A stretch of DNA of 46,090 nucleotides. Source: Clostridia bacterium. Lineage in GTDB: Bacteria; Bacillota; Clostridia; Oscillospirales; Acutalibacteraceae. Made by a program: the position numbers and the translations under genes. Below are positions 1 through 46,090 of the stretch, one piece after another; the stretch's first letter is position 1, and every line of letters starts with the position of its first letter. Location of the stretch: positions 1 to 46,090 of the forward strand of contig JAFUHX010000064.1 in NCBI GenBank assembly GCA_017474045.1, read 5' to 3'. The notes under the pieces were generated by a model. The model saw only the letters and a program-made list of their open reading frames with translations, was not told the DNA's origin and made no database searches.

Positions 1-110
1 CCTGGAATGAGCCCTTTTAAGGGTAGCAAGTAACAATCCTACGCAGTTGGCAGTCGTACTTACGCGTTAACGCGTACCGCGAAGAACAGAGGGCTATGCC
101 CGCATGTGAA
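1..110 (+). other. 3' end of an unidentified structured RNA or transposon end
   Basis: No gene is supported here. The stretch is G+C-richer than its surroundings and full of short self-complementary pieces: a perfect 16-bp palindrome TACGCGTTAACGCGTA at 61-76, a small gggc-tat-gccc hairpin near 91-101, and a cccttttaaggg stem near 13-24. It runs straight into the hairpin at 112-134. It could be the 3' end of a plus-strand non-coding RNA, or the right end of an IS200/IS605-type element (one frame would end a protein at 31-33 and be followed by a subterminal hairpin). The part needed to decide lies outside the window. Confidence 0.3.
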
Positions 111-111
111 A

Positions 112-134
112 AACCACGCGTTTGACGCGTGGTT
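112..134. terminator. Hairpin, probable bidirectional terminator
   Basis: A perfect 10-bp stem (AACCACGCGT / ACGCGTGGTT) with a 3-nt loop. Read on the minus strand it is followed by five T residues and lies 8 bp beyond the stop codon of the SanA-like gene, as expected of an intrinsic terminator. On the plus strand the T tract is weaker, but it would also close whatever transcript enters from the left. Confidence 0.6.
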
Positions 135-141
135 GTTTATT

Positions 142-747
142 TCAGTCAACCATACATTTTAAAAAGTCTTTGTTTCTTGCAAGAACTTCTCTTAAAGACC
201 ATAATATCTGTTTCGGATAAAACGGCAACCACGCCTCATAACCATAGGCATCAAGGTCCAGACTTTCAGCAATATATAAAGCCCTTGAAAGATGATAAGG
301 CTGAGTAATTATTAGAACTTTTTTCACAGAAAAAGAGTTTTTTGCATTATAAATACTTTCATAAGTTGAAAATCCGACTATATCAAGAGTAATATCTTTT
401 TCTTCAACACCATTATTAATTGCTAACTGATTCATCACTCCCGGCTCATCATAGGTTTCTCCGCTTCTGTCACCTGAAAGAAGAAGTTTTTCTGCTTCGG
501 TTTTTAAAAAGACTTCACTTCCTGCCTTAACTCGTTCATAAAGCATGTGAGACGGTGTTCCGTCAGGCTTTACTCCGCAACCGAGAACAAGAACACAATC
601 GAAATCACCGATTTCAACTGCCTCTTCCAAGCTTAATACTTTATCTTTCTGTGAGCCGATTATATAAAAATTAACAGTTAAGGCATAGGCTGAGACAAGG
701 CAAAAACATATTATTAATAGAATAAATAATTTCTTGAATTTTCTCAT
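142..747 (-). CDS. SanA/YdcF-like DUF218 membrane-anchored protein
   Basis: A 201-residue protein with a Lys/Arg-rich start and one hydrophobic segment (about residues 7-27), so it is probably held in the membrane with the rest outside. The body has the DUF218 pattern: a beta strand ending VLVLGCGVKPDGTPS (about 52-66), LLLSGD (about 88-93), a conserved acidic YDEPGVM stretch and YHLSRA (about 151-156). Members of this family (SanA, YdcF) are linked to envelope barrier function and possibly nucleotide or lipid-precursor binding, but no reaction is established. It is a single-gene transcript with its own promoter at 778-805 and a hairpin terminator just beyond the stop. The family call is firm; the role is not known. 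Confidence 0.8.
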   Translation of the reverse strand: MRKFKKLFILLIICFCLVSAYALTVNFYIIGSQKDKVLSLEEAVEIGDFDCVLVLGCGVKPDGTPSHMLYERVKAGSEVFLKTEAEKLLLSGDRSGETYDEPGVMNQLAINNGVEEKDITLDIVGFSTYESIYNAKNSFSVKKVLIITQPYHLSRALYIAESLDLDAYGYEAWLPFYPKQILWSLREVLARNKDFLKCMVD

Positions 748-777
748 TTTTCCACTTCTTTTCGTTGTTTTTCACTT

Positions 778-805
778 ATTATAAACGGAAAAACTCGCCG
801 GTCAA
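778..805 (-). promoter_or_regulatory. Sigma-A promoter for the SanA-like gene
   Basis: Minus-strand TTGACC (805-800), a 16-bp spacer and TATAAT (783-778). The predicted transcript start lies about 25 nt ahead of the ATG at 747. Confidence 0.55.
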
Positions 806-863
806 TAGAATCAAAACAAAAGTAATATAATTTTAAGAAACTAAACTCTTTTTTAATAAAAAA

Positions 864-888
864 TCCGCCCTGTTAAAAACAAGGCGGA
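864..888 (-). terminator. Intrinsic terminator after the ketopantoate-reductase-like gene
   Basis: TCCGCC.T / AAGGCGGA stem with an A/T loop; on the minus strand it is followed by a T-rich run. It lies directly downstream of the stop codon at 895. Confidence 0.65.
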
Positions 889-894
889 AAACCA

Positions 895-1917
895 TCAGCG
901 AATCATTCCGCTGAATTCTGCAAGATTTTCAGGATCGACTTTTCTTTCTCCTCTTTCAATTTCATGAATCATCTCAACAAGCTTTGTGTTTACCGGTGTT
1001 GCAACACCATATTTTTTGCCGTTTACAACAAAGAAGCCGTTGAGGATGTTAATTTCAGTAATTTCACCTGCTTCAATAGACTGAAGGGTTGAGGGTTTAA
1101 CATCAGCATACTTGAGCTTTGCAACGAGCTTGACAACAAAGCGACAGATTGCATTATAAGGAGCGTTGTTCATAAGCATAAGCATTCTGTATTCAAGAAG
1201 CTTACCATATTTGGGAACCTTGATTCCCATTGCCTTTGCAACATACATACCTTCACGTGCAATAGCAAGGAAAAGCTTTCCTGCTCTCGGATCATCCATT
1301 ATATTGCCGAGGGTTTTTCCTGTAATACCGGCAACGGCATTGATACAAGAATTAATTATAAGCTTTGAATACTGACGTCCCTTAATATCCATTGTAATCT
1401 GAGCAGGAACAACATGGCTGAGCATTTCTGCAAACTTTTCAAGAGTTGCAGTTTTTCTTCCGTCAAGCATTCCGACATAGTATTCACCAAGACTTGTCAT
1501 TGTAACATCATTATCAGCATTTCTTGTTGCACCAAAACCGATCATACAGCCAACTGCTTTGTCTCTGCCAACGATTTCAGCAAGCTCTTCTGTAAGTATT
1601 CCGTTTTGCATACCAACAATAATTCCGTTATCAGCAAGATAAGGAAGAATCATCTTTGCACTTGCTGCAACGTGAGCATACTTTGTTGCAATGATGATGA
1701 TGTCAAACTTTTCGTCACCGAACTCAGAAACCTCATGGTAACATTTAAAGTCAACATGGTGCTCACCCTTTGCACCGTGAAGATAGAAGCCTTTTGTTTC
1801 AATAAGCTCCTTGATTTCGGGAATATGACACTTGATTCTAATGTCATAACCCTCTTTTTTGAGAAGTACAGCTACGGTACCACCGATTGCACCTGCTCCA
1901 ACTACAAGAACTTTCAT
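895..1917 (-). CDS. Ketopantoate reductase family protein (PanE/ApbA-like)
   Basis: A 340-residue NAD(P)H-dependent oxidoreductase. It opens with a Rossmann strand and GxGxxG loop (KVLVVGAGAIGG), has the middle FDIIIIATKY and VGMQNGI strands of the family, the Lys-containing helix YSKLIINSCINAV in the C-terminal domain, and the late IEAGEITEINILNG segment that carries the catalytic Glu region. PanE reduces 2-dehydropantoate to pantoate for CoA synthesis, but the family also contains enzymes with other substrates, so panE itself is not asserted. Start: an ATG five codons upstream (1932) overlaps the GGAGG box; the ATG at 1917 sits 8 nt after that box and begins exactly at the Rossmann strand, so it is preferred. 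It is probably co-transcribed with the DUF2804 gene 25 bp upstream. Confidence 0.85.
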   Translation of the reverse strand: MKVLVVGAGAIGGTVAVLLKKEGYDIRIKCHIPEIKELIETKGFYLHGAKGEHHVDFKCYHEVSEFGDEKFDIIIIATKYAHVAASAKMILPYLADNGIIVGMQNGILTEELAEIVGRDKAVGCMIGFGATRNADNDVTMTSLGEYYVGMLDGRKTATLEKFAEMLSHVVPAQITMDIKGRQYSKLIINSCINAVAGITGKTLGNIMDDPRAGKLFLAIAREGMYVAKAMGIKVPKYGKLLEYRMLMLMNNAPYNAICRFVVKLVAKLKYADVKPSTLQSIEAGEITEINILNGFFVVNGKKYGVATPVNTKLVEMIHEIERGERKVDPENLAEFSGMIR

Positions 1918-1942
1918 TTTTAAATCCTCCATAATATTAAAA

Positions 1943-2974
1943 TTAATATTTCATTCTTACTCTTTCAGCAAAACACATCACATCTTTAAGTTCAAGAACG
2001 GTTCCGTCATCAAGAACGGCTTTTCCACTCATTCTTCCGAAGACCTGATGTTGATCTGTTTCAATAACCTTAAGGCTGATTCTTGCTGCTCTGTCAATAA
2101 CGGGCTTAAAATCCATTTCAAAACGTCCGTCGCTGGAAGTAAAAGTCCATGGATCAGTATAGCTTGTTGAGGGAATATTGAAAGTAACGTCATCAAGCTT
2201 GTGGGCTACTCCGTCATAGAAAAGAATATTTTCGCTGGCTGCTGTTGTGTCACCAAAGCCATAACCGATATTAAAGCCGAAGGGTTTTCCGTTTATCCAA
2301 GCGTTACCGCTTCCCCAATTCCAAGTGTTATCATAAGTCCAGACACCGCGACCCCAGTCAAGAGTTCCGAAATCTGTTTCAGGGTTGAATTCATATCTTA
2401 CGCCATCAAACTCTGCATATCCGGAAGCCCTCATGCAGTTGATTTTCTGGTTATAATAGAAAGCCTTTTTACTCTCTTTCCAAGGAGTTGCAATAACCAT
2501 AGTATCCATAGGAGGTTGATCAAGATAAATATCAACCTTCAGAGTTTTTTTGTCTTTGAAGTTTCTGTATTCACCGTAAATGTGGCGGGTTCTTCCATCG
2601 TTAATAAAATCCATATCAAGAGTTTTGTCATGATAATGAATATCGCCCTTTTCAGAAGTCGGCGGCAGCTTATATTTTCCCATTGGGAAGAAATTGAGAA
2701 CGGAGTTAGTGTGTTCCCACGGATTTTCTTCATCAAAAACAAGAAGTGAGGCTGATTGCATACCGATATATCCATCATCAGATAGAGTCAGCGCAACAGC
2801 GTGTTTATCTGAAAGAATTAGATAATAATCCCACTCTTTGATTTTGAATTTGGGAGCAGCTATTGCATCTCTGTTATAAGTCTGGATAAGACTTTTTGAC
2901 CAACCCGGTTCAGCAAGGGTTCCGTCAGCGTTAAGAAGATTATGCTTAGTTGTTACTTCATGATTTCTCGCCAT
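1943..2974 (-). CDS. DUF2804 family protein
   Basis: A 343-residue protein that matches what is known of DUF2804: a soluble, all-beta-looking sequence rich in aromatic residues and Gly, with conserved-looking blocks such as DWGRGVWTYDNTWNWGSG (about 215-232) and FGFNIGYGFGD shortly after. The fold resembles lipocalin-like hydroxyneurosporene synthase/AttH relatives, but no biochemical function is established. Start: the reading frame is open 15 codons further, but ATG 2974 has a GGAGA box 7 nt upstream, which decides it. The gene is first in a two-gene transcript with the ketopantoate-reductase-like gene and lies divergent from serC. No transmembrane segment or signal peptide is visible. Confidence 0.75.
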   Translation of the reverse strand: MARNHEVTTKHNLLNADGTLAEPGWSKSLIQTYNRDAIAAPKFKIKEWDYYLILSDKHAVALTLSDDGYIGMQSASLLVFDEENPWEHTNSVLNFFPMGKYKLPPTSEKGDIHYHDKTLDMDFINDGRTRHIYGEYRNFKDKKTLKVDIYLDQPPMDTMVIATPWKESKKAFYYNQKINCMRASGYAEFDGVRYEFNPETDFGTLDWGRGVWTYDNTWNWGSGNAWINGKPFGFNIGYGFGDTTAASENILFYDGVAHKLDDVTFNIPSTSYTDPWTFTSSDGRFEMDFKPVIDRAARISLKVIETDQHQVFGRMSGKAVLDDGTVLELKDVMCFAERVRMKY

Positions 2975-3117
2975 TGAAAATTCTCCTTTCGTTTTATATC
3001 TCGGAAAATTATATAACATTTTCTATAAATTATAAAGCGAATTCAAAAAATTCATCTTAATAAACAAAAAAATCAATAAGTTTTTGTATATTTTCTCAAA
3101 AAAACGGCTATTTTCAT

Positions 3118-3146
3118 TTGACATATTACTTAAATTTTTTTATAAT
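3118..3146 (+). promoter_or_regulatory. Sigma-A promoter of serC
   Basis: A consensus TTGACA (3118-3123), 17-bp spacer and TATAAT (3141-3146). Predicted start about 35 nt ahead of the serC ATG. Confidence 0.8.
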
Positions 3147-3187
3147 ATTAAATAACATTTAAAAAATTACCTTTGGAGGTTATTATT

Positions 3188-4270
3188 ATGTCAAGAGTAT
3201 ATAATTTTTCAGCCGGCCCTTCAATGCTTCCTGAAGAGGTTTTGAAAAAAGCAGCAGACGAAATGATGGATTATCAGGGCTGCGGTCAGAGCGTTATGGA
3301 AATGTCACACCGTTCAAAAGTTTATCAATCAATTATTGATGAAGCTGAAGCAATTCTTCGCAGACTTATGAACATTCCCGAAAACTATAAAGTCATGTTT
3401 CTTCAGGGCGGTGCTTCAACTCAGTTTGCCGCCATTCCCCTCAACTTCATGAACGGAAGCGGAAAAGCTGACTACATTATTACAGGTCAATGGGCTAAAA
3501 AGGCTTTTGCTGAAGCACAGAAATACGGCGACGCTAAAGCAGTTGCTTCTTCAGCCGACAAAACTTTTTCCTATATTCCCAAAACAAATCGCTCTGATTT
3601 CAGAGAAGATGCTGACTATGCTTATATCTGCATGAACAACACAATTTACGGAACAGTATTCAAAGAATTACCTGACACCGGTGACGTTCCTCTTATTGCA
3701 GACATTTCTTCTTGTTTCCTTTCTGAGCCTATTGATGTTTCAAAATTTGCTGTAATTTATGGAGGAGCTCAGAAAAACGTTGCTCCTGCAGGTTTGACCA
3801 TTGTTATTGCCAGAGAAGATCTTCTCGGCAACGCAAGAGATATTACCCCCACTATGCTTGACTACAAAATTCACGCAGACAACGGCTCAATGTATAACAC
3901 TCCTCCTTGCTACACTATTTATATCTGCAAGCTTGTTCTTGAGTGGATTGAAAAGCTTGGCGGTCTTGAGAAGATGAAAGAAAGAAACGAAAAGAAAGCT
4001 AAGATTCTTTATGATTTTCTTGATTCAAGCAAAATGTTCCGCGGAACCGTTGTTCCTGAAGACCGTTCTCTTATGAATGTTCCCTTTGTAACAGACAGCG
4101 AGGAACTGAACGCAAAATTCATCAAGGAAGCCACAGAGCTTGGATTTGTTAACCTTAAAGGACACAGAACTGTTGGCGGAATGAGAGCTTCAATTTATAA
4201 CGCTATGCCTATTGAAGGTGTTGAAAAGCTTGTTGAATTCATGAAAAAATTCGAAGCCGAAAACGCATAA
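3188..4270 (+). CDS. serC: Phosphoserine aminotransferase
   Basis: A 360-residue PLP enzyme that transaminates 3-phosphohydroxypyruvate to O-phosphoserine, the second step of serine synthesis in the cytosol; the same fold also serves pyridoxal phosphate synthesis in some bacteria. It starts with the family hallmark RVYNFSAGPSMLPEEVL, has MFLQGGASTQFAAIP for phosphate and cofactor contact, DISSCFLSEPIDV, and the PLP lysine in YGGAQKNVAPAG. Length equals the usual 360. Start: TTG at 3173 is part of the Shine-Dalgarno region; ATG 3188 follows GGAGG by 8 nt and begins the family motif. Transcribed alone from the consensus promoter at 3118-3146 and closed by the hairpin at 4301-4340. No serA or serB lies nearby. 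Confidence 0.97.
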   Translation: MSRVYNFSAGPSMLPEEVLKKAADEMMDYQGCGQSVMEMSHRSKVYQSIIDEAEAILRRLMNIPENYKVMFLQGGASTQFAAIPLNFMNGSGKADYIITGQWAKKAFAEAQKYGDAKAVASSADKTFSYIPKTNRSDFREDADYAYICMNNTIYGTVFKELPDTGDVPLIADISSCFLSEPIDVSKFAVIYGGAQKNVAPAGLTIVIAREDLLGNARDITPTMLDYKIHADNGSMYNTPPCYTIYICKLVLEWIEKLGGLEKMKERNEKKAKILYDFLDSSKMFRGTVVPEDRSLMNVPFVTDSEELNAKFIKEATELGFVNLKGHRTVGGMRASIYNAMPIEGVEKLVEFMKKFEAENA

Positions 4271-4300
4271 GCTTTATTTAAGGCTTAATTAAAATATCAA

Positions 4301-4340
4301 AACTCCTGAGACTTATGAATCTTTGTCTCAGGAGTTTTCT
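4301..4340. terminator. Bidirectional terminator between serC and the esterase
   Basis: AACTCCTGAGAC / GTCTCAGGAGTT, a perfect 12-bp stem with a 12-nt loop, followed by TTCTTTT on the plus strand and preceded by an A-rich tract that serves as T tract on the minus strand. It separates two convergent genes. Confidence 0.85.
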
Positions 4341-4341
4341 T

Positions 4342-5265
4342 TTAAACATTATCTCTTATAAACTTTTTTGTTTTCAAAAGGCAATCTTTTCCGGAGCCGG
4401 CTTTGGTAAACAGCGCACCTCCATGAACACAAGAAAGACCACTGCAAGTATATGTCATATTTGAAACGCCGTTTTCATTAAGTTTTTCAGAGAGCCACTG
4501 ACCGTTTGGCTTAAGTCTGTCAGCCGAAGATGAAATAATAACGCTCTTTGGAAAATATTCCGTAACATAATTTAACGGAGCATATTTTCTTCCTTCGGCG
4601 CTTTTAAGAAAATCAGGAACCTCTTTGTAGCCGCCGTCACTAATACACATACAGAAATTTTGCATATTGGGAAATTTCAAAGAGAGAAGTCTCTCTGTGT
4701 CAAAAATACCACTAAGAAAAACACATGCCTTGGCTTTAAATTCGTCTTTATATTTAAAATCCGGAGCAAAATTTTCATAAACGTCTCTATTACCCCATGC
4801 AGCCGCAAGAAAAGCGGCAATATGCGCTCCTGCCGACTCTCCTGCAAGAACAATTCTGTCCATATCAAGATTAAATTCATCTTTCAGATCATAAAGCCTT
4901 TCAACTGCTTTAAAACAATCATAAAGTTGCTTTTTGAAGGGATAATTTTCTCCGTAGTGATAATTTACATTAACTGCCGCAAAGCCTTCATTTACCCAAT
5001 TATTGCAATAAAACTGGCGTGAGCATTTCATTCCGCTTGTATAACCGCCACCGTGAAAATAAACAAAAACCGGCTTTTTCTTAGATTTCTTTCCCTTTTT
5101 ATAAGCAATATTAAATCTGTTTCTTCTATGGTCACCATAGCTTATGTCTTTTTCAACAACAATTCCCTTTGATGATTCATAAAACAGAAACCATAAGCCA
5201 TACTCGCCCAGATTCTGTCCCCATTCAAGAGCTTTTAAAACTGCAACATCCTTTTTACTTCTCAT
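4342..5265 (-). CDS. Alpha/beta hydrolase, HSL-type esterase/lipase
   Basis: A 307-residue cytosolic hydrolase of the hormone-sensitive-lipase/BD-FAE type. The oxyanion loop HGGGYTSG follows strand VFVYF, the nucleophile elbow is GESAGA, the acid is in SSSADRLKPNG and the catalytic His is in CVHGG near the C-terminus, so the full triad is present. Enzymes of this group cleave small carboxylic esters, for example acetyl groups on carbohydrates or acylated metabolites; the substrate cannot be read. Start: a GTG 12 codons upstream (5301) lacks a good ribosome site; ATG 5265 has AGGTGG 5 nt ahead and is preferred. It stands alone, convergent with serC and divergent from the MATE-GH3 operon. Confidence 0.82.
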   Translation of the reverse strand: MRSKKDVAVLKALEWGQNLGEYGLWFLFYESSKGIVVEKDISYGDHRRNRFNIAYKKGKKSKKKPVFVYFHGGGYTSGMKCSRQFYCNNWVNEGFAAVNVNYHYGENYPFKKQLYDCFKAVERLYDLKDEFNLDMDRIVLAGESAGAHIAAFLAAAWGNRDVYENFAPDFKYKDEFKAKACVFLSGIFDTERLLSLKFPNMQNFCMCISDGGYKEVPDFLKSAEGRKYAPLNYVTEYFPKSVIISSSADRLKPNGQWLSEKLNENGVSNMTYTCSGLSCVHGGALFTKAGSGKDCLLKTKKFIRDNV

Positions 5266-5399
5266 AACTTCCACCTGCCACTTTTTTAAAAATTTTACCA
5301 CCGAACAAGACCTTAATCAATCGTTATATTCAACAAATGTTTTGTTAATAATTTTATACTGTTTTTTTCGTGATTAAATATGTATCAGACTGGTTTTTA

Positions 5400-5428
5400 T
5401 TGACAGTATGTTAATTAAAAGATATAAT
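5400..5428 (+). promoter_or_regulatory. Sigma-A promoter of the MATE-GH3 operon
   Basis: Perfect TTGACA (5400-5405), 17-bp spacer and TATAAT (5423-5428); the Shine-Dalgarno AGGAGG follows at 5446-5451. The leader is too short to hold a riboswitch. Confidence 0.85.
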
Positions 5429-5457
5429 AACTATGTATGTATTATAGGAGGACGGTT

Positions 5458-6894
5458 ATGCTAAAGGATTTTTTTGGAGATAAACCATTTTGGAAAATAT
5501 CTCTTAAACTTGCAATTCCCATTGCCATTCAGAATATGCTGACAAGTTCATTTGCTCTTATTGACACTCTAATGGTCAGCAGATTAGGAGACATTGCTCT
5601 TTCTTCAGTTGGAATGGCAGGTCAATGGAATTGGCTTTTAAACCTAGTCAGCTTCGGACTTTGCTCAGGAATGTCGGTTCTTGCAGCTCAATATTGGGGT
5701 GTTGGCGACAAAAAATCAATGAGAAAGGTTTTTGGAATAGCTTTAATTGCAAGCCTTTTTGTTTCAGTTTTTTTCGCTTCTGTGGGACTACTTATCCCCG
5801 AGAAAATCATATATATTTTTAATAAGGACTCAAATGTTATTGCTTCAGGCAGTCAGTACATGCAGATTGCTTGTCTCGGCTACCCTGCTGTTGCTTTAAA
5901 TATTATTATGTCAGGTTTTTTAAGAAACATTGAAAAGGTTAAGGTTCCGATGTATGTTTCTGCAATAACAACCATTCTTAACGCTTTTATGAATTATTGC
6001 TTCATTTTTGGAAAATTCGGAGCTAAAGAAATGGGAGTCAGCGGTGCTGCTCTTGCAACTTGTCTTTCTGCATGGATGGGACCTGTTCTTCTTTTGATTA
6101 TTTCTATTATTCAAAAAAACGAAATGGTCAAAAATATCAAAGATATTATTTCATTTAATTTAGATTTAATTAAGCTTTTCTTAAAAAGAGCCATGCCGGT
6201 TGTTTTCAATGAATCAGTCTGGGCTTTGGGAATTGTTATTTTAAACACGATATATTCTAATATGGGCTATGAATACTATGCCGCTGTTACAATTCTTAAA
6301 ACGATGACAGATTTATCCTTTGCCTTTTTTGTTGGCTTGGGAAATGCCTGCGTTATTATGGTGGGCAAATCTGTTGGTTCAGGAAAAATTGAAAGAGCAG
6401 TTACCGATTCAAAAAGATTTTCTTTTATTATCCCTGCTATAGCCCTTTTAATAGGTTCTCTTATGGCTATTTTTAAAACACCGCTTATTTCAATTTTTAA
6501 CACCGGTGAGAATATTTCAGAAATAACTCTTTTAACAGCCCAGGCTATAGTTGTCTTCACCGGATTAGAAATGGCTTTGAGAATGATTCCTTATGTTCAG
6601 GTTGTTGGTGTTTTTCGTTCAGGCGGTGACACATTAATCGGAATGATTTGTGATGTTTCAAGCCTTTGGTTTTTGTCGATTCCCGCTGCGGCATTGGCTT
6701 GTTACATCTTTAACCTCCCCTTTTTAGCTGTTTTTGTTTTAGCTTATCTCGCCGAAGACATTCCGAAGGCAATTTTTTGTTTAGTCCATTTTAAATCTTT
6801 GAAATGGTTAAAGCCGGTAACAGATGAAGGAATTGCCGGTAAAAACGAATATATGTTAAAAAACAATAAAACCAATAAAGTAAAATTACATTAA
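5458..6894 (+). CDS. MATE family efflux transporter
   Basis: A 478-residue membrane protein with about twelve hydrophobic segments in two related halves, as in multidrug and toxin extrusion exporters driven by Na+ or H+. The family opening is visible (KISLKLAIPIAIQNMLTSSFALIDTLMVSRLG, then a VGMAGQ loop in the first half), and the second half repeats it (LFLKRAMPVVFNESVWALG). Start: ATG 5458 lies 6 nt after AGGAGG; an upstream in-frame start has no such box. The stop is 13 nt ahead of the GH3 start, with the GH3 Shine-Dalgarno sequence right after the stop, so the two are one operon. Export of a toxic aglycone released by the glucosidase would fit but is only inference. Confidence 0.9.
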   Translation: MLKDFFGDKPFWKISLKLAIPIAIQNMLTSSFALIDTLMVSRLGDIALSSVGMAGQWNWLLNLVSFGLCSGMSVLAAQYWGVGDKKSMRKVFGIALIASLFVSVFFASVGLLIPEKIIYIFNKDSNVIASGSQYMQIACLGYPAVALNIIMSGFLRNIEKVKVPMYVSAITTILNAFMNYCFIFGKFGAKEMGVSGAALATCLSAWMGPVLLLIISIIQKNEMVKNIKDIISFNLDLIKLFLKRAMPVVFNESVWALGIVILNTIYSNMGYEYYAAVTILKTMTDLSFAFFVGLGNACVIMVGKSVGSGKIERAVTDSKRFSFIIPAIALLIGSLMAIFKTPLISIFNTGENISEITLLTAQAIVVFTGLEMALRMIPYVQVVGVFRSGGDTLIGMICDVSSLWFLSIPAAALACYIFNLPFLAVFVLAYLAEDIPKAIFCLVHFKSLKWLKPVTDEGIAGKNEYMLKNNKTNKVKLH

Positions 6895-6907
6895 GGAGGA
6901 AATATTC

Positions 6908-9337
6908 ATGAGTAAACTTAAGAAAAAATTTGACCGCGTTGTTGCTAACATTATCAACAGCGTTGCTCAAACAAGCTTTGTCGGCGACAGCGACGAAAAA
7001 TCTACAGAAGAGATGTCTGCTCTTTGCAGAAAAATGGGTGCAGAAGGAATTGTTATGTTAAAAAACGAAAACAATGTTTTGCCCCTTTCAAAAGACAGAG
7101 TGATTTCAGTTTTCGGAAGAGTTCAAAGAGACTATTTTTATGTTGGATACGGTTCCGGAGGTGATATCAGACCACCCTATAAAGTTAATCTTATTGATGG
7201 CCTTCGTGCTAACGAAAAGATTTCTGTTAACGAAGAGCTTGCAGAAGTTTATGAAAATTGGTGCACAGAAAATCCGGTGAGCGACGGATTCTGGGGGCAT
7301 TGGCCAATGTGTTATGACGAAATGCCCGTAAAGGCAGATTTTGTTAAAGAACAGGCTCAGAAATCCGACACGGCTGTTATTGTTATCGGAAGAGCTGCCG
7401 GTGAAGACAGAGAAAACACACTTACTGAAGGCAGCTATTATCTCACCAAAGAAGAAGAAAACCTGCTAAGCTGTGTCTGCGATGCGTTTTCAAAAGTTGT
7501 TGTTCTTCTCGACTGCGGAAGCATTATGGATATGTCTTGGGTTCAGAAATACGGCGACTCAATTTCATCAATCCTCTATCTTTGGCAAAGCGGAATGGAA
7601 AGCGGAAACGCTGTTGCTGATGTTCTTTCAGGCAATGTTACACCAAGTGGAAAACTTTCAGACACAATAGCTGTTTCTTATGAAGATTATCCCTCTTCAA
7701 AGCTTTTCGGCAACAAAGATTATAATGAATACAGTGAAGATATCTATGTTGGCTACAGATATTTTGAAACCTTTGCAAGAAATAAAGTTCTCTATCCCTT
7801 CGGATTTGGAAAAAGCTATACAGAATTTGAAATCAAAATTGCTCAGACTCGCTTTATTGATGATAAATTTTATGCTTATATCAATGTTAAAAATATCGGC
7901 TCACAGTTTAGTGGAAAAGAAACTCTTCAGATTTATTTAAATGCTCCTCAGGGAAAGCTCGGCAAACCCCTTCGTTCTTTGGTAGCTTTTGAAAAATCAG
8001 ATCTTCTTGCACCCGGTGAAGAACAAAAGCTGAAGCTCTCTTTTGATTTAAAAGATTGCGCTTCTTATGACGACAGCGGAATTACCGGCAACAGATTTTG
8101 CTACGTTCTTGAAAAAGGAAACTATGAAATTTATCTCGGCACAGATGTTCGCTCAGCAAAGCTTATAAGAAGCATAAACGTTCCTGTTTTAAGAGTTGTT
8201 TCTAAGCATGAATCTATTGCGGCACCCGACAGAAAGCACCCCTTTGAAAGACTCAGACCTCAAGTTCTTGAAAACGGAACAATAAAGCCCGTAACAGAAG
8301 CAACACCGCTTAAAACCTATGACCTTAAAGCAAGAATACTTCAAAATCTTCCCAAGGATATTGCACCCACCGGCGACATGGGATATAAGCTCGCTGATGT
8401 TAAAAACGGAACAATCACACTTGAAGAATTTGTTGCACAGCTTTCGTTTGATGAGCTTGAAGCAATTACCCGAGGTGATTACACAATGAACAGCAACCTC
8501 GGTGCAGCAGGAAATGCAGGAGCTATGGCCGGAGTTGTTGAATCACTTCGAGAAAAAGGCGTTCCCGCTGTTATTACCACAGACGGACCTTCCGGAATCA
8601 GACTTTCCGGTAATGGCTCACTTCTCCCAAACGGCGTTGCCCTTGCCTGCTCTTTCAACAAAAAGCTTATTGTTGAACTCTATTCTGAACTTGCAAGAGA
8701 AATGAAGCGCAGAGGCTCTGATATTCTTCTTGCTCCCGGTATGAACATCCACAGAAATCCGCTTTGCGGAAGAAACTTTGAATATTTTTCTGAAGATCCT
8801 CTTCTTTCAGGATACGCCGCAAGCGGTGTTGTTGAGGGCGTTCAATCCCAAGGGCTTTCTGCATGTCCTAAGCATTTTGCCTGCAACAATCAGGAGGTTA
8901 ACAGAACTCATAATGACTCAAGACTTTCAGAAAGAGCACTCAGGGAAATCTATCTTAAAGGGTTTGAATATGTTGTTAAAACAGCCAAACCGCTTAACAT
9001 TATGACTTCATACAACAAAATTAACGGTGTTTGGGGACATTATAACTATGACCTTGTTGCAATGGCTCTGAGAAAGGAATGGGGCTACGAAGGCAATGTT
9101 ATGACTGACTGGTGGATGCGATCCAGTGTTTCACCCGAATTTCCCGGAGTAAAAACTCAGGGCTACCGTGTCAGAGCTCAGGTTGATGTTCTCATGCCCG
9201 GTGGAGAAAGAACAGGCAAAATCCGCAAACCTGACGGAACTCTCAAAGCTTCACATAAAGCTGATAACGGCGTTACTCTTGGTGAAATGCAGCTTTGCGC
9301 GATGCATGTTTTGAAAATGGCAATGATGAAGCTTTAA
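6908..9337 (+). CDS. Circularly permuted family 3 beta-glucosidase
   Basis: An 809-residue GH3 enzyme with its domains in reversed order. The part normally C-terminal comes first: GIVMLKNENNVLPL and the (alpha/beta)6 sandwich with VIVIGRAAGEDREN, up to about residue 270; then LYPFGFGKSYT and a fibronectin-III-like domain (about 310-440); and only then the catalytic (beta/alpha)8 barrel from about 480, with TDGPSGIR, KHFACNNQE (K655, H656), and the nucleophile Asp734 in VMTDWW. This order is established for Ruminococcus albus and Butyrivibrio fibrisolvens beta-glucosidases. No signal peptide is seen, so it should act on cellobiose or other oligoglucosides inside the cell. AAGGAGG precedes ATG 6908 by 7 nt. 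It follows the MATE gene and precedes a secreted glucanase, which suits stepwise beta-glucan breakdown. Confidence 0.93.
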   Translation: MSKLKKKFDRVVANIINSVAQTSFVGDSDEKSTEEMSALCRKMGAEGIVMLKNENNVLPLSKDRVISVFGRVQRDYFYVGYGSGGDIRPPYKVNLIDGLRANEKISVNEELAEVYENWCTENPVSDGFWGHWPMCYDEMPVKADFVKEQAQKSDTAVIVIGRAAGEDRENTLTEGSYYLTKEEENLLSCVCDAFSKVVVLLDCGSIMDMSWVQKYGDSISSILYLWQSGMESGNAVADVLSGNVTPSGKLSDTIAVSYEDYPSSKLFGNKDYNEYSEDIYVGYRYFETFARNKVLYPFGFGKSYTEFEIKIAQTRFIDDKFYAYINVKNIGSQFSGKETLQIYLNAPQGKLGKPLRSLVAFEKSDLLAPGEEQKLKLSFDLKDCASYDDSGITGNRFCYVLEKGNYEIYLGTDVRSAKLIRSINVPVLRVVSKHESIAAPDRKHPFERLRPQVLENGTIKPVTEATPLKTYDLKARILQNLPKDIAPTGDMGYKLADVKNGTITLEEFVAQLSFDELEAITRGDYTMNSNLGAAGNAGAMAGVVESLREKGVPAVITTDGPSGIRLSGNGSLLPNGVALACSFNKKLIVELYSELAREMKRRGSDILLAPGMNIHRNPLCGRNFEYFSEDPLLSGYAASGVVEGVQSQGLSACPKHFACNNQEVNRTHNDSRLSERALREIYLKGFEYVVKTAKPLNIMTSYNKINGVWGHYNYDLVAMALRKEWGYEGNVMTDWWMRSSVSPEFPGVKTQGYRVRAQVDVLMPGGERTGKIRKPDGTLKASHKADNGVTLGEMQLCAMHVLKMAMMKL

Positions 9338-9379
9338 AAAGCAACAAAAACTGTGACCAATTTTTGTTAAAGTGTTTTA

Positions 9380-9408
9380 TTGACCTTTTTTAAAAATAAT
9401 TATATAAT
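9380..9408 (+). promoter_or_regulatory. Sigma-A promoter of the GH5 gene
   Basis: TTGACC (9380-9385), 17-bp spacer, TATAAT (9403-9408). It gives the GH5 gene its own transcript separate from the GH3 operon; a weak A/T hairpin (9343-9368) between the genes may act as a terminator. Confidence 0.75.
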
Positions 9409-9440
9409 TGATTGGAAAAATTTTTATGGAGGATAAAAAA

Positions 9441-10718
9441 ATGAAAATTTCAACAAAAAGATTAATTTCTCTCCTTCTTTCTGTTCTTCTTGTTTTCTCA
9501 ACCTTCAGCTTTGCTCTCGCTGCAGAAACAGAAGCTACAGATGAAGTAACCGGCTTTACTCAAGACGATTTTCTTTCAGTTAAGGGAAGAAAAATGTTTA
9601 ATGCATTGGGTGAAGAAGTTGTTCTCAAAGGTGTCAATCTCGGCGGTTGGCTTGCTCGCGAAGACTGGCTTTGTCCTGACCATATTCCCAAAGGCGAACA
9701 ATATGACGGCGAATATATTTATGACACGCTTGAAGAGCGCTTTGGCAGAGAAAAAGCAAAAGAGCTTCTTGATCTCTATCACGAAAATTGGATTACCGAA
9801 TGGGATCTTGACAACATTAAGTCTCTCGGCTTTAACTGTGTCAGAGTTCCTTTCTGGTACAGAAACTTCTATTATGACGATAACGGAACAAAAATTCTTG
9901 ACGAAAACGGTGAATGGGATTTTTCAATTCTTGATTGGGTAATTGAAGAATGCAGAGAGCGTGAACTCTATGTTATTCTTGATATGCACGGTGCTGTTGG
10001 TTCTCAGAGCGATGCGCCGCACAGCGGACGCGCTTTCCAAGGTGCTCAGCTTATGGAGAAAAGCGAACGCGGCGAAAGATATCGCGAATTAACCGACGAG
10101 CTTTGGTCAGCTATTGCTTCAAGATATAACGGAGAACCCACCGTTGCAATGTATGACCTTCTTAACGAACCCATGTGTGACGTTCAATGCGGCGAGCTTA
10201 CAAGAAGAGTAAAAATTGAAGCAATATACACCCGACTTTATGATACAGTTCGCGCCGTTGACAGCGACCATATTATTACTATGGAATGTATCTGGACCGG
10301 CTTTGCCCTTCCCCAGAGCTTCCTTAAGGGTTGGACTAATGTTGTTTATCAGGTTCATTTCTATAACAACTCTGATTTCATTTTCAACTTCTTCCTTCTT
10401 CTCACAATTGCTATTCATCCCAATGTTCCGCTTATGGTTGGTGAGTTTTATCCCCACCAAAAAACAACTTGGGAAAACTGCTTCAAAACAATGAATAAGC
10501 TCAACTACAGCTGGATGCTTTGGACATATAAGGCAACAGGCCACGGAATGTGGAGTTCTGACTGGTGCCTTTACGGACACAAAGATGGCTTCTGGAGAGC
10601 AGATATTGCAAACGGAACATATGAAGAAATTGCTGAAGCCTGGGGCGAAAGAGTTCAGACTCAGAGCAACTTCCAAGATACCGGCCACTACAGCAAAAAC
10701 GTTCAAGCTCACCTTTGA
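9441..10718 (+). CDS. Secreted family 5 glycoside hydrolase (glucanase)
   Basis: A 425-residue protein. Residues 1-28 are a classical signal peptide (KR-rich start, LLLSVLLVFS core, cleavage after about ALA-A). The mature part is one GH5 (beta/alpha)8 barrel: LKGVNLGGWL near its start, GFNCVRVPFWY, LDMHGA, the acid/base Glu243 in LLNEPM and the nucleophile Glu335 in LMVGEF. The LKGVNLGGWLxxE opening is shared with exo-beta-1,3-glucanases as well as endoglucanases, so the linkage specificity is uncertain. There is no dockerin, carbohydrate-binding module or sortase motif, so it is probably released. GGAGG lies 8 nt ahead of ATG 9441; an upstream in-frame start at 9408 falls inside the promoter. 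The products could feed the GH3 glucosidase encoded upstream. Confidence 0.9.
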   Translation: MKISTKRLISLLLSVLLVFSTFSFALAAETEATDEVTGFTQDDFLSVKGRKMFNALGEEVVLKGVNLGGWLAREDWLCPDHIPKGEQYDGEYIYDTLEERFGREKAKELLDLYHENWITEWDLDNIKSLGFNCVRVPFWYRNFYYDDNGTKILDENGEWDFSILDWVIEECRERELYVILDMHGAVGSQSDAPHSGRAFQGAQLMEKSERGERYRELTDELWSAIASRYNGEPTVAMYDLLNEPMCDVQCGELTRRVKIEAIYTRLYDTVRAVDSDHIITMECIWTGFALPQSFLKGWTNVVYQVHFYNNSDFIFNFFLLLTIAIHPNVPLMVGEFYPHQKTTWENCFKTMNKLNYSWMLWTYKATGHGMWSSDWCLYGHKDGFWRADIANGTYEEIAEAWGERVQTQSNFQDTGHYSKNVQAHL

Positions 10719-11010
10719 TTTTTAAAACAAAAAATTCCCCACTTAGCCGAGTGTTCGCAAGGACACTCGGCAGTTTTATTCGCCTTGCGGCGAGTTATAT
10801 TGCTTCGCAGTGATATTATGCCGTGCATAGTTATATTGTCCTTCGGACAGTTTTATGCGAATAAAATAACACTGAAGCCGCAAGGCTTCAATATTACTTT
10901 TGATTTATCAAAAATATAACTGCAAATTTTAATTTGCAATAACACTTATACACACCGAAAAAAATTGTTTTCAGATTGGCTTGATTGCTTTCAAAGTATA
11001 TAACCCACTA

Positions 11011-11040
11011 TGACACTTTCAAGCCGAAAGTGTCACTTTT
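11011..11040 (+). terminator. Perfect 10-bp hairpin with T tract
   Basis: TGACACTTTC / GAAAGTGTCA with loop AAGCC, followed on the plus strand by CTTTTT. It is inside the hairpin-array element and could end transcripts coming from the GH5 gene. Confidence 0.5.
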
Positions 11041-11050
11041 TATATAAAAA

Positions 11051-11084
11051 ATTGGGAGCACTTCATCACAAAGTGTCTCCCAAT
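11051..11084 (-). terminator. Hairpin terminator for the AAA+ operon
   Basis: ATTGGGAG-CACTT / AAGTGTCTCCCAAT, a 13-bp stem with one bulged base. On the minus strand it is followed by TTTTTTATAT. It lies downstream of the YbjN-like gene and would end the long minus-strand operon. Confidence 0.6.
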
Positions 11085-11107
11085 AATTTTATCTGTCCTT
11101 AGCAACC

Positions 11108-11136
11108 TTCCCCACTTCAAAGTGGGGAATTTTTTT
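11108..11136 (+). terminator. Hairpin with seven-T tract at the element's right end
   Basis: TTCCCCACTT / AAGTGGGGAA stem followed by TTTTTTT on the plus strand. Its right arm is also the right inverted end of the 407-bp element, so a simple terminator and an element end cannot be separated by eye. Confidence 0.6.
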
Positions 11137-11147
11137 ACACGGAATTC

Positions 11148-11627
11148 TTAGTTATTTCCGCTATCAGCAAATTTATCAATGTCAATCATGCCCTTAGCAA
11201 GCATGAGGAATCGATCGTTATACTCATCAATGGTTGAAGCACCAACATAAAGCATATATTTGATTACTTCTTCGCTGATAATACTCTCGCGATAGCTTGA
11301 GGTGAGTCTGAATAAAACAGAACCGTCTGATAAATCAAAGTCAAACGAACCGTCTGCAAGGCCGTATGTTGCCATGCAGGTAGCTACAGCACCTTCAACA
11401 ATCTTATCCTTAGGAAACTTGACAGGCAGGAAAGAAAACAAAGAAACAATTTTCAGCTTAGTGTTAACTCTTAAAATAAGATCCATAGGCAGATCATCAC
11501 CCCTGGCGCCTGTTTTAACAACAAGCTTTTCTTCGTCTTTCTCATAGTTCCAATTGTCCATATCAAGCGCTGAACAAATGGTTTGATAAATGTTTAAATC
11601 TTCTCTTGAAAAACTAACTTCTGACAT
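11148..11627 (-). CDS. YbjN-like small protein
   Basis: A 159-residue acidic cytosolic protein. It begins with a helix (FSREDLNIYQTICSALD), then alternating strands (NYEKDEEKLVVKTG, LPMDLILRVNTKLKIVSLFSFLP) and ends with FRLTSSYRESIISEEVIKYMLYVGASTIDEYNDRFLMLAKG in pieces. This order, with the late Tyr and Asp positions, is that of the YbjN family, which has a type III secretion chaperone-like fold and is thought to bind partner proteins; no catalytic role is known. ATG 11627 lies 8 nt after GGAGG, so five extra codons upstream are excluded. It is last in the operon, 35 bp after the AAA+ gene, which suggests it serves as adaptor or chaperone for that machine. The family call is moderate, the function inferred. 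Confidence 0.65.
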   Translation of the reverse strand: MSEVSFSREDLNIYQTICSALDMDNWNYEKDEEKLVVKTGARGDDLPMDLILRVNTKLKIVSLFSFLPVKFPKDKIVEGAVATCMATYGLADGSFDFDLSDGSVLFRLTSSYRESIISEEVIKYMLYVGASTIDEYNDRFLMLAKGMIDIDKFADSGNN

Positions 11628-11662
11628 AAAAAATTCCTCCAAATGTTTTTATATATAAACCA

Positions 11663-13714
11663 TCAGATGAAACCTAATGACTTATTTCTTTTTTTGGCGA
11701 GCATACGATTAAACTCTGTTTCTGAAGACGCTGAAATAAAGTCTTCTTTAGTTAAAACCGATGCATCAGTTTTATTAAGCTGAGCTCTCAAAGCAGCCTT
11801 ACCCCATGTTCTTTCAAAAAGGTTTCTTACAAAACGCGCATTGCTGAAATCCTTGCTTGAAAGAACCTCATCCGACAGAGCGTTAAAATAATTGAAAACA
11901 GCGTTTTCAAATTCCTCATCATAAAGGAAGTTCTTTCGCGCCATTCTGAAGAATATTTCTGAAAGCTCCTCTCTTGTATAATTCGGGAATTCGATAATAT
12001 AAGGCATACGGCTTTCAAGACCGGGATTAGCCTTCATAAGATTACTCATTTCATCGCTGTAGCCAGCCATTATAACAACAAGATCTTTTCTGTGGTTTTC
12101 CATTTGCGCAATCAAGGTTTCAATAGCCTCAACTCCGTAGTCGCCACCTCTGAAAGAAGAATTTGCACCTTTAAACAAAGTATAAGCTTCATCAATAAAC
12201 AAAACTGAGCCATAGGCGTCACGACAGATCGCTGCTGTTTTCGGGGCTGTTGAACCAACATATTCACCACATAACTCTCTGGCAAAATGCTCATGGAAGT
12301 TTCCGTTTCTCAAAACGCCCTTTTCTTTAAGAATTTTGCCGATTATTCTGGCAACAGTTGTTTTGCCCGTTCCGGGATTTCCAACAAAACGCATATGAAT
12401 GCAGGGGCTTCCAAGGTTAGCATTATTTCTTGAGCCAAGTATCTGAGCTACAATTTCTTCAACACGATCTTTGATTTTATCCATACCAACATACTCATCA
12501 AGAGAACGAAGACCTTCATAGCTCTCTTCAATATCAGAAATAAGAGGCAAAATATCGGCTTTTTTTATAAGACAATCTTCAGTTTCTTTTTCAGCATCTG
12601 ACAGTTGCTTATAATAAATCATTTGTCTTGCGATTTTCTTAACAGTATTTATTCCATAGAAGCGTCCGTCATTTCGTTCGCGATTCATTATTAAAGAAAA
12701 GAGCGAAACCGTTTCTTCATCAAGAGCATAGCCACGCTCTTCGATAAATCTGACACAGCACTCAGTCAGCTCATCATTACCGAGGGGAACAAAAGAAACA
12801 TCCTTAACTGTCAAAACGTCACTTATTGCATCCTTTATCTGCAAGAGTGTTTCTTTTTCAACAAAGGGCACCCTGAAAATAAAGATGCTGTCTCCGCAGC
12901 AATCTTCAATAAGATTGAGAATAATTTTAAATAAATTATCGTTAAGCTTTGTGAGCCATTCACTTAAGTCAACACAAAAAACCTTCTGAGTTTTTCTGAA
13001 AAGCTTTGTTAAATCATAAAGAAAAGATTCATTAGATCTTTGTGTATCCGTAGGACATTGAAGCCTGATTTCTTGAACTGCGCTTTCAATAACCACACAA
13101 TCAAAAAGTCCAAGCTGGTTAAGGTGTTTAGCAAACAAATCAAGATAAGTTGAAAGTCCGCAACCATCATTGATTGAAAAAAGATAGCATTGTTTTGCAA
13201 AGATATCTTCTGTTTTGTGTTTTATCATCGCCGGCGCAATTTTTTCACATTCTGAAATCAACGCCTTAAACTCTTCTGCGCCAACAAGGCTACTGATTTT
13301 TTCGCCGACATTTTCTTCAGGTTCAGCTTCATCATCGGTTTCTGATGAACTGATTTGTTTACAGCATGATGGTTTTTCATCTGAAGCTTTTTTGTCGCTT
13401 ACCTTTTCTTCGTCAGTTTTTTTATCATCTTCAAAATTACGTTCAACCACCTCAAAATCAACAACATTCTTAAAAACTGTAACTTTCATCTTTTCTTTTA
13501 AGATTTGTTTTATCTGTTTTGCAAGTTGAGTTAAGTTTTTTGAGTCGCCTTTAACTGTAACAATGCACATAGAAAGTGATTGACCGACTATTTCATAATC
13601 TTCAACTTCCTCACGGATAAAGCTAACGAGCTGTGCAACGGGAAGAATTGAATTTTCTCTGTTTGATAAAAGCCATGTGGGGTTAAACCTTACAATAAGT
13701 ACCTTTTTTAACAT
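11663..13714 (-). CDS. AAA+ ATPase, SpoVK/CbbX-type, with a degenerate first module
   Basis: A 683-residue soluble protein. Residues 1-90 form a small alpha/beta domain; 95-137 is a highly charged, flexible linker. Residues about 140-375 look like a decayed AAA+ module: FSINDGCGLSTYL (179-191) sits where a P-loop would be but lacks GKT, and KVFCVDLSEWL (244-254) resembles a Walker B without the Glu. Residues about 400-670 are an intact SpoVK/CbbX-like AAA+: Walker A GNPGTGKT (445-452), Walker B VLFIDEA (504-510), Arg finger in GLESRMP (R569) and sensor 2 in NARFVRN. CbbX proteins remodel Rubisco; SpoVK acts in sporulation; neither role is implied. An AAGGAGA box precedes ATG 13714. It lies 27 bp after the protease-fusion gene, so the two products probably work together. 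Confidence 0.8.
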   Translation of the reverse strand: MLKKVLIVRFNPTWLLSNRENSILPVAQLVSFIREEVEDYEIVGQSLSMCIVTVKGDSKNLTQLAKQIKQILKEKMKVTVFKNVVDFEVVERNFEDDKKTDEEKVSDKKASDEKPSCCKQISSSETDDEAEPEENVGEKISSLVGAEEFKALISECEKIAPAMIKHKTEDIFAKQCYLFSINDGCGLSTYLDLFAKHLNQLGLFDCVVIESAVQEIRLQCPTDTQRSNESFLYDLTKLFRKTQKVFCVDLSEWLTKLNDNLFKIILNLIEDCCGDSIFIFRVPFVEKETLLQIKDAISDVLTVKDVSFVPLGNDELTECCVRFIEERGYALDEETVSLFSLIMNRERNDGRFYGINTVKKIARQMIYYKQLSDAEKETEDCLIKKADILPLISDIEESYEGLRSLDEYVGMDKIKDRVEEIVAQILGSRNNANLGSPCIHMRFVGNPGTGKTTVARIIGKILKEKGVLRNGNFHEHFARELCGEYVGSTAPKTAAICRDAYGSVLFIDEAYTLFKGANSSFRGGDYGVEAIETLIAQMENHRKDLVVIMAGYSDEMSNLMKANPGLESRMPYIIEFPNYTREELSEIFFRMARKNFLYDEEFENAVFNYFNALSDEVLSSKDFSNARFVRNLFERTWGKAALRAQLNKTDASVLTKEDFISASSETEFNRMLAKKRNKSLGFI

Positions 13715-13741
13715 TTTATCTCTCCTTTAATTTAAACGCTT

Positions 13742-16700
13742 TTAAGAATTAAAGATAGCCTTAATGTCATCAGCAGTCAGATGATTTTTTGAAACAAGCT
13801 GATTGACCATTTTTTCAAAAATGTCCATCTTTCCTTTTATAGTTTCAATTGTAGCTTTCAGACTCTGATTAAGAATTTCATTAACTCTTTCTCTGATTTT
13901 TAGCTGAATCTCACCTGAAGCAGCAGCCTTATTAATAACGCCCATTCCCATCTCATTATCCATTGAATAGTCGCAAATGAGCATTTCAGCCAAATCAGTT
14001 GCTCTTCTGAGGTCTGAAGACGGACCTGTTGTTAAGCCGTCTTCTTCACCGTAGCAGATAAGCTCAGCTGCTCTTCCGCCAAGAAGAATTGAAATTTCCG
14101 AAAGAAGCTCTTCTTTGGTGTAACTGCCGGAATTTTTTCCTCTTTCATCAAGCATATAGCCTCCGAAGTTTCCTCTTGAAACAACAGTAACATGAGTCGG
14201 AATATTTCCACGGCACCAGCTGACCAGTGCGTGTCCGGCTTCATGGCGTGCCGTTCTTAAAACAGCGTCACTATCCCAGACTTTCTTTTCTCCGTAATAA
14301 AACGCTTCATAGGCTTCAGACAAAACATCATAAGTCAGCTCGTTGAGCTTCGAACGATAAAGATTTCTCAAAGCAAATTCAAGAATTGTTTCAATATCAG
14401 CAAGACTCTTTCCTGTTGTTCTGACAGAAAAGCTTTCAATTTCGCTTTCAGACAAAGCGCTGAAAGGAATTTCTGAAAGCTTAAGCTTAAGGTAGCTGAT
14501 TCTTTCTTCTTTGTTAGGAAGGTCAACATAGATTCTTCTGTCAAACCTTCTGACAAGAGCAGGATCAAGACTTGTGGCACTTGATTGATCAATATCATAG
14601 TTTGTTGCGGCAAGAACAAAAACAGGTTTCCTTAAATCTGTTTTGAAACCATCCATTTCATTAAGAAGAGCATTCAGAATATCCATGCTTTTATTACCGC
14701 CGTCACTTCCGTCCCGAAGCTTTCCGATTACTTCAATTTCATCAATAAAAATTATGGAAGGAGCATATTTTCTTGCTGTTTTAAAAAGATTTCTGACTTC
14801 TTCGGGACCCTGACCAACAACAGACTTCAGAAATTCGTTTGCCTGAACAGCAATGAAGGTCGTGTCTGATTCTGTTGCCATTGCTTTGGCAAGCATTGTT
14901 TTACCCGTACCCGGAGGTCCATATAACAAAACGCCTTTAGGAGCTCTCAAACTTTTTGAAACAAAGCCTTTGGGATCCTTGAGATAATCAATAAAATAGC
15001 AAAGCTCTTCCTTTGCATCTTCTGCACCGATTACCTGTTCCATTTTAACATTTGGCTTCGATGTTAAATCAAGTAACTTATTTTTATCTTCGGTATCAGG
15101 AGCAACACACAAGCGAAGAGAATAAAATTCAACAACAGCCTCACTGCCATCATCGCTAATTCTCTGAGCTGTTTCATAAGTCAGAATTTTGTTGGCCTTG
15201 CCAAGTGAAATAATCGCAGATTGCTGATGAAGAATTTCACAAAGCTCAAGAAGTTTTTTTCTGTTATCGGCTGAATTATCAGAAAGAACAAAAATATCCT
15301 GAGCTCCCGACTGAATAAAGGAAACCTTCTCTTCTTCAGTAATCTTACATTCATTTTTTCCAATTATGTAAACCGGAAGATCTGATGCATAGGTCTGAAT
15401 ATAGGAAAACACCTCTGAAGCCTCTGAAACAATGTCAGACATATTAAGAACCTTATTGCAGCTGTTGCAACCGCAGGAATAATCACACAAAACAAAGTCA
15501 ATATCATCTGAAATGATTTTATTCTTTGCTTTTTCAGCATCAGATATACAAATGAACTCAACATTGTCTATACCCAAACCATTAAACAACCCGGAAACAG
15601 TTTCATCAGCAAAAACAAGAACCTTATAGTTACGCTTATTATAATAAAGGTCTGTAATTTCATTATTTTCAGGAACACTGACTTTAAAAGTAATTTTCTT
15701 TAATCTACCAATACCCTTATCATGAGAATTATTGCTTAACAATCTCAAAAGCTCAAAAAGTTCGTTGTTAAAGGTTGAAATAGCCTTGCTTTTTATGGTT
15801 CTTGCATCACAGCCTGCGCCTTCAGAAAGCAGAATTGTTGAAAAAACATTGTTATCAGTTTCAACAGTAACTTTCGTTTTGTTAGAAAACATTTTTGAAT
15901 ATCTGTTAAATTCCTTCTGAGCAATTTTTCTCAATGAATCAGCAGAAATTCTGTTGAACATTACAACATTGCCCGTTGCGAAACGAGAGCAGATTGCTGC
16001 AGGGAAATATGGTTCTGTTGAGTCAGGCTTTGTATCAGATTGAAGTGCTTTAAGAAGCTCTTTTCTTGAAACAGATGAAAGATTAACAGCGTCAGTTGAG
16101 TCATAGAAGTTTTTACCGGCATTGGTTGTAAAGAAAATGATTGCATTTTCAAAGGAAACCTCTTCATCAGTAAAGCTGTCTCTTAATCTTCCGACGTCAA
16201 GAATCTGCAAAAACAAATGAATTATGTTTAAATGAGCCTTTTCAATTTCGTCAAATAAAATTACGCAATTCGGATTTTCAGCAACATAAGATGTTACATT
16301 ACCGGCTTTGCCGTTTTTATAAACCTTATCAGAACCGATAAACTCAAGGCTGGCTTCTTTATCAGAATATTCACTCATATCAAAGCGGGCAAAAGGACGC
16401 TCAAGAAGATCAGCAGCGCATTGAGAGAGATAGGTTTTTCCCGTTCCCGGAGGGCCGGCAAAAAGAAAGGTTGCCATCGGCTTCTGAGTTTTGTTGTTAT
16501 AAATTTTATTCATTTCAGCCTGAAAATACCCTGAAATGAAGGTTGAAACAGCAACATCTTGTCCGTATATTTTCTTTAAAAGTTCACTTTGATAGCCTTT
16601 AACCTTTTTAACAAGAGCCTCAACCTGTTTAATTGAGCTTGAGTTGAATTCACTCATCATATCATAAGAAGCCGCTGAATCATTTTTTTCATGAGAATAG

Positions 16701-17104
16701 ATGTTTGCAGAAACCTCTTTGAAAAAAGAGGTTGGCTTGTCATTAACATAATATTCAACAAATGAAAAAACATTTGTGTTTTGTTGATTTTTGTTTTCAA
16801 GCCACGCATTAAAATCAATCATATATAACTGATATGAGAATTCAGCAAACTCATCATTATTTTTCGGAAGATTGGAAATCTTAGCTAAAAATTTATGCTT
16901 TAAATTATAGATGTTGAATTTAGAAGAAAGATAAGACTTAATTTTTATAGTCTCTTCGCCAAAAAATTCAGCAACATCATCGTCAATTACAGCTTTCAAC
17001 ACTGTTGCAAAAAAAATGTCTTCGGTCATATAATTAAAACCAAGCTCATTTTTAAATTTTAGAGCCTCTTTTTCTGTATAAACGAAAAAAGCACTTTTTT
17101 TCAT
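13742..17104 (-). CDS. Clp-type AAA+ / receiver-like / FtsH-like AAA+ M41 protease fusion
   Basis: An 1120-residue protein with no transmembrane segment. Residues 1-150 resemble a Clp N-terminal repeat domain. Residues 175-450 are a Clp-type AAA+: Walker A GPPGTGKT (217-224), Walker B with the Clp signature LFDEIEKAH (283-291), sensor 1 TTNAG, Arg R374, and a Tyr (Y262) at the pore-loop position. Residues 490-625 are receiver-like (DFVLCDYS with D541) but lack the usual Lys, and contain C540, C544, C546 and C549. Residues 685-930 are an FtsH-type AAA+ (GPPGTGKT 729-736, FIDEIE 786-791, LDPALVRRFDRR). Residues 940-1115 are an M41 zinc protease: HEAGH (954-958) and the third ligand D1031 in TTGPSSD. 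FtsH is normally a membrane protease; here its membrane part is replaced by another unfoldase. GGAGG precedes the ATG. It heads the three-gene AAA+ set, 28 bp after the U32 gene. Confidence 0.9.
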   Translation of the reverse strand: MKKSAFFVYTEKEALKFKNELGFNYMTEDIFFATVLKAVIDDDVAEFFGEETIKIKSYLSSKFNIYNLKHKFLAKISNLPKNNDEFAEFSYQLYMIDFNAWLENKNQQNTNVFSFVEYYVNDKPTSFFKEVSANIYSHEKNDSAASYDMMSEFNSSSIKQVEALVKKVKGYQSELLKKIYGQDVAVSTFISGYFQAEMNKIYNNKTQKPMATFLFAGPPGTGKTYLSQCAADLLERPFARFDMSEYSDKEASLEFIGSDKVYKNGKAGNVTSYVAENPNCVILFDEIEKAHLNIIHLFLQILDVGRLRDSFTDEEVSFENAIIFFTTNAGKNFYDSTDAVNLSSVSRKELLKALQSDTKPDSTEPYFPAAICSRFATGNVVMFNRISADSLRKIAQKEFNRYSKMFSNKTKVTVETDNNVFSTILLSEGAGCDARTIKSKAISTFNNELFELLRLLSNNSHDKGIGRLKKITFKVSVPENNEITDLYYNKRNYKVLVFADETVSGLFNGLGIDNVEFICISDAEKAKNKIISDDIDFVLCDYSCGCNSCNKVLNMSDIVSEASEVFSYIQTYASDLPVYIIGKNECKITEEEKVSFIQSGAQDIFVLSDNSADNRKKLLELCEILHQQSAIISLGKANKILTYETAQRISDDGSEAVVEFYSLRLCVAPDTEDKNKLLDLTSKPNVKMEQVIGAEDAKEELCYFIDYLKDPKGFVSKSLRAPKGVLLYGPPGTGKTMLAKAMATESDTTFIAVQANEFLKSVVGQGPEEVRNLFKTARKYAPSIIFIDEIEVIGKLRDGSDGGNKSMDILNALLNEMDGFKTDLRKPVFVLAATNYDIDQSSATSLDPALVRRFDRRIYVDLPNKEERISYLKLKLSEIPFSALSESEIESFSVRTTGKSLADIETILEFALRNLYRSKLNELTYDVLSEAYEAFYYGEKKVWDSDAVLRTARHEAGHALVSWCRGNIPTHVTVVSRGNFGGYMLDERGKNSGSYTKEELLSEISILLGGRAAELICYGEEDGLTTGPSSDLRRATDLAEMLICDYSMDNEMGMGVINKAAASGEIQLKIRERVNEILNQSLKATIETIKGKMDIFEKMVNQLVSKNHLTADDIKAIFNS

Positions 17105-17132
17105 TTTAACTCCTCCGATTTTTAAACTTTAA

Positions 17133-18383
17133 TCATATTATTACTCTTTTGTCTTCTTCTCTTTCTTTACGAAGAATTGCTCCTTCTTCAATTTCAGAGT
17201 CACAAACAAACGAGAACTTCATAAGCGGATGATTGGTTGCCTCAATGTCTTCGCCCTTTTCATTTTTAAGCTGTGTAACCTTAATCTTATAAGGGGCTTT
17301 CCCTACGGGCATTACTTCAAGCTCGTCACCATTGAAAAAGCGGTTTCTTTGAACACAATATGCAACGCCGTCTTCAGTTTTTTCAACAACGGCAACAACG
17401 TCCCATTCGCGATTATATCCGCCTTTATAGCTGATATTGCCATCTTGCTTCGGTGTATGATAATAGAACCCCGTGCAATAATCGCGATAGCTGACTTTTC
17501 GCATTTCATCAATTATCCATTGCTCAGGCTTATAGTCATCGCTTGGATTATTTATGTATCCGTCAATAGCTTGTCTGTAGGCATTGGTTACAACGGAAAC
17601 ATAATATTCCGATTTGGCTCTGCCCTCAATTTTAAAGCTGGTTATTCCGGCTTTAACAAGTTCGGGAATATGCTCAATCATACACATATCTTTTGAATTA
17701 AATATATATGTTCCGTTTTCATCTTCAAATAGGGGGAAGTAAACACCGGGTCTTGTTTCTTCCATGAGATGATATTTCCAACGGCAGGGCTGAGCGCAAT
17801 CACCTTTGTTTGAGTCTCGCCCAACAAGATAGTTGGAAATCAGACACCTTCCCGAAAATGAAACACACATAGCTCCATGAATAAAACATTCAATATCCAT
17901 ATCATCAGGAATATTTTTTCTGATTCCTGCAATTTCTTCCATTGAAAGCTCACGCGCCGTAACAATTCGCTTAGCACCCATGTTATAAAAAGCGTTGGCT
18001 GTTGCATAATTCACAATTCCCGACTGAGTTGAAACATGAATTTCAACGTCAGGCGCATATTTTTTTGCATATTCAAATGTTCCGATATCAGAAATTATCA
18101 GAGCATCTACTCCGCTTTTTTGAGCATTTTCAAGAAAAGAAGGCAAAAGCTCAATATCATTATTTCTCGGAAGAACATTACAGGTCAAATAAACCTTAAC
18201 ATTTTTTCCATGGCAAAATTCAACAGCTTCAAGCAGCTGTTTTTCATCAAAATTTGAAGGAGCTGTTCTCATTCCGAAAAGCGTTCCGCCAAGATAAACT
18301 GCGTCAGCTCCATATTTTACAGCTGCCTTCAGCCTTTCCATGTCACCTGCCGGAGCAAGCAATTCAGGTTTAAATTTTTTCAT
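17133..18383 (-). CDS. U32 family protein, probable tRNA hydroxylation (TrhP-like)
   Basis: A 416-residue protein formerly called peptidase U32. The start PELLAPAGDMERLKAAVKYGADAVYLGG is the family signature, and the middle carries CVSFSGRC...DCAQPCRW with cysteines at 173, 180, 196 and 200, the set expected to bind an iron-sulfur cluster. In Bacillus, the U32 proteins YrrN/YrrO (TrhP1/2) make 5-hydroxyuridine at tRNA position 34 from prephenate-derived chemistry, and their genes follow mltG (yrrL); here the gene also follows mltG, which supports that assignment over the rRNA hydroxylase RlhA. Start: a 16-codon longer frame would run through the hairpin at 18395-18423 and has no ribosome site, so ATG 18383 (box GGTAG) is chosen, although that box is weak. 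Confidence 0.85.
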   Translation of the reverse strand: MKKFKPELLAPAGDMERLKAAVKYGADAVYLGGTLFGMRTAPSNFDEKQLLEAVEFCHGKNVKVYLTCNVLPRNNDIELLPSFLENAQKSGVDALIISDIGTFEYAKKYAPDVEIHVSTQSGIVNYATANAFYNMGAKRIVTARELSMEEIAGIRKNIPDDMDIECFIHGAMCVSFSGRCLISNYLVGRDSNKGDCAQPCRWKYHLMEETRPGVYFPLFEDENGTYIFNSKDMCMIEHIPELVKAGITSFKIEGRAKSEYYVSVVTNAYRQAIDGYINNPSDDYKPEQWIIDEMRKVSYRDYCTGFYYHTPKQDGNISYKGGYNREWDVVAVVEKTEDGVAYCVQRNRFFNGDELEVMPVGKAPYKIKVTQLKNEKGEDIEATNHPLMKFSFVCDSEIEEGAILRKEREEDKRVII

Positions 18384-18394
18384 AAAACTACCGT

Positions 18395-18423
18395 GCGACA
18401 CGAATAAAAAATATTCGTGTCGC
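18395..18423 (-). terminator. Hairpin between mltG and the U32 gene
   Basis: GCGACACGAAT / ATTCGTGTCGC, an 11-bp perfect stem with a 7-nt A/T loop, just upstream of the U32 start. It has no proper T tract on the minus strand, so it is more likely a processing or attenuating hairpin than a full terminator. Confidence 0.45.
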
Positions 18424-18432
18424 CCTTTCATT

Positions 18433-18466
18433 AAAAATCAGTCAGCAAGAAAAATCAGTCAGCAAG
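18433..18466. repeat. 17-bp tandem duplication over the mltG stop
   Basis: The 17-mer AAAAATCAGTCAGCAAG occurs twice back to back (18433-18449 and 18450-18466). The second copy (plus-strand order) contains the mltG stop codon at 18455-18457, so the duplication appends a copy of the gene's last bases to its 3' end without altering the protein. Confidence 0.85.
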
Positions 18467-20041
18467 AACAATTCGCTGGGTATTAGCCTGATGCTCAGAG
18501 GCTGTTACTGCATAATAGATGTTTCCGTCTGTATCATGACAGAAGAAGCAATAATTTGTATCTGCCGGATAAAGAGCCGCCTTAATGGCGTCACCACCGG
18601 GATTACAGATAGGTCCGGGAGGAAGTCCTTGAGCACTGTAGGTGTTATAAGCTTCAAGATAAAGCGAATAATAGTAGTCGGTAAACACACCGTATTCTTT
18701 GGTTGAAGAGATATAATCTTTTGTGGAGTTCATCTGAAGCAAAGGATAGGTTGCACTGTCATCAAGACGATTATGAAGAACCGATGAAATTCCAGCCATC
18801 TGAGAAGAGTTTTTAGCTTCTCGCTGAATCATGGCTGCAAGATTGATAACCTCATCAACAGAAAGTCCAAGCTCTTTAGCTCTTTTATCATATTCTTTAG
18901 TCCACTTTTTATCGAAGTTGTTAAAGAGCTTTTTAAGAACAGAGTTCGCGCTTTCACCGATATAGAAATCATAAGTATCGGGATACAAGTAACCTTCAAG
19001 CTTGAGATATCTTTCAGCATCAGACTCAATTTCTTCATAGAAATCAAATTGCTTTCCGACAATGTCAAGATTAGCATAGAGTTTTTCTGCAGTACAAACA
19101 TTATTCTTTTCAATTTTTTCAAAAATCTGAGCAATTGACCATCCTTCAGGGAAAGTAATTCTGACAGTATCTTTTGAAACCGTGCTTGAAGATTTTATTG
19201 ATTCAAGCATTACTTCAAGGCTGTCTGAAGAATCAAAATAATAAACACCCGGAACATATTTAACAGGAAGATATTTTTTCTGAGAGCTACTATAATACTG
19301 ATCGTAGTTTCTTAAAACGGTACAGAATATTTTGCAAAGCAGTTTTTGCTTAACAAGACCATTATCACAAAGCTTGTTATAAACAGACTCAAAATCAGTT
19401 TCATTTTCTTCAATAGTAATTGAAACCGTTGTTCCGCTTTCTTTATTTATTGCGAGAATATCATTAATGGTTGAAAGAGCAATGCTTGAAAGCGTTATTG
19501 TTAAAACTGAAATAAAAATCAAACAAACGCATGTAATTAAAACAGCCTTGGTTCTGTCATATTTCTTTTTAGCCTTGCTTTTCTTTCTTTTTGGAGAAAC
19601 AGATGAGCCAGATGGTTTTTTTGCAGAAGTTGTTTTGGCAGACTGAGAACTGCTTCTCGTTGCAGGTTTAGTTGCTTTTCCTCCTGGAGAAGCGGTCTGT
19701 GCTCTTTTTTGCGGAGCATTTTTCTTAACCGCAGCAGTTGATTTTGTAGCAGCAGTAGCAGATGAAGCTCCGAAGGCAGAAGAAGCAGTGTTGGCTGATT
19801 TTTTTTCATAAACAGGATATGCTTCACTCTTTTGGTTATCCGAAGGAATGTTCACCTTGAACTTTTCGCCTTTAGAATAATCATAAGAAGCTGAAGACTT
19901 TGGAGGATTATAGTAATCATCATCAAAGTCAATTGAAACTTTAAAATCCCCTGCTCTGCTGTTTCTTCTTTGGAAATTCTGTGTAGAACCACCTGAAGCA
20001 GAGTTTTTCTTTGAAAAATTCTCATTCATACGCTCGTCCAT
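18455..20041 (-). CDS. mltG: Endolytic murein transglycosylase
   Basis: A 528-residue membrane protein that cuts nascent glycan strands and so sets their length in peptidoglycan synthesis. Residues 1-165 are a long low-complexity cytoplasmic region rich in Ser, Ala, Lys and Thr, unusually long for MltG; a single transmembrane helix follows (about 167-192). The outside part has a LysM-like subdomain and the YceG core: LEGYLYPDTYDF, catalytic Glu408 in AMIQREAKN, QMNST, and GLPPGPICNPG near the end. AAGGAG precedes ATG 20041 by 7 nt. It lies 2 bp after the 5-formyl-THF cyclo-ligase gene and is followed by the U32 gene, an order partly shared with the yrrL-yrrM-yrrN-yrrO block of Bacillus; trmR (yrrM) is absent here. 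Confidence 0.93.
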   Translation of the reverse strand: MDERMNENFSKKNSASGGSTQNFQRRNSRAGDFKVSIDFDDDYYNPPKSSASYDYSKGEKFKVNIPSDNQKSEAYPVYEKKSANTASSAFGASSATAATKSTAAVKKNAPQKRAQTASPGGKATKPATRSSSQSAKTTSAKKPSGSSVSPKRKKSKAKKKYDRTKAVLITCVCLIFISVLTITLSSIALSTINDILAINKESGTTVSITIEENETDFESVYNKLCDNGLVKQKLLCKIFCTVLRNYDQYYSSSQKKYLPVKYVPGVYYFDSSDSLEVMLESIKSSSTVSKDTVRITFPEGWSIAQIFEKIEKNNVCTAEKLYANLDIVGKQFDFYEEIESDAERYLKLEGYLYPDTYDFYIGESANSVLKKLFNNFDKKWTKEYDKRAKELGLSVDEVINLAAMIQREAKNSSQMAGISSVLHNRLDDSATYPLLQMNSTKDYISSTKEYGVFTDYYYSLYLEAYNTYSAQGLPPGPICNPGGDAIKAALYPADTNYCFFCHDTDGNIYYAVTASEHQANTQRIVLAD

Positions 20042-20043
20042 AT

Positions 20044-20619
20044 TTATTCTCCTTGACAGGTATTATATATCTTTGTTTCAGTTATTACAAATGAAACTGA
20101 TTTATCGTATTCATCTTTTAAAAGATCGGAAACAAAAAGCTCCTCATAGCAAAAGCCAACAGAAATTCCACAAAACTCAGATAAGAAACGGTCATAATAG
20201 CCTTTTCCAAAGCCTATGCGAAAGCCGTTTTTATCAAAAGAAAGGCCGGGTACGACACACAAGGCAGCTTTTGTTTCAAGCAATTCTTTGCAACAAGCTT
20301 CTTCAGGCTCCAAAATATTATAATTTCCCTTTTTGAGCTGTTTCAAAGATGAAATAAGGAAAAATCTTATTGTGCAATCTGCGCTGTTGCAAAGAGGAAC
20401 AGCAACTTCCTTCCCATCAGACAATGCACGCTCAATTAAAGAAAGCGTTTCAATTTCGAAGCCGAAAGAAACATAGACAAGAAGTGTCTTACAGCTATTA
20501 TATAAATCACTATCTATAAATCTGGCTAAAATTGCGCAATCTTTTTTCTCTTTTTCTGAAATACACTTTCTTTTTTCAATAAGGCTCATTCTGAGCTTTT
20601 GTTTTTCTTCTTTTATCAT
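20044..20619 (-). CDS. 5-formyltetrahydrofolate cyclo-ligase
   Basis: A 191-residue cytosolic enzyme that uses ATP to turn 5-formyl-THF into 5,10-methenyl-THF, returning stored folate to the one-carbon pool. It has the basic N-terminal helix (KEEKQKLRMSLIEKRK), the strand LLVYVSFGFEIET, and the hallmark glycine-rich loop FRIGFGKGYYDRFL that binds ATP and folate. Length is normal for the family. The stop of the upstream DJ-1 gene and ATG 20619 overlap as ATGA, pointing to translational coupling; another ATG two codons upstream (20625) is the alternative start. FolD at 40583 uses the product. Confidence 0.9.
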   Translation of the reverse strand: MIKEEKQKLRMSLIEKRKCISEKEKKDCAILARFIDSDLYNSCKTLLVYVSFGFEIETLSLIERALSDGKEVAVPLCNSADCTIRFFLISSLKQLKKGNYNILEPEEACCKELLETKAALCVVPGLSFDKNGFRIGFGKGYYDRFLSEFCGISVGFCYEELFVSDLLKDEYDKSVSFVITETKIYNTCQGE

Positions 20620-21158
20620 AAGCATTGAATTGCGGCTTTAATTTCTTCTGCGTCAGCCTTTGAACAAAGATTTGAAACAATTTCGAGACCGAAATCAACC
20701 GCAACTCCCGCTCCTTTTGCTGTTATAAACAAACCGTCAGTAACAACACTTTTTTTGCTGATTTTTGCCCCTTTTAAATCCTTTTCAAAGCCGGGATACG
20801 CAATTGCTTCCTTTCCTTCAAGAATGCCTTTGTGGCCAAGAATTGAAGGAGCAGCACAAATTGCACAAACATATTTTTTGTTTTCAACGCAAAAATCAAT
20901 AGCAGACTGAACAATTGAATTTTTTTCAAGATTAAGTGTTCCGGGCATACCGCCGGGAAGAATAATAGCTTCAACATCAACGCTTAATTCAATTTCTTCA
21001 GCCGTAATATCGCATTTAACCGGAATATTATGGGCACCGTTTATTATTTCTCCGCCGACTCCCACGGTTATAACTTCTTTTTTTGCTCTTTTAAGCATAT
21101 CAATCGGTGCAATGGCTTCGGTTTCTTCAAAGCCCTCAGCAAGAAAACAATAAATCAT
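20616..21158 (-). CDS. DJ-1/PfpI family protein
   Basis: A 180-residue protein of the DJ-1/ThiJ/PfpI superfamily. The conserved Glu is in the opening EGFEETEA, the strand VEAIILPGGMPG is followed by the nucleophile elbow with Cys in AICAAPSIL, and VTDGLFITAKGAG comes near the end, close to the YajL/DJ-1 subgroup. Family members act against oxidative or carbonyl stress (deglycase or glyoxalase-like activity is debated). GGAG precedes the ATG by 7 nt. It lies 12 bp after the GNAT gene and overlaps the folate gene by 4 bp. Confidence 0.88.
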   Translation of the reverse strand: MIYCFLAEGFEETEAIAPIDMLKRAKKEVITVGVGGEIINGAHNIPVKCDITAEEIELSVDVEAIILPGGMPGTLNLEKNSIVQSAIDFCVENKKYVCAICAAPSILGHKGILEGKEAIAYPGFEKDLKGAKISKKSVVTDGLFITAKGAGVAVDFGLEIVSNLCSKADAEEIKAAIQCL

Positions 21159-21170
21159 AACAAACTCCTT

Positions 21171-21980
21171 TTAATCAAGTGCAAGATTCATATATATCAT
21201 ATCAGACTGCAAGCAGTCTTTCAAATCTGAATTTATCGGATACATCATTCCGAAATCTTTTTTATTTTCTCCCCAAGGAGAAAATACTTCAACATCTTCA
21301 CCGAAAAACAGCGATAAAACTTTATTACACAACAAAGAGTAATCTTCTTCTTTGCATAAAAGCTCCGCCACACAATTGTCGCTTCGATTAATAAAGGCAC
21401 AGCCTTCATTCATACAGATAAATTCTTCACAACCGAAAAAATTCAAACATTCAAAAGCATATTCAAGTTCCTTTTCACCCCAAAAAAGTCGGTTAAAGGA
21501 AAGTTCTTTTTCAAATTCAAAACGTTTTTTTATTTCGGTTGAAACATATTCAGCTTTTTTATCCCTTGAATTAAAAACACTACTGCCTTTATACATTGAG
21601 GTTACAAAGCCAAATTTTTTATAGTAATTATATAACCCTTCCTCACCCGGAACAAGAGCAATAAAGTCATAGCCGATTTTCTCAGCAAAAGCTTTTGCTT
21701 CTTCAATCAGAGAAGCCATATACCCCTTTCCTCTTTGACTTTCAAGGGTTGCGGCGGCATAAAGATAGAAACCTTTATAAAGTTTACCTTCAAAAAACAG
21801 GTTTATATCGAGAAGATAAAGGGCGCTGACGATTTTTTCTTCATTAAAAATTGCAAAGGTCTTTGATGAATCATAAACCATTTCAAAAAACAAATTTATA
21901 TATTCATCATTATCGCCAAAAGCTTCTTTCCACAAAGCATTCAGCTGAGGAACATAAGCTGCATTGGAATTTATAAGCAT
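21171..21980 (-). CDS. GNAT family N-acetyltransferase
   Basis: A 269-residue protein. The N-terminal half (1-140) is a GNAT domain: strand FAIFNEEKIVSALYLL, then FYLYAAATLESQRGKGYMASLIEEA with the acetyl-CoA binding loop Q82-R83-G84-K85-G86, and LYNYYKKFGF. The C-terminal half (about 150-269) has no recognisable motif and may be a second, degenerate acetyltransferase-like or sterol-carrier-like domain, as in Eis-type enzymes. The acceptor is unknown. The start is one base after the stop of the DUF2156 gene with a weak ribosome site, implying coupled translation. Confidence 0.82.
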   Translation of the reverse strand: MLINSNAAYVPQLNALWKEAFGDNDEYINLFFEMVYDSSKTFAIFNEEKIVSALYLLDINLFFEGKLYKGFYLYAAATLESQRGKGYMASLIEEAKAFAEKIGYDFIALVPGEEGLYNYYKKFGFVTSMYKGSSVFNSRDKKAEYVSTEIKKRFEFEKELSFNRLFWGEKELEYAFECLNFFGCEEFICMNEGCAFINRSDNCVAELLCKEEDYSLLCNKVLSLFFGEDVEVFSPWGENKKDFGMMYPINSDLKDCLQSDMIYMNLALD

Positions 21981-21981
21981 A

Positions 21982-22872
21982 TTATCTGATTATAATCTCA
22001 TACTTTTCCAGAAGGAAAGCAGGGTGATATGAGAGCTTTGCCTTTCTTAAATTTTCAGCACCGGTGTCTTCTTCTCTGTTTATATAAAGATAGCCTGAAA
22101 GCTCATTTTCTGCAAACTGCTGATTTATCATCGGATAGGCACCTCTGATATGTGAATATGCCTTTTCAAAATGAAGACAAAAGGTTTCGCTGTTGAGTCT
22201 TTCCCCAACAGTATAAGCCACGACCTCACCGTCAATTTTTATTACTCCGCCTATACAATCCATTGAAGAGAACTCTTTAAAAAACAGTCTGATTATTTTG
22301 TTCTCTCTGACAAGTTCATCATAAAGCGGACTTTCTTTTTGATTTTCAAGCCATTTGTTGCTCATTTCAAGACATTGAGGAATATTATCAGCGCTAAGCT
22401 TTTCATATTTCCAATTAAAATTTCGCTTAAAGTATGAAATATGATTTCGTTTTGGCTGATATTTTTTTCCTGAAAGATTAATTAAATCAGAGCTATTATA
22501 AATATAATCAAAAGAATCGCGGTTTTCGTTAATTTTAAACTTTTCACCATAGATGCTTCTGAAAAGCTCTGCATTTTCTCTGCTGACAGCATAAATCCGA
22601 GACGGAAGACCGGATTTCTCGGCGTCTTCAACTAAAAAATCGAGAGCACTTTTAACGTCACCTTTTCCGGCAGGGAACATATAATATAAGCCGTCAGAAA
22701 CAATACACTTAATAATCAGACATGAAGACACATAGGCATATTCAATATCCATAACGGCAAGATATGGATAAATGTTTCCGAAGCAATATTCACAGCTTGA
22801 TGTATTGTTATTTTTCAGAATGCTGTTGATAAACTGTGAATCGGAAACATCTAAAGGCTGAAACTCAGGCAT
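21982..22872 (-). CDS. DUF2156 (LPG-synthase C-terminal-like) protein
   Basis: A 296-residue protein resembling stand-alone DUF2156 proteins, which share the double-GNAT fold of the MprF lysyl-transferase domain. Visible markers are the early FGNIYPY segment, the middle NHISYFKRNF motif, YTVGERLN (a GNAT-like strand), FEKAYSHIRGAYPMINQQFAE and the late INREEDTGAENLRKAK..YHP stretch, where MprF-type proteins hold their substrate cleft. No membrane segments are present, so it is not a full MprF; it may transfer aminoacyl or acyl groups, but the substrate is unknown. AAGGAG precedes ATG 22872; the gene overlaps tmk by 8 bp and touches the GNAT gene. Confidence 0.78.
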   Translation of the reverse strand: MPEFQPLDVSDSQFINSILKNNNTSSCEYCFGNIYPYLAVMDIEYAYVSSCLIIKCIVSDGLYYMFPAGKGDVKSALDFLVEDAEKSGLPSRIYAVSRENAELFRSIYGEKFKINENRDSFDYIYNSSDLINLSGKKYQPKRNHISYFKRNFNWKYEKLSADNIPQCLEMSNKWLENQKESPLYDELVRENKIIRLFFKEFSSMDCIGGVIKIDGEVVAYTVGERLNSETFCLHFEKAYSHIRGAYPMINQQFAENELSGYLYINREEDTGAENLRKAKLSYHPAFLLEKYEIIIR

Positions 22873-23539
22873 TAATCAAAATCTCCTTTTCAATAACGGC
22901 AAATACATCGTCGGCAATACTTTCAATGCTTCTTGGTTCACCGTTTTCGCTGCAGGAAATTACATTCCAGCCAAGTTTTTTTGAAGCATAGTCTGCTGCT
23001 TCATGACAGCTGATAAGATAGGAAACATCACTTTCATGAACATCCTTTTTGCTGGCGTCGTTATTATATCTTTTCAAAAGAAGCTTCTGAGAAACTTCAA
23101 CAGGCATGTCAAGATAAATTACACAGTCAGGCTTTGGTATTTCAAGAAGGTTATATTCAAAATCAAAAAGCCAATTCAAATAAAAATCCCATTTATCTTT
23201 AGAAAGCTTTGTCATCTGATGAGACGCATTGGAAGTGGTATAGCGATTAGCAACGATTATTTTGTCTGAGCAATATTCTTTGTTCCAGAACTTTTTAAAG
23301 CTGGCGTAGCGGTCAACGGCATAAAAGGTTGAAGCCGCAAATGCATTGACATCGGAAGGGCTTTTTCCCATTTCTCCGGCAAGATACATTTTAACAAGAG
23401 CACTTGAGTTATCTTCATAATTAGGAAGACTTATTCCAAAAGCATCATAACCCTTTTCAATAAGGGTTTTTAAAAGAATTTCAGTCTGAGTTCCTTTTCC
23501 GCTGGCGTCCAGACCTTCAATAACAATTAATTTCCCCAT
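22865..23539 (-). CDS. tmk: Thymidylate kinase
   Basis: A 224-residue P-loop kinase making dTDP from dTMP. The P-loop is EGLDASGKGTQ (8-18); DRYASF and ANRYTTSNASHQ correspond to the DR(Y/H) and nucleotide-base segments, and VIYLDMPVEVSQKLLLKR leads into the lid region. The usual DRYxxSSxAYQ block appears in the variant form NRYTTSNASHQ, typical of a clostridial subgroup. AAGGTG lies 8 nt ahead of the ATG. ThyX, which makes dTMP, is encoded divergently 550 bp to the right, with only a cupin gene between, so the dTMP-to-dTDP steps are neighbours. Confidence 0.9.
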   Translation of the reverse strand: MGKLIVIEGLDASGKGTQTEILLKTLIEKGYDAFGISLPNYEDNSSALVKMYLAGEMGKSPSDVNAFAASTFYAVDRYASFKKFWNKEYCSDKIIVANRYTTSNASHQMTKLSKDKWDFYLNWLFDFEYNLLEIPKPDCVIYLDMPVEVSQKLLLKRYNNDASKKDVHESDVSYLISCHEAADYASKKLGWNVISCSENGEPRSIESIADDVFAVIEKEILINA

Positions 23540-23550
23540 AGTAGAACACC

Positions 23551-23901
23551 TTAATATGTGAGAATAATTGCGAAAAGAACAACATTGCCTTCGTTTTCGC
23601 GATTAGCAATTGAATGCTTTTCACCGCCGAGACAAACACAGCTGTCGCCCTTGTTGAGCTTTACGATTTTTCCGTTATCGTTATAGGTGGCGGTTCCTTC
23701 AATGATATAAAAAATTTCTTCTTCATTTTCGTGAATATGCTCTCCGATTGAACAACCGGGTTCAAGAAGAATGGTTCCCACAAGGCGTGCCTTACCGTTA
23801 TATTCACCTTTATTGACAACATCGGTAACAACAACTTGTCCGTCGCCACCGCGCATGTTGACTTTGACATTAGCTGTCATATCATTGTTTCTTTTTATCA
23901 T
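23551..23901 (-). CDS. Small cupin-domain protein
   Basis: A 116-residue single-domain cupin. Motif 1 is seen as GEHIHENEEEIFYIIEG with two His and a Glu as metal ligands, and motif 2 as LNKGDSCVCLGGEKHSI with the last His. Such proteins may be metal-dependent dioxygenases, isomerases or ligand sensors; the small size gives no further hint. AAGGA precedes the ATG. It is the first gene of the long minus-strand run, 11 bp ahead of tmk. Confidence 0.85.
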   Translation of the reverse strand: MIKRNNDMTANVKVNMRGGDGQVVVTDVVNKGEYNGKARLVGTILLEPGCSIGEHIHENEEEIFYIIEGTATYNDNGKIVKLNKGDSCVCLGGEKHSIANRENEGNVVLFAIILTY

Positions 23902-24030
23902 AGATTATCATTCCTTAATGCACATATTTCTTTATTCTATATTATAGCACAAAAAATAAATATATCAAGAAAAATTGAATATTATTTTAGTCTTAGCAAA
24001 AGAAGACGAGTCCATTTTTCAACCTCTTTA

Positions 24031-24059
24031 TTGACAAAACAAAGATTAAATGCAATAAT
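24031..24059 (+). promoter_or_regulatory. Sigma-A promoter of thyX
   Basis: TTGACA (24031-24036), 17-bp spacer, AATAAT (24054-24059) preceded by a TG extended -10 motif. Predicted start about 25 nt ahead of the ATG. Confidence 0.6.
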
Positions 24060-24091
24060 ATTGACCTAAGAATTATTTGTGAGGTTATTTT

Positions 24092-25459
24092 ATGAACAAA
24101 AACGGTGTTTATATTATCGGTTTGAGCAATGTTGATGAAAAGGTATGCGCCGCTTCCGGCAGGATTTCTACACAAGCCGGAACCGCACTTGAAATTTTTG
24201 AAAGATCTCAGGATAAAGAAAAAAACGCTAACCTTATTTCTAAGGTTACCGCTTCCGGCCACACATCAACTGTTGAACATATTTTTTTCAATCTTGCCTT
24301 CGAAAACGTTTCGGTTGTTGTTGAGCAGTTTATGATTGAGTTTCGTCTTGCTTCTTTCACCGTTAAATCAAGGCGATATGTTGATTTTTCTGACAGCGGA
24401 TATTATGTTCCTGAATTTAAAAACGAAGAAGACAAAGAGCTTTATTGCAACCACATGAACTCATTGTTTTCACTTTACGGTACTCTTTGTGAAAACGGCG
24501 TTGCCAAAGAAGACGCAAGATTTGTTCTTCCTTATTGCTTTTTCAGCAATTTCTATTGCTCCTTGGGCGGAAGAGAGCTTGTTAATGTTCTTCGGGCAAT
24601 GATATACGGAAGAGGAAGAAAAATTAAAGAGATCTATGAACTGGGACTTTCTCTTCTTGGAAAATGCAAAGAGGTTGCTCCCGGAGTTTTTGGAGACTTT
24701 GAAAATAAAAATCAAAAATACTCTGACGAGATTGATTTAAGCTTTATTAAAAAAGAAGAAAGCAATAACATTAAGCCCTCAGTTGAGATTATTTCATATA
24801 GTGAAAACGCCGAAAAAACTGTTGCAGCCTGCGCACTTGTTGAAAAACTTAATCTCGACTCCGAACAAATTGGAAAAATTATTTCAGATGAAGAAACAAC
24901 AAAGAGAGTTATTAATTCTGTTTTAGCTTCATCAAGACCGAGAGCTCTTGAAAGTGTTAACTATTCAATCAGGTTCAACAATGTTTCGCTCTCTACCCTC
25001 ACCCATTTTGCAAGACACAGAATTCAAGGTCTTCAGGTACCTGCACTTTCAGATTGTAACAGAGAAAAATATATTATTCCTCCTTGTCTTGCTGAAAACA
25101 AAGAACTGCTTGAAAAATATGTTGAAGCCTTTGAGAAAACTGCAAAGCTTTATAGTCTTTTCTGTGAAAAAGGTTATAGCGAAAGCGAAACTGTTTATCT
25201 TCTTCTCAGCGGAAATGTTCTTGATATCTGCACTACAATGAACGGAAGAGAGCTTCTTTTGTTTATGAAGCTTCGCTCCTGCAACAGAGCGCAATGGGAA
25301 ATCCGTGCTCTTGCAGTTGAGCTTTTAAAAATGCTCAGGAAAAAATCGCCTGTTTTGTTTAATCACTACGGTCCCAGCTGTTACTGCGGAAATTGTCCGG
25401 AAGGAAAACTCACCTGCGGAAAAGCTAAAGAAATCAAGGAATTTTTCAGTAATTTATAA
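24092..25459 (+). CDS. thyX: Tandem-duplicated flavin-dependent thymidylate synthase
   Basis: A 455-residue protein with two ThyX-like halves (about 1-215 and 225-430); usual ThyX is about 220-250 residues. ThyX makes dTMP from dUMP using FAD, NADPH and methylene-THF. The canonical signature is RHRx7S. In the first half this place reads EFRLASFTVKSRRY (83-96): the RH is lost but the Ser and following RRY are kept. In the second half RHRIQGLQVPALS (308-320) keeps RHR but has Ala at the expected Ser position. The late LRSCNRAQWEIR helix is present only in the second half. The end carries CYCGNCPEGKLTCG, a possible metal-binding Cys cluster. The halves look complementary, as if each supplies part of the active site. 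GAGG precedes the ATG; a hairpin follows at 25508. Confidence 0.87.
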   Translation: MNKNGVYIIGLSNVDEKVCAASGRISTQAGTALEIFERSQDKEKNANLISKVTASGHTSTVEHIFFNLAFENVSVVVEQFMIEFRLASFTVKSRRYVDFSDSGYYVPEFKNEEDKELYCNHMNSLFSLYGTLCENGVAKEDARFVLPYCFFSNFYCSLGGRELVNVLRAMIYGRGRKIKEIYELGLSLLGKCKEVAPGVFGDFENKNQKYSDEIDLSFIKKEESNNIKPSVEIISYSENAEKTVAACALVEKLNLDSEQIGKIISDEETTKRVINSVLASSRPRALESVNYSIRFNNVSLSTLTHFARHRIQGLQVPALSDCNREKYIIPPCLAENKELLEKYVEAFEKTAKLYSLFCEKGYSESETVYLLLSGNVLDICTTMNGRELLLFMKLRSCNRAQWEIRALAVELLKMLRKKSPVLFNHYGPSCYCGNCPEGKLTCGKAKEIKEFFSNL

Positions 25460-25507
25460 CATCAAAACGGACTGTAAAAAAGTTCAACCGCATAAAATAA
25501 TACAAAT

Positions 25508-25550
25508 AAAGGGTTTCTTTTGGCAGTTTAAAAGCTGAAAGAAGCCCTTT
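25508..25550. terminator. Hairpin between convergent thyX and dpaB
   Basis: AAAGGGTTTCTTT / AAAGAAGCCCTTT with one G-T pair and an inner CAG/CTG step. T tracts are weak on both sides but the position between convergent genes fits a shared terminator. Confidence 0.55.
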
Positions 25551-25627
25551 ATAGCTATAAAAACACTAAAAGTAGGCTAAGGTCTTTGTATAAACAAACT
25601 TGCATCGCTGTTTTTATATTTGTTTCT

Positions 25628-26194
25628 CTAAAATATAATCGGTTGAAGCTGTTTTCCGTTCAAGGCAAAAAGAGCCGCTTCCTGCGTTTTTGAAAAGTCA
25701 CAAACTACAGAACGGGGTTTCTTTTCAGAATCATCCTGACGCATTGGTATAAAAAATATCAGTTTGTTATTCAAAAGCTTTCCGATGTTTTCAGCACTCG
25801 CCGCCAGAGAATCATTTGATGAAACACCGATAAGAACCGGCCTTTCGTTTCTGAGATGCGCCTTGGCCGCAAGAGTTACCGGAGTATCATAGATTCCGTT
25901 GGCGAGTTTTCCCAAAGTGTTTCCCGTACATGGAGAAATTATCAACAGATCCAAAAGGTTTTTGGGACCAATTGGCTCAGCCTCTGTTATTGTTGCAATG
26001 ACTTTATTTCCTGTTATTTTTTCAATTTCTTCAATAAAATCCTTTGCCTTGCCAAAACGGGTGTTTAAGCCGGCCGCATTAAAAGACATAATGGGAATTA
26101 TATTAACTTCACTTTCCGATAGTTTTCTAATTTGTTCAACTGTTTTTTTGAATGTACAAAAAGAACCGGTCAGAGCATAACCATAGGTTTTCAT
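25628..26194 (-). CDS. dpaB: Dipicolinate synthase subunit B
   Basis: A 188-residue flavoprotein-fold subunit (SpoVFB). It shows the family opening YGYALTGSFCTF, PIMSFNAAGLNTRFG, and LLIISPCTGNTLGKLANGIYDTPVTLAAKAHLRN in blocks, the flavodoxin/phosphopantothenoylcysteine-decarboxylase type core, and ends with QPIIF. With subunit A it makes dipicolinate from the lysine-pathway intermediate dihydrodipicolinate in the mother cell; the product is loaded with Ca2+ into the spore core. GGCGGTG precedes the ATG; the gap to dpaA is 13 bp. Its presence marks the organism as a spore former. Confidence 0.95.
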   Translation of the reverse strand: MKTYGYALTGSFCTFKKTVEQIRKLSESEVNIIPIMSFNAAGLNTRFGKAKDFIEEIEKITGNKVIATITEAEPIGPKNLLDLLIISPCTGNTLGKLANGIYDTPVTLAAKAHLRNERPVLIGVSSNDSLAASAENIGKLLNNKLIFFIPMRQDDSEKKPRSVVCDFSKTQEAALFALNGKQLQPIIF

Positions 26195-26207
26195 ATTTTC
26201 ACCGCCG

Positions 26208-27044
26208 TTATATCAAATTTTTAATTGTTTTATAAATTATTCTTGCTGATGTTTCCGGATAATATCTTCCGGGTAGCGATGGGGCAAAAATATATTTTGC
26301 AGTCTCGTCATTAAAGAACTTTTCATCTGAACCGTAGGGAGCTGATGCCAGCTCAATAAACAAAGAGTTTTTCCTTGTTTTATTTATTGCGTCATGAGAA
26401 AAAACATTAAAAGGAACTGTTGATATTATTATATCGAAATGAAAAACCGTTTTTTCAATGTCTGAAATTTCAAGTGTTTTATATCCGAGACACTGTGCTT
26501 TTGCCCTTTGTTCAGCACTTCTGGCGGCAATATAGATATTTGCACCAAGCGAGCTTAATAATAACGCACACAGTTGCGATACTCTTCCAAAGCCGCTGAT
26601 TAAAACCTTCTGAGAATTAATGAAGCAATCGCGGTTTTCAAAAATAATCTGAAGTGCAGCCTGCGCTGTCAGATAAGCGTTTTTTAAAACCAAAGCTTCA
26701 TCCGAACAGAAATCATAAATCTCATAATTTTTGAAAACAGCTTTTGTTTTTTCCGAAAAATTACCGCCGATTATTTTTGCCTTGTCATTAATTTGCTTTT
26801 TCAGGTCTGAAAGCCTTATGGGCTCAGCAGTATTAAGAGAAAAAACTGTTTTTCCGTTTTTGCTGACAGGTATTGGAAGAATTATTGTTCCGGCCTCAGA
26901 AACAAGCTTTTTTCTTTTTTTCAAATCATTTCCGTCTTGAATATGTTCAACACCAAGATCATGTTCTTTCAAAATATTATAAAGTTCAATTTGCCTTTTA
27001 TCGCCACCAAGAATAACAATATTTTTCGTTCTATCCAAAAACAT
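26208..27044 (-). CDS. dpaA: Dipicolinate synthase subunit A
   Basis: A 278-residue NAD(P)H-binding subunit (SpoVFA). The N-terminal domain starts IVILGGDKRQIELYNIL, and the C-terminal Rossmann domain has VLISGFGRVSQLCALLLSSLGA (nucleotide loop GxGxxx) and FDIIISTVPFNVF; the late IELASAPYG and APSLPGRYYPETSARII segments are typical. Start: a GTG directly upstream (27047) belongs to the ribosome-site region; ATG 27044 after GAGGCGG is preferred. It is the first gene of the dpaAB pair and lies divergent from murC. Confidence 0.94.
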   Translation of the reverse strand: MFLDRTKNIVILGGDKRQIELYNILKEHDLGVEHIQDGNDLKKRKKLVSEAGTIILPIPVSKNGKTVFSLNTAEPIRLSDLKKQINDKAKIIGGNFSEKTKAVFKNYEIYDFCSDEALVLKNAYLTAQAALQIIFENRDCFINSQKVLISGFGRVSQLCALLLSSLGANIYIAARSAEQRAKAQCLGYKTLEISDIEKTVFHFDIIISTVPFNVFSHDAINKTRKNSLFIELASAPYGSDEKFFNDETAKYIFAPSLPGRYYPETSARIIYKTIKNLI

Positions 27045-27101
27045 CACCGCCTCAAAACATATTATGCGGTAAAAAAATATCTGTTAATTTTGAAAAAAGT
27101 G

Positions 27102-27130
27102 TTTACTAAGTCAGAAAAATGAAATATAAT
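27102..27130 (+). promoter_or_regulatory. Sigma-A promoter of murC
   Basis: TTTACT (27102-27107), 17-bp spacer, TATAAT (27125-27130); predicted start about 35 nt before the murC ATG. Confidence 0.6.
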
Positions 27131-27172
27131 GATGTAGTTATAGATCAGAAATTTTTTTGAAAGGTGAAAACT

Positions 27173-28546
27173 ATGCTTGATATAGATAAACTTCTTAAGG
27201 AGATTAAAAGAATTCATTTTATCGGAATCGGCGGCTCAGGAATGTGCCCGTTAGCTGAAATTCTTCACAGCTGGGGATATATTATTACCGGTTCTGATAA
27301 CAACCCCGGTGACAATATTGATAAGCTTCGTTCTTTCGGCATCGAAATTACCATGGGTCAGAAGGCAGAAAACATTAACGGGGCGGAAATGATTGTTTAT
27401 ACAGCTGCTCTTTTAAGCGACAACCCCGAGCTTGTTGCCGCAAAAAGCAGCAACATTCCCACCTTTGAGCGCTCAAAGCTTTTCGGGGCAATAACCAGAA
27501 TGTATTCAAACTGTATTGGTGTTTGCGGAACTCACGGCAAAACCACAGTTACATCCATGCTTTCTCAGATTCTTATTATGGCCGACAAGGACCCAACAGC
27601 TGTTATAGGCGGAAGACTGCCTTTGATTGACAGCCACGGAAGAGCCGGTAAGAGTGATATTATGGTTTGCGAAGCCTGCGAATTTGTTGATACCTTCCTT
27701 GATCTTTCTCCTGACACAGCAGTTATTCTCAACATTGATGAGGACCATCTTGACTATTTTAAGACTCTTGACAACATAATCAAATCATTTACAAAATTTT
27801 CTCTTTTAACAACCAATACTCTTATTTACAACGGTGATGACGAAAACAGCGTTAAAGCCGTTAAAGATGTTGAAAGAAAAAAGATTACCTTCGGTTTTTC
27901 AAACAAAAACGACTATTACTGCGAAAACGTTACTTATAACAAAGGTGCTTTTGGCGAATTTGATGTAATTTATAACGGTAAAAAGCTTTGCAGAATCAAG
28001 CTTAATATTCCCGGAAAGCACAATATTCTCAATGCCCTTGCCGCCTTCGCAGCTGCCTCTGATTGCGGTGTTGAAGCTGAGGACTGCAAAAAAGGAATTG
28101 AAGCTTTTTCCGGCGCCGGAAGACGCTTCGAAATCCTTGCTGAAATAAACGGCATTACTGTTGCTGACGACTACGCTCATCATCCCGGAGAGCTTGAAGC
28201 AATTCTTTCTTCTGTTATGAAAATGGGTTACAAAAAGGTCTGGGCTGTTTTTCAACCCTTTACCTATTCGAGAACTTCTATTTTGTTTGATGATTTCGTC
28301 AGAGTTCTTCAGATTCCCGACAAATGTGTTATGACAGAAATTATGGGTTCCAGAGAGATCAACACTTATAATATTTACACAAAAGACCTTGCCGAAAAAA
28401 TTCCCGGAAGCGTTTGGTTCAATGGATTTGATGAAGTATCACGCTATGTTGTTGACAACGCTGAAAGCGGAGATTTAATTATTACCCTTGGGTGCGGTGA
28501 TATTTATAAAGCGGCAAAAATCATGATTAACTTATTAAAAGAATAA
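27173..28546 (+). CDS. murC: UDP-N-acetylmuramate--L-alanine ligase
   Basis: A 457-residue cytosolic Mur ligase that adds L-Ala to UDP-MurNAc, the first peptide step in peptidoglycan synthesis. Three domains are visible: the UDP-binding Rossmann part with HFIGIGGSGM (15-24), the ATP domain with GTHGKTT (119-125) and LNIDEDHLDYF, and the C-terminal domain with DDYAHHPGE. Length is normal. Start: GTG 27164 is part of the AAAGGTG ribosome site; ATG 27173 follows it by 7 nt. It has its own promoter and a strong terminator at 28553, so it is a one-gene unit. Confidence 0.97.
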   Translation: MLDIDKLLKEIKRIHFIGIGGSGMCPLAEILHSWGYIITGSDNNPGDNIDKLRSFGIEITMGQKAENINGAEMIVYTAALLSDNPELVAAKSSNIPTFERSKLFGAITRMYSNCIGVCGTHGKTTVTSMLSQILIMADKDPTAVIGGRLPLIDSHGRAGKSDIMVCEACEFVDTFLDLSPDTAVILNIDEDHLDYFKTLDNIIKSFTKFSLLTTNTLIYNGDDENSVKAVKDVERKKITFGFSNKNDYYCENVTYNKGAFGEFDVIYNGKKLCRIKLNIPGKHNILNALAAFAAASDCGVEAEDCKKGIEAFSGAGRRFEILAEINGITVADDYAHHPGELEAILSSVMKMGYKKVWAVFQPFTYSRTSILFDDFVRVLQIPDKCVMTEIMGSREINTYNIYTKDLAEKIPGSVWFNGFDEVSRYVVDNAESGDLIITLGCGDIYKAAKIMINLLKE

Positions 28547-28552
28547 CCAGAA

Positions 28553-28595
28553 ATTGCCATGTTTCTTTTTAAAGAAGCATGGCAATAATATTTTC
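28553..28595 (+). terminator. Terminator of murC
   Basis: ATTGCCATGTTTCTT / AAGAAGCATGGCAAT, a 15-bp stem with one G-T pair and a 4-nt loop, followed by AATATTTT. Confidence 0.75.
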
Positions 28596-28847
28596 AGCGG
28601 ATAAAAGTCTTGCGTTTGTGGCTTTTCCGCATACTTTAAAAATGCGGGGAAGCCTTGCATTTTTGAAAAAACGAGAGAGCTATAAGAAGACAGAAGTTTT
28701 TTTATAGCTCTTTTCATATAAGCGAAAAAGGGCTTTTTCAGATTTTGACATTCAGAAAAAGCCCTTAAATTATTTAGTTCATTCGGTCCGTGATTGTTTG
28801 ACCGTTCCGGTTATTTTTTGAAAAGCAAAATTGAAACATTCATATTA
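28596..28847. other. Gene-free stretch with further hairpins
   Basis: Between murC's terminator and the PepSY gene no protein is supported. It holds a 13-bp stem GGCTTTTCCGCAT / ATGCGGGGAAGCC with G-T pairs (28620-28654), GAGCTATA / TATAGCTC (28677-28710) followed by TTTT, and the hairpin at 28728-28766. Only the last has an obvious role. Confidence 0.45.
28728..28766 (-). terminator. Terminator downstream of the PepSY gene
   Basis: AAGGGCTTTTTC / GAAAAAGCCCTT, 12-bp perfect stem; on the minus strand followed by TTTCGC. It lies about 80 bp beyond the stop at 28848. Confidence 0.6.
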
Positions 28848-29399
28848 TCAAAGTTTAAAAAGATTTGTTATGTAAATAATTAATTCTTCAATAAGTGCAA
28901 TAAAGCTTGCAAGAGTTTCGTTGCCACCGGCAATCAGTTCATAATCTTTTCCGGTTACATCGCCGTCATAGGCAGAAACCTCAATGTCATAGCGTTTTGC
29001 TCCGTCGATAAACTCAACATCATAGCTGTTATCTTCTCCATCATAGGAAACCTTAAGGGCTCTGACATCTGAATTTCCATAGAATTCAATTGCTTTTTCT
29101 TTAGCTTCCTGAGCTGTTATGTTCTTTTCATTTTTTGTGTAAACATCAAAATAATCAGCTGAGGCAGAAAGGATTTTTCCGTCCTGATCGATTTCATAAT
29201 CATATTCACCGTCAAGAGCAGAAAATTCAATTTCGAAAACGCCTTCGTCAAGCTCAGCATTAGTAAAATTAACTAATGTTTTGCCTGAGTCTTTGAGAGC
29301 GATGTTTTTTGCTTCATCAACTGATATTGCTGCAAGAGAAAAAACAGAAAGAGAGCAAACCATTAAAATTGCTAAAGTAACAGATAAAAATTTCTTCAT
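28848..29399 (-). CDS. Secreted protein with two PepSY domains
   Basis: A 183-residue protein with a signal peptide (residues 1-24: KKFLSVTLAILMVCSLSVFSLAA). The rest has two PepSY-type units: SVDEAKNIALKDSG...FEIEFSALDGEYDYEIDQDGKIL (about 26-78) and TAQEAKEKAIEFYG...YDVEFIDGAKRYDIEVSAYDGDV (about 94-150), each an alpha-beta unit ending in an acidic turn. PepSY domains are thought to inhibit or modulate secreted peptidases. A hydrophobic C-terminal tail (about 160-183) may associate with the membrane. It follows the binding-lipoprotein gene by 100 bp. Confidence 0.82.
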   Translation of the reverse strand: MKKFLSVTLAILMVCSLSVFSLAAISVDEAKNIALKDSGKTLVNFTNAELDEGVFEIEFSALDGEYDYEIDQDGKILSASADYFDVYTKNEKNITAQEAKEKAIEFYGNSDVRALKVSYDGEDNSYDVEFIDGAKRYDIEVSAYDGDVTGKDYELIAGGNETLASFIALIEELIIYITNLFKL

Positions 29400-29499
29400 A
29401 ATAACACCATTCTTTCATTTTTATTTTTTAAAGCTTTTTGCTTTTCGTAATATAAATGCAGAAGAATGTTATTTTATTGCAACAGATTTAAAAATTTTT

Positions 29500-30711
29500 T
29501 TAAATTTCAATTAAAATTCCAAAATGACCGGTAAAATTATTGGTTTTTTTCATGTAAAGAGCTTCTCTTGAAGTCTTGCCGTCTGAATCAAATTTAATCT
29601 TTCCCGACTTTCCGTTAAAGCTGACTTTTTTTATTGCCTTAATAAGCTTTTTTCCCGAAACAACATTTTTATCTGCCATTGAATTTATTAAAACATCATA
29701 GGCGTCAAAGCTCATCAGAGAAATTGAAGAAACAACATTGCTCTGTCCGTTGAGTGACTTAATCTGTTTGTTTGAGTTGACCCACTCTCTCATTGCGTTA
29801 TCAAATTCACTTGTTGTATCAGACTTGCAAAAAGCCATGGTGTATGCAATTACCGTACTATCTTCGACCGGCTTAAAAATTGCGCCTATATCCCAGGCAT
29901 AAGTTGAAACAATCGGGATTGAAACCTCATTATTTTTGATTTCTGAAATGAACGAAGGGGCATAGCTATAGCTGATGGGAAGAAAGAAAGCATCGCATTT
30001 TTCTTCGACAGCCCTTGAAATTACAGATGAAAAATCGTCTTCATCTTTTTCAATCTTTAGATTAATAACCTTGCCACCCAAGTCATTAAATTCATTAGTA
30101 AAATATAAAACCGTACTTTGACTTTCATCGTTACCCAAAACAGAAACTGTGCAGATTTTTCTTTTTCCAAGATTGCGATATAAATAAAGCGCTATTTTTT
30201 CGCCTAAGGTGTTATTTGAAACACCCAGAGAAAAAATATTGCTATAGCTTTCACAAAGTCCCATTCCACTCATTGTGGGAGAGACTACGGGTATTCCGGC
30301 ATTATTGAAGATATCTGCCGCTTCAAAAACACTATCGCAACCGTAGGAGCCGATTACTGCATTGACATTTTGGGAAACGAGATTCTGCGCCGCCTCAACA
30401 GCACCGGAATCAGTTGATTTTGTGTCTGCAACAACAAGTTCAATTTTATATTCCTCTTCGCCTATCTTAACCTTATTTCTGAGCTCATTGGCGTATTTTA
30501 TTCCCACAAGCTCTGCCTTGCCTCCATAGGAATCTTTTCCGCTAAGAGGCTCAAAAACACCGATTTTAATTATATTTTCATCTTCAGAAACGGTTGTTTC
30601 TTCTGTTTTTGATGGATTCGAATTGTCAAGACTTTCTGTTGGTTTTTGACATGAGCAAAGAAAAGAGAAAACAAAAATTATCAGCATTAATAACGAAACT
30701 AACCTTTTCAT
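29500..30711 (-). CDS. ABC-type substrate-binding lipoprotein (LivJ-like)
   Basis: A 403-residue lipoprotein: residues 1-20 form a lipoprotein signal with lipobox LCSC (Cys20), made mature by Lgt encoded at 41430. The rest is a type I periplasmic-binding fold (peripla_BP_6): IKIGVFEPLSGKDSYGGKAELVGIKYAN at the start, NAVIGSYGCDSVFEAADIFNNAGIPVVSP, and FDAYDVLINSM near the end. Relatives bind branched-chain amino acids or amides for Liv transporters. No permease or ATPase genes of that system are in the window, so this is an orphan; the partner may be elsewhere. It lies 27 bp after the shortened dehydrogenase gene. Confidence 0.87.
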   Translation of the reverse strand: MKRLVSLLMLIIFVFSFLCSCQKPTESLDNSNPSKTEETTVSEDENIIKIGVFEPLSGKDSYGGKAELVGIKYANELRNKVKIGEEEYKIELVVADTKSTDSGAVEAAQNLVSQNVNAVIGSYGCDSVFEAADIFNNAGIPVVSPTMSGMGLCESYSNIFSLGVSNNTLGEKIALYLYRNLGKRKICTVSVLGNDESQSTVLYFTNEFNDLGGKVINLKIEKDEDDFSSVISRAVEEKCDAFFLPISYSYAPSFISEIKNNEVSIPIVSTYAWDIGAIFKPVEDSTVIAYTMAFCKSDTTSEFDNAMREWVNSNKQIKSLNGQSNVVSSISLMSFDAYDVLINSMADKNVVSGKKLIKAIKKVSFNGKSGKIKFDSDGKTSREALYMKKTNNFTGHFGILIEI

Positions 30712-30738
30712 CTGACATCCGCCCTATCGTTTTAAAAT

Positions 30739-31329
30739 TCAAATTGAAAAATCTTTGTTTATCAGTAAATCTTCAAGAGAAAGCTCAAAAACAGATATTG
30801 CTCCTGATTTTCCCTTTTTATTCATTGAATAAACCGCCTTTGAAAAACAAAGCATTGCATTGGCAGTAAATTCATAAATATCTTTTATTTCAGCCCTTCC
30901 GACTGAAAGCATTATATCAGGTAATTTAAATTCTTTACATATTTTTTTCAAAAGAGAGAACAAGCCCGGATCCGTTCCGGCTCCCACAAGACAAAGCTTT
31001 CTGCCTTTCAGAGCATATCTGTTGCAGCGTCTTAAATGCTCACCGAAATCTTTTTTATTCTGATAAGGATCAACTAAATTGAAAAACTGAGAAAGATATG
31101 CCGAAGTTACCGGCAAATCAAAATCGCTTCCCATGCAATTAATCATAACATCAATTTTATCTTGGAATTCGGAAACATATTCAAATCCGTAAACATCCGC
31201 ATTTGCCGGTAAAGCTATAAGCCGTGGGTCTCTTCTTGTAAAAACTCCAACAATTTCTGTTTCTTCTTTTTCAGCAGAAGAAACAACTGCTTTTCCAAGC
31301 CTTCCTAAGCCGCAAACACCAATTTTCAT
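30739..31329 (-). pseudogene. Diaminopimelate dehydrogenase with a large internal deletion
   Basis: A 196-residue frame in place of the usual about 320-330. Residues 1-135 match the N-terminal part of meso-diaminopimelate dehydrogenase (Ddh): MKIGVCGLGRLGKA (nucleotide loop), VMINCMGSDFDLP, NLVDPYQN, and LVGAGTDPGLFSL. Only about 25 residues later the sequence continues with FTANAMLCFSKAVYSMNKKGKSGAISVFELSLEDLL, which is the C-terminus of Ddh. Roughly 120 residues, including much of the substrate-binding and dimer domain, are missing, yet the frame is intact. It is either a decayed gene or a reduced protein with a new role. Start: ATG 31329 with GGAGTGG ahead; a GTG three codons upstream is less likely. 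Confidence 0.72.
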
Positions 31330-31386
31330 AAGAACCACTCCGATGTTAAATTATTTTATTATATTAACATCGAAGTTTTTATATGT

Positions 31387-33168
31387 TTATGAAAGCACCA
31401 TATTTAAATTTTCATAGTTTTTAGTCATTAAAGAAACATAAGACTCGCCGTTTTCCAGATCGTCTGATGAAACATTATGGCAAGAATAAAGTGTTAAAAT
31501 TTCAGCACCGGTTTCGTCCTTTATGCATCGGGCAACATTACCTGAGCTTAAATCAACCTTGAAAATTACAGGAATTTTTTCTTCTTTAACTTTTTCAATC
31601 AAAAAAGCCAAAGTTACCGGATCAGCTTCGCTTTGAGCACTACAACCGGGAAAAGCAGCATAAAAATTAAAAGAAAATTCATCAGCAAAATGTTTAAAAG
31701 GAAAACGATCGGCAACAATTATTGATTTTCCCTTCGCCTTTTGACTTAATTGTCTGAACTTAGAAGAAAGATTATTAATTTTTTCAATATAGCTTTCTGA
31801 GTTTTTTTCAAAAAGCAATTTGTTGTTTCTGTTTTTCTCTGAAACCGCATCGGTAATTGCTTCAATGATTTTCACGGCGTTTGAAGGAGAAGTCCAGACG
31901 TGTTCATCGTATTCGTGGATGTGGTCATGGTCTTCAATGTCACAACTTTCTTCGCTATGCTCAGAACCTGAATCAACAACATCCATCATGCTGATAAACG
32001 TTGTTTCGGTTGCGTCAACTGAGGAAATAATTTCTCTTACCCATTCGTCTGATTCTCCGCCGCCGTAAACAAAAACATCGCATGAGCTGATGTTAATTAT
32101 ATCCTGAGCTGTAGGCTCAAAAGTATGGCTTTCTTCGCCCGGAGAAAGAAGCATTGTTACCTGCGCTTTTTCGCCGCAAATCTGCCTTGCAAAATCATAG
32201 GAGGCAAAATTGGTCGTTATTACAGAAAGGCCGCTGTTTCGGGAAAAATCAAGCGATTCAAAGGATGAAATAAAAACAAGAATTAAAACACAAGCAATTA
32301 AAACAAAAACACTTAAAGCCTTTTTAACTTTTTCTGACATCATTTTAATCTGAAAAGAATTAATTTTTCCGATAAAAGAAAAAATTCCCAAAGCTAAAAT
32401 ATTTACACAAACAATTACGGCTCCCGTCGGAGCTTGATACTTAACAGAAAAAACCAGACCGAGAAAAAAGCAGATTACAGAAATAAAAACTGAGGAAACA
32501 ACAACCTTTTTGTAGCTTTTGCAGACCCTCATAGCTATTACGGTGGGAAAAATAATAAGCCCGGAAATCAGCATTGCTCCCATCATTCTCATGCCGATAA
32601 CAATAGTTACGGCGGTTAAAACAGCAATAGAAGTGTTATAAGCTCCAACCTTTGTTCCCGTTGCCTTAGCAAAGCTTTCATCATAGGTTACAGCAAAAAT
32701 CTCTTCATAGAAAACAATAAAGAACGAAATGATTACAGCTGTAAGAATAACGCTGATAACAACGTCTGAATCAGTCATAGTTAAAATGCTTCCGAACATA
32801 TAGCTATAAATATCAATATTCAGACCGCCGCCCAGCGATGTTGCAAGAACGCCGACAGCAAGAGCACCGGTTGAAATCAACGCTATGGCGGAATCGCCTT
32901 TGATTTTTCCTTTTTCGTTCATTCTCAAAAGCAGAAAAGCCGCAACAACAACAATAGGCAGCGCAAAATACAGCGGCGCTACATTTGCAGCGCAAGCAAT
33001 TGCTATGGCACCAAACCCCACATGAGAAAGCCCGTCACCAATCATTGAAAAGCGTTTAAGAACAAGACTGACACCAAGAAGTGCACAACAAGCTGAAATC
33101 AACATTCCGACAACAAGCGCCCTCAGAAGAAACTGCTGAGAAAAAACCAAAGAAAGTGTTTCAATCAT
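31387..33168 (-). CDS. Zinc ABC transporter, fused permease and binding protein (ZnuB-ZnuA)
   Basis: A 593-residue fusion. Residues 1-270 are a metal permease of the ABC-3 family with about eight hydrophobic segments, including GDGLSHVGFGAIA and the late GMRMMGAMLISGLIIFP. A further hydrophobic helix (about 284-303) anchors the second half outside. Residues about 312-593 are a cluster-9 zinc binding protein: VTMLLSPGEESHTFEPT with H348, a His/Asp/Glu-rich loop (404-423) typical of zinc rather than manganese proteins, H423 in HVWTSP, and H493 in FKHFADEF. Normally these are separate polypeptides. The start overlaps the ATPase gene by 8 bp. It is the third gene of the Zur-controlled operon. Confidence 0.88.
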   Translation of the reverse strand: MIETLSLVFSQQFLLRALVVGMLISACCALLGVSLVLKRFSMIGDGLSHVGFGAIAIACAANVAPLYFALPIVVVAAFLLLRMNEKGKIKGDSAIALISTGALAVGVLATSLGGGLNIDIYSYMFGSILTMTDSDVVISVILTAVIISFFIVFYEEIFAVTYDESFAKATGTKVGAYNTSIAVLTAVTIVIGMRMMGAMLISGLIIFPTVIAMRVCKSYKKVVVSSVFISVICFFLGLVFSVKYQAPTGAVIVCVNILALGIFSFIGKINSFQIKMMSEKVKKALSVFVLIACVLILVFISSFESLDFSRNSGLSVITTNFASYDFARQICGEKAQVTMLLSPGEESHTFEPTAQDIINISSCDVFVYGGGESDEWVREIISSVDATETTFISMMDVVDSGSEHSEESCDIEDHDHIHEYDEHVWTSPSNAVKIIEAITDAVSEKNRNNKLLFEKNSESYIEKINNLSSKFRQLSQKAKGKSIIVADRFPFKHFADEFSFNFYAAFPGCSAQSEADPVTLAFLIEKVKEEKIPVIFKVDLSSGNVARCIKDETGAEILTLYSCHNVSSDDLENGESYVSLMTKNYENLNMVLS

Positions 33169-33871
33169 TGCCTACACCATCCTTAAATGAATTAAAAATG
33201 TCGCTCGCTGTGTATTCCTCGGCTTTTGAAAAATATGAGCCGTTCTTTTTAAGGTGAAGAATATGTGAAGCATGGCTTGCGGCGTATAAAATATCATGCG
33301 AAACCATTATAACAGTCATTGAATACTCTCTGTTAAGTTTTTCAATCAGAGAATAAAACTCTGCTGTTACGACAACATCAAGCCCTGAAACAGGTTCATC
33401 AAGCAAAAGAAGCTTATTGGCCGAACAAAGCGCTCTTGCGAGAAGAACGCGTTGCTGCTGACCGCCTGAAAGTTCGCGATAGCACTTATTTTTAAAACCG
33501 AGAATATCAAGCTTTTTCATGTTTTCACAAGCAATTTGCTTTTCTTTTTTTGAAAAGAAAATTCGATTTTTCTTCTCTTTCAGACAGCCGGAAAGAACAA
33601 CCTCAAAAACGCTGGCAGGAAAATCTTTTTGAGTTGTTGTTTGCTGAGGAAGATAGCCAATTCCACCGTCTGAAAGCTCTTTTGAAAAGTCAATTGACCC
33701 TGAGGAAACGCTTTTAAGTCCAAGAATCGCCTTAACAAGAGTGCTTTTTCCGCTGCCGTTTTCACCGACAATGCAAAGAAAATCTCCTTCATTAACAGAA
33801 AAAGACAAATCTTCAGCAACAACCACATTATCATAGCTGAGGCAAACATTTTTACATTCAATCAATGCCAT
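33161..33871 (-). CDS. znuC: Zinc ABC transporter ATP-binding protein
   Basis: A 236-residue ABC ATPase. Walker A is GENGSGKST, the Q-loop is in GYLPQQ, the signature is LSGGQQQR, Walker B is LLLLDEP and the switch His is in MVSHD. It powers uptake by the fused permease encoded next. Start: the frame is open for 99 codons further, but that extension lies inside the zur gene; ATG 33871 with GGGGG 6 nt ahead is the supported start and gives a normal length. It overlaps zur by 14 bp. Confidence 0.92.
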   Translation of the reverse strand: MALIECKNVCLSYDNVVVAEDLSFSVNEGDFLCIVGENGSGKSTLVKAILGLKSVSSGSIDFSKELSDGGIGYLPQQTTTQKDFPASVFEVVLSGCLKEKKNRIFFSKKEKQIACENMKKLDILGFKNKCYRELSGGQQQRVLLARALCSANKLLLLDEPVSGLDVVVTAEFYSLIEKLNREYSMTVIMVSHDILYAASHASHILHLKKNGSYFSKAEEYTASDIFNSFKDGVGND

Positions 33872-34289
33872 TGTTATCCCCCTTTTCTGCGCAATCACTG
33901 CACAGACCAAAAAAAGTTGATTTTGAGTTATCAACCTTAAAGTTATGATGCTCTGAAATATGTTCACAAATGTTGCTGACAAAATCACATCCAAGATGAA
34001 TAAATTTTCCGCAGGAAACACACTTGAGATGAATATGCTCAGAACATTCATCAGCGTGCTCAACATATTGATAGGTTCCGCTTTTTCCTCTTGATTGAGG
34101 AAAAAACCTGAGATTACCGCTTTTAACAAGATAGTCGCAATAACGATAGACCGTTGTTCTTCCCACAACAGTTCCGCTTTCTTTCAGAATTTCAACGATT
34201 TCATCAATTGTATAAGCTTTTTCGTGGTTATTTGAAAAATAGTTCAAAATAATTTCTCTTTGTTTTGTTTTATATGAAGGTTCAGTCAA
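33858..34289 (-). CDS. zur: Fur-family zinc regulator (Zur)
   Basis: A 143-residue Fur-family repressor. The winged-helix part has TKQREIILNYFSNNHEKAYTIDEIV and VGRTTVYRYCDYLVKSG; the dimer domain has HIHLKCVSCGKFIHLGC and the end CSDC, together the two Cys pairs of the structural zinc site, plus several His that can hold the sensory zinc. With zinc bound it should block the operon. Start: a longer frame from 34367 would begin upstream of the promoter and is ruled out; TTG 34289 with GGTGG 8 nt ahead fits the family's N-terminus (GTG codons just upstream are the alternative). Zinc-transporter genes downstream make Zur more likely than Fur or PerR. Confidence 0.85.
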   Translation of the reverse strand: MTEPSYKTKQREIILNYFSNNHEKAYTIDEIVEILKESGTVVGRTTVYRYCDYLVKSGNLRFFPQSRGKSGTYQYVEHADECSEHIHLKCVSCGKFIHLGCDFVSNICEHISEHHNFKVDNSKSTFFGLCSDCAEKGDNNGID

Positions 34290-34302
34290 AATATTCACCA
34301 CC

Positions 34303-34325
34303 AAATTGAAAATGAATTTCAATTT
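34303..34325 (-). promoter_or_regulatory. Zur operator (inverted repeat)
   Basis: AAATTGAAA - 5 bp - TTTCAATTT, a perfect 9-bp inverted repeat. It covers the expected transcript start (about 34322) of the zur promoter, where a bound repressor would block transcription. The A/T-rich dyad with TGAAA halves resembles Fur/Zur boxes. No second copy was noticed elsewhere in the window. Confidence 0.65.
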
Positions 34326-34328
34326 CAT

Positions 34329-34357
34329 ATTATAGCTTTTTAAAAATAATTTGTCAA
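34329..34357 (-). promoter_or_regulatory. Sigma-A promoter of the zur-znu operon
   Basis: Minus-strand TTGACA (34357-34352), 17-bp spacer and TATAAT (34334-34329), both full consensus. Confidence 0.85.
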
Positions 34358-34386
34358 CCAAACTCAAGAAAAAGAGTTGTTATTTA

Positions 34387-34415
34387 TTGAAAATACTGTT
34401 TTTAAATGCTATAAT
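34387..34415 (+). promoter_or_regulatory. Sigma-A promoter of the MscS-CDF genes
   Basis: TTGAAA (34387-34392), 17-bp spacer, TATAAT (34410-34415); it is back to back with the zur promoter, only 30 bp away. Confidence 0.75.
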
Positions 34416-34444
34416 TTTCTTAATATTAAATTGGAGGTTTTGAA

Positions 34445-35368
34445 ATGTTTAACTTATTGTCTATTGCAGATATCGAAATCGAAACTCAAACCGGAACAAA
34501 CCCTATTCTTGATGAAAGCGGTCAATTTGTCAGCGCAGAAGAAGCGGTCAGCAATTTCGCAAAGCTTTGGGAAGAATGGGACATTGTTAACAAATTTATC
34601 GGTTCAATTCCTAAGCTTATCATTGCCGCAGTTCTGATTATCCTTGGAATATGGCTTTCAAGAATAGTTTCAAAAATCGTTATTAAAACACTTAAATCCA
34701 GAGGTGTTGACGCTTCTGTTTATCTTTTTATTAAAAGCATTATTTCTGTTGTTATAAAAATTGCTTTTGTTTTATTTGCACTTTCTCTTTTTATCAACAT
34801 CAACTCCTTCCTTGCTGCCATTGGTGCCGCCGGTATTACTGCAGGTATTGGTCTTCAAGACAGCGTTTCTCAATTCGCCAGCGGTATTCAGATTTTGCTC
34901 AATCATCCGTTTAAAGCCGGTGACTATATTGAAGTTAACGGAATCGGAGGAAATGTTGAAAGAATTCAGTTTATGAACACTGTTATTATTACGCCTGATA
35001 ACAAAAGAATTACTATTCCCAATTCACACATTACAACCAATAATATTACTAACTATTCAGCTGAAAAAACCAGACGAGTTGACCTTTCATTCTCTGTTTC
35101 CTACAACAGCGATTTCTCTCTTGTCAGAAAGGCTATTTTGCAAGCAACCGAAAGCTGCGAGGCGGTTCTCAAAACTCCCGAACCTCAGATTTTTGTTAAC
35201 TCACATGACGCCAGCGGTATCAGCATTATTGCAAGAGTATGGTGTGAAAACGCTGATTATTGGAATGCATATTTTCAGATGATGGAAAAAGTTAAAATAT
35301 CTTTTGACAACAACAACATTAACATTCCCTTCGATCAGCTTGATGTTCACATCATTGATAAAGAATGA
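34445..35368 (+). CDS. Small-conductance mechanosensitive channel (MscS)
   Basis: A 307-residue membrane protein with three or four hydrophobic segments (about 57-77, 95-118 and the pore helix). The pore helix AAIGAAGITAGIGLQDSVSQFASGIQIL and the beta domain GDYIEVNGIGGNVERIQFMNTVIITPDNKRITIPN (in blocks) are MscS hallmarks. It opens on membrane stretch and releases solutes after osmotic downshock. GGAGG precedes the ATG. The CDF gene follows after 18 bp. Confidence 0.94.
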   Translation: MFNLLSIADIEIETQTGTNPILDESGQFVSAEEAVSNFAKLWEEWDIVNKFIGSIPKLIIAAVLIILGIWLSRIVSKIVIKTLKSRGVDASVYLFIKSIISVVIKIAFVLFALSLFININSFLAAIGAAGITAGIGLQDSVSQFASGIQILLNHPFKAGDYIEVNGIGGNVERIQFMNTVIITPDNKRITIPNSHITTNNITNYSAEKTRRVDLSFSVSYNSDFSLVRKAILQATESCEAVLKTPEPQIFVNSHDASGISIIARVWCENADYWNAYFQMMEKVKISFDNNNINIPFDQLDVHIIDKE

Positions 35369-35386
35369 TTTTAAGGCGGAACTCTT

Positions 35387-36553
35387 ATGACTAATTTATT
35401 GGTAAAGCTGTTTATTTCAGACTATCAGAACACTTCAAGCGCCAATGTCAGAGAAAAATACGGTCTTTTAAGCAGCATTACAGGTATTGTTTTAAACATT
35501 ATTCTGACCTTGGCTAAATTTCTCGTGGGCGCTGTTTCAAACAGTATTTCAATTACAGCTGACGCAATTAATAATCTTGCTGACGCCGGTTCCTGCGTGG
35601 TTACATTAGTCGGCTTCAAAATGGCTAATATCAAGCCGGACAAAGAGCACCCCTTCGGTCACGGAAGAATTGAATATGTTTCAGCTCTTATTGTTGGCTT
35701 TATTGTTGAATTAATGGGATTTGAGCTTATTAAATCTTCTGTTGATAAAATAATCAATCCTCAGACCGTTGTTTTTAACATTCCGGCAGTTATTGTTCTT
35801 CTGATTTCAATTTTCGGAAAGCTTTGGCTTGCGCTGTTTAACAGAAAGCTGGGTAAAGCAATTTCTTCGCCGGCTCTTTCGGCTGTTGTAACAGACAGCC
35901 TTTGCGACATTGCGGCAACAGCCTTTTCACTCCTCGCTTTGATTCTTTCAACAATTTCAAATATTCCCTTTGATGCTGTTTTCGGTATTGTTGTTGCGCT
36001 ATTTATTATGTATTCGGGCTACGGAATTTTAAAAGAAACTATTGGACTTATTTTAGGAACTCCTCCATCAAAAGAATTTGTTGATGAGCTTGTTGACTTT
36101 ATTAAAAGTCATGACGGTGTTTATGGAATTCACGACCTTGTTATTCATTCCTACGGTGAAAACCGACTTTTTGGAAGTGTTCACATTGAAATTCTTAACA
36201 CAGCTGACATTCTTGTTGCTCACGACACCATGGATCTGATTGAAAAAGAAGCCTTTGAAAAATTCGGAATCAACCTTGTTGCTCACATTGATCCCCTCGC
36301 CCTTGAAGATGAAAAGGTCAAAGAGCTTTTTGAGATAACAAAGGAAATTATAATTGACATTGATAAAAGGCTTTCCATTCACGATTTTCGAGTTGTTGAC
36401 GGACCTACTCACACCAATTTGATTTTTGATATTGTTATTCCTTTCAACTATAACCTGACAAAAGCTGAGCTGATTGATTTAATAACAACGAGAATTAAAG
36501 AGGTTGATGAACGGTTTTGTTTGGCAGCAACAGTTGAATATTCCTACACTTAA
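35387..36553 (+). CDS. Cation diffusion facilitator family transporter
   Basis: A 388-residue metal exporter with six hydrophobic segments (about 30-225). The transport-site residues lie in ITADAINNLADA (helix 2) and TDSLCDIAAT (helix 5), with HPFGHGRIEY in the loop after helix 2. The cytoplasmic part is twice the normal length and seems to hold two copies of the dimerisation domain: DLVIHSYGENRLFGSVHIEI (about 250-270) and FRVVDGPTHTNLIFDIVIP (about 335-352). Substrate may be Zn2+, Mn2+ or Fe2+; closeness to the zinc-uptake operon hints at zinc, but it is transcribed the other way. AAGGCGG precedes the ATG. Confidence 0.9.
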   Translation: MTNLLVKLFISDYQNTSSANVREKYGLLSSITGIVLNIILTLAKFLVGAVSNSISITADAINNLADAGSCVVTLVGFKMANIKPDKEHPFGHGRIEYVSALIVGFIVELMGFELIKSSVDKIINPQTVVFNIPAVIVLLISIFGKLWLALFNRKLGKAISSPALSAVVTDSLCDIAATAFSLLALILSTISNIPFDAVFGIVVALFIMYSGYGILKETIGLILGTPPSKEFVDELVDFIKSHDGVYGIHDLVIHSYGENRLFGSVHIEILNTADILVAHDTMDLIEKEAFEKFGINLVAHIDPLALEDEKVKELFEITKEIIIDIDKRLSIHDFRVVDGPTHTNLIFDIVIPFNYNLTKAELIDLITTRIKEVDERFCLAATVEYSYT

Positions 36554-36702
36554 ACAGACATTCGTTTATAACTTGTTGAAAATGCATAAATTGACATCAT
36601 TTTTTAGCAATATTTTTTGGATTAAAAGAAGCAAAATAATATTGCAAAGTTTGCAGAAAAAAGTAAAATAATAGAGAAGAATAAAATTGGGGGTAAACAA
36701 AT

Positions 36703-37902
36703 ATGTCACCATTCGTAAGAGAAGACATCTATAATATGCCGCAAGGCAAACTCGGAATCATTGCAATGAGAGGTTGCGAAGAACTTGCAAACAAAATCGA
36801 CAACTACATTGTAAACAGCAGAAAGTGTTTTGACTGCCGACTTAAAGACCACATCTGCCTTGACGGTTATCAGAGAGATTCTTATTTGGTTGATGTTTCT
36901 TTTCCGCGTTTTTCAACCGGCGAAGGAAAAGCCGTAATTAACCAGACGATCAGAGGCTATGACCTTTTTATCATCTGCGACTGCTTTAACTACAACGTAA
37001 AATACAAAATGTATGCTCTTAAAGACGCTGACGGAAAACCTCTTATGGTTCCTATGAGTCCGGATGACCATTTTGCTGACCTCAAAAGAGTAATCTCTGC
37101 TTGCGCAGGCAAAGCAAGAAGAATTACTGTTATTATGCCTATGCTTTATGAAGGCAGACAGCATAGAAGAACAGCCCGCGAATCTCTCGACTGCGCTCTT
37201 GCCCTTCAGGAGCTTGAAAACATGGGTGTTTCAAATATCATTACTTTTGACGCTCACGACCCAAGAGTTCAGAACGCAATCAGAATTGGCTTTGAAAGCG
37301 TTTCTCCAACATATCAGATGATTAAGGCTCTTGCAAAAAGCGTTGACAACAACATTAAGTTTAACCCCGAATCAACCATGATGGTTTCACCTGACGAAGG
37401 CGGAATGGGCCGTTGCCTTTATTATTCACACGTTCTTGGTCTTGACCTTGGAATGTTCTATAAGAGAAGAGATTACTCAAGAGTTGTTGACGGAACCAAT
37501 CCCATTATCGCTCACGAATTTCTCGGCTCAAATATTGAAGGAAAAGACGTTATCGTTGTTGATGATATGATTTCAAGCGGAGCAAGTATTCTTGACGTTT
37601 GCCGTCAGCTTAAAGCTCTTAATGCAAAGAGAATTTTTGTTTTCTCTTCTTTCGGTCTTTTCTCCTCAGGTCTTGAAGCTTTTGATAAGGCTTATTCTGA
37701 AGGATTGTTTGACAAAATATTTACTACCAACCTCATTTATACTCCTGAAGATCTTCTCAGCAAACCCTGGTACAGAATGGTTGATATGTCTAAATATTGC
37801 TCATTCATCATCGATACTCTTAACCATGATGAATCAGTCAGCACCTTCCTTGATCCCGTTTCAAAAATTAATGAATATATTGAAAGATATAATCTTAAAT
37901 AA
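36703..37902 (+). CDS. prs: Ribose-phosphate pyrophosphokinase (long, divergent type)
   Basis: A 399-residue phosphoribosyltransferase-fold enzyme that makes PRPP from ribose 5-phosphate and ATP. It keeps the ATP-side motifs YEGRQHRRTARESLDCA and ITFDAHDPRVQNA, and the PRPP loop VIVVDDMISSGAS. It is about 80 residues longer than classic Prs, with an N-terminal insertion holding RKCFDCRLKDHICLDGY and an extended C-terminus. The insertion's cysteines (FDCRLKDHIC) are unusual. GGGGGT precedes ATG 36703 and an 8-bp inverted repeat GCAATATT / AATATTGC lies upstream (36607-36645). It is a one-gene unit closed by the terminator at 37909. Confidence 0.85.
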   Translation: MSPFVREDIYNMPQGKLGIIAMRGCEELANKIDNYIVNSRKCFDCRLKDHICLDGYQRDSYLVDVSFPRFSTGEGKAVINQTIRGYDLFIICDCFNYNVKYKMYALKDADGKPLMVPMSPDDHFADLKRVISACAGKARRITVIMPMLYEGRQHRRTARESLDCALALQELENMGVSNIITFDAHDPRVQNAIRIGFESVSPTYQMIKALAKSVDNNIKFNPESTMMVSPDEGGMGRCLYYSHVLGLDLGMFYKRRDYSRVVDGTNPIIAHEFLGSNIEGKDVIVVDDMISSGASILDVCRQLKALNAKRIFVFSSFGLFSSGLEAFDKAYSEGLFDKIFTTNLIYTPEDLLSKPWYRMVDMSKYCSFIIDTLNHDESVSTFLDPVSKINEYIERYNLK

Positions 37903-37908
37903 AAATCA

Positions 37909-37938
37909 GAGCCGTTGAGAAATCAGCGGCTCTTTTTT
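37909..37938 (+). terminator. Terminator of prs
   Basis: GAGCCGTTGA - GAAA - TCAGCGGCTC, 10-bp stem with one G-T pair, a GNRA loop and a six-T tract. Confidence 0.9.
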
Positions 37939-37955
37939 ATAAAAAACAAATCAAC

Positions 37956-37983
37956 AAACGCCCCGCTTCTGAACGGGGCGTTT
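37956..37983 (-). terminator. Terminator of the GPH symporter gene
   Basis: AAACGCCCCG / CGGGGCGTTT, 10-bp perfect stem; on the minus strand T-rich sequence (TGTTGATTTGTTTTTT) follows. Confidence 0.8.
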
Positions 37984-37998
37984 GTTATTAATCTTAAT

Positions 37999-39396
37999 TT
38001 ATTCAGCGGCAGCTTCTCTCTTTTTTCTGTTTTCAGTAACCTCAGCTGTAATTGACTCCATAAATTCACCATGAAGTTTAAACTTAGCCGTATAAATAAT
38101 GAGAGAAACAACAAAGAGAATTGCAGGCATTAATGTAAGCATAGCCGTAATTGCAGATTTAGCTGTCTGTGAGTTTGCGCTGTGGAGAGTACCGTCGTAT
38201 TTGGAAACTCCGAGAGAAACAAAGAGAATGATTGTTTGGAAGGTATATGCCATTTTCTGAAGGAAGCCCTTCATTGAGAAAATGATTGATTCAGATCTGA
38301 AGCCCATTTTTACTTCGCCGTAGTCAACAATATCAGCAAGGAATACAGTCTGCGCTGTGAACATTGAAGCAACACCGAGACCTGCAACAAAGTAGAAAAC
38401 ATCCATAAGGAGCACATGACCTGCAAATGCCATTACAGTCATACCGCCGAAGCCAACTGCGGCAAGAGCAAGGGAAATCTGATATGCCTTTCTCTTGGAG
38501 AACATTTTCTGTAAGAACGGGAACACAAGAAGACCAACTACTGAGCCTACTGCATTGAAGGTGCTGAAAAGTGACTGCTGAGTTGAATCTCCAACAACAA
38601 CATCAAAGAAGTAAGAGGCAACACCTGATGAAAGGTACCAACCTGCATTTGAAATCATAGCGAAGAGCATAAATACAAGAAGCTGGTCGTTTGATTTAAC
38701 AATCTGTAATGTTCTCTTAAAAGAGAACTTTTCACCGGATGAAGTATTAACTTTTTCTTTAGTAGAGCCAACACATACGCTTGCAAAGAATATAAGCGCA
38801 ACCGCACAAACAATAGCAGTAATAAAGAAGCTGTTTTCGTCACGGATTATCTTACCGTTAGAATCGGTTGATTTACTTACGGCAGCCATAAGAATAGGTG
38901 CTCCCATAGATACAATACCCTGACCGATACCTGAAAAAGCACGAGCTACAGTTGAAAGAAGAGTTCTTTCTTCAGGGTCACTTGTAAATGAGGGAACCAT
39001 TGACCAAAAAGGAATATCGGCAAGAGTGTTTGTCATACCCCAACCTACATAGAAAATTGCTATGTAAACACAAAGAGCAACACCGGAAAGATGGAAGGGA
39101 TTTGAGAAAAGAAGAACGAGAACAACTGAGTTAAGAAGCGCACCTGTTAAAATCCAGGGGCGGAACTTACCCATTTTTGTTTTTGTATTATCAACGATTG
39201 TTCCCATCATAGGATCGTTGATACCATCCCAGATACGTGCAAGAGGGGTAAGAATAAGAAGGAAGGCAGGCTTTAGACCTAAAACGTCAGTTAAATACTG
39301 AGCAAGGAAGGTATAAAACATTCCGTAGCTGAGGTCAAGGCCGATAGCGCCGACACCATAACCGAGCTTGCTGATTATGTATTTGATTGATTTCAT
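37999..39396 (-). CDS. GPH-family sugar:cation symporter (MelB-like MFS)
   Basis: A 465-residue membrane protein with twelve hydrophobic segments. The family features are GLDLSYGMFYTFLAQYLTDVLG at the start, ARIWDGINDPMMGTIVDNTKTKMGKFRPWIL (cation and sugar site Asp residues and the loop 2-3 motif) and ADIVDYGEVKMGFRSESIIFS late in the second half. Such proteins import di- or oligosaccharides or glycosides with Na+, Li+ or H+. It could feed the cytosolic GH3 glucosidase, but the genes are 29 kb apart, so that is speculation. GGAG precedes the ATG. One-gene unit with promoter at 39431 and terminator at 37956. Confidence 0.9.
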   Translation of the reverse strand: MKSIKYIISKLGYGVGAIGLDLSYGMFYTFLAQYLTDVLGLKPAFLLILTPLARIWDGINDPMMGTIVDNTKTKMGKFRPWILTGALLNSVVLVLLFSNPFHLSGVALCVYIAIFYVGWGMTNTLADIPFWSMVPSFTSDPEERTLLSTVARAFSGIGQGIVSMGAPILMAAVSKSTDSNGKIIRDENSFFITAIVCAVALIFFASVCVGSTKEKVNTSSGEKFSFKRTLQIVKSNDQLLVFMLFAMISNAGWYLSSGVASYFFDVVVGDSTQQSLFSTFNAVGSVVGLLVFPFLQKMFSKRKAYQISLALAAVGFGGMTVMAFAGHVLLMDVFYFVAGLGVASMFTAQTVFLADIVDYGEVKMGFRSESIIFSMKGFLQKMAYTFQTIILFVSLGVSKYDGTLHSANSQTAKSAITAMLTLMPAILFVVSLIIYTAKFKLHGEFMESITAEVTENRKKREAAAE

Positions 39397-39430
39397 TTTT
39401 ACTCTCCTTTTCGATAAAAATTACTATATC

Positions 39431-39459
39431 ATTTTACACAAAACCAATATGGTAGTCAA
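39431..39459 (-). promoter_or_regulatory. Sigma-A promoter of the GPH symporter gene
   Basis: Minus-strand TTGACT (39459-39454), 17-bp spacer, TAAAAT (39436-39431). Confidence 0.65.
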
Positions 39460-39465
39460 TTGATT

Positions 39466-40083
39466 TTATGAAAAACTTTCATTATTAATGGCAATAAGCT
39501 CAAATTCTGAATCCTTTGAACAAAATGTGCAGAAATAATCTTTAAGCCTTATCGAGGAAAAGGTCAGACCGTAGGCTTCAAAACATTCTTTTTTAATTTG
39601 TTCTGAAAAATCGAGGTCAAAAATTCCATTAAGCCCTTCCCCGCTATGCTTTAAAAAGCTTTCTTTAACAGTCCACAATCTGATGAAATCTTCGTCGGAA
39701 GAAATCAGAGGTTTTTCTTTTTCAGAAAGGACTTTGTTTTTTACTTTTTCAGAAACAAAATGAATTTTTTCGCAGTCAATTCCCACATTGTCCTTTGAAA
39801 AAGCACACATACAAAGTCCATGGCTGTGTGAAATATTAAAATATAAGTTCTTATCTTTAACAAATGGTTTTCCGTCCTGAGCAAAGGCAATTTCATATTC
39901 TTCATCAGGCATCAGCTTTTTTATGCCAACGGAAAACAGAAACCATGAAAGAAGACTTTCGTGATTAGTTTTCAAAAAAGAAATCCTCTTTATTTTTTCT
40001 TTCTTTTCATTGGGAATTTTTTCTAAGGCAAAATCATAAAATTCTTCATTAAAATTTTTTGTGAAAGCATAATAAACAATCAT
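39466..40083 (-). CDS. 4'-phosphopantetheinyl transferase, Sfp type
   Basis: A 205-residue enzyme that moves phosphopantetheine from CoA to a Ser of carrier proteins. The motifs are FNISHSHG, VGIDCEKI (Mg-binding Asp and Glu) and the late RLWTVKESFLKHSGEGL with the catalytic WxxKES. Sfp-type enzymes usually serve peptide or polyketide synthases; no such gene is in the window, so the target is unknown. Start: a frame start seven codons upstream lies inside the terminator at 40091-40117 and is excluded; ATG 40083 has only a weak GAAG box. Confidence 0.87.
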   Translation of the reverse strand: MIVYYAFTKNFNEEFYDFALEKIPNEKKEKIKRISFLKTNHESLLSWFLFSVGIKKLMPDEEYEIAFAQDGKPFVKDKNLYFNISHSHGLCMCAFSKDNVGIDCEKIHFVSEKVKNKVLSEKEKPLISSDEDFIRLWTVKESFLKHSGEGLNGIFDLDFSEQIKKECFEAYGLTFSSIRLKDYFCTFCSKDSEFELIAINNESFS

Positions 40084-40090
40084 ATCTTCA

Positions 40091-40117
40091 AAAACGGACA
40101 GCACAAAAGTACTGTCC
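40091..40117 (-). terminator. Terminator of the citrate synthase-folD-PspC operon
   Basis: On the minus strand GGACAGTAC - TTTT - GTGCTGTCC, a 9-bp stem with one G-T pair, followed by GTTTTTG. It stands directly after the PspC gene. Confidence 0.75.
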
Positions 40118-40124
40118 TCTTTCG

Positions 40125-40580
40125 TTAATTATTAAAAGGAGGCTGATTATCAGGGTTATAGCCGGGATTTTGCTGATTCTGGGGAACAATTGGCTCAGGC
40201 ATAATAATGCCGCAAACAAGATAAGCAAGAAGACCTGTTCCGAAAAAGAAAAAGCAAAGAACAAACAAGACCCTTATAATCATTACATCGCAGGAAAATC
40301 TTTCAGCAATTCCGCTGCATACTCCGAAAAGCTTTTTGGAATGACCTTTTGTTAAAGGAATTGACGTGTTAACAAAAAGCTGATTATAGTTTTCTGGAGC
40401 GTCGGGAATTATAAGAGCAACAACAAAATAGATAATGAGGGCAGGAATAACTGCAGTATAAAGAGCAATAAGCGCAACAGCAATTCTGATTATTGTTGGA
40501 TCAAGATTAAGATAATCTGCTGCTCCGGCGCAAACACCGCAAAATTTTCTGTTAGGTGAACGAAATAATTCCTTTTTCAT
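40125..40580 (-). CDS. Double PspC-domain membrane protein
   Basis: A 151-residue protein with two PspC domains. The first is FRSPNRKFCGVCAGAADYLNLDPTIIRI then a membrane helix (about 33-58); the second is KKLFGVCSGIAERFSCDVMIIRV followed by a Phe-rich membrane helix (about 102-126). A short Pro/Asn/Gln tail ends the protein. PspC domains take part in envelope-stress sensing together with PspA or LiaF-type partners; none of those are seen here. It begins 2 bp after folD, last in its operon. Confidence 0.88.
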   Translation of the reverse strand: MKKELFRSPNRKFCGVCAGAADYLNLDPTIIRIAVALIALYTAVIPALIIYFVVALIIPDAPENYNQLFVNTSIPLTKGHSKKLFGVCSGIAERFSCDVMIIRVLFVLCFFFFGTGLLAYLVCGIIMPEPIVPQNQQNPGYNPDNQPPFNN

Positions 40581-40582
40581 TT

Positions 40583-41437
40583 TTACACTTCCTTATTCAT
40601 GTTTTTAATTGAGGTTAATGTGTTTTGCATAAGCATTGCGATTGTCATGGGACCGCAACCACCGGGTACGGGAGTTATATATGAAGCATTTTCTTTAACA
40701 GCTTCAAAATCGACGTCACCACAAAGCTTTCCTTCTTCGTTTCTGTTTATTCCAACATCAATTACAACGGCTCCGTCTTTAACCATGTCGGCGGTTACAA
40801 ACTTAGCTCTTCCAACAGCGGCAACAATTATATCTGCATTAAGACAGATCTCTTTCAGATTCTTTGTTCTTGAATGGCAAACAGTTACTGTTGCATTTTT
40901 TTCCAAAAGAAGAGCAGCCATTGGTTTTCCAACAATATTGCTTCTTCCGAGAATAACACAGTTTTTTCCTTCAACATCAATGTCATAAGCCTTCAGAAGC
41001 TCCATTACACCGGCAGGAGTACAAGGCTTGAACGAATATTCACCAATCCACATTTTTCCAACATTTTCGGCATGGAAGCAATCAACATCTTTTTGTGCGC
41101 TGATTTTTTCAATAACCTCTTTGTCATCAAGATGCTTGGGTAGCGGAAGCTGACATAAAATTCCGTTAATGCTGTTATCCTGATTAAGCTTTTCAACAAG
41201 CGCAAGGAGCTCTTGTTGGGTTGTGTTTTCATCAAGAGCATATTCAACTGAGCGAATTCCCACATATTCGCAGGCCTTCTTTTTGTTTCCGACATAAACT
41301 TTGGAAGCCGGATCGTTACCAACGATAATTACTGCGAGAGCGCCCTCTATTCCTTTTTCTTTTAACCGGGCAACTTCTTCTTTAACTCTGTCTTTAACCG
41401 CAGCAGAAACCATTTTTCCGTCAATTAGCTTAAACAT
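40583..41437 (-). CDS. folD: Methylenetetrahydrofolate dehydrogenase/cyclohydrolase
   Basis: A 284-residue bifunctional enzyme interconverting 5,10-methylene-, methenyl- and 10-formyl-THF. It shows SKVYVGNKKKACEYVGI with the catalytic Lys, ILCQLPLPKHLD, KDVDCFH, PCTPAGVMELL, the nucleotide loop GRSNIVGKPMA and TPVPGGCGPMTIAML. Length is normal. Start: the frame extends 12 codons upstream, but ATG 41437 has an AGAAGGA box and begins the family's FKLIDGK opening. It overlaps lgt by 8 bp. Confidence 0.96.
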   Translation of the reverse strand: MFKLIDGKMVSAAVKDRVKEEVARLKEKGIEGALAVIIVGNDPASKVYVGNKKKACEYVGIRSVEYALDENTTQQELLALVEKLNQDNSINGILCQLPLPKHLDDKEVIEKISAQKDVDCFHAENVGKMWIGEYSFKPCTPAGVMELLKAYDIDVEGKNCVILGRSNIVGKPMAALLLEKNATVTVCHSRTKNLKEICLNADIIVAAVGRAKFVTADMVKDGAVVIDVGINRNEEGKLCGDVDFEAVKENASYITPVPGGCGPMTIAMLMQNTLTSIKNMNKEV

Positions 41438-42488
41438 TTGTTTTTCCTTCTTCCTTTTCAGATTTTTTATCATCAGCCTTTTTAATAAGCTTTCCGTTTC
41501 TTATAACAACAGCCTTTCTTTTTTGTCTTAAGGCTTTTCTTTCTTGTTTCTTTCGCTCGGCTTCTTGTTCTTTTTCAGAAAGAGGCGGAAAATAATCAAT
41601 TCCTTCAATAGGTTTAGGATTCTTAGTATATTTTACAAGTAAAACAGCAAGAAGAATTCCGCAAACCAAAACGAGAGCAAGAGAAACAAGCTGTGAGACT
41701 CTGAGGTTTGTTGAACCGATATACAAGCTGTCTGAGCGCATACCTTCAACAATAAGTCTCTCAACACCGTATAAAACACCATAAGTCAGAAACAGCTGTC
41801 CGCTGAATTTTCGACAGGTTTTATAAATTATGAAAAGAATTAAAAAGCTTAAAATGCACCAAACTGATTCATAAAAAAATGTTGGATGCACATAAAGGTT
41901 ATTTTCGGCAATATATGAAGGAATATCTGAAACGCCCTCAAGACCATAATAAGCCGGATTTTTTTCAATGTAAGCAACAACCTTTTCGCTCATCATTCCC
42001 CAATTTGAATTGGTAAATGAACCAAAAGCCTCCTGGTTCGCATAGTTTCCCCATCTGCCGATTCCCTGACCGATAAGAAGACTCATACCCACCATGTCGA
42101 GAAGATTTGGTATGTTGATTTTCTCAACCTTGCAAACAATCAGAGCGCATAATATTCCGCCGATTATTCCACCGTAAATGGCAAGACCGCCTTCCCAGAT
42201 CTTAACAATTTCATCAAGATTTGCGCTGTAATAATCCCAGCGGAAAATTACATAATAAAGTCTTGCGCCTACGATTGCACCAAGCGTTCCGCAGATTAAA
42301 ACATCAATCATTTTATCAAGATTGATTTTCCACGTATAAGCTATTCTTCCGCCAAAGAGAACGGCAAGTAAAAAGCCAAAGGCAATTATTGCGCCATACC
42401 ATTTTACAGTTGCAAAGCCTAAATTCAAATCGGAAGAAACAGCAAATTCCTTTGCTATACCGGCAAATTTTACCATTACTGTATCCAT
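41430..42488 (-). CDS. lgt: Prolipoprotein diacylglyceryl transferase
   Basis: A 352-residue membrane enzyme that adds diacylglycerol to the lipobox Cys of lipoproteins, such as the binding protein at 29500. About seven hydrophobic segments are seen; the hallmark GRWGNYANQEAFG (phosphatidylglycerol binding) and HPTFFYES block are present, as is ARLYYVIF. The C-terminal 60 residues are a cytoplasmic Lys/Arg/Glu-rich tail (EKEQEAERKKQERKALRQKR) that is longer than usual. It lies 25 bp after the AEC gene. Confidence 0.95.
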   Translation of the reverse strand: MDTVMVKFAGIAKEFAVSSDLNLGFATVKWYGAIIAFGFLLAVLFGGRIAYTWKINLDKMIDVLICGTLGAIVGARLYYVIFRWDYYSANLDEIVKIWEGGLAIYGGIIGGILCALIVCKVEKINIPNLLDMVGMSLLIGQGIGRWGNYANQEAFGSFTNSNWGMMSEKVVAYIEKNPAYYGLEGVSDIPSYIAENNLYVHPTFFYESVWCILSFLILFIIYKTCRKFSGQLFLTYGVLYGVERLIVEGMRSDSLYIGSTNLRVSQLVSLALVLVCGILLAVLLVKYTKNPKPIEGIDYFPPLSEKEQEAERKKQERKALRQKRKAVVIRNGKLIKKADDKKSEKEEGKTNV

Positions 42489-42513
42489 AATAAAACTCCT
42501 TTCATATTGAAGT

Positions 42514-43443
42514 TTAAATTGACTGAGCCAACGCTATCATAACCGGCATGGTCAGAATTGAAATAAAGCTGACCAACGCCACAGTTTTTGAGGCAACGGC
42601 AGTATCTCTTCCGTATTTGGAAGAAAACATGAATGTACTGTTTGCGCAGGGAACCGATGCCGTTATTATGCAAGCGACAAGAAGGCTTTCCCTGAGCCCG
42701 ATAAGAGCATAAATTGCAAAGCACACAACAGGAACAACTAAAAGCTTGATTACAGAAACTAAATATATTTTTTTATCAAAAAATATTGTTTTTAAATCTG
42801 TTTTTGACAAATATGTTCCGAAAACCAGCATTGCCAAGGGCGAATTCAGCGAACCGATTTTTGAAATAGGCTCAGTTAAAATATAGGGAATTTCAAGGTC
42901 AAGAAGGAAAATCGGAAGTCCGATTAAAACAGAAATAACACCGGGATTCAAAATCAGTTTTTTCCAATCAAACTTTCCGCCCTTTTCTTTAGACATGATT
43001 TTAACACCAAAAGTAAAAAGAAAAATATTATATGCAATTATTCCGTTGGTACAATAAAAAACTCCCTCTTCACCAAGAACAGCTGACGCAAGCGGCAAAG
43101 CCATGAAGCCAACATTTCCGAAAATACACGAAAACTTATAAACACAATCTTTATCGTCTTTTTTTCTGAAAAACGGAAGATTGATTATTATGGCAATTAT
43201 ATGGGTAAGAAGCGCAATCGAAAGAGAAATGAAAAATTTCTTTATGTTTTCATCTGTTCTTTCAATAGCAATAAATGAATTGATCATTACACACGGACCT
43301 ATTACAAGATGTAACAGATCCACACATGATCTGGCAGTTTTTTCAGAAAAAACGCCCGTTTTATCGCTGATATATCCTGCGGCAACCATAACATATAAAA
43401 CTGCAACCTGAGTTGCGGCAGTCAACATATTTTCAAAAAACAA
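42514..43443 (-). CDS. AEC family transporter
   Basis: A 309-residue membrane protein of the auxin efflux carrier family with about ten hydrophobic segments in two halves: AAGYISDKTGVFSEKTARSCVDLLHLVIGPCVMINSF, then CIFGNVGFMALPLASAVLGEEGVFY, and late ASVPCANSTFMFSSKYGRDTAVASKTVALVSFISI (read in blocks). Bacterial members move organic acids such as malate or malonate; a link with the citrate synthase encoded upstream is possible. Start is a TTG (43443) with GGGTG 6 nt ahead; ATG 43428 lacks a box. Confidence 0.85.
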   Translation of the reverse strand: MFFENMLTAATQVAVLYVMVAAGYISDKTGVFSEKTARSCVDLLHLVIGPCVMINSFIAIERTDENIKKFFISLSIALLTHIIAIIINLPFFRKKDDKDCVYKFSCIFGNVGFMALPLASAVLGEEGVFYCTNGIIAYNIFLFTFGVKIMSKEKGGKFDWKKLILNPGVISVLIGLPIFLLDLEIPYILTEPISKIGSLNSPLAMLVFGTYLSKTDLKTIFFDKKIYLVSVIKLLVVPVVCFAIYALIGLRESLLVACIITASVPCANSTFMFSSKYGRDTAVASKTVALVSFISILTMPVMIALAQSI

Positions 43444-43461
43444 TTATTTCACCCGGTTTTT

Positions 43462-44376
43462 TTATTCTTTGTCAATTACTTCTTTTTGTGAGTCAACATT
43501 TTTGTTTTTTATCATAACACCCGCAAGAACCAAAGCGAAAACAAAAAAGGCAGCATCGCAAAAATCAAAAGTATATTGGCTGTTTATGTATTCAGAAAAA
43601 TTAATTACAGTAAAAATTAATCTTGAAACAGCAAGTGAGACTGAAATTAAAGCTGCACAAAGTCCGAACGCAAAAATTCGCCATTGAAATCCTTCAACAT
43701 ATATTCCGCTGACATTTTGAGCAAGAGAAACGAAAAACAAAACAAGAAAACCAATTAAAACAAGCTCCAAAAGTAAATCTGAGATTTGAACAAAGCTGAT
43801 TTCAGTAACGAAAAGTCTGATCATTCTGAAGCATGCCCAACAAACAGGCGCAAGAGCCAGAAGCTTGTGTTCACTGGCTTTTTTACTACCGTTTTTAAAT
43901 GAAGAAGCTAAAAGGAACATATAAATAGCTGAAAAAACGGCAAAAATGCTTTGAAGAAAAGCAGGAAGTGCGCCTGAAGCCATTAATGTTTTAAAAAGTC
44001 CCATTGAAACATCTTCAATTAAAGAAAAGGTTTTTACGCAAGAAAAGAAAGAAATTACCCAGTCGGAAAGAAGAGAAAAAGCAAAAAGCAATGTTACAGC
44101 TGAAAGTGCTTTACTCTTTATTCCCGGAAGCTGAAGACCGGCACAATCTTTGCTCAAAAATGCGCTGACGCAGAAAAAAACAAAAGACAAAGCTAAAACA
44201 ACATAAAGCAAAATATTAACGAAGCTTTCGCTTTTGAAAAAACCCGTTTCTGCATCAATAAAAAAGCCAACCTGAATTGTTCTGATTACAGAACAAACCA
44301 CCGATAAAACTATAAACAAGGGCAAAACCTTTGAAAGAGAAAAATTTTTAGCATTTTTAATTTTCATTTTTCTCAT
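43462..44376 (-). CDS. Hypothetical membrane protein, about eight transmembrane segments
   Basis: A 304-residue protein I cannot assign to a family. It starts with a basic stretch (MRKMKIKNAKN) and has about eight hydrophobic helices spread over residues 15-290, with short loops and no obvious catalytic or binding motif; it ends in a charged tail (KNKNVDSQKEVIDKE). Start: the frame is open further upstream but inside the citrate synthase gene; ATG 44376 with AGGAA 5 nt ahead is preferred, giving a 20-bp overlap with citrate synthase and probable translational coupling. The gap to the AEC gene is 18 bp. Confidence 0.7.
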   Translation of the reverse strand: MRKMKIKNAKNFSLSKVLPLFIVLSVVCSVIRTIQVGFFIDAETGFFKSESFVNILLYVVLALSFVFFCVSAFLSKDCAGLQLPGIKSKALSAVTLLFAFSLLSDWVISFFSCVKTFSLIEDVSMGLFKTLMASGALPAFLQSIFAVFSAIYMFLLASSFKNGSKKASEHKLLALAPVCWACFRMIRLFVTEISFVQISDLLLELVLIGFLVLFFVSLAQNVSGIYVEGFQWRIFAFGLCAALISVSLAVSRLIFTVINFSEYINSQYTFDFCDAAFFVFALVLAGVMIKNKNVDSQKEVIDKE

Positions 44377-45799
44377 CTTCTTTCCTGAGTATTCTTTGTT
44401 CTGTAGGAACATAAACATCGGATGAACTATTTGAATCAGTTCTATCCTCAAGAGAAACATATTTCTTCGGAAGAGCTATGCTCTTATAAGCAGGACGCAT
44501 AATCTTTCCTCCGGTTATGAGTTCTTCAATTCGGTGAGCCGCCCAACCGGCAACACGGGCAGTTGCAAAAATCGGAGTATAAAGCTCTTCAGGAATTCTG
44601 AGTATTTTCAGAACAAGACCGGAATAAAGATCAACATTGGCACACATCGGCTTGTTTATTCCTTTAATTCTTCTGAAGATATCAGGAGTTAAGGTTTCCA
44701 CAAGCTCAATGAGTCTATATTCTTTTTCAAAGCCATATTTTGAGGCAAACTCTTTGGCTTTTCTCTTAAGAATAACAGCTCTTGGGTCAGAAAGAGTATA
44801 AACCGCGTGACCCATACCGTATATAAGCCCTGAACCGTCACCTGCTTCTTTTTTAATTATTTTTTCGATGTATTCACCGACTTGCTTTTCATCAGTAATA
44901 TCTTCAATGTTTTCAGTCATGTCTTCAAGCATAGCGCGCACCTTGATATTTGCACCGCCATGCTTCGGTCCTTTAAGAGAACCGATTGCACCGGCAAAAG
45001 CTGAATATGTATCGGTTCCGCTGGAGGTCAGAACACGGCTTGTGAAGGTTGAGTTATTACCGCCGCCATGCTCGGTATGAAGAATGAGAATCGTATCAAG
45101 AAGGCGGGCTTCTTCGTCAGTAAACTTTCTGTCGGAACGAAGTGAACGAAGAATGGTTTCGGCTGTTGAAAGTTCTTTTTTATCAGCATGAAAATACATG
45201 CTCTTTCCCATAAACTTTCTTTTTGCCTGATAGGCATAGCACATTATTACAGGCATCTGAGCAATTATCTGAATACTTTGTCTGAGAACATTTTCAACAG
45301 TAACAGAATCAGGGTCTTCATCATAAGAATAAAGGGTTAAAACGCATCTTGCAAGCTTATTCATAATGTCTCCCTGAGCATTTCTCATAAGAACATCTTC
45401 AATGAAGGTTTCAGGAAGGTCGCGACACAAAGCCAGCGTATCTCTGAAAGCAGAAAGCTGCTCTTTTGAGGGAAGAGAGCCAAAAATCAGAAGATAAACA
45501 ACCTCTTCAAAACCAAAGCGGTTTTCTCTTTCGCAAGCTTCAATAATATCATTAATATTGAAGCCTCTGAATTTTAAAATACCTTCTTCGGGAACTTTTT
45601 CACCATCTAAAATATAGTAACCTTCAACGCTGCATATTTTTGTCAGACCAGCCATAACACCGGTTCCGTCATGGTTTCTCAGACCGCGTTTTACACCGTA
45701 TTTCCAGAAATCATCGTGGTTAATTGCGCTTTTTCTTTCAATTCTTTCACAAAGCGCAGCAAGTTTTTCAGGTGAAATCGGATTGATATTTTCGAGCAT
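44357..45799 (-). CDS. Citrate synthase
   Basis: A 480-residue enzyme condensing acetyl-CoA and oxaloacetate to citrate. The catalytic set is present: H280 in GPKHGGAN, H331 in GMGHAVYTLSDPRA and D390 in NVDLYSG, plus LHTEHGGGNNSTF and the late ARVAGWAAHRIEE. It has about 70 extra N-terminal residues before the core (GILKFRGFNI), and a polar C-terminal tail. In anaerobes it usually supplies 2-oxoglutarate for glutamate. GGAGG precedes the ATG. It is the first gene of the operon ending with the PspC gene. Confidence 0.95.
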   Translation of the reverse strand: MLENINPISPEKLAALCERIERKSAINHDDFWKYGVKRGLRNHDGTGVMAGLTKICSVEGYYILDGEKVPEEGILKFRGFNINDIIEACERENRFGFEEVVYLLIFGSLPSKEQLSAFRDTLALCRDLPETFIEDVLMRNAQGDIMNKLARCVLTLYSYDEDPDSVTVENVLRQSIQIIAQMPVIMCYAYQAKRKFMGKSMYFHADKKELSTAETILRSLRSDRKFTDEEARLLDTILILHTEHGGGNNSTFTSRVLTSSGTDTYSAFAGAIGSLKGPKHGGANIKVRAMLEDMTENIEDITDEKQVGEYIEKIIKKEAGDGSGLIYGMGHAVYTLSDPRAVILKRKAKEFASKYGFEKEYRLIELVETLTPDIFRRIKGINKPMCANVDLYSGLVLKILRIPEELYTPIFATARVAGWAAHRIEELITGGKIMRPAYKSIALPKKYVSLEDRTDSNSSSDVYVPTEQRILRKEDEKNEN

Positions 45800-45891
45800 T
45801 ACTTTACCTCCGTAACAGATTTAATATATATGAAAAAACAATAATACTTTTCAGAAACAACTGTCATTACCACAAAAAGTAATTACTAATT

Positions 45892-45920
45892 ATTTTATAA
45901 CATATAATCAATAATGTCAA
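45892..45920 (-). promoter_or_regulatory. Sigma-A promoter of the citrate synthase operon
   Basis: Minus-strand TTGACA (45920-45915), 17-bp spacer, TAAAAT (45897-45892). It leaves a leader of about 85 nt before the ATG; no clear leader structure was seen. Confidence 0.65.
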
Positions 45921-46011
45921 TATTAATAAAGTAACTTTAAATCCAACATTCTGCGTTGTAAATAGATGTGACCCATTTTCTGTAAAAAATAAAGTCAAAG
46001 TATAGTACAAT

Positions 46012-46079
46012 GATTTTTGAAGCCTTTGGAGTGGAGCGTAGCGGAACGGAAAAGGCTTCAAAAATCGGCGGTTACGCCG
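46012..46079. repeat. Hairpin-rich sequence at the right edge
   Basis: GATTTTTGAAGCCTTT (46012-46027) pairs perfectly with AAAGGCTTCAAAAATC (46051-46066) around a 23-nt purine-rich loop; TCGGCG-GTTA-CGCCGA (46065-46080) follows at once. The style (short G+C hairpins in A/T sequence) is like the element at 10729-11135. The structure continues past the window. No gene is supported in 45800-46090. Confidence 0.55.
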
Positions 46080-46090
46080 ACAGCTTCTCG

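Follow-up and report, generated by a model that had tools for sequence, protein, structure and literature searches.

The window analysed here is a stretch of 46,090 nucleotides from a Clostridia bacterium. It encodes a protein of 1120 aa, here called the fusion, at 13742..17104 on the minus strand, and the ATG start codon at 17104 is preceded by a ribosome-binding site (GGAGGAG). The initial annotation had given the exact span of this open reading frame but not its strand, and the plus-strand reading of 13742-17104 contains stops throughout. It had also suggested a survey for the same architecture, which recovered 19 further fused homologues in 18 other genomes, giving 20 fused proteins in 19 genomes. 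The features of the fusion and of the two genes that follow it are:

13742..17104, minus strand: whole gene, Clp-type AAA+, receiver-like domain, FtsH-type AAA+, and M41 protease, 1120 aa
16625..17104, minus strand: residues 1-160, N-terminal region, mostly helical, variable, not assigned to a family and with only a weak Clp_N-like look; model confidence is low here
15785..16612, minus strand: residues 165-440, Clp/Hsp100-type AAA+ ring module (AAA_2; ClpA D2-like), from Pfam, NCBIfam, and the tree
15185..15634, minus strand: residues 491-640, receiver-like (CheY-fold) domain between both rings, from hhalign, a PDB profile search, and the model
15482..15484, minus strand: Asp541, aligned with the phospho-acceptor Asp of receivers
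14297..15058, minus strand: residues 683-936, FtsH-type AAA+ ring module (Pfam AAA; FtsH family 674-1114; tree)
13748..14272, minus strand: residues 945-1119, M41 zinc protease (Pfam Peptidase_M41)
14231..14245, minus strand: HEAGH at 954-958, zinc-binding and catalytic motif; HExGH in 20/20 fusions
14012..14014, minus strand: Asp1031, by analogy the third zinc ligand; invariant in 20/20 fusions
11663..13714, minus strand: next gene, 683-aa SpoVK/CbbX-type AAA+ protein, 27-base gap (NCBIfam spore_V_K 3.2e-72, below its cut-off)
11148..11642, minus strand: third gene, 164-aa YbjN-like protein, 20-base gap (assigned via homologues, blastp and profile)

The domain architecture is well supported. 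The two AAA+ modules of different type and the M41 protease that had been described in one chain were recovered as Pfam matches above the curated cut-offs to AAA_2 (208-340, 8.5e-37), AAA (725-861, 3.9e-48), and Peptidase_M41 (949-1117, 2.1e-29). Clp_N, the fourth family proposed for this search, gave no Pfam match in six members of the fusion family, and the hhalign probability against three Clp_N-type N-termini was 3.9%. The Walker A motif GPPGTGKT is located at 217-224 in ring 1 and at 729-736 in ring 2, and the Walker B motifs at 283-288 and 785-789, respectively. The Clp ring has Walker A and B, sensor 1, and the sensor 2 arginine, the motifs of a Clp/Hsp100 unfoldase. The window protein retains its Walker, sensor/arginine, HEAGH, and D1031 residues intact, as the initial annotation had stated for the key ATPase and metal residues. 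The catalytic lysines, glutamates, and arginines, the HExxH motif, and D1031 are kept in 20/20 fusions, one of which (L057) is truncated inside the ring-1 Walker A by a contig end and lacks its N-terminus. The initial annotation had noticed neither the receiver-like domain at about residues 491-640, nor the changes in the pore loops, nor the genes next to the fusion.

The absence of a transmembrane segment, also claimed earlier, is borne out by the best 19-residue Kyte-Doolittle mean of 1.23, compared with maxima of 2.32-2.54 in three ordinary FtsH proteins, one from the same genome and two from the same genus. No membrane segment was found in any of the 20 fusions, with maxima of 1.08-1.48 (L057 without its N-terminus). 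The IGL/IGF-type ClpP-docking loop, searched for as [LIVMPC]G[FLV] after sensor 1, was seen in 0/20 fusions, whereas nearly the same pattern detected it in 9/11 ordinary Clp proteins from the same and related genomes. The Clp ring would no longer dock ClpP, since the fusion carries its protease in cis; the genome itself keeps ClpP. The pore loop 1 motif GYVG is missing from the Clp ring of all 20 fusions, whereas it is present in 10 of the 11 ordinary Clp proteins. A GFVG motif in L054 is placed in its N-terminal region, not in the ring-1 pore loop. This loop is shortened in subclade B, and a Tyr near its position is kept in most subclade A proteins. The FtsH pore loop contains an aromatic residue in 14 fusions, while the residue is non-aromatic or missing in the other six; in the window protein it is a Val. 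Protease activity is predicted, and the earlier statement that the protein should be active is kept at that strength because of the lack of GYVG in the Clp ring and the Val in the FtsH pore loop.

We propose that the fusion is a soluble AAA+ protease, probably hexameric, with two stacked motors per chain, in which the Clp-type and FtsH-type rings would unfold a substrate and thread it, in this presumed order, into the M41 zinc protease chamber. The contribution of ring 1 to threading is uncertain, since no fusion has GYVG and subclade B has a shortened loop. These features, combined with the intact Walker and sensor residues, also fit an alternative in which the Clp-type ring is an ATP-controlled platform for assembly and regulation that takes the place of the membrane anchor, while only the FtsH ring translocates. 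The portion of a study on the related YME1L that was available to us, in which the membrane anchor drives hexamerisation, points the same way (PMC5095350). However, isolated soluble FtsH domains still hexamerise according to the accessible part of a review (PMC9020784), and the Tyr kept in most subclade A proteins argues against a pure platform, which we regard as possible but rather unlikely. Such a platform would be compatible with a role in a stress or defence system.

In the two-motor protease that we favour, engagement of the rings would be coupled to a signal through the domain between them, which would serve as a switch or docking site. An hhalign comparison of this middle domain with 13 of the 16 receivers from its own genome gave 88% (E 3.1e-6), versus at most 0.8% in eight decoy comparisons, and the top match in a PDB profile search was a receiver (E 0.0017). 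The order of strands and helices at 493-636 in the full-length model fits a CheY-type fold, and Asp541, invariant in 20/20 fusions, sits at the position corresponding to the end of strand 3. The full-length model is of moderate quality (pLDDT 71, pTM 0.51), and a model of the middle domain alone reached a pLDDT of 47. The window copy of the domain has no Pfam receiver match, and the positions of the acidic pair, the Thr/Ser after strand 4, and the Lys after strand 5, residues characteristic of receivers, are not conserved in the middle domains. Phosphorylation of the domain is doubtful because the conserved acidic pair, Thr, and Lys are absent. Three marginal matches to the middle domain, L047-L049, were obtained in the class sample (E 5e-4 to 8e-4).

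The SpoVK/CbbX-type and YbjN-like proteins are both probable operon partners of the fusion. A homologue 47% identical to the former is encoded in the L152 operon with YbjN, sigma-like, and anti-sigma-like genes, and no full-length relative of it was seen beside the other 19 fusions. The YbjN-like protein in the window has no Pfam match of its own, but its homologues L027, L001, L029, and L052 include Pfam YbjN matches. Such proteins occur at 11/20 fusion loci and may serve as adaptors or sensors. CARF nucleases, TrkA-RyR, RyR, or TIR proteins are found at 9/20 loci, and eight of the 13 effector-type neighbour genes are located 3-107 bases from the fusion. No effector gene adjoins the fusion in the window; the TrkA-RyR and CARF genes of the genome are on other contigs, TrkA-RyR beside metabolic genes. 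Four loci (L054, L057, L058, and L060, the first two on short contigs) have no module partner within 6.5 kb, and five loci without the fusion (L148, L151, L152, L153, and L155) combine parts of the module. No MoxR or vWA genes were seen among 45 Pfam-scanned neighbours, a subset of the ORFs at the 20 loci. No PADLOC model gave a full-length match; those obtained, IetA (669-933, 9e-44) among them, were partial AAA matches.

At the genome level, the fusion is present in 13/394 genomes of the order, and TrkA-RyR was identified in 12 of these 13 genomes versus 19 of the 381 others (p 7e-14, a statistic that ignores kinship). Without the three genomes used to seed the profile, the numbers are 9/10 versus 19/381 (p 1e-10, again ignoring kinship). 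TrkA-RyR thus co-occurs with the fusion even when the genes are not adjacent. The type I restriction control HSDR_N showed no association (4/13 versus 145/381, p 0.77), which speaks against defence-rich genomes as a confounder.

We consider it probable that the fusion is a soluble, two-ring AAA+ zinc protease with a receiver-like switch that serves a modular nucleotide-signal stress/defence set. It would most likely be the regulated-proteolysis arm of this set. Its other members would be the CARF nucleases and the TrkA-RyR, RyR, and TIR proteins, joined in some loci by a sigma/anti-sigma-like pair. The known CARF nucleases (Card1/Can2), TIR proteins, and RyR nucleotide-signal proteins are counterparts of the neighbours of the fusion, not of the protease itself. 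RyR-domain proteins of phages degrade or sequester cyclic ADP-ribose signals, according to the available part of a preprint (PMC13232231). The gene context suggests that the role may lie in anti-phage defence.

A transcriptional role would be a special case of this stress/defence module: under the control of a signal, the protease would destroy an anti-sigma-like protein, or a sigma factor would be delivered, and the receiver-like domain would be the internal equivalent of RssB. The fusion follows sigma-like and anti-sigma-like genes in 3/20 loci (L028, L053, and L059). The same two genes are found together with TrkA-RyR in L148 and with SpoVK-YbjN in L152, and the sigma-like gene is found together with CARF and TrkA-RyR in L153. 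RssB, an atypical response regulator, brings sigma-S to ClpXP, as described in the accessible part of PMC7226468, and likewise ties a receiver-type domain to an AAA+ protease, but there it is a separate adaptor, whereas the domain of the fusion is built in between the rings. However, the sigma-like gene is present in only 5/18 fusion-bearing genomes, three of them profile seeds, versus 1/40 others, and was not found in the genome of the window; it is thus a weak candidate for a general partner of the fusion. Its identity is based on a sub-threshold Pfam match of one copy (0.00066) and a zinc-finger-like motif read by eye, and the protein has no PDB match. We judge a transcriptional role to be unlikely.

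The fusion might instead be a general stress protease that dissolves and degrades damaged proteins, like the products of the plasmid-borne clpK and ftsH genes, in which case the signalling and nuclease genes would be mere neighbours in the same islands. The clpK/ftsH plasmid genes have a role in heat tolerance and encode a Clp disaggregase and an FtsH close together, and annotated clpK and ftsH fell under one match in several plasmid records among the matches listed. They are separate genes, however, in contrast to the single chain of the fusion, and we know of no receiver-like domain in that system. The fusion family is rare and patchy, which fits mobile islands, but none of 3940 matching plasmid records covers 80% of the fusion. 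The short distances to the effector-type genes, the recurrence of the parts in exchangeable combinations, and the co-occurrence with TrkA-RyR without adjacency, in contrast to the restriction control, also argue against this explanation, which appears quite unlikely.

The Clp half and the FtsH half of the fusions each form one clade (100/100), and both trees contain the same subclades of 13, 5, and 2 members, with less than firm support for subclade A (94/89 and 89/91). The FtsH half is separate from 14 ordinary FtsH proteins. Two of the fusions, L056 and L057, are near-identical, and L001 originates from Lachnospiraceae. The initial annotation had named homologues split at the fusion point as evidence against its reading; the architecture is conserved in the 20 fused proteins, and no such split occurred among them. 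An assembly or frameshift artefact that joined two neighbouring genes, for which the rarity of the layout is the sole argument, is hardly conceivable and is ruled out by the 19 further homologues in 18 other genomes, five fusions on contigs of at least 100 kb, and the matching subclades of both halves.

Compared with known systems, the fusion resembles FtsH/M41 proteases, including mitochondrial AFG3L2 and YME1, in that an AAA module is followed by M41 and the HExGH motif and third Asp are kept. FtsH-type structures were the best Foldseek matches of the model, although they superpose only modestly over the whole chain, at a TM-score by target of about 0.5. It differs from them by its lack of a membrane segment and by the Clp-type ring and receiver-like domain in front, scores below the NCBIfam FtsH equivalog cut-off (325.4 versus 600 bits), and is encoded in a genome that also has an ordinary FtsH. 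With Clp/Hsp100 proteins (ClpA, ClpC, ClpK, and ClpG) it shares the AAA_2 module with an FDEIEKAH Walker B, but it has one Clp ring, no ClpP-docking loop motif, an altered pore loop, and the protease in cis. Residues 150-425 match the NCBIfam ClpA equivalog (1.8e-49) far below its cut-off (168.6 versus 993 bits). The FtsH-containing MoxR-vWA ternary systems, predicted conflict systems described in the part of an eLife 2020 article available to us (PMC7159879), also have a two-AAA protein with an FtsH-type second module. That protein has two modules of FtsH type, of which the first is inactive, whereas ring 1 of the fusion is AAA_2/ClpA-like with intact Walker motifs. Its partners are MoxR and vWA, while the loci of the fusion contain YbjN, RyR, CARF, and TIR genes. 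In line with the earlier claim of novelty, no description of the fused Clp/FtsH/M41 layout was found in the open literature, judged mainly from titles and the openings of abstracts.

AAA+ proteases are classified according to their one or two motor modules and the protease that is fixed as their partner. Clp-type and FtsH-type motors in series with a zinc protease in cis would make it possible to ask directly how two unlike motors share a substrate and how a receiver-like domain gates them. Because RyR, CARF, and TIR proteins recur beside the fusion, they point to a signalling or defence set that is open to testing, has apparently not been described, and includes regulated proteolysis as a core part. 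We tentatively suggest that the fusion may represent a new class of AAA+ protease, a soluble chain that joins two unlike rings to a zinc protease under a pseudo-receiver switch. It might then carry out the proteolysis in an undescribed, modular defence network whose CARF, TrkA-RyR, RyR, and TIR proteins would sense or produce nucleotide signals and whose YbjN-like proteins would deliver the substrate.

None of 270 matching phage records covers 80% of the fusion, and in a viral scan with a nine-protein alignment no match among the best 80 loci was reported over both the Clp ring and the M41 end. These viral matches cover one AAA region or both, as in L070, L071, L076, L093, and L140, which we take for putative two-ring Clp proteins. 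One FtsH-type match, L061 (671-1119), was present among the same 80 loci.

The gene encoding the fusion is a single open reading frame of 1120 codons that runs from 17104 to 13742 on the minus strand and has a good ribosome site. The initial annotation had located it correctly at 13742-17104 and had omitted the strand. The chain contains two P-loops, two Walker B motifs, HEAGH at residues 954-958 and D1031, and three domains score over the curated Pfam cut-offs:

residues 208-340, AAA_2
residues 725-861, AAA
residues 949-1117, Peptidase_M41

Residues 150-425 of the front module match positions 432-690 of the NCBIfam ClpA model (168.6 bits versus an equivalog cut-off of 993), and the back module matches NCBIfam FtsH at residues 674-1114 (325.4 bits versus 600), both scores being far below the equivalog cut-offs. 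Pfam, NCBIfam and the residue check bear out the anatomy first proposed, two unlike AAA+ modules and an M41 protease with HEAGH and D1031; the Clp_N domain for which a search had also been suggested was not found in the fusion by Pfam or by profile comparison. The protein is a known kind of protease in a novel layout, with Clp-type, receiver-like, FtsH-type and M41 parts in one chain. Its biochemical class is well supported by the sequence, protease activity is predicted, and it should act like both FtsH and a Clp unfoldase; by the defining features of those systems it fits neither.

The receiver-like domain between the rings had no counterpart in the initial annotation. It aligns with 13 of the 16 receivers found in the same genome (hhalign 88%, E 3.1e-6), versus at most 0.8% in eight decoy comparisons, and a PDB profile search retrieved response regulators (best E 0.0017). 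Pfam Response_reg matches two of nine members (best 0.0019) and does not match the window's own copy. In the AlphaFold model, of moderate confidence, strands alternate with helices in a CheY-like manner at residues 493-636. Asp541 is invariant in all 20 fusions; most members carry an insert after it that contains an acidic ED motif. Since the acidic pair, Thr and Lys positions that mark working receivers are unconserved across the fusions, the domain is receiver-like and perhaps not phosphorylated.

The architecture is real, conserved and rare. Full-length relatives occur in 6 of 58 other related genomes, one of which carries two, and within the order the middle-domain profile matched 13 of the 394 genomes sampled, spread over nine families. 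Beside the source genome, a class-wide sample of 391 genomes gave two more clear cases, one of them (genome G770; the other is G744) verified by blastp across 955 residues, and three marginal matches. One additional fusion was found in a named Lachnospiraceae MAG. The compared set comprises 20 fused proteins from 19 genomes, among which the copy at locus L057 is truncated by a contig end and is nearly identical to that at L056, and those at L028, L058 and L060 have short N-termini. An assembly or frameshift artefact is rejected by these 20 proteins and by the same subclades in both halves.

The FtsH halves form a single clade (support 100/100) separate from 14 ordinary FtsH proteins, as do the Clp halves (100/100) relative to 10 viral Clp modules. 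Identical subclades of 13, 5 and 2 members were recovered in both trees, the largest less firmly (94/89 and 89/91), and the simplest account of both trees would be one ancient fusion event. The subclades cut across families, three of which (f1, f3 and f20) are each present in two subclades, and this lack of tracking suggests that the gene was passed between lineages by transfer. One genome, G037, has two fusions (L028 and L030) from different subclades. In the subclade of two (L058, 8497-11385; L060, 7771-10659), the N-terminus is shorter and the neighbours differ, including a small protein (about 100 amino acids) common to the two loci; YbjN and RyR were sought at both loci and not found.

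A hydrophobic stretch long enough to span a membrane is absent from all 20 fusions, the hydropathy maximum being 1.48 versus 2.32-2.54 in three ordinary FtsH proteins (the N-terminus of the L057 copy being missing from this check). The ClpP-docking loop motif is also absent from all 20, while a nearly identical pattern picks up 9 of 11 ordinary Clp proteins. The protease should therefore work in cis, in the cytosol. The natural reading is that two rings in series would deliver substrate to the zinc protease, but the Clp GYVG pore loop is missing in 20 of 20 fusions, and the FtsH pore of the window copy is the non-aromatic SVVG. An aromatic residue is found there in 14 of the 20 members, and the copy at L059 has a gap. 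A serious rival is that the Clp ring serves assembly and regulation rather than pulling.

The genes beside the window's fusion are as follows:

11663-13714, minus strand, SpoVK/CbbX-type AAA+ gene, downstream of the fusion after a gap of 27 bases
beyond it after a gap of 20 bases, minus strand, YbjN-like gene
28 bases upstream of the fusion, same strand, U32-type gene

The first half of the SpoVK/CbbX-type protein is AAA-like, by eye apparently without a P-loop. A YbjN-like protein lies beside the fusion in 11 of the 20 loci; ten came from the ORF list and seeded the profile, some matching Pfam YbjN, and the eleventh (L056) was found by six-frame search alone (2e-25). The 80 viral control loci gave one weak match (0.019).

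In 9 of the 20 loci there are effector-type genes at most 6.5 kb from the fusion, and 8 of these 13 genes are on the same strand with gaps of 3 to 107 bases. They encode TrkA-RyR proteins (five loci), CARF-PD-(D/E)xK nucleases (three), lone RyR (two) and TIR proteins (two by profile); a Pfam TIR protein 5.6 kb from the fusion at L001 was missed by that profile. In a PADLOC scan, two of the three CARF proteins matched CARF4 models (4.6e-33 and 2.8e-30), and the family resembles Can2 (2e-4). For the TrkA-RyR family, structures of ryanodine receptors matched the RyR end (2e-8), the TrkA_N part was assigned from one Pfam match (1.1e-5) and the membrane part from hydrophobic N-termini judged by eye. 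At L026, the fusion lies between two TrkA-RyR genes on its own strand (6220-8199 and 11635-13431), separated from them by 45 and 17 bases.

The neighbour genes form one exchangeable set, whose parts occur in varying combinations with and without the fusion. Without it, L152 contains sigma-like, anti-sigma-like, YbjN-like and SpoVK-like genes, the last product being 47% identical to the window's; L153 contains sigma-like, CARF, TrkA-RyR and TIR genes; L151 and L155 contain CARF, RyR and two TrkA-RyR genes; and L148, about 16 kb from a fusion on the same contig, contains sigma-like, anti-sigma-like and TrkA-RyR genes. The SpoVK-like gene of L152 belongs to a YbjN operon that has no fusion. At L053 (6525-7644), L028 (495-1930) and L059 (339-1338), a divergent sigma-like gene, whose product had no match in the PDB, precedes a small anti-sigma-like protein with an H-x3-C-x2-C motif.

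TrkA-RyR proteins were found in 31 of 394 genomes, 12 of 13 with the fusion versus 19 of 381 without (p 7e-14; 9/10 versus 19/381, p 1e-10, minus the three profile-seeding genomes; kinship ignored in both), the fusion, TrkA-RyR and restriction samples being taken as identical from their agreeing size and handles. CARF relatives occur in 36 of 295 genomes, 7 of them with the fusion; with all 13 fusion genomes counted as sampled, 7/13 versus 29/282 is a bound (p 2e-4; 0.004 minus seeds; kinship ignored). The control, a type I restriction family, showed no association (4/13 versus 145/381; kinship ignored). These links to nucleotide-signal proteins are statistically strong and suggestive, and the biological role of the fusion is hypothetical.

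No description of the layout was found among the open-access papers searched, subscription papers being outside this scope. In the FtsH-type conflict systems described in PMC7159879, two modules of FtsH type, of which the first is inactive, are accompanied by MoxR and vWA partners. The fusion departs from these systems in its pair of modules, and no MoxR or vWA partner was seen among the scanned neighbours of the fusion loci. A 2022 review presents the FtsH family as membrane-anchored, and the terms "fused" and "two AAA" are absent from it (PMC9020784). According to a 2026 preprint, phage RyR-domain proteins break down or sequester cyclic ADP-ribose signals (PMC13232231), which lends support to an interpretation of the RyR and TIR neighbours as signal proteins.

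TIR proteins near loci of this set have leucine-rich repeats at L055 (16029-18077, by Pfam) and L142 (12282-14003, by homology), and the one at L146 (10133-13693) gave weak matches resembling beta-propellers. Giant proteins near TrkA-RyR genes (L148, 10957-16428, 1823 aa; L143, 12517-16557, 1346 aa) have a transglutaminase-like or metallopeptidase-like end.
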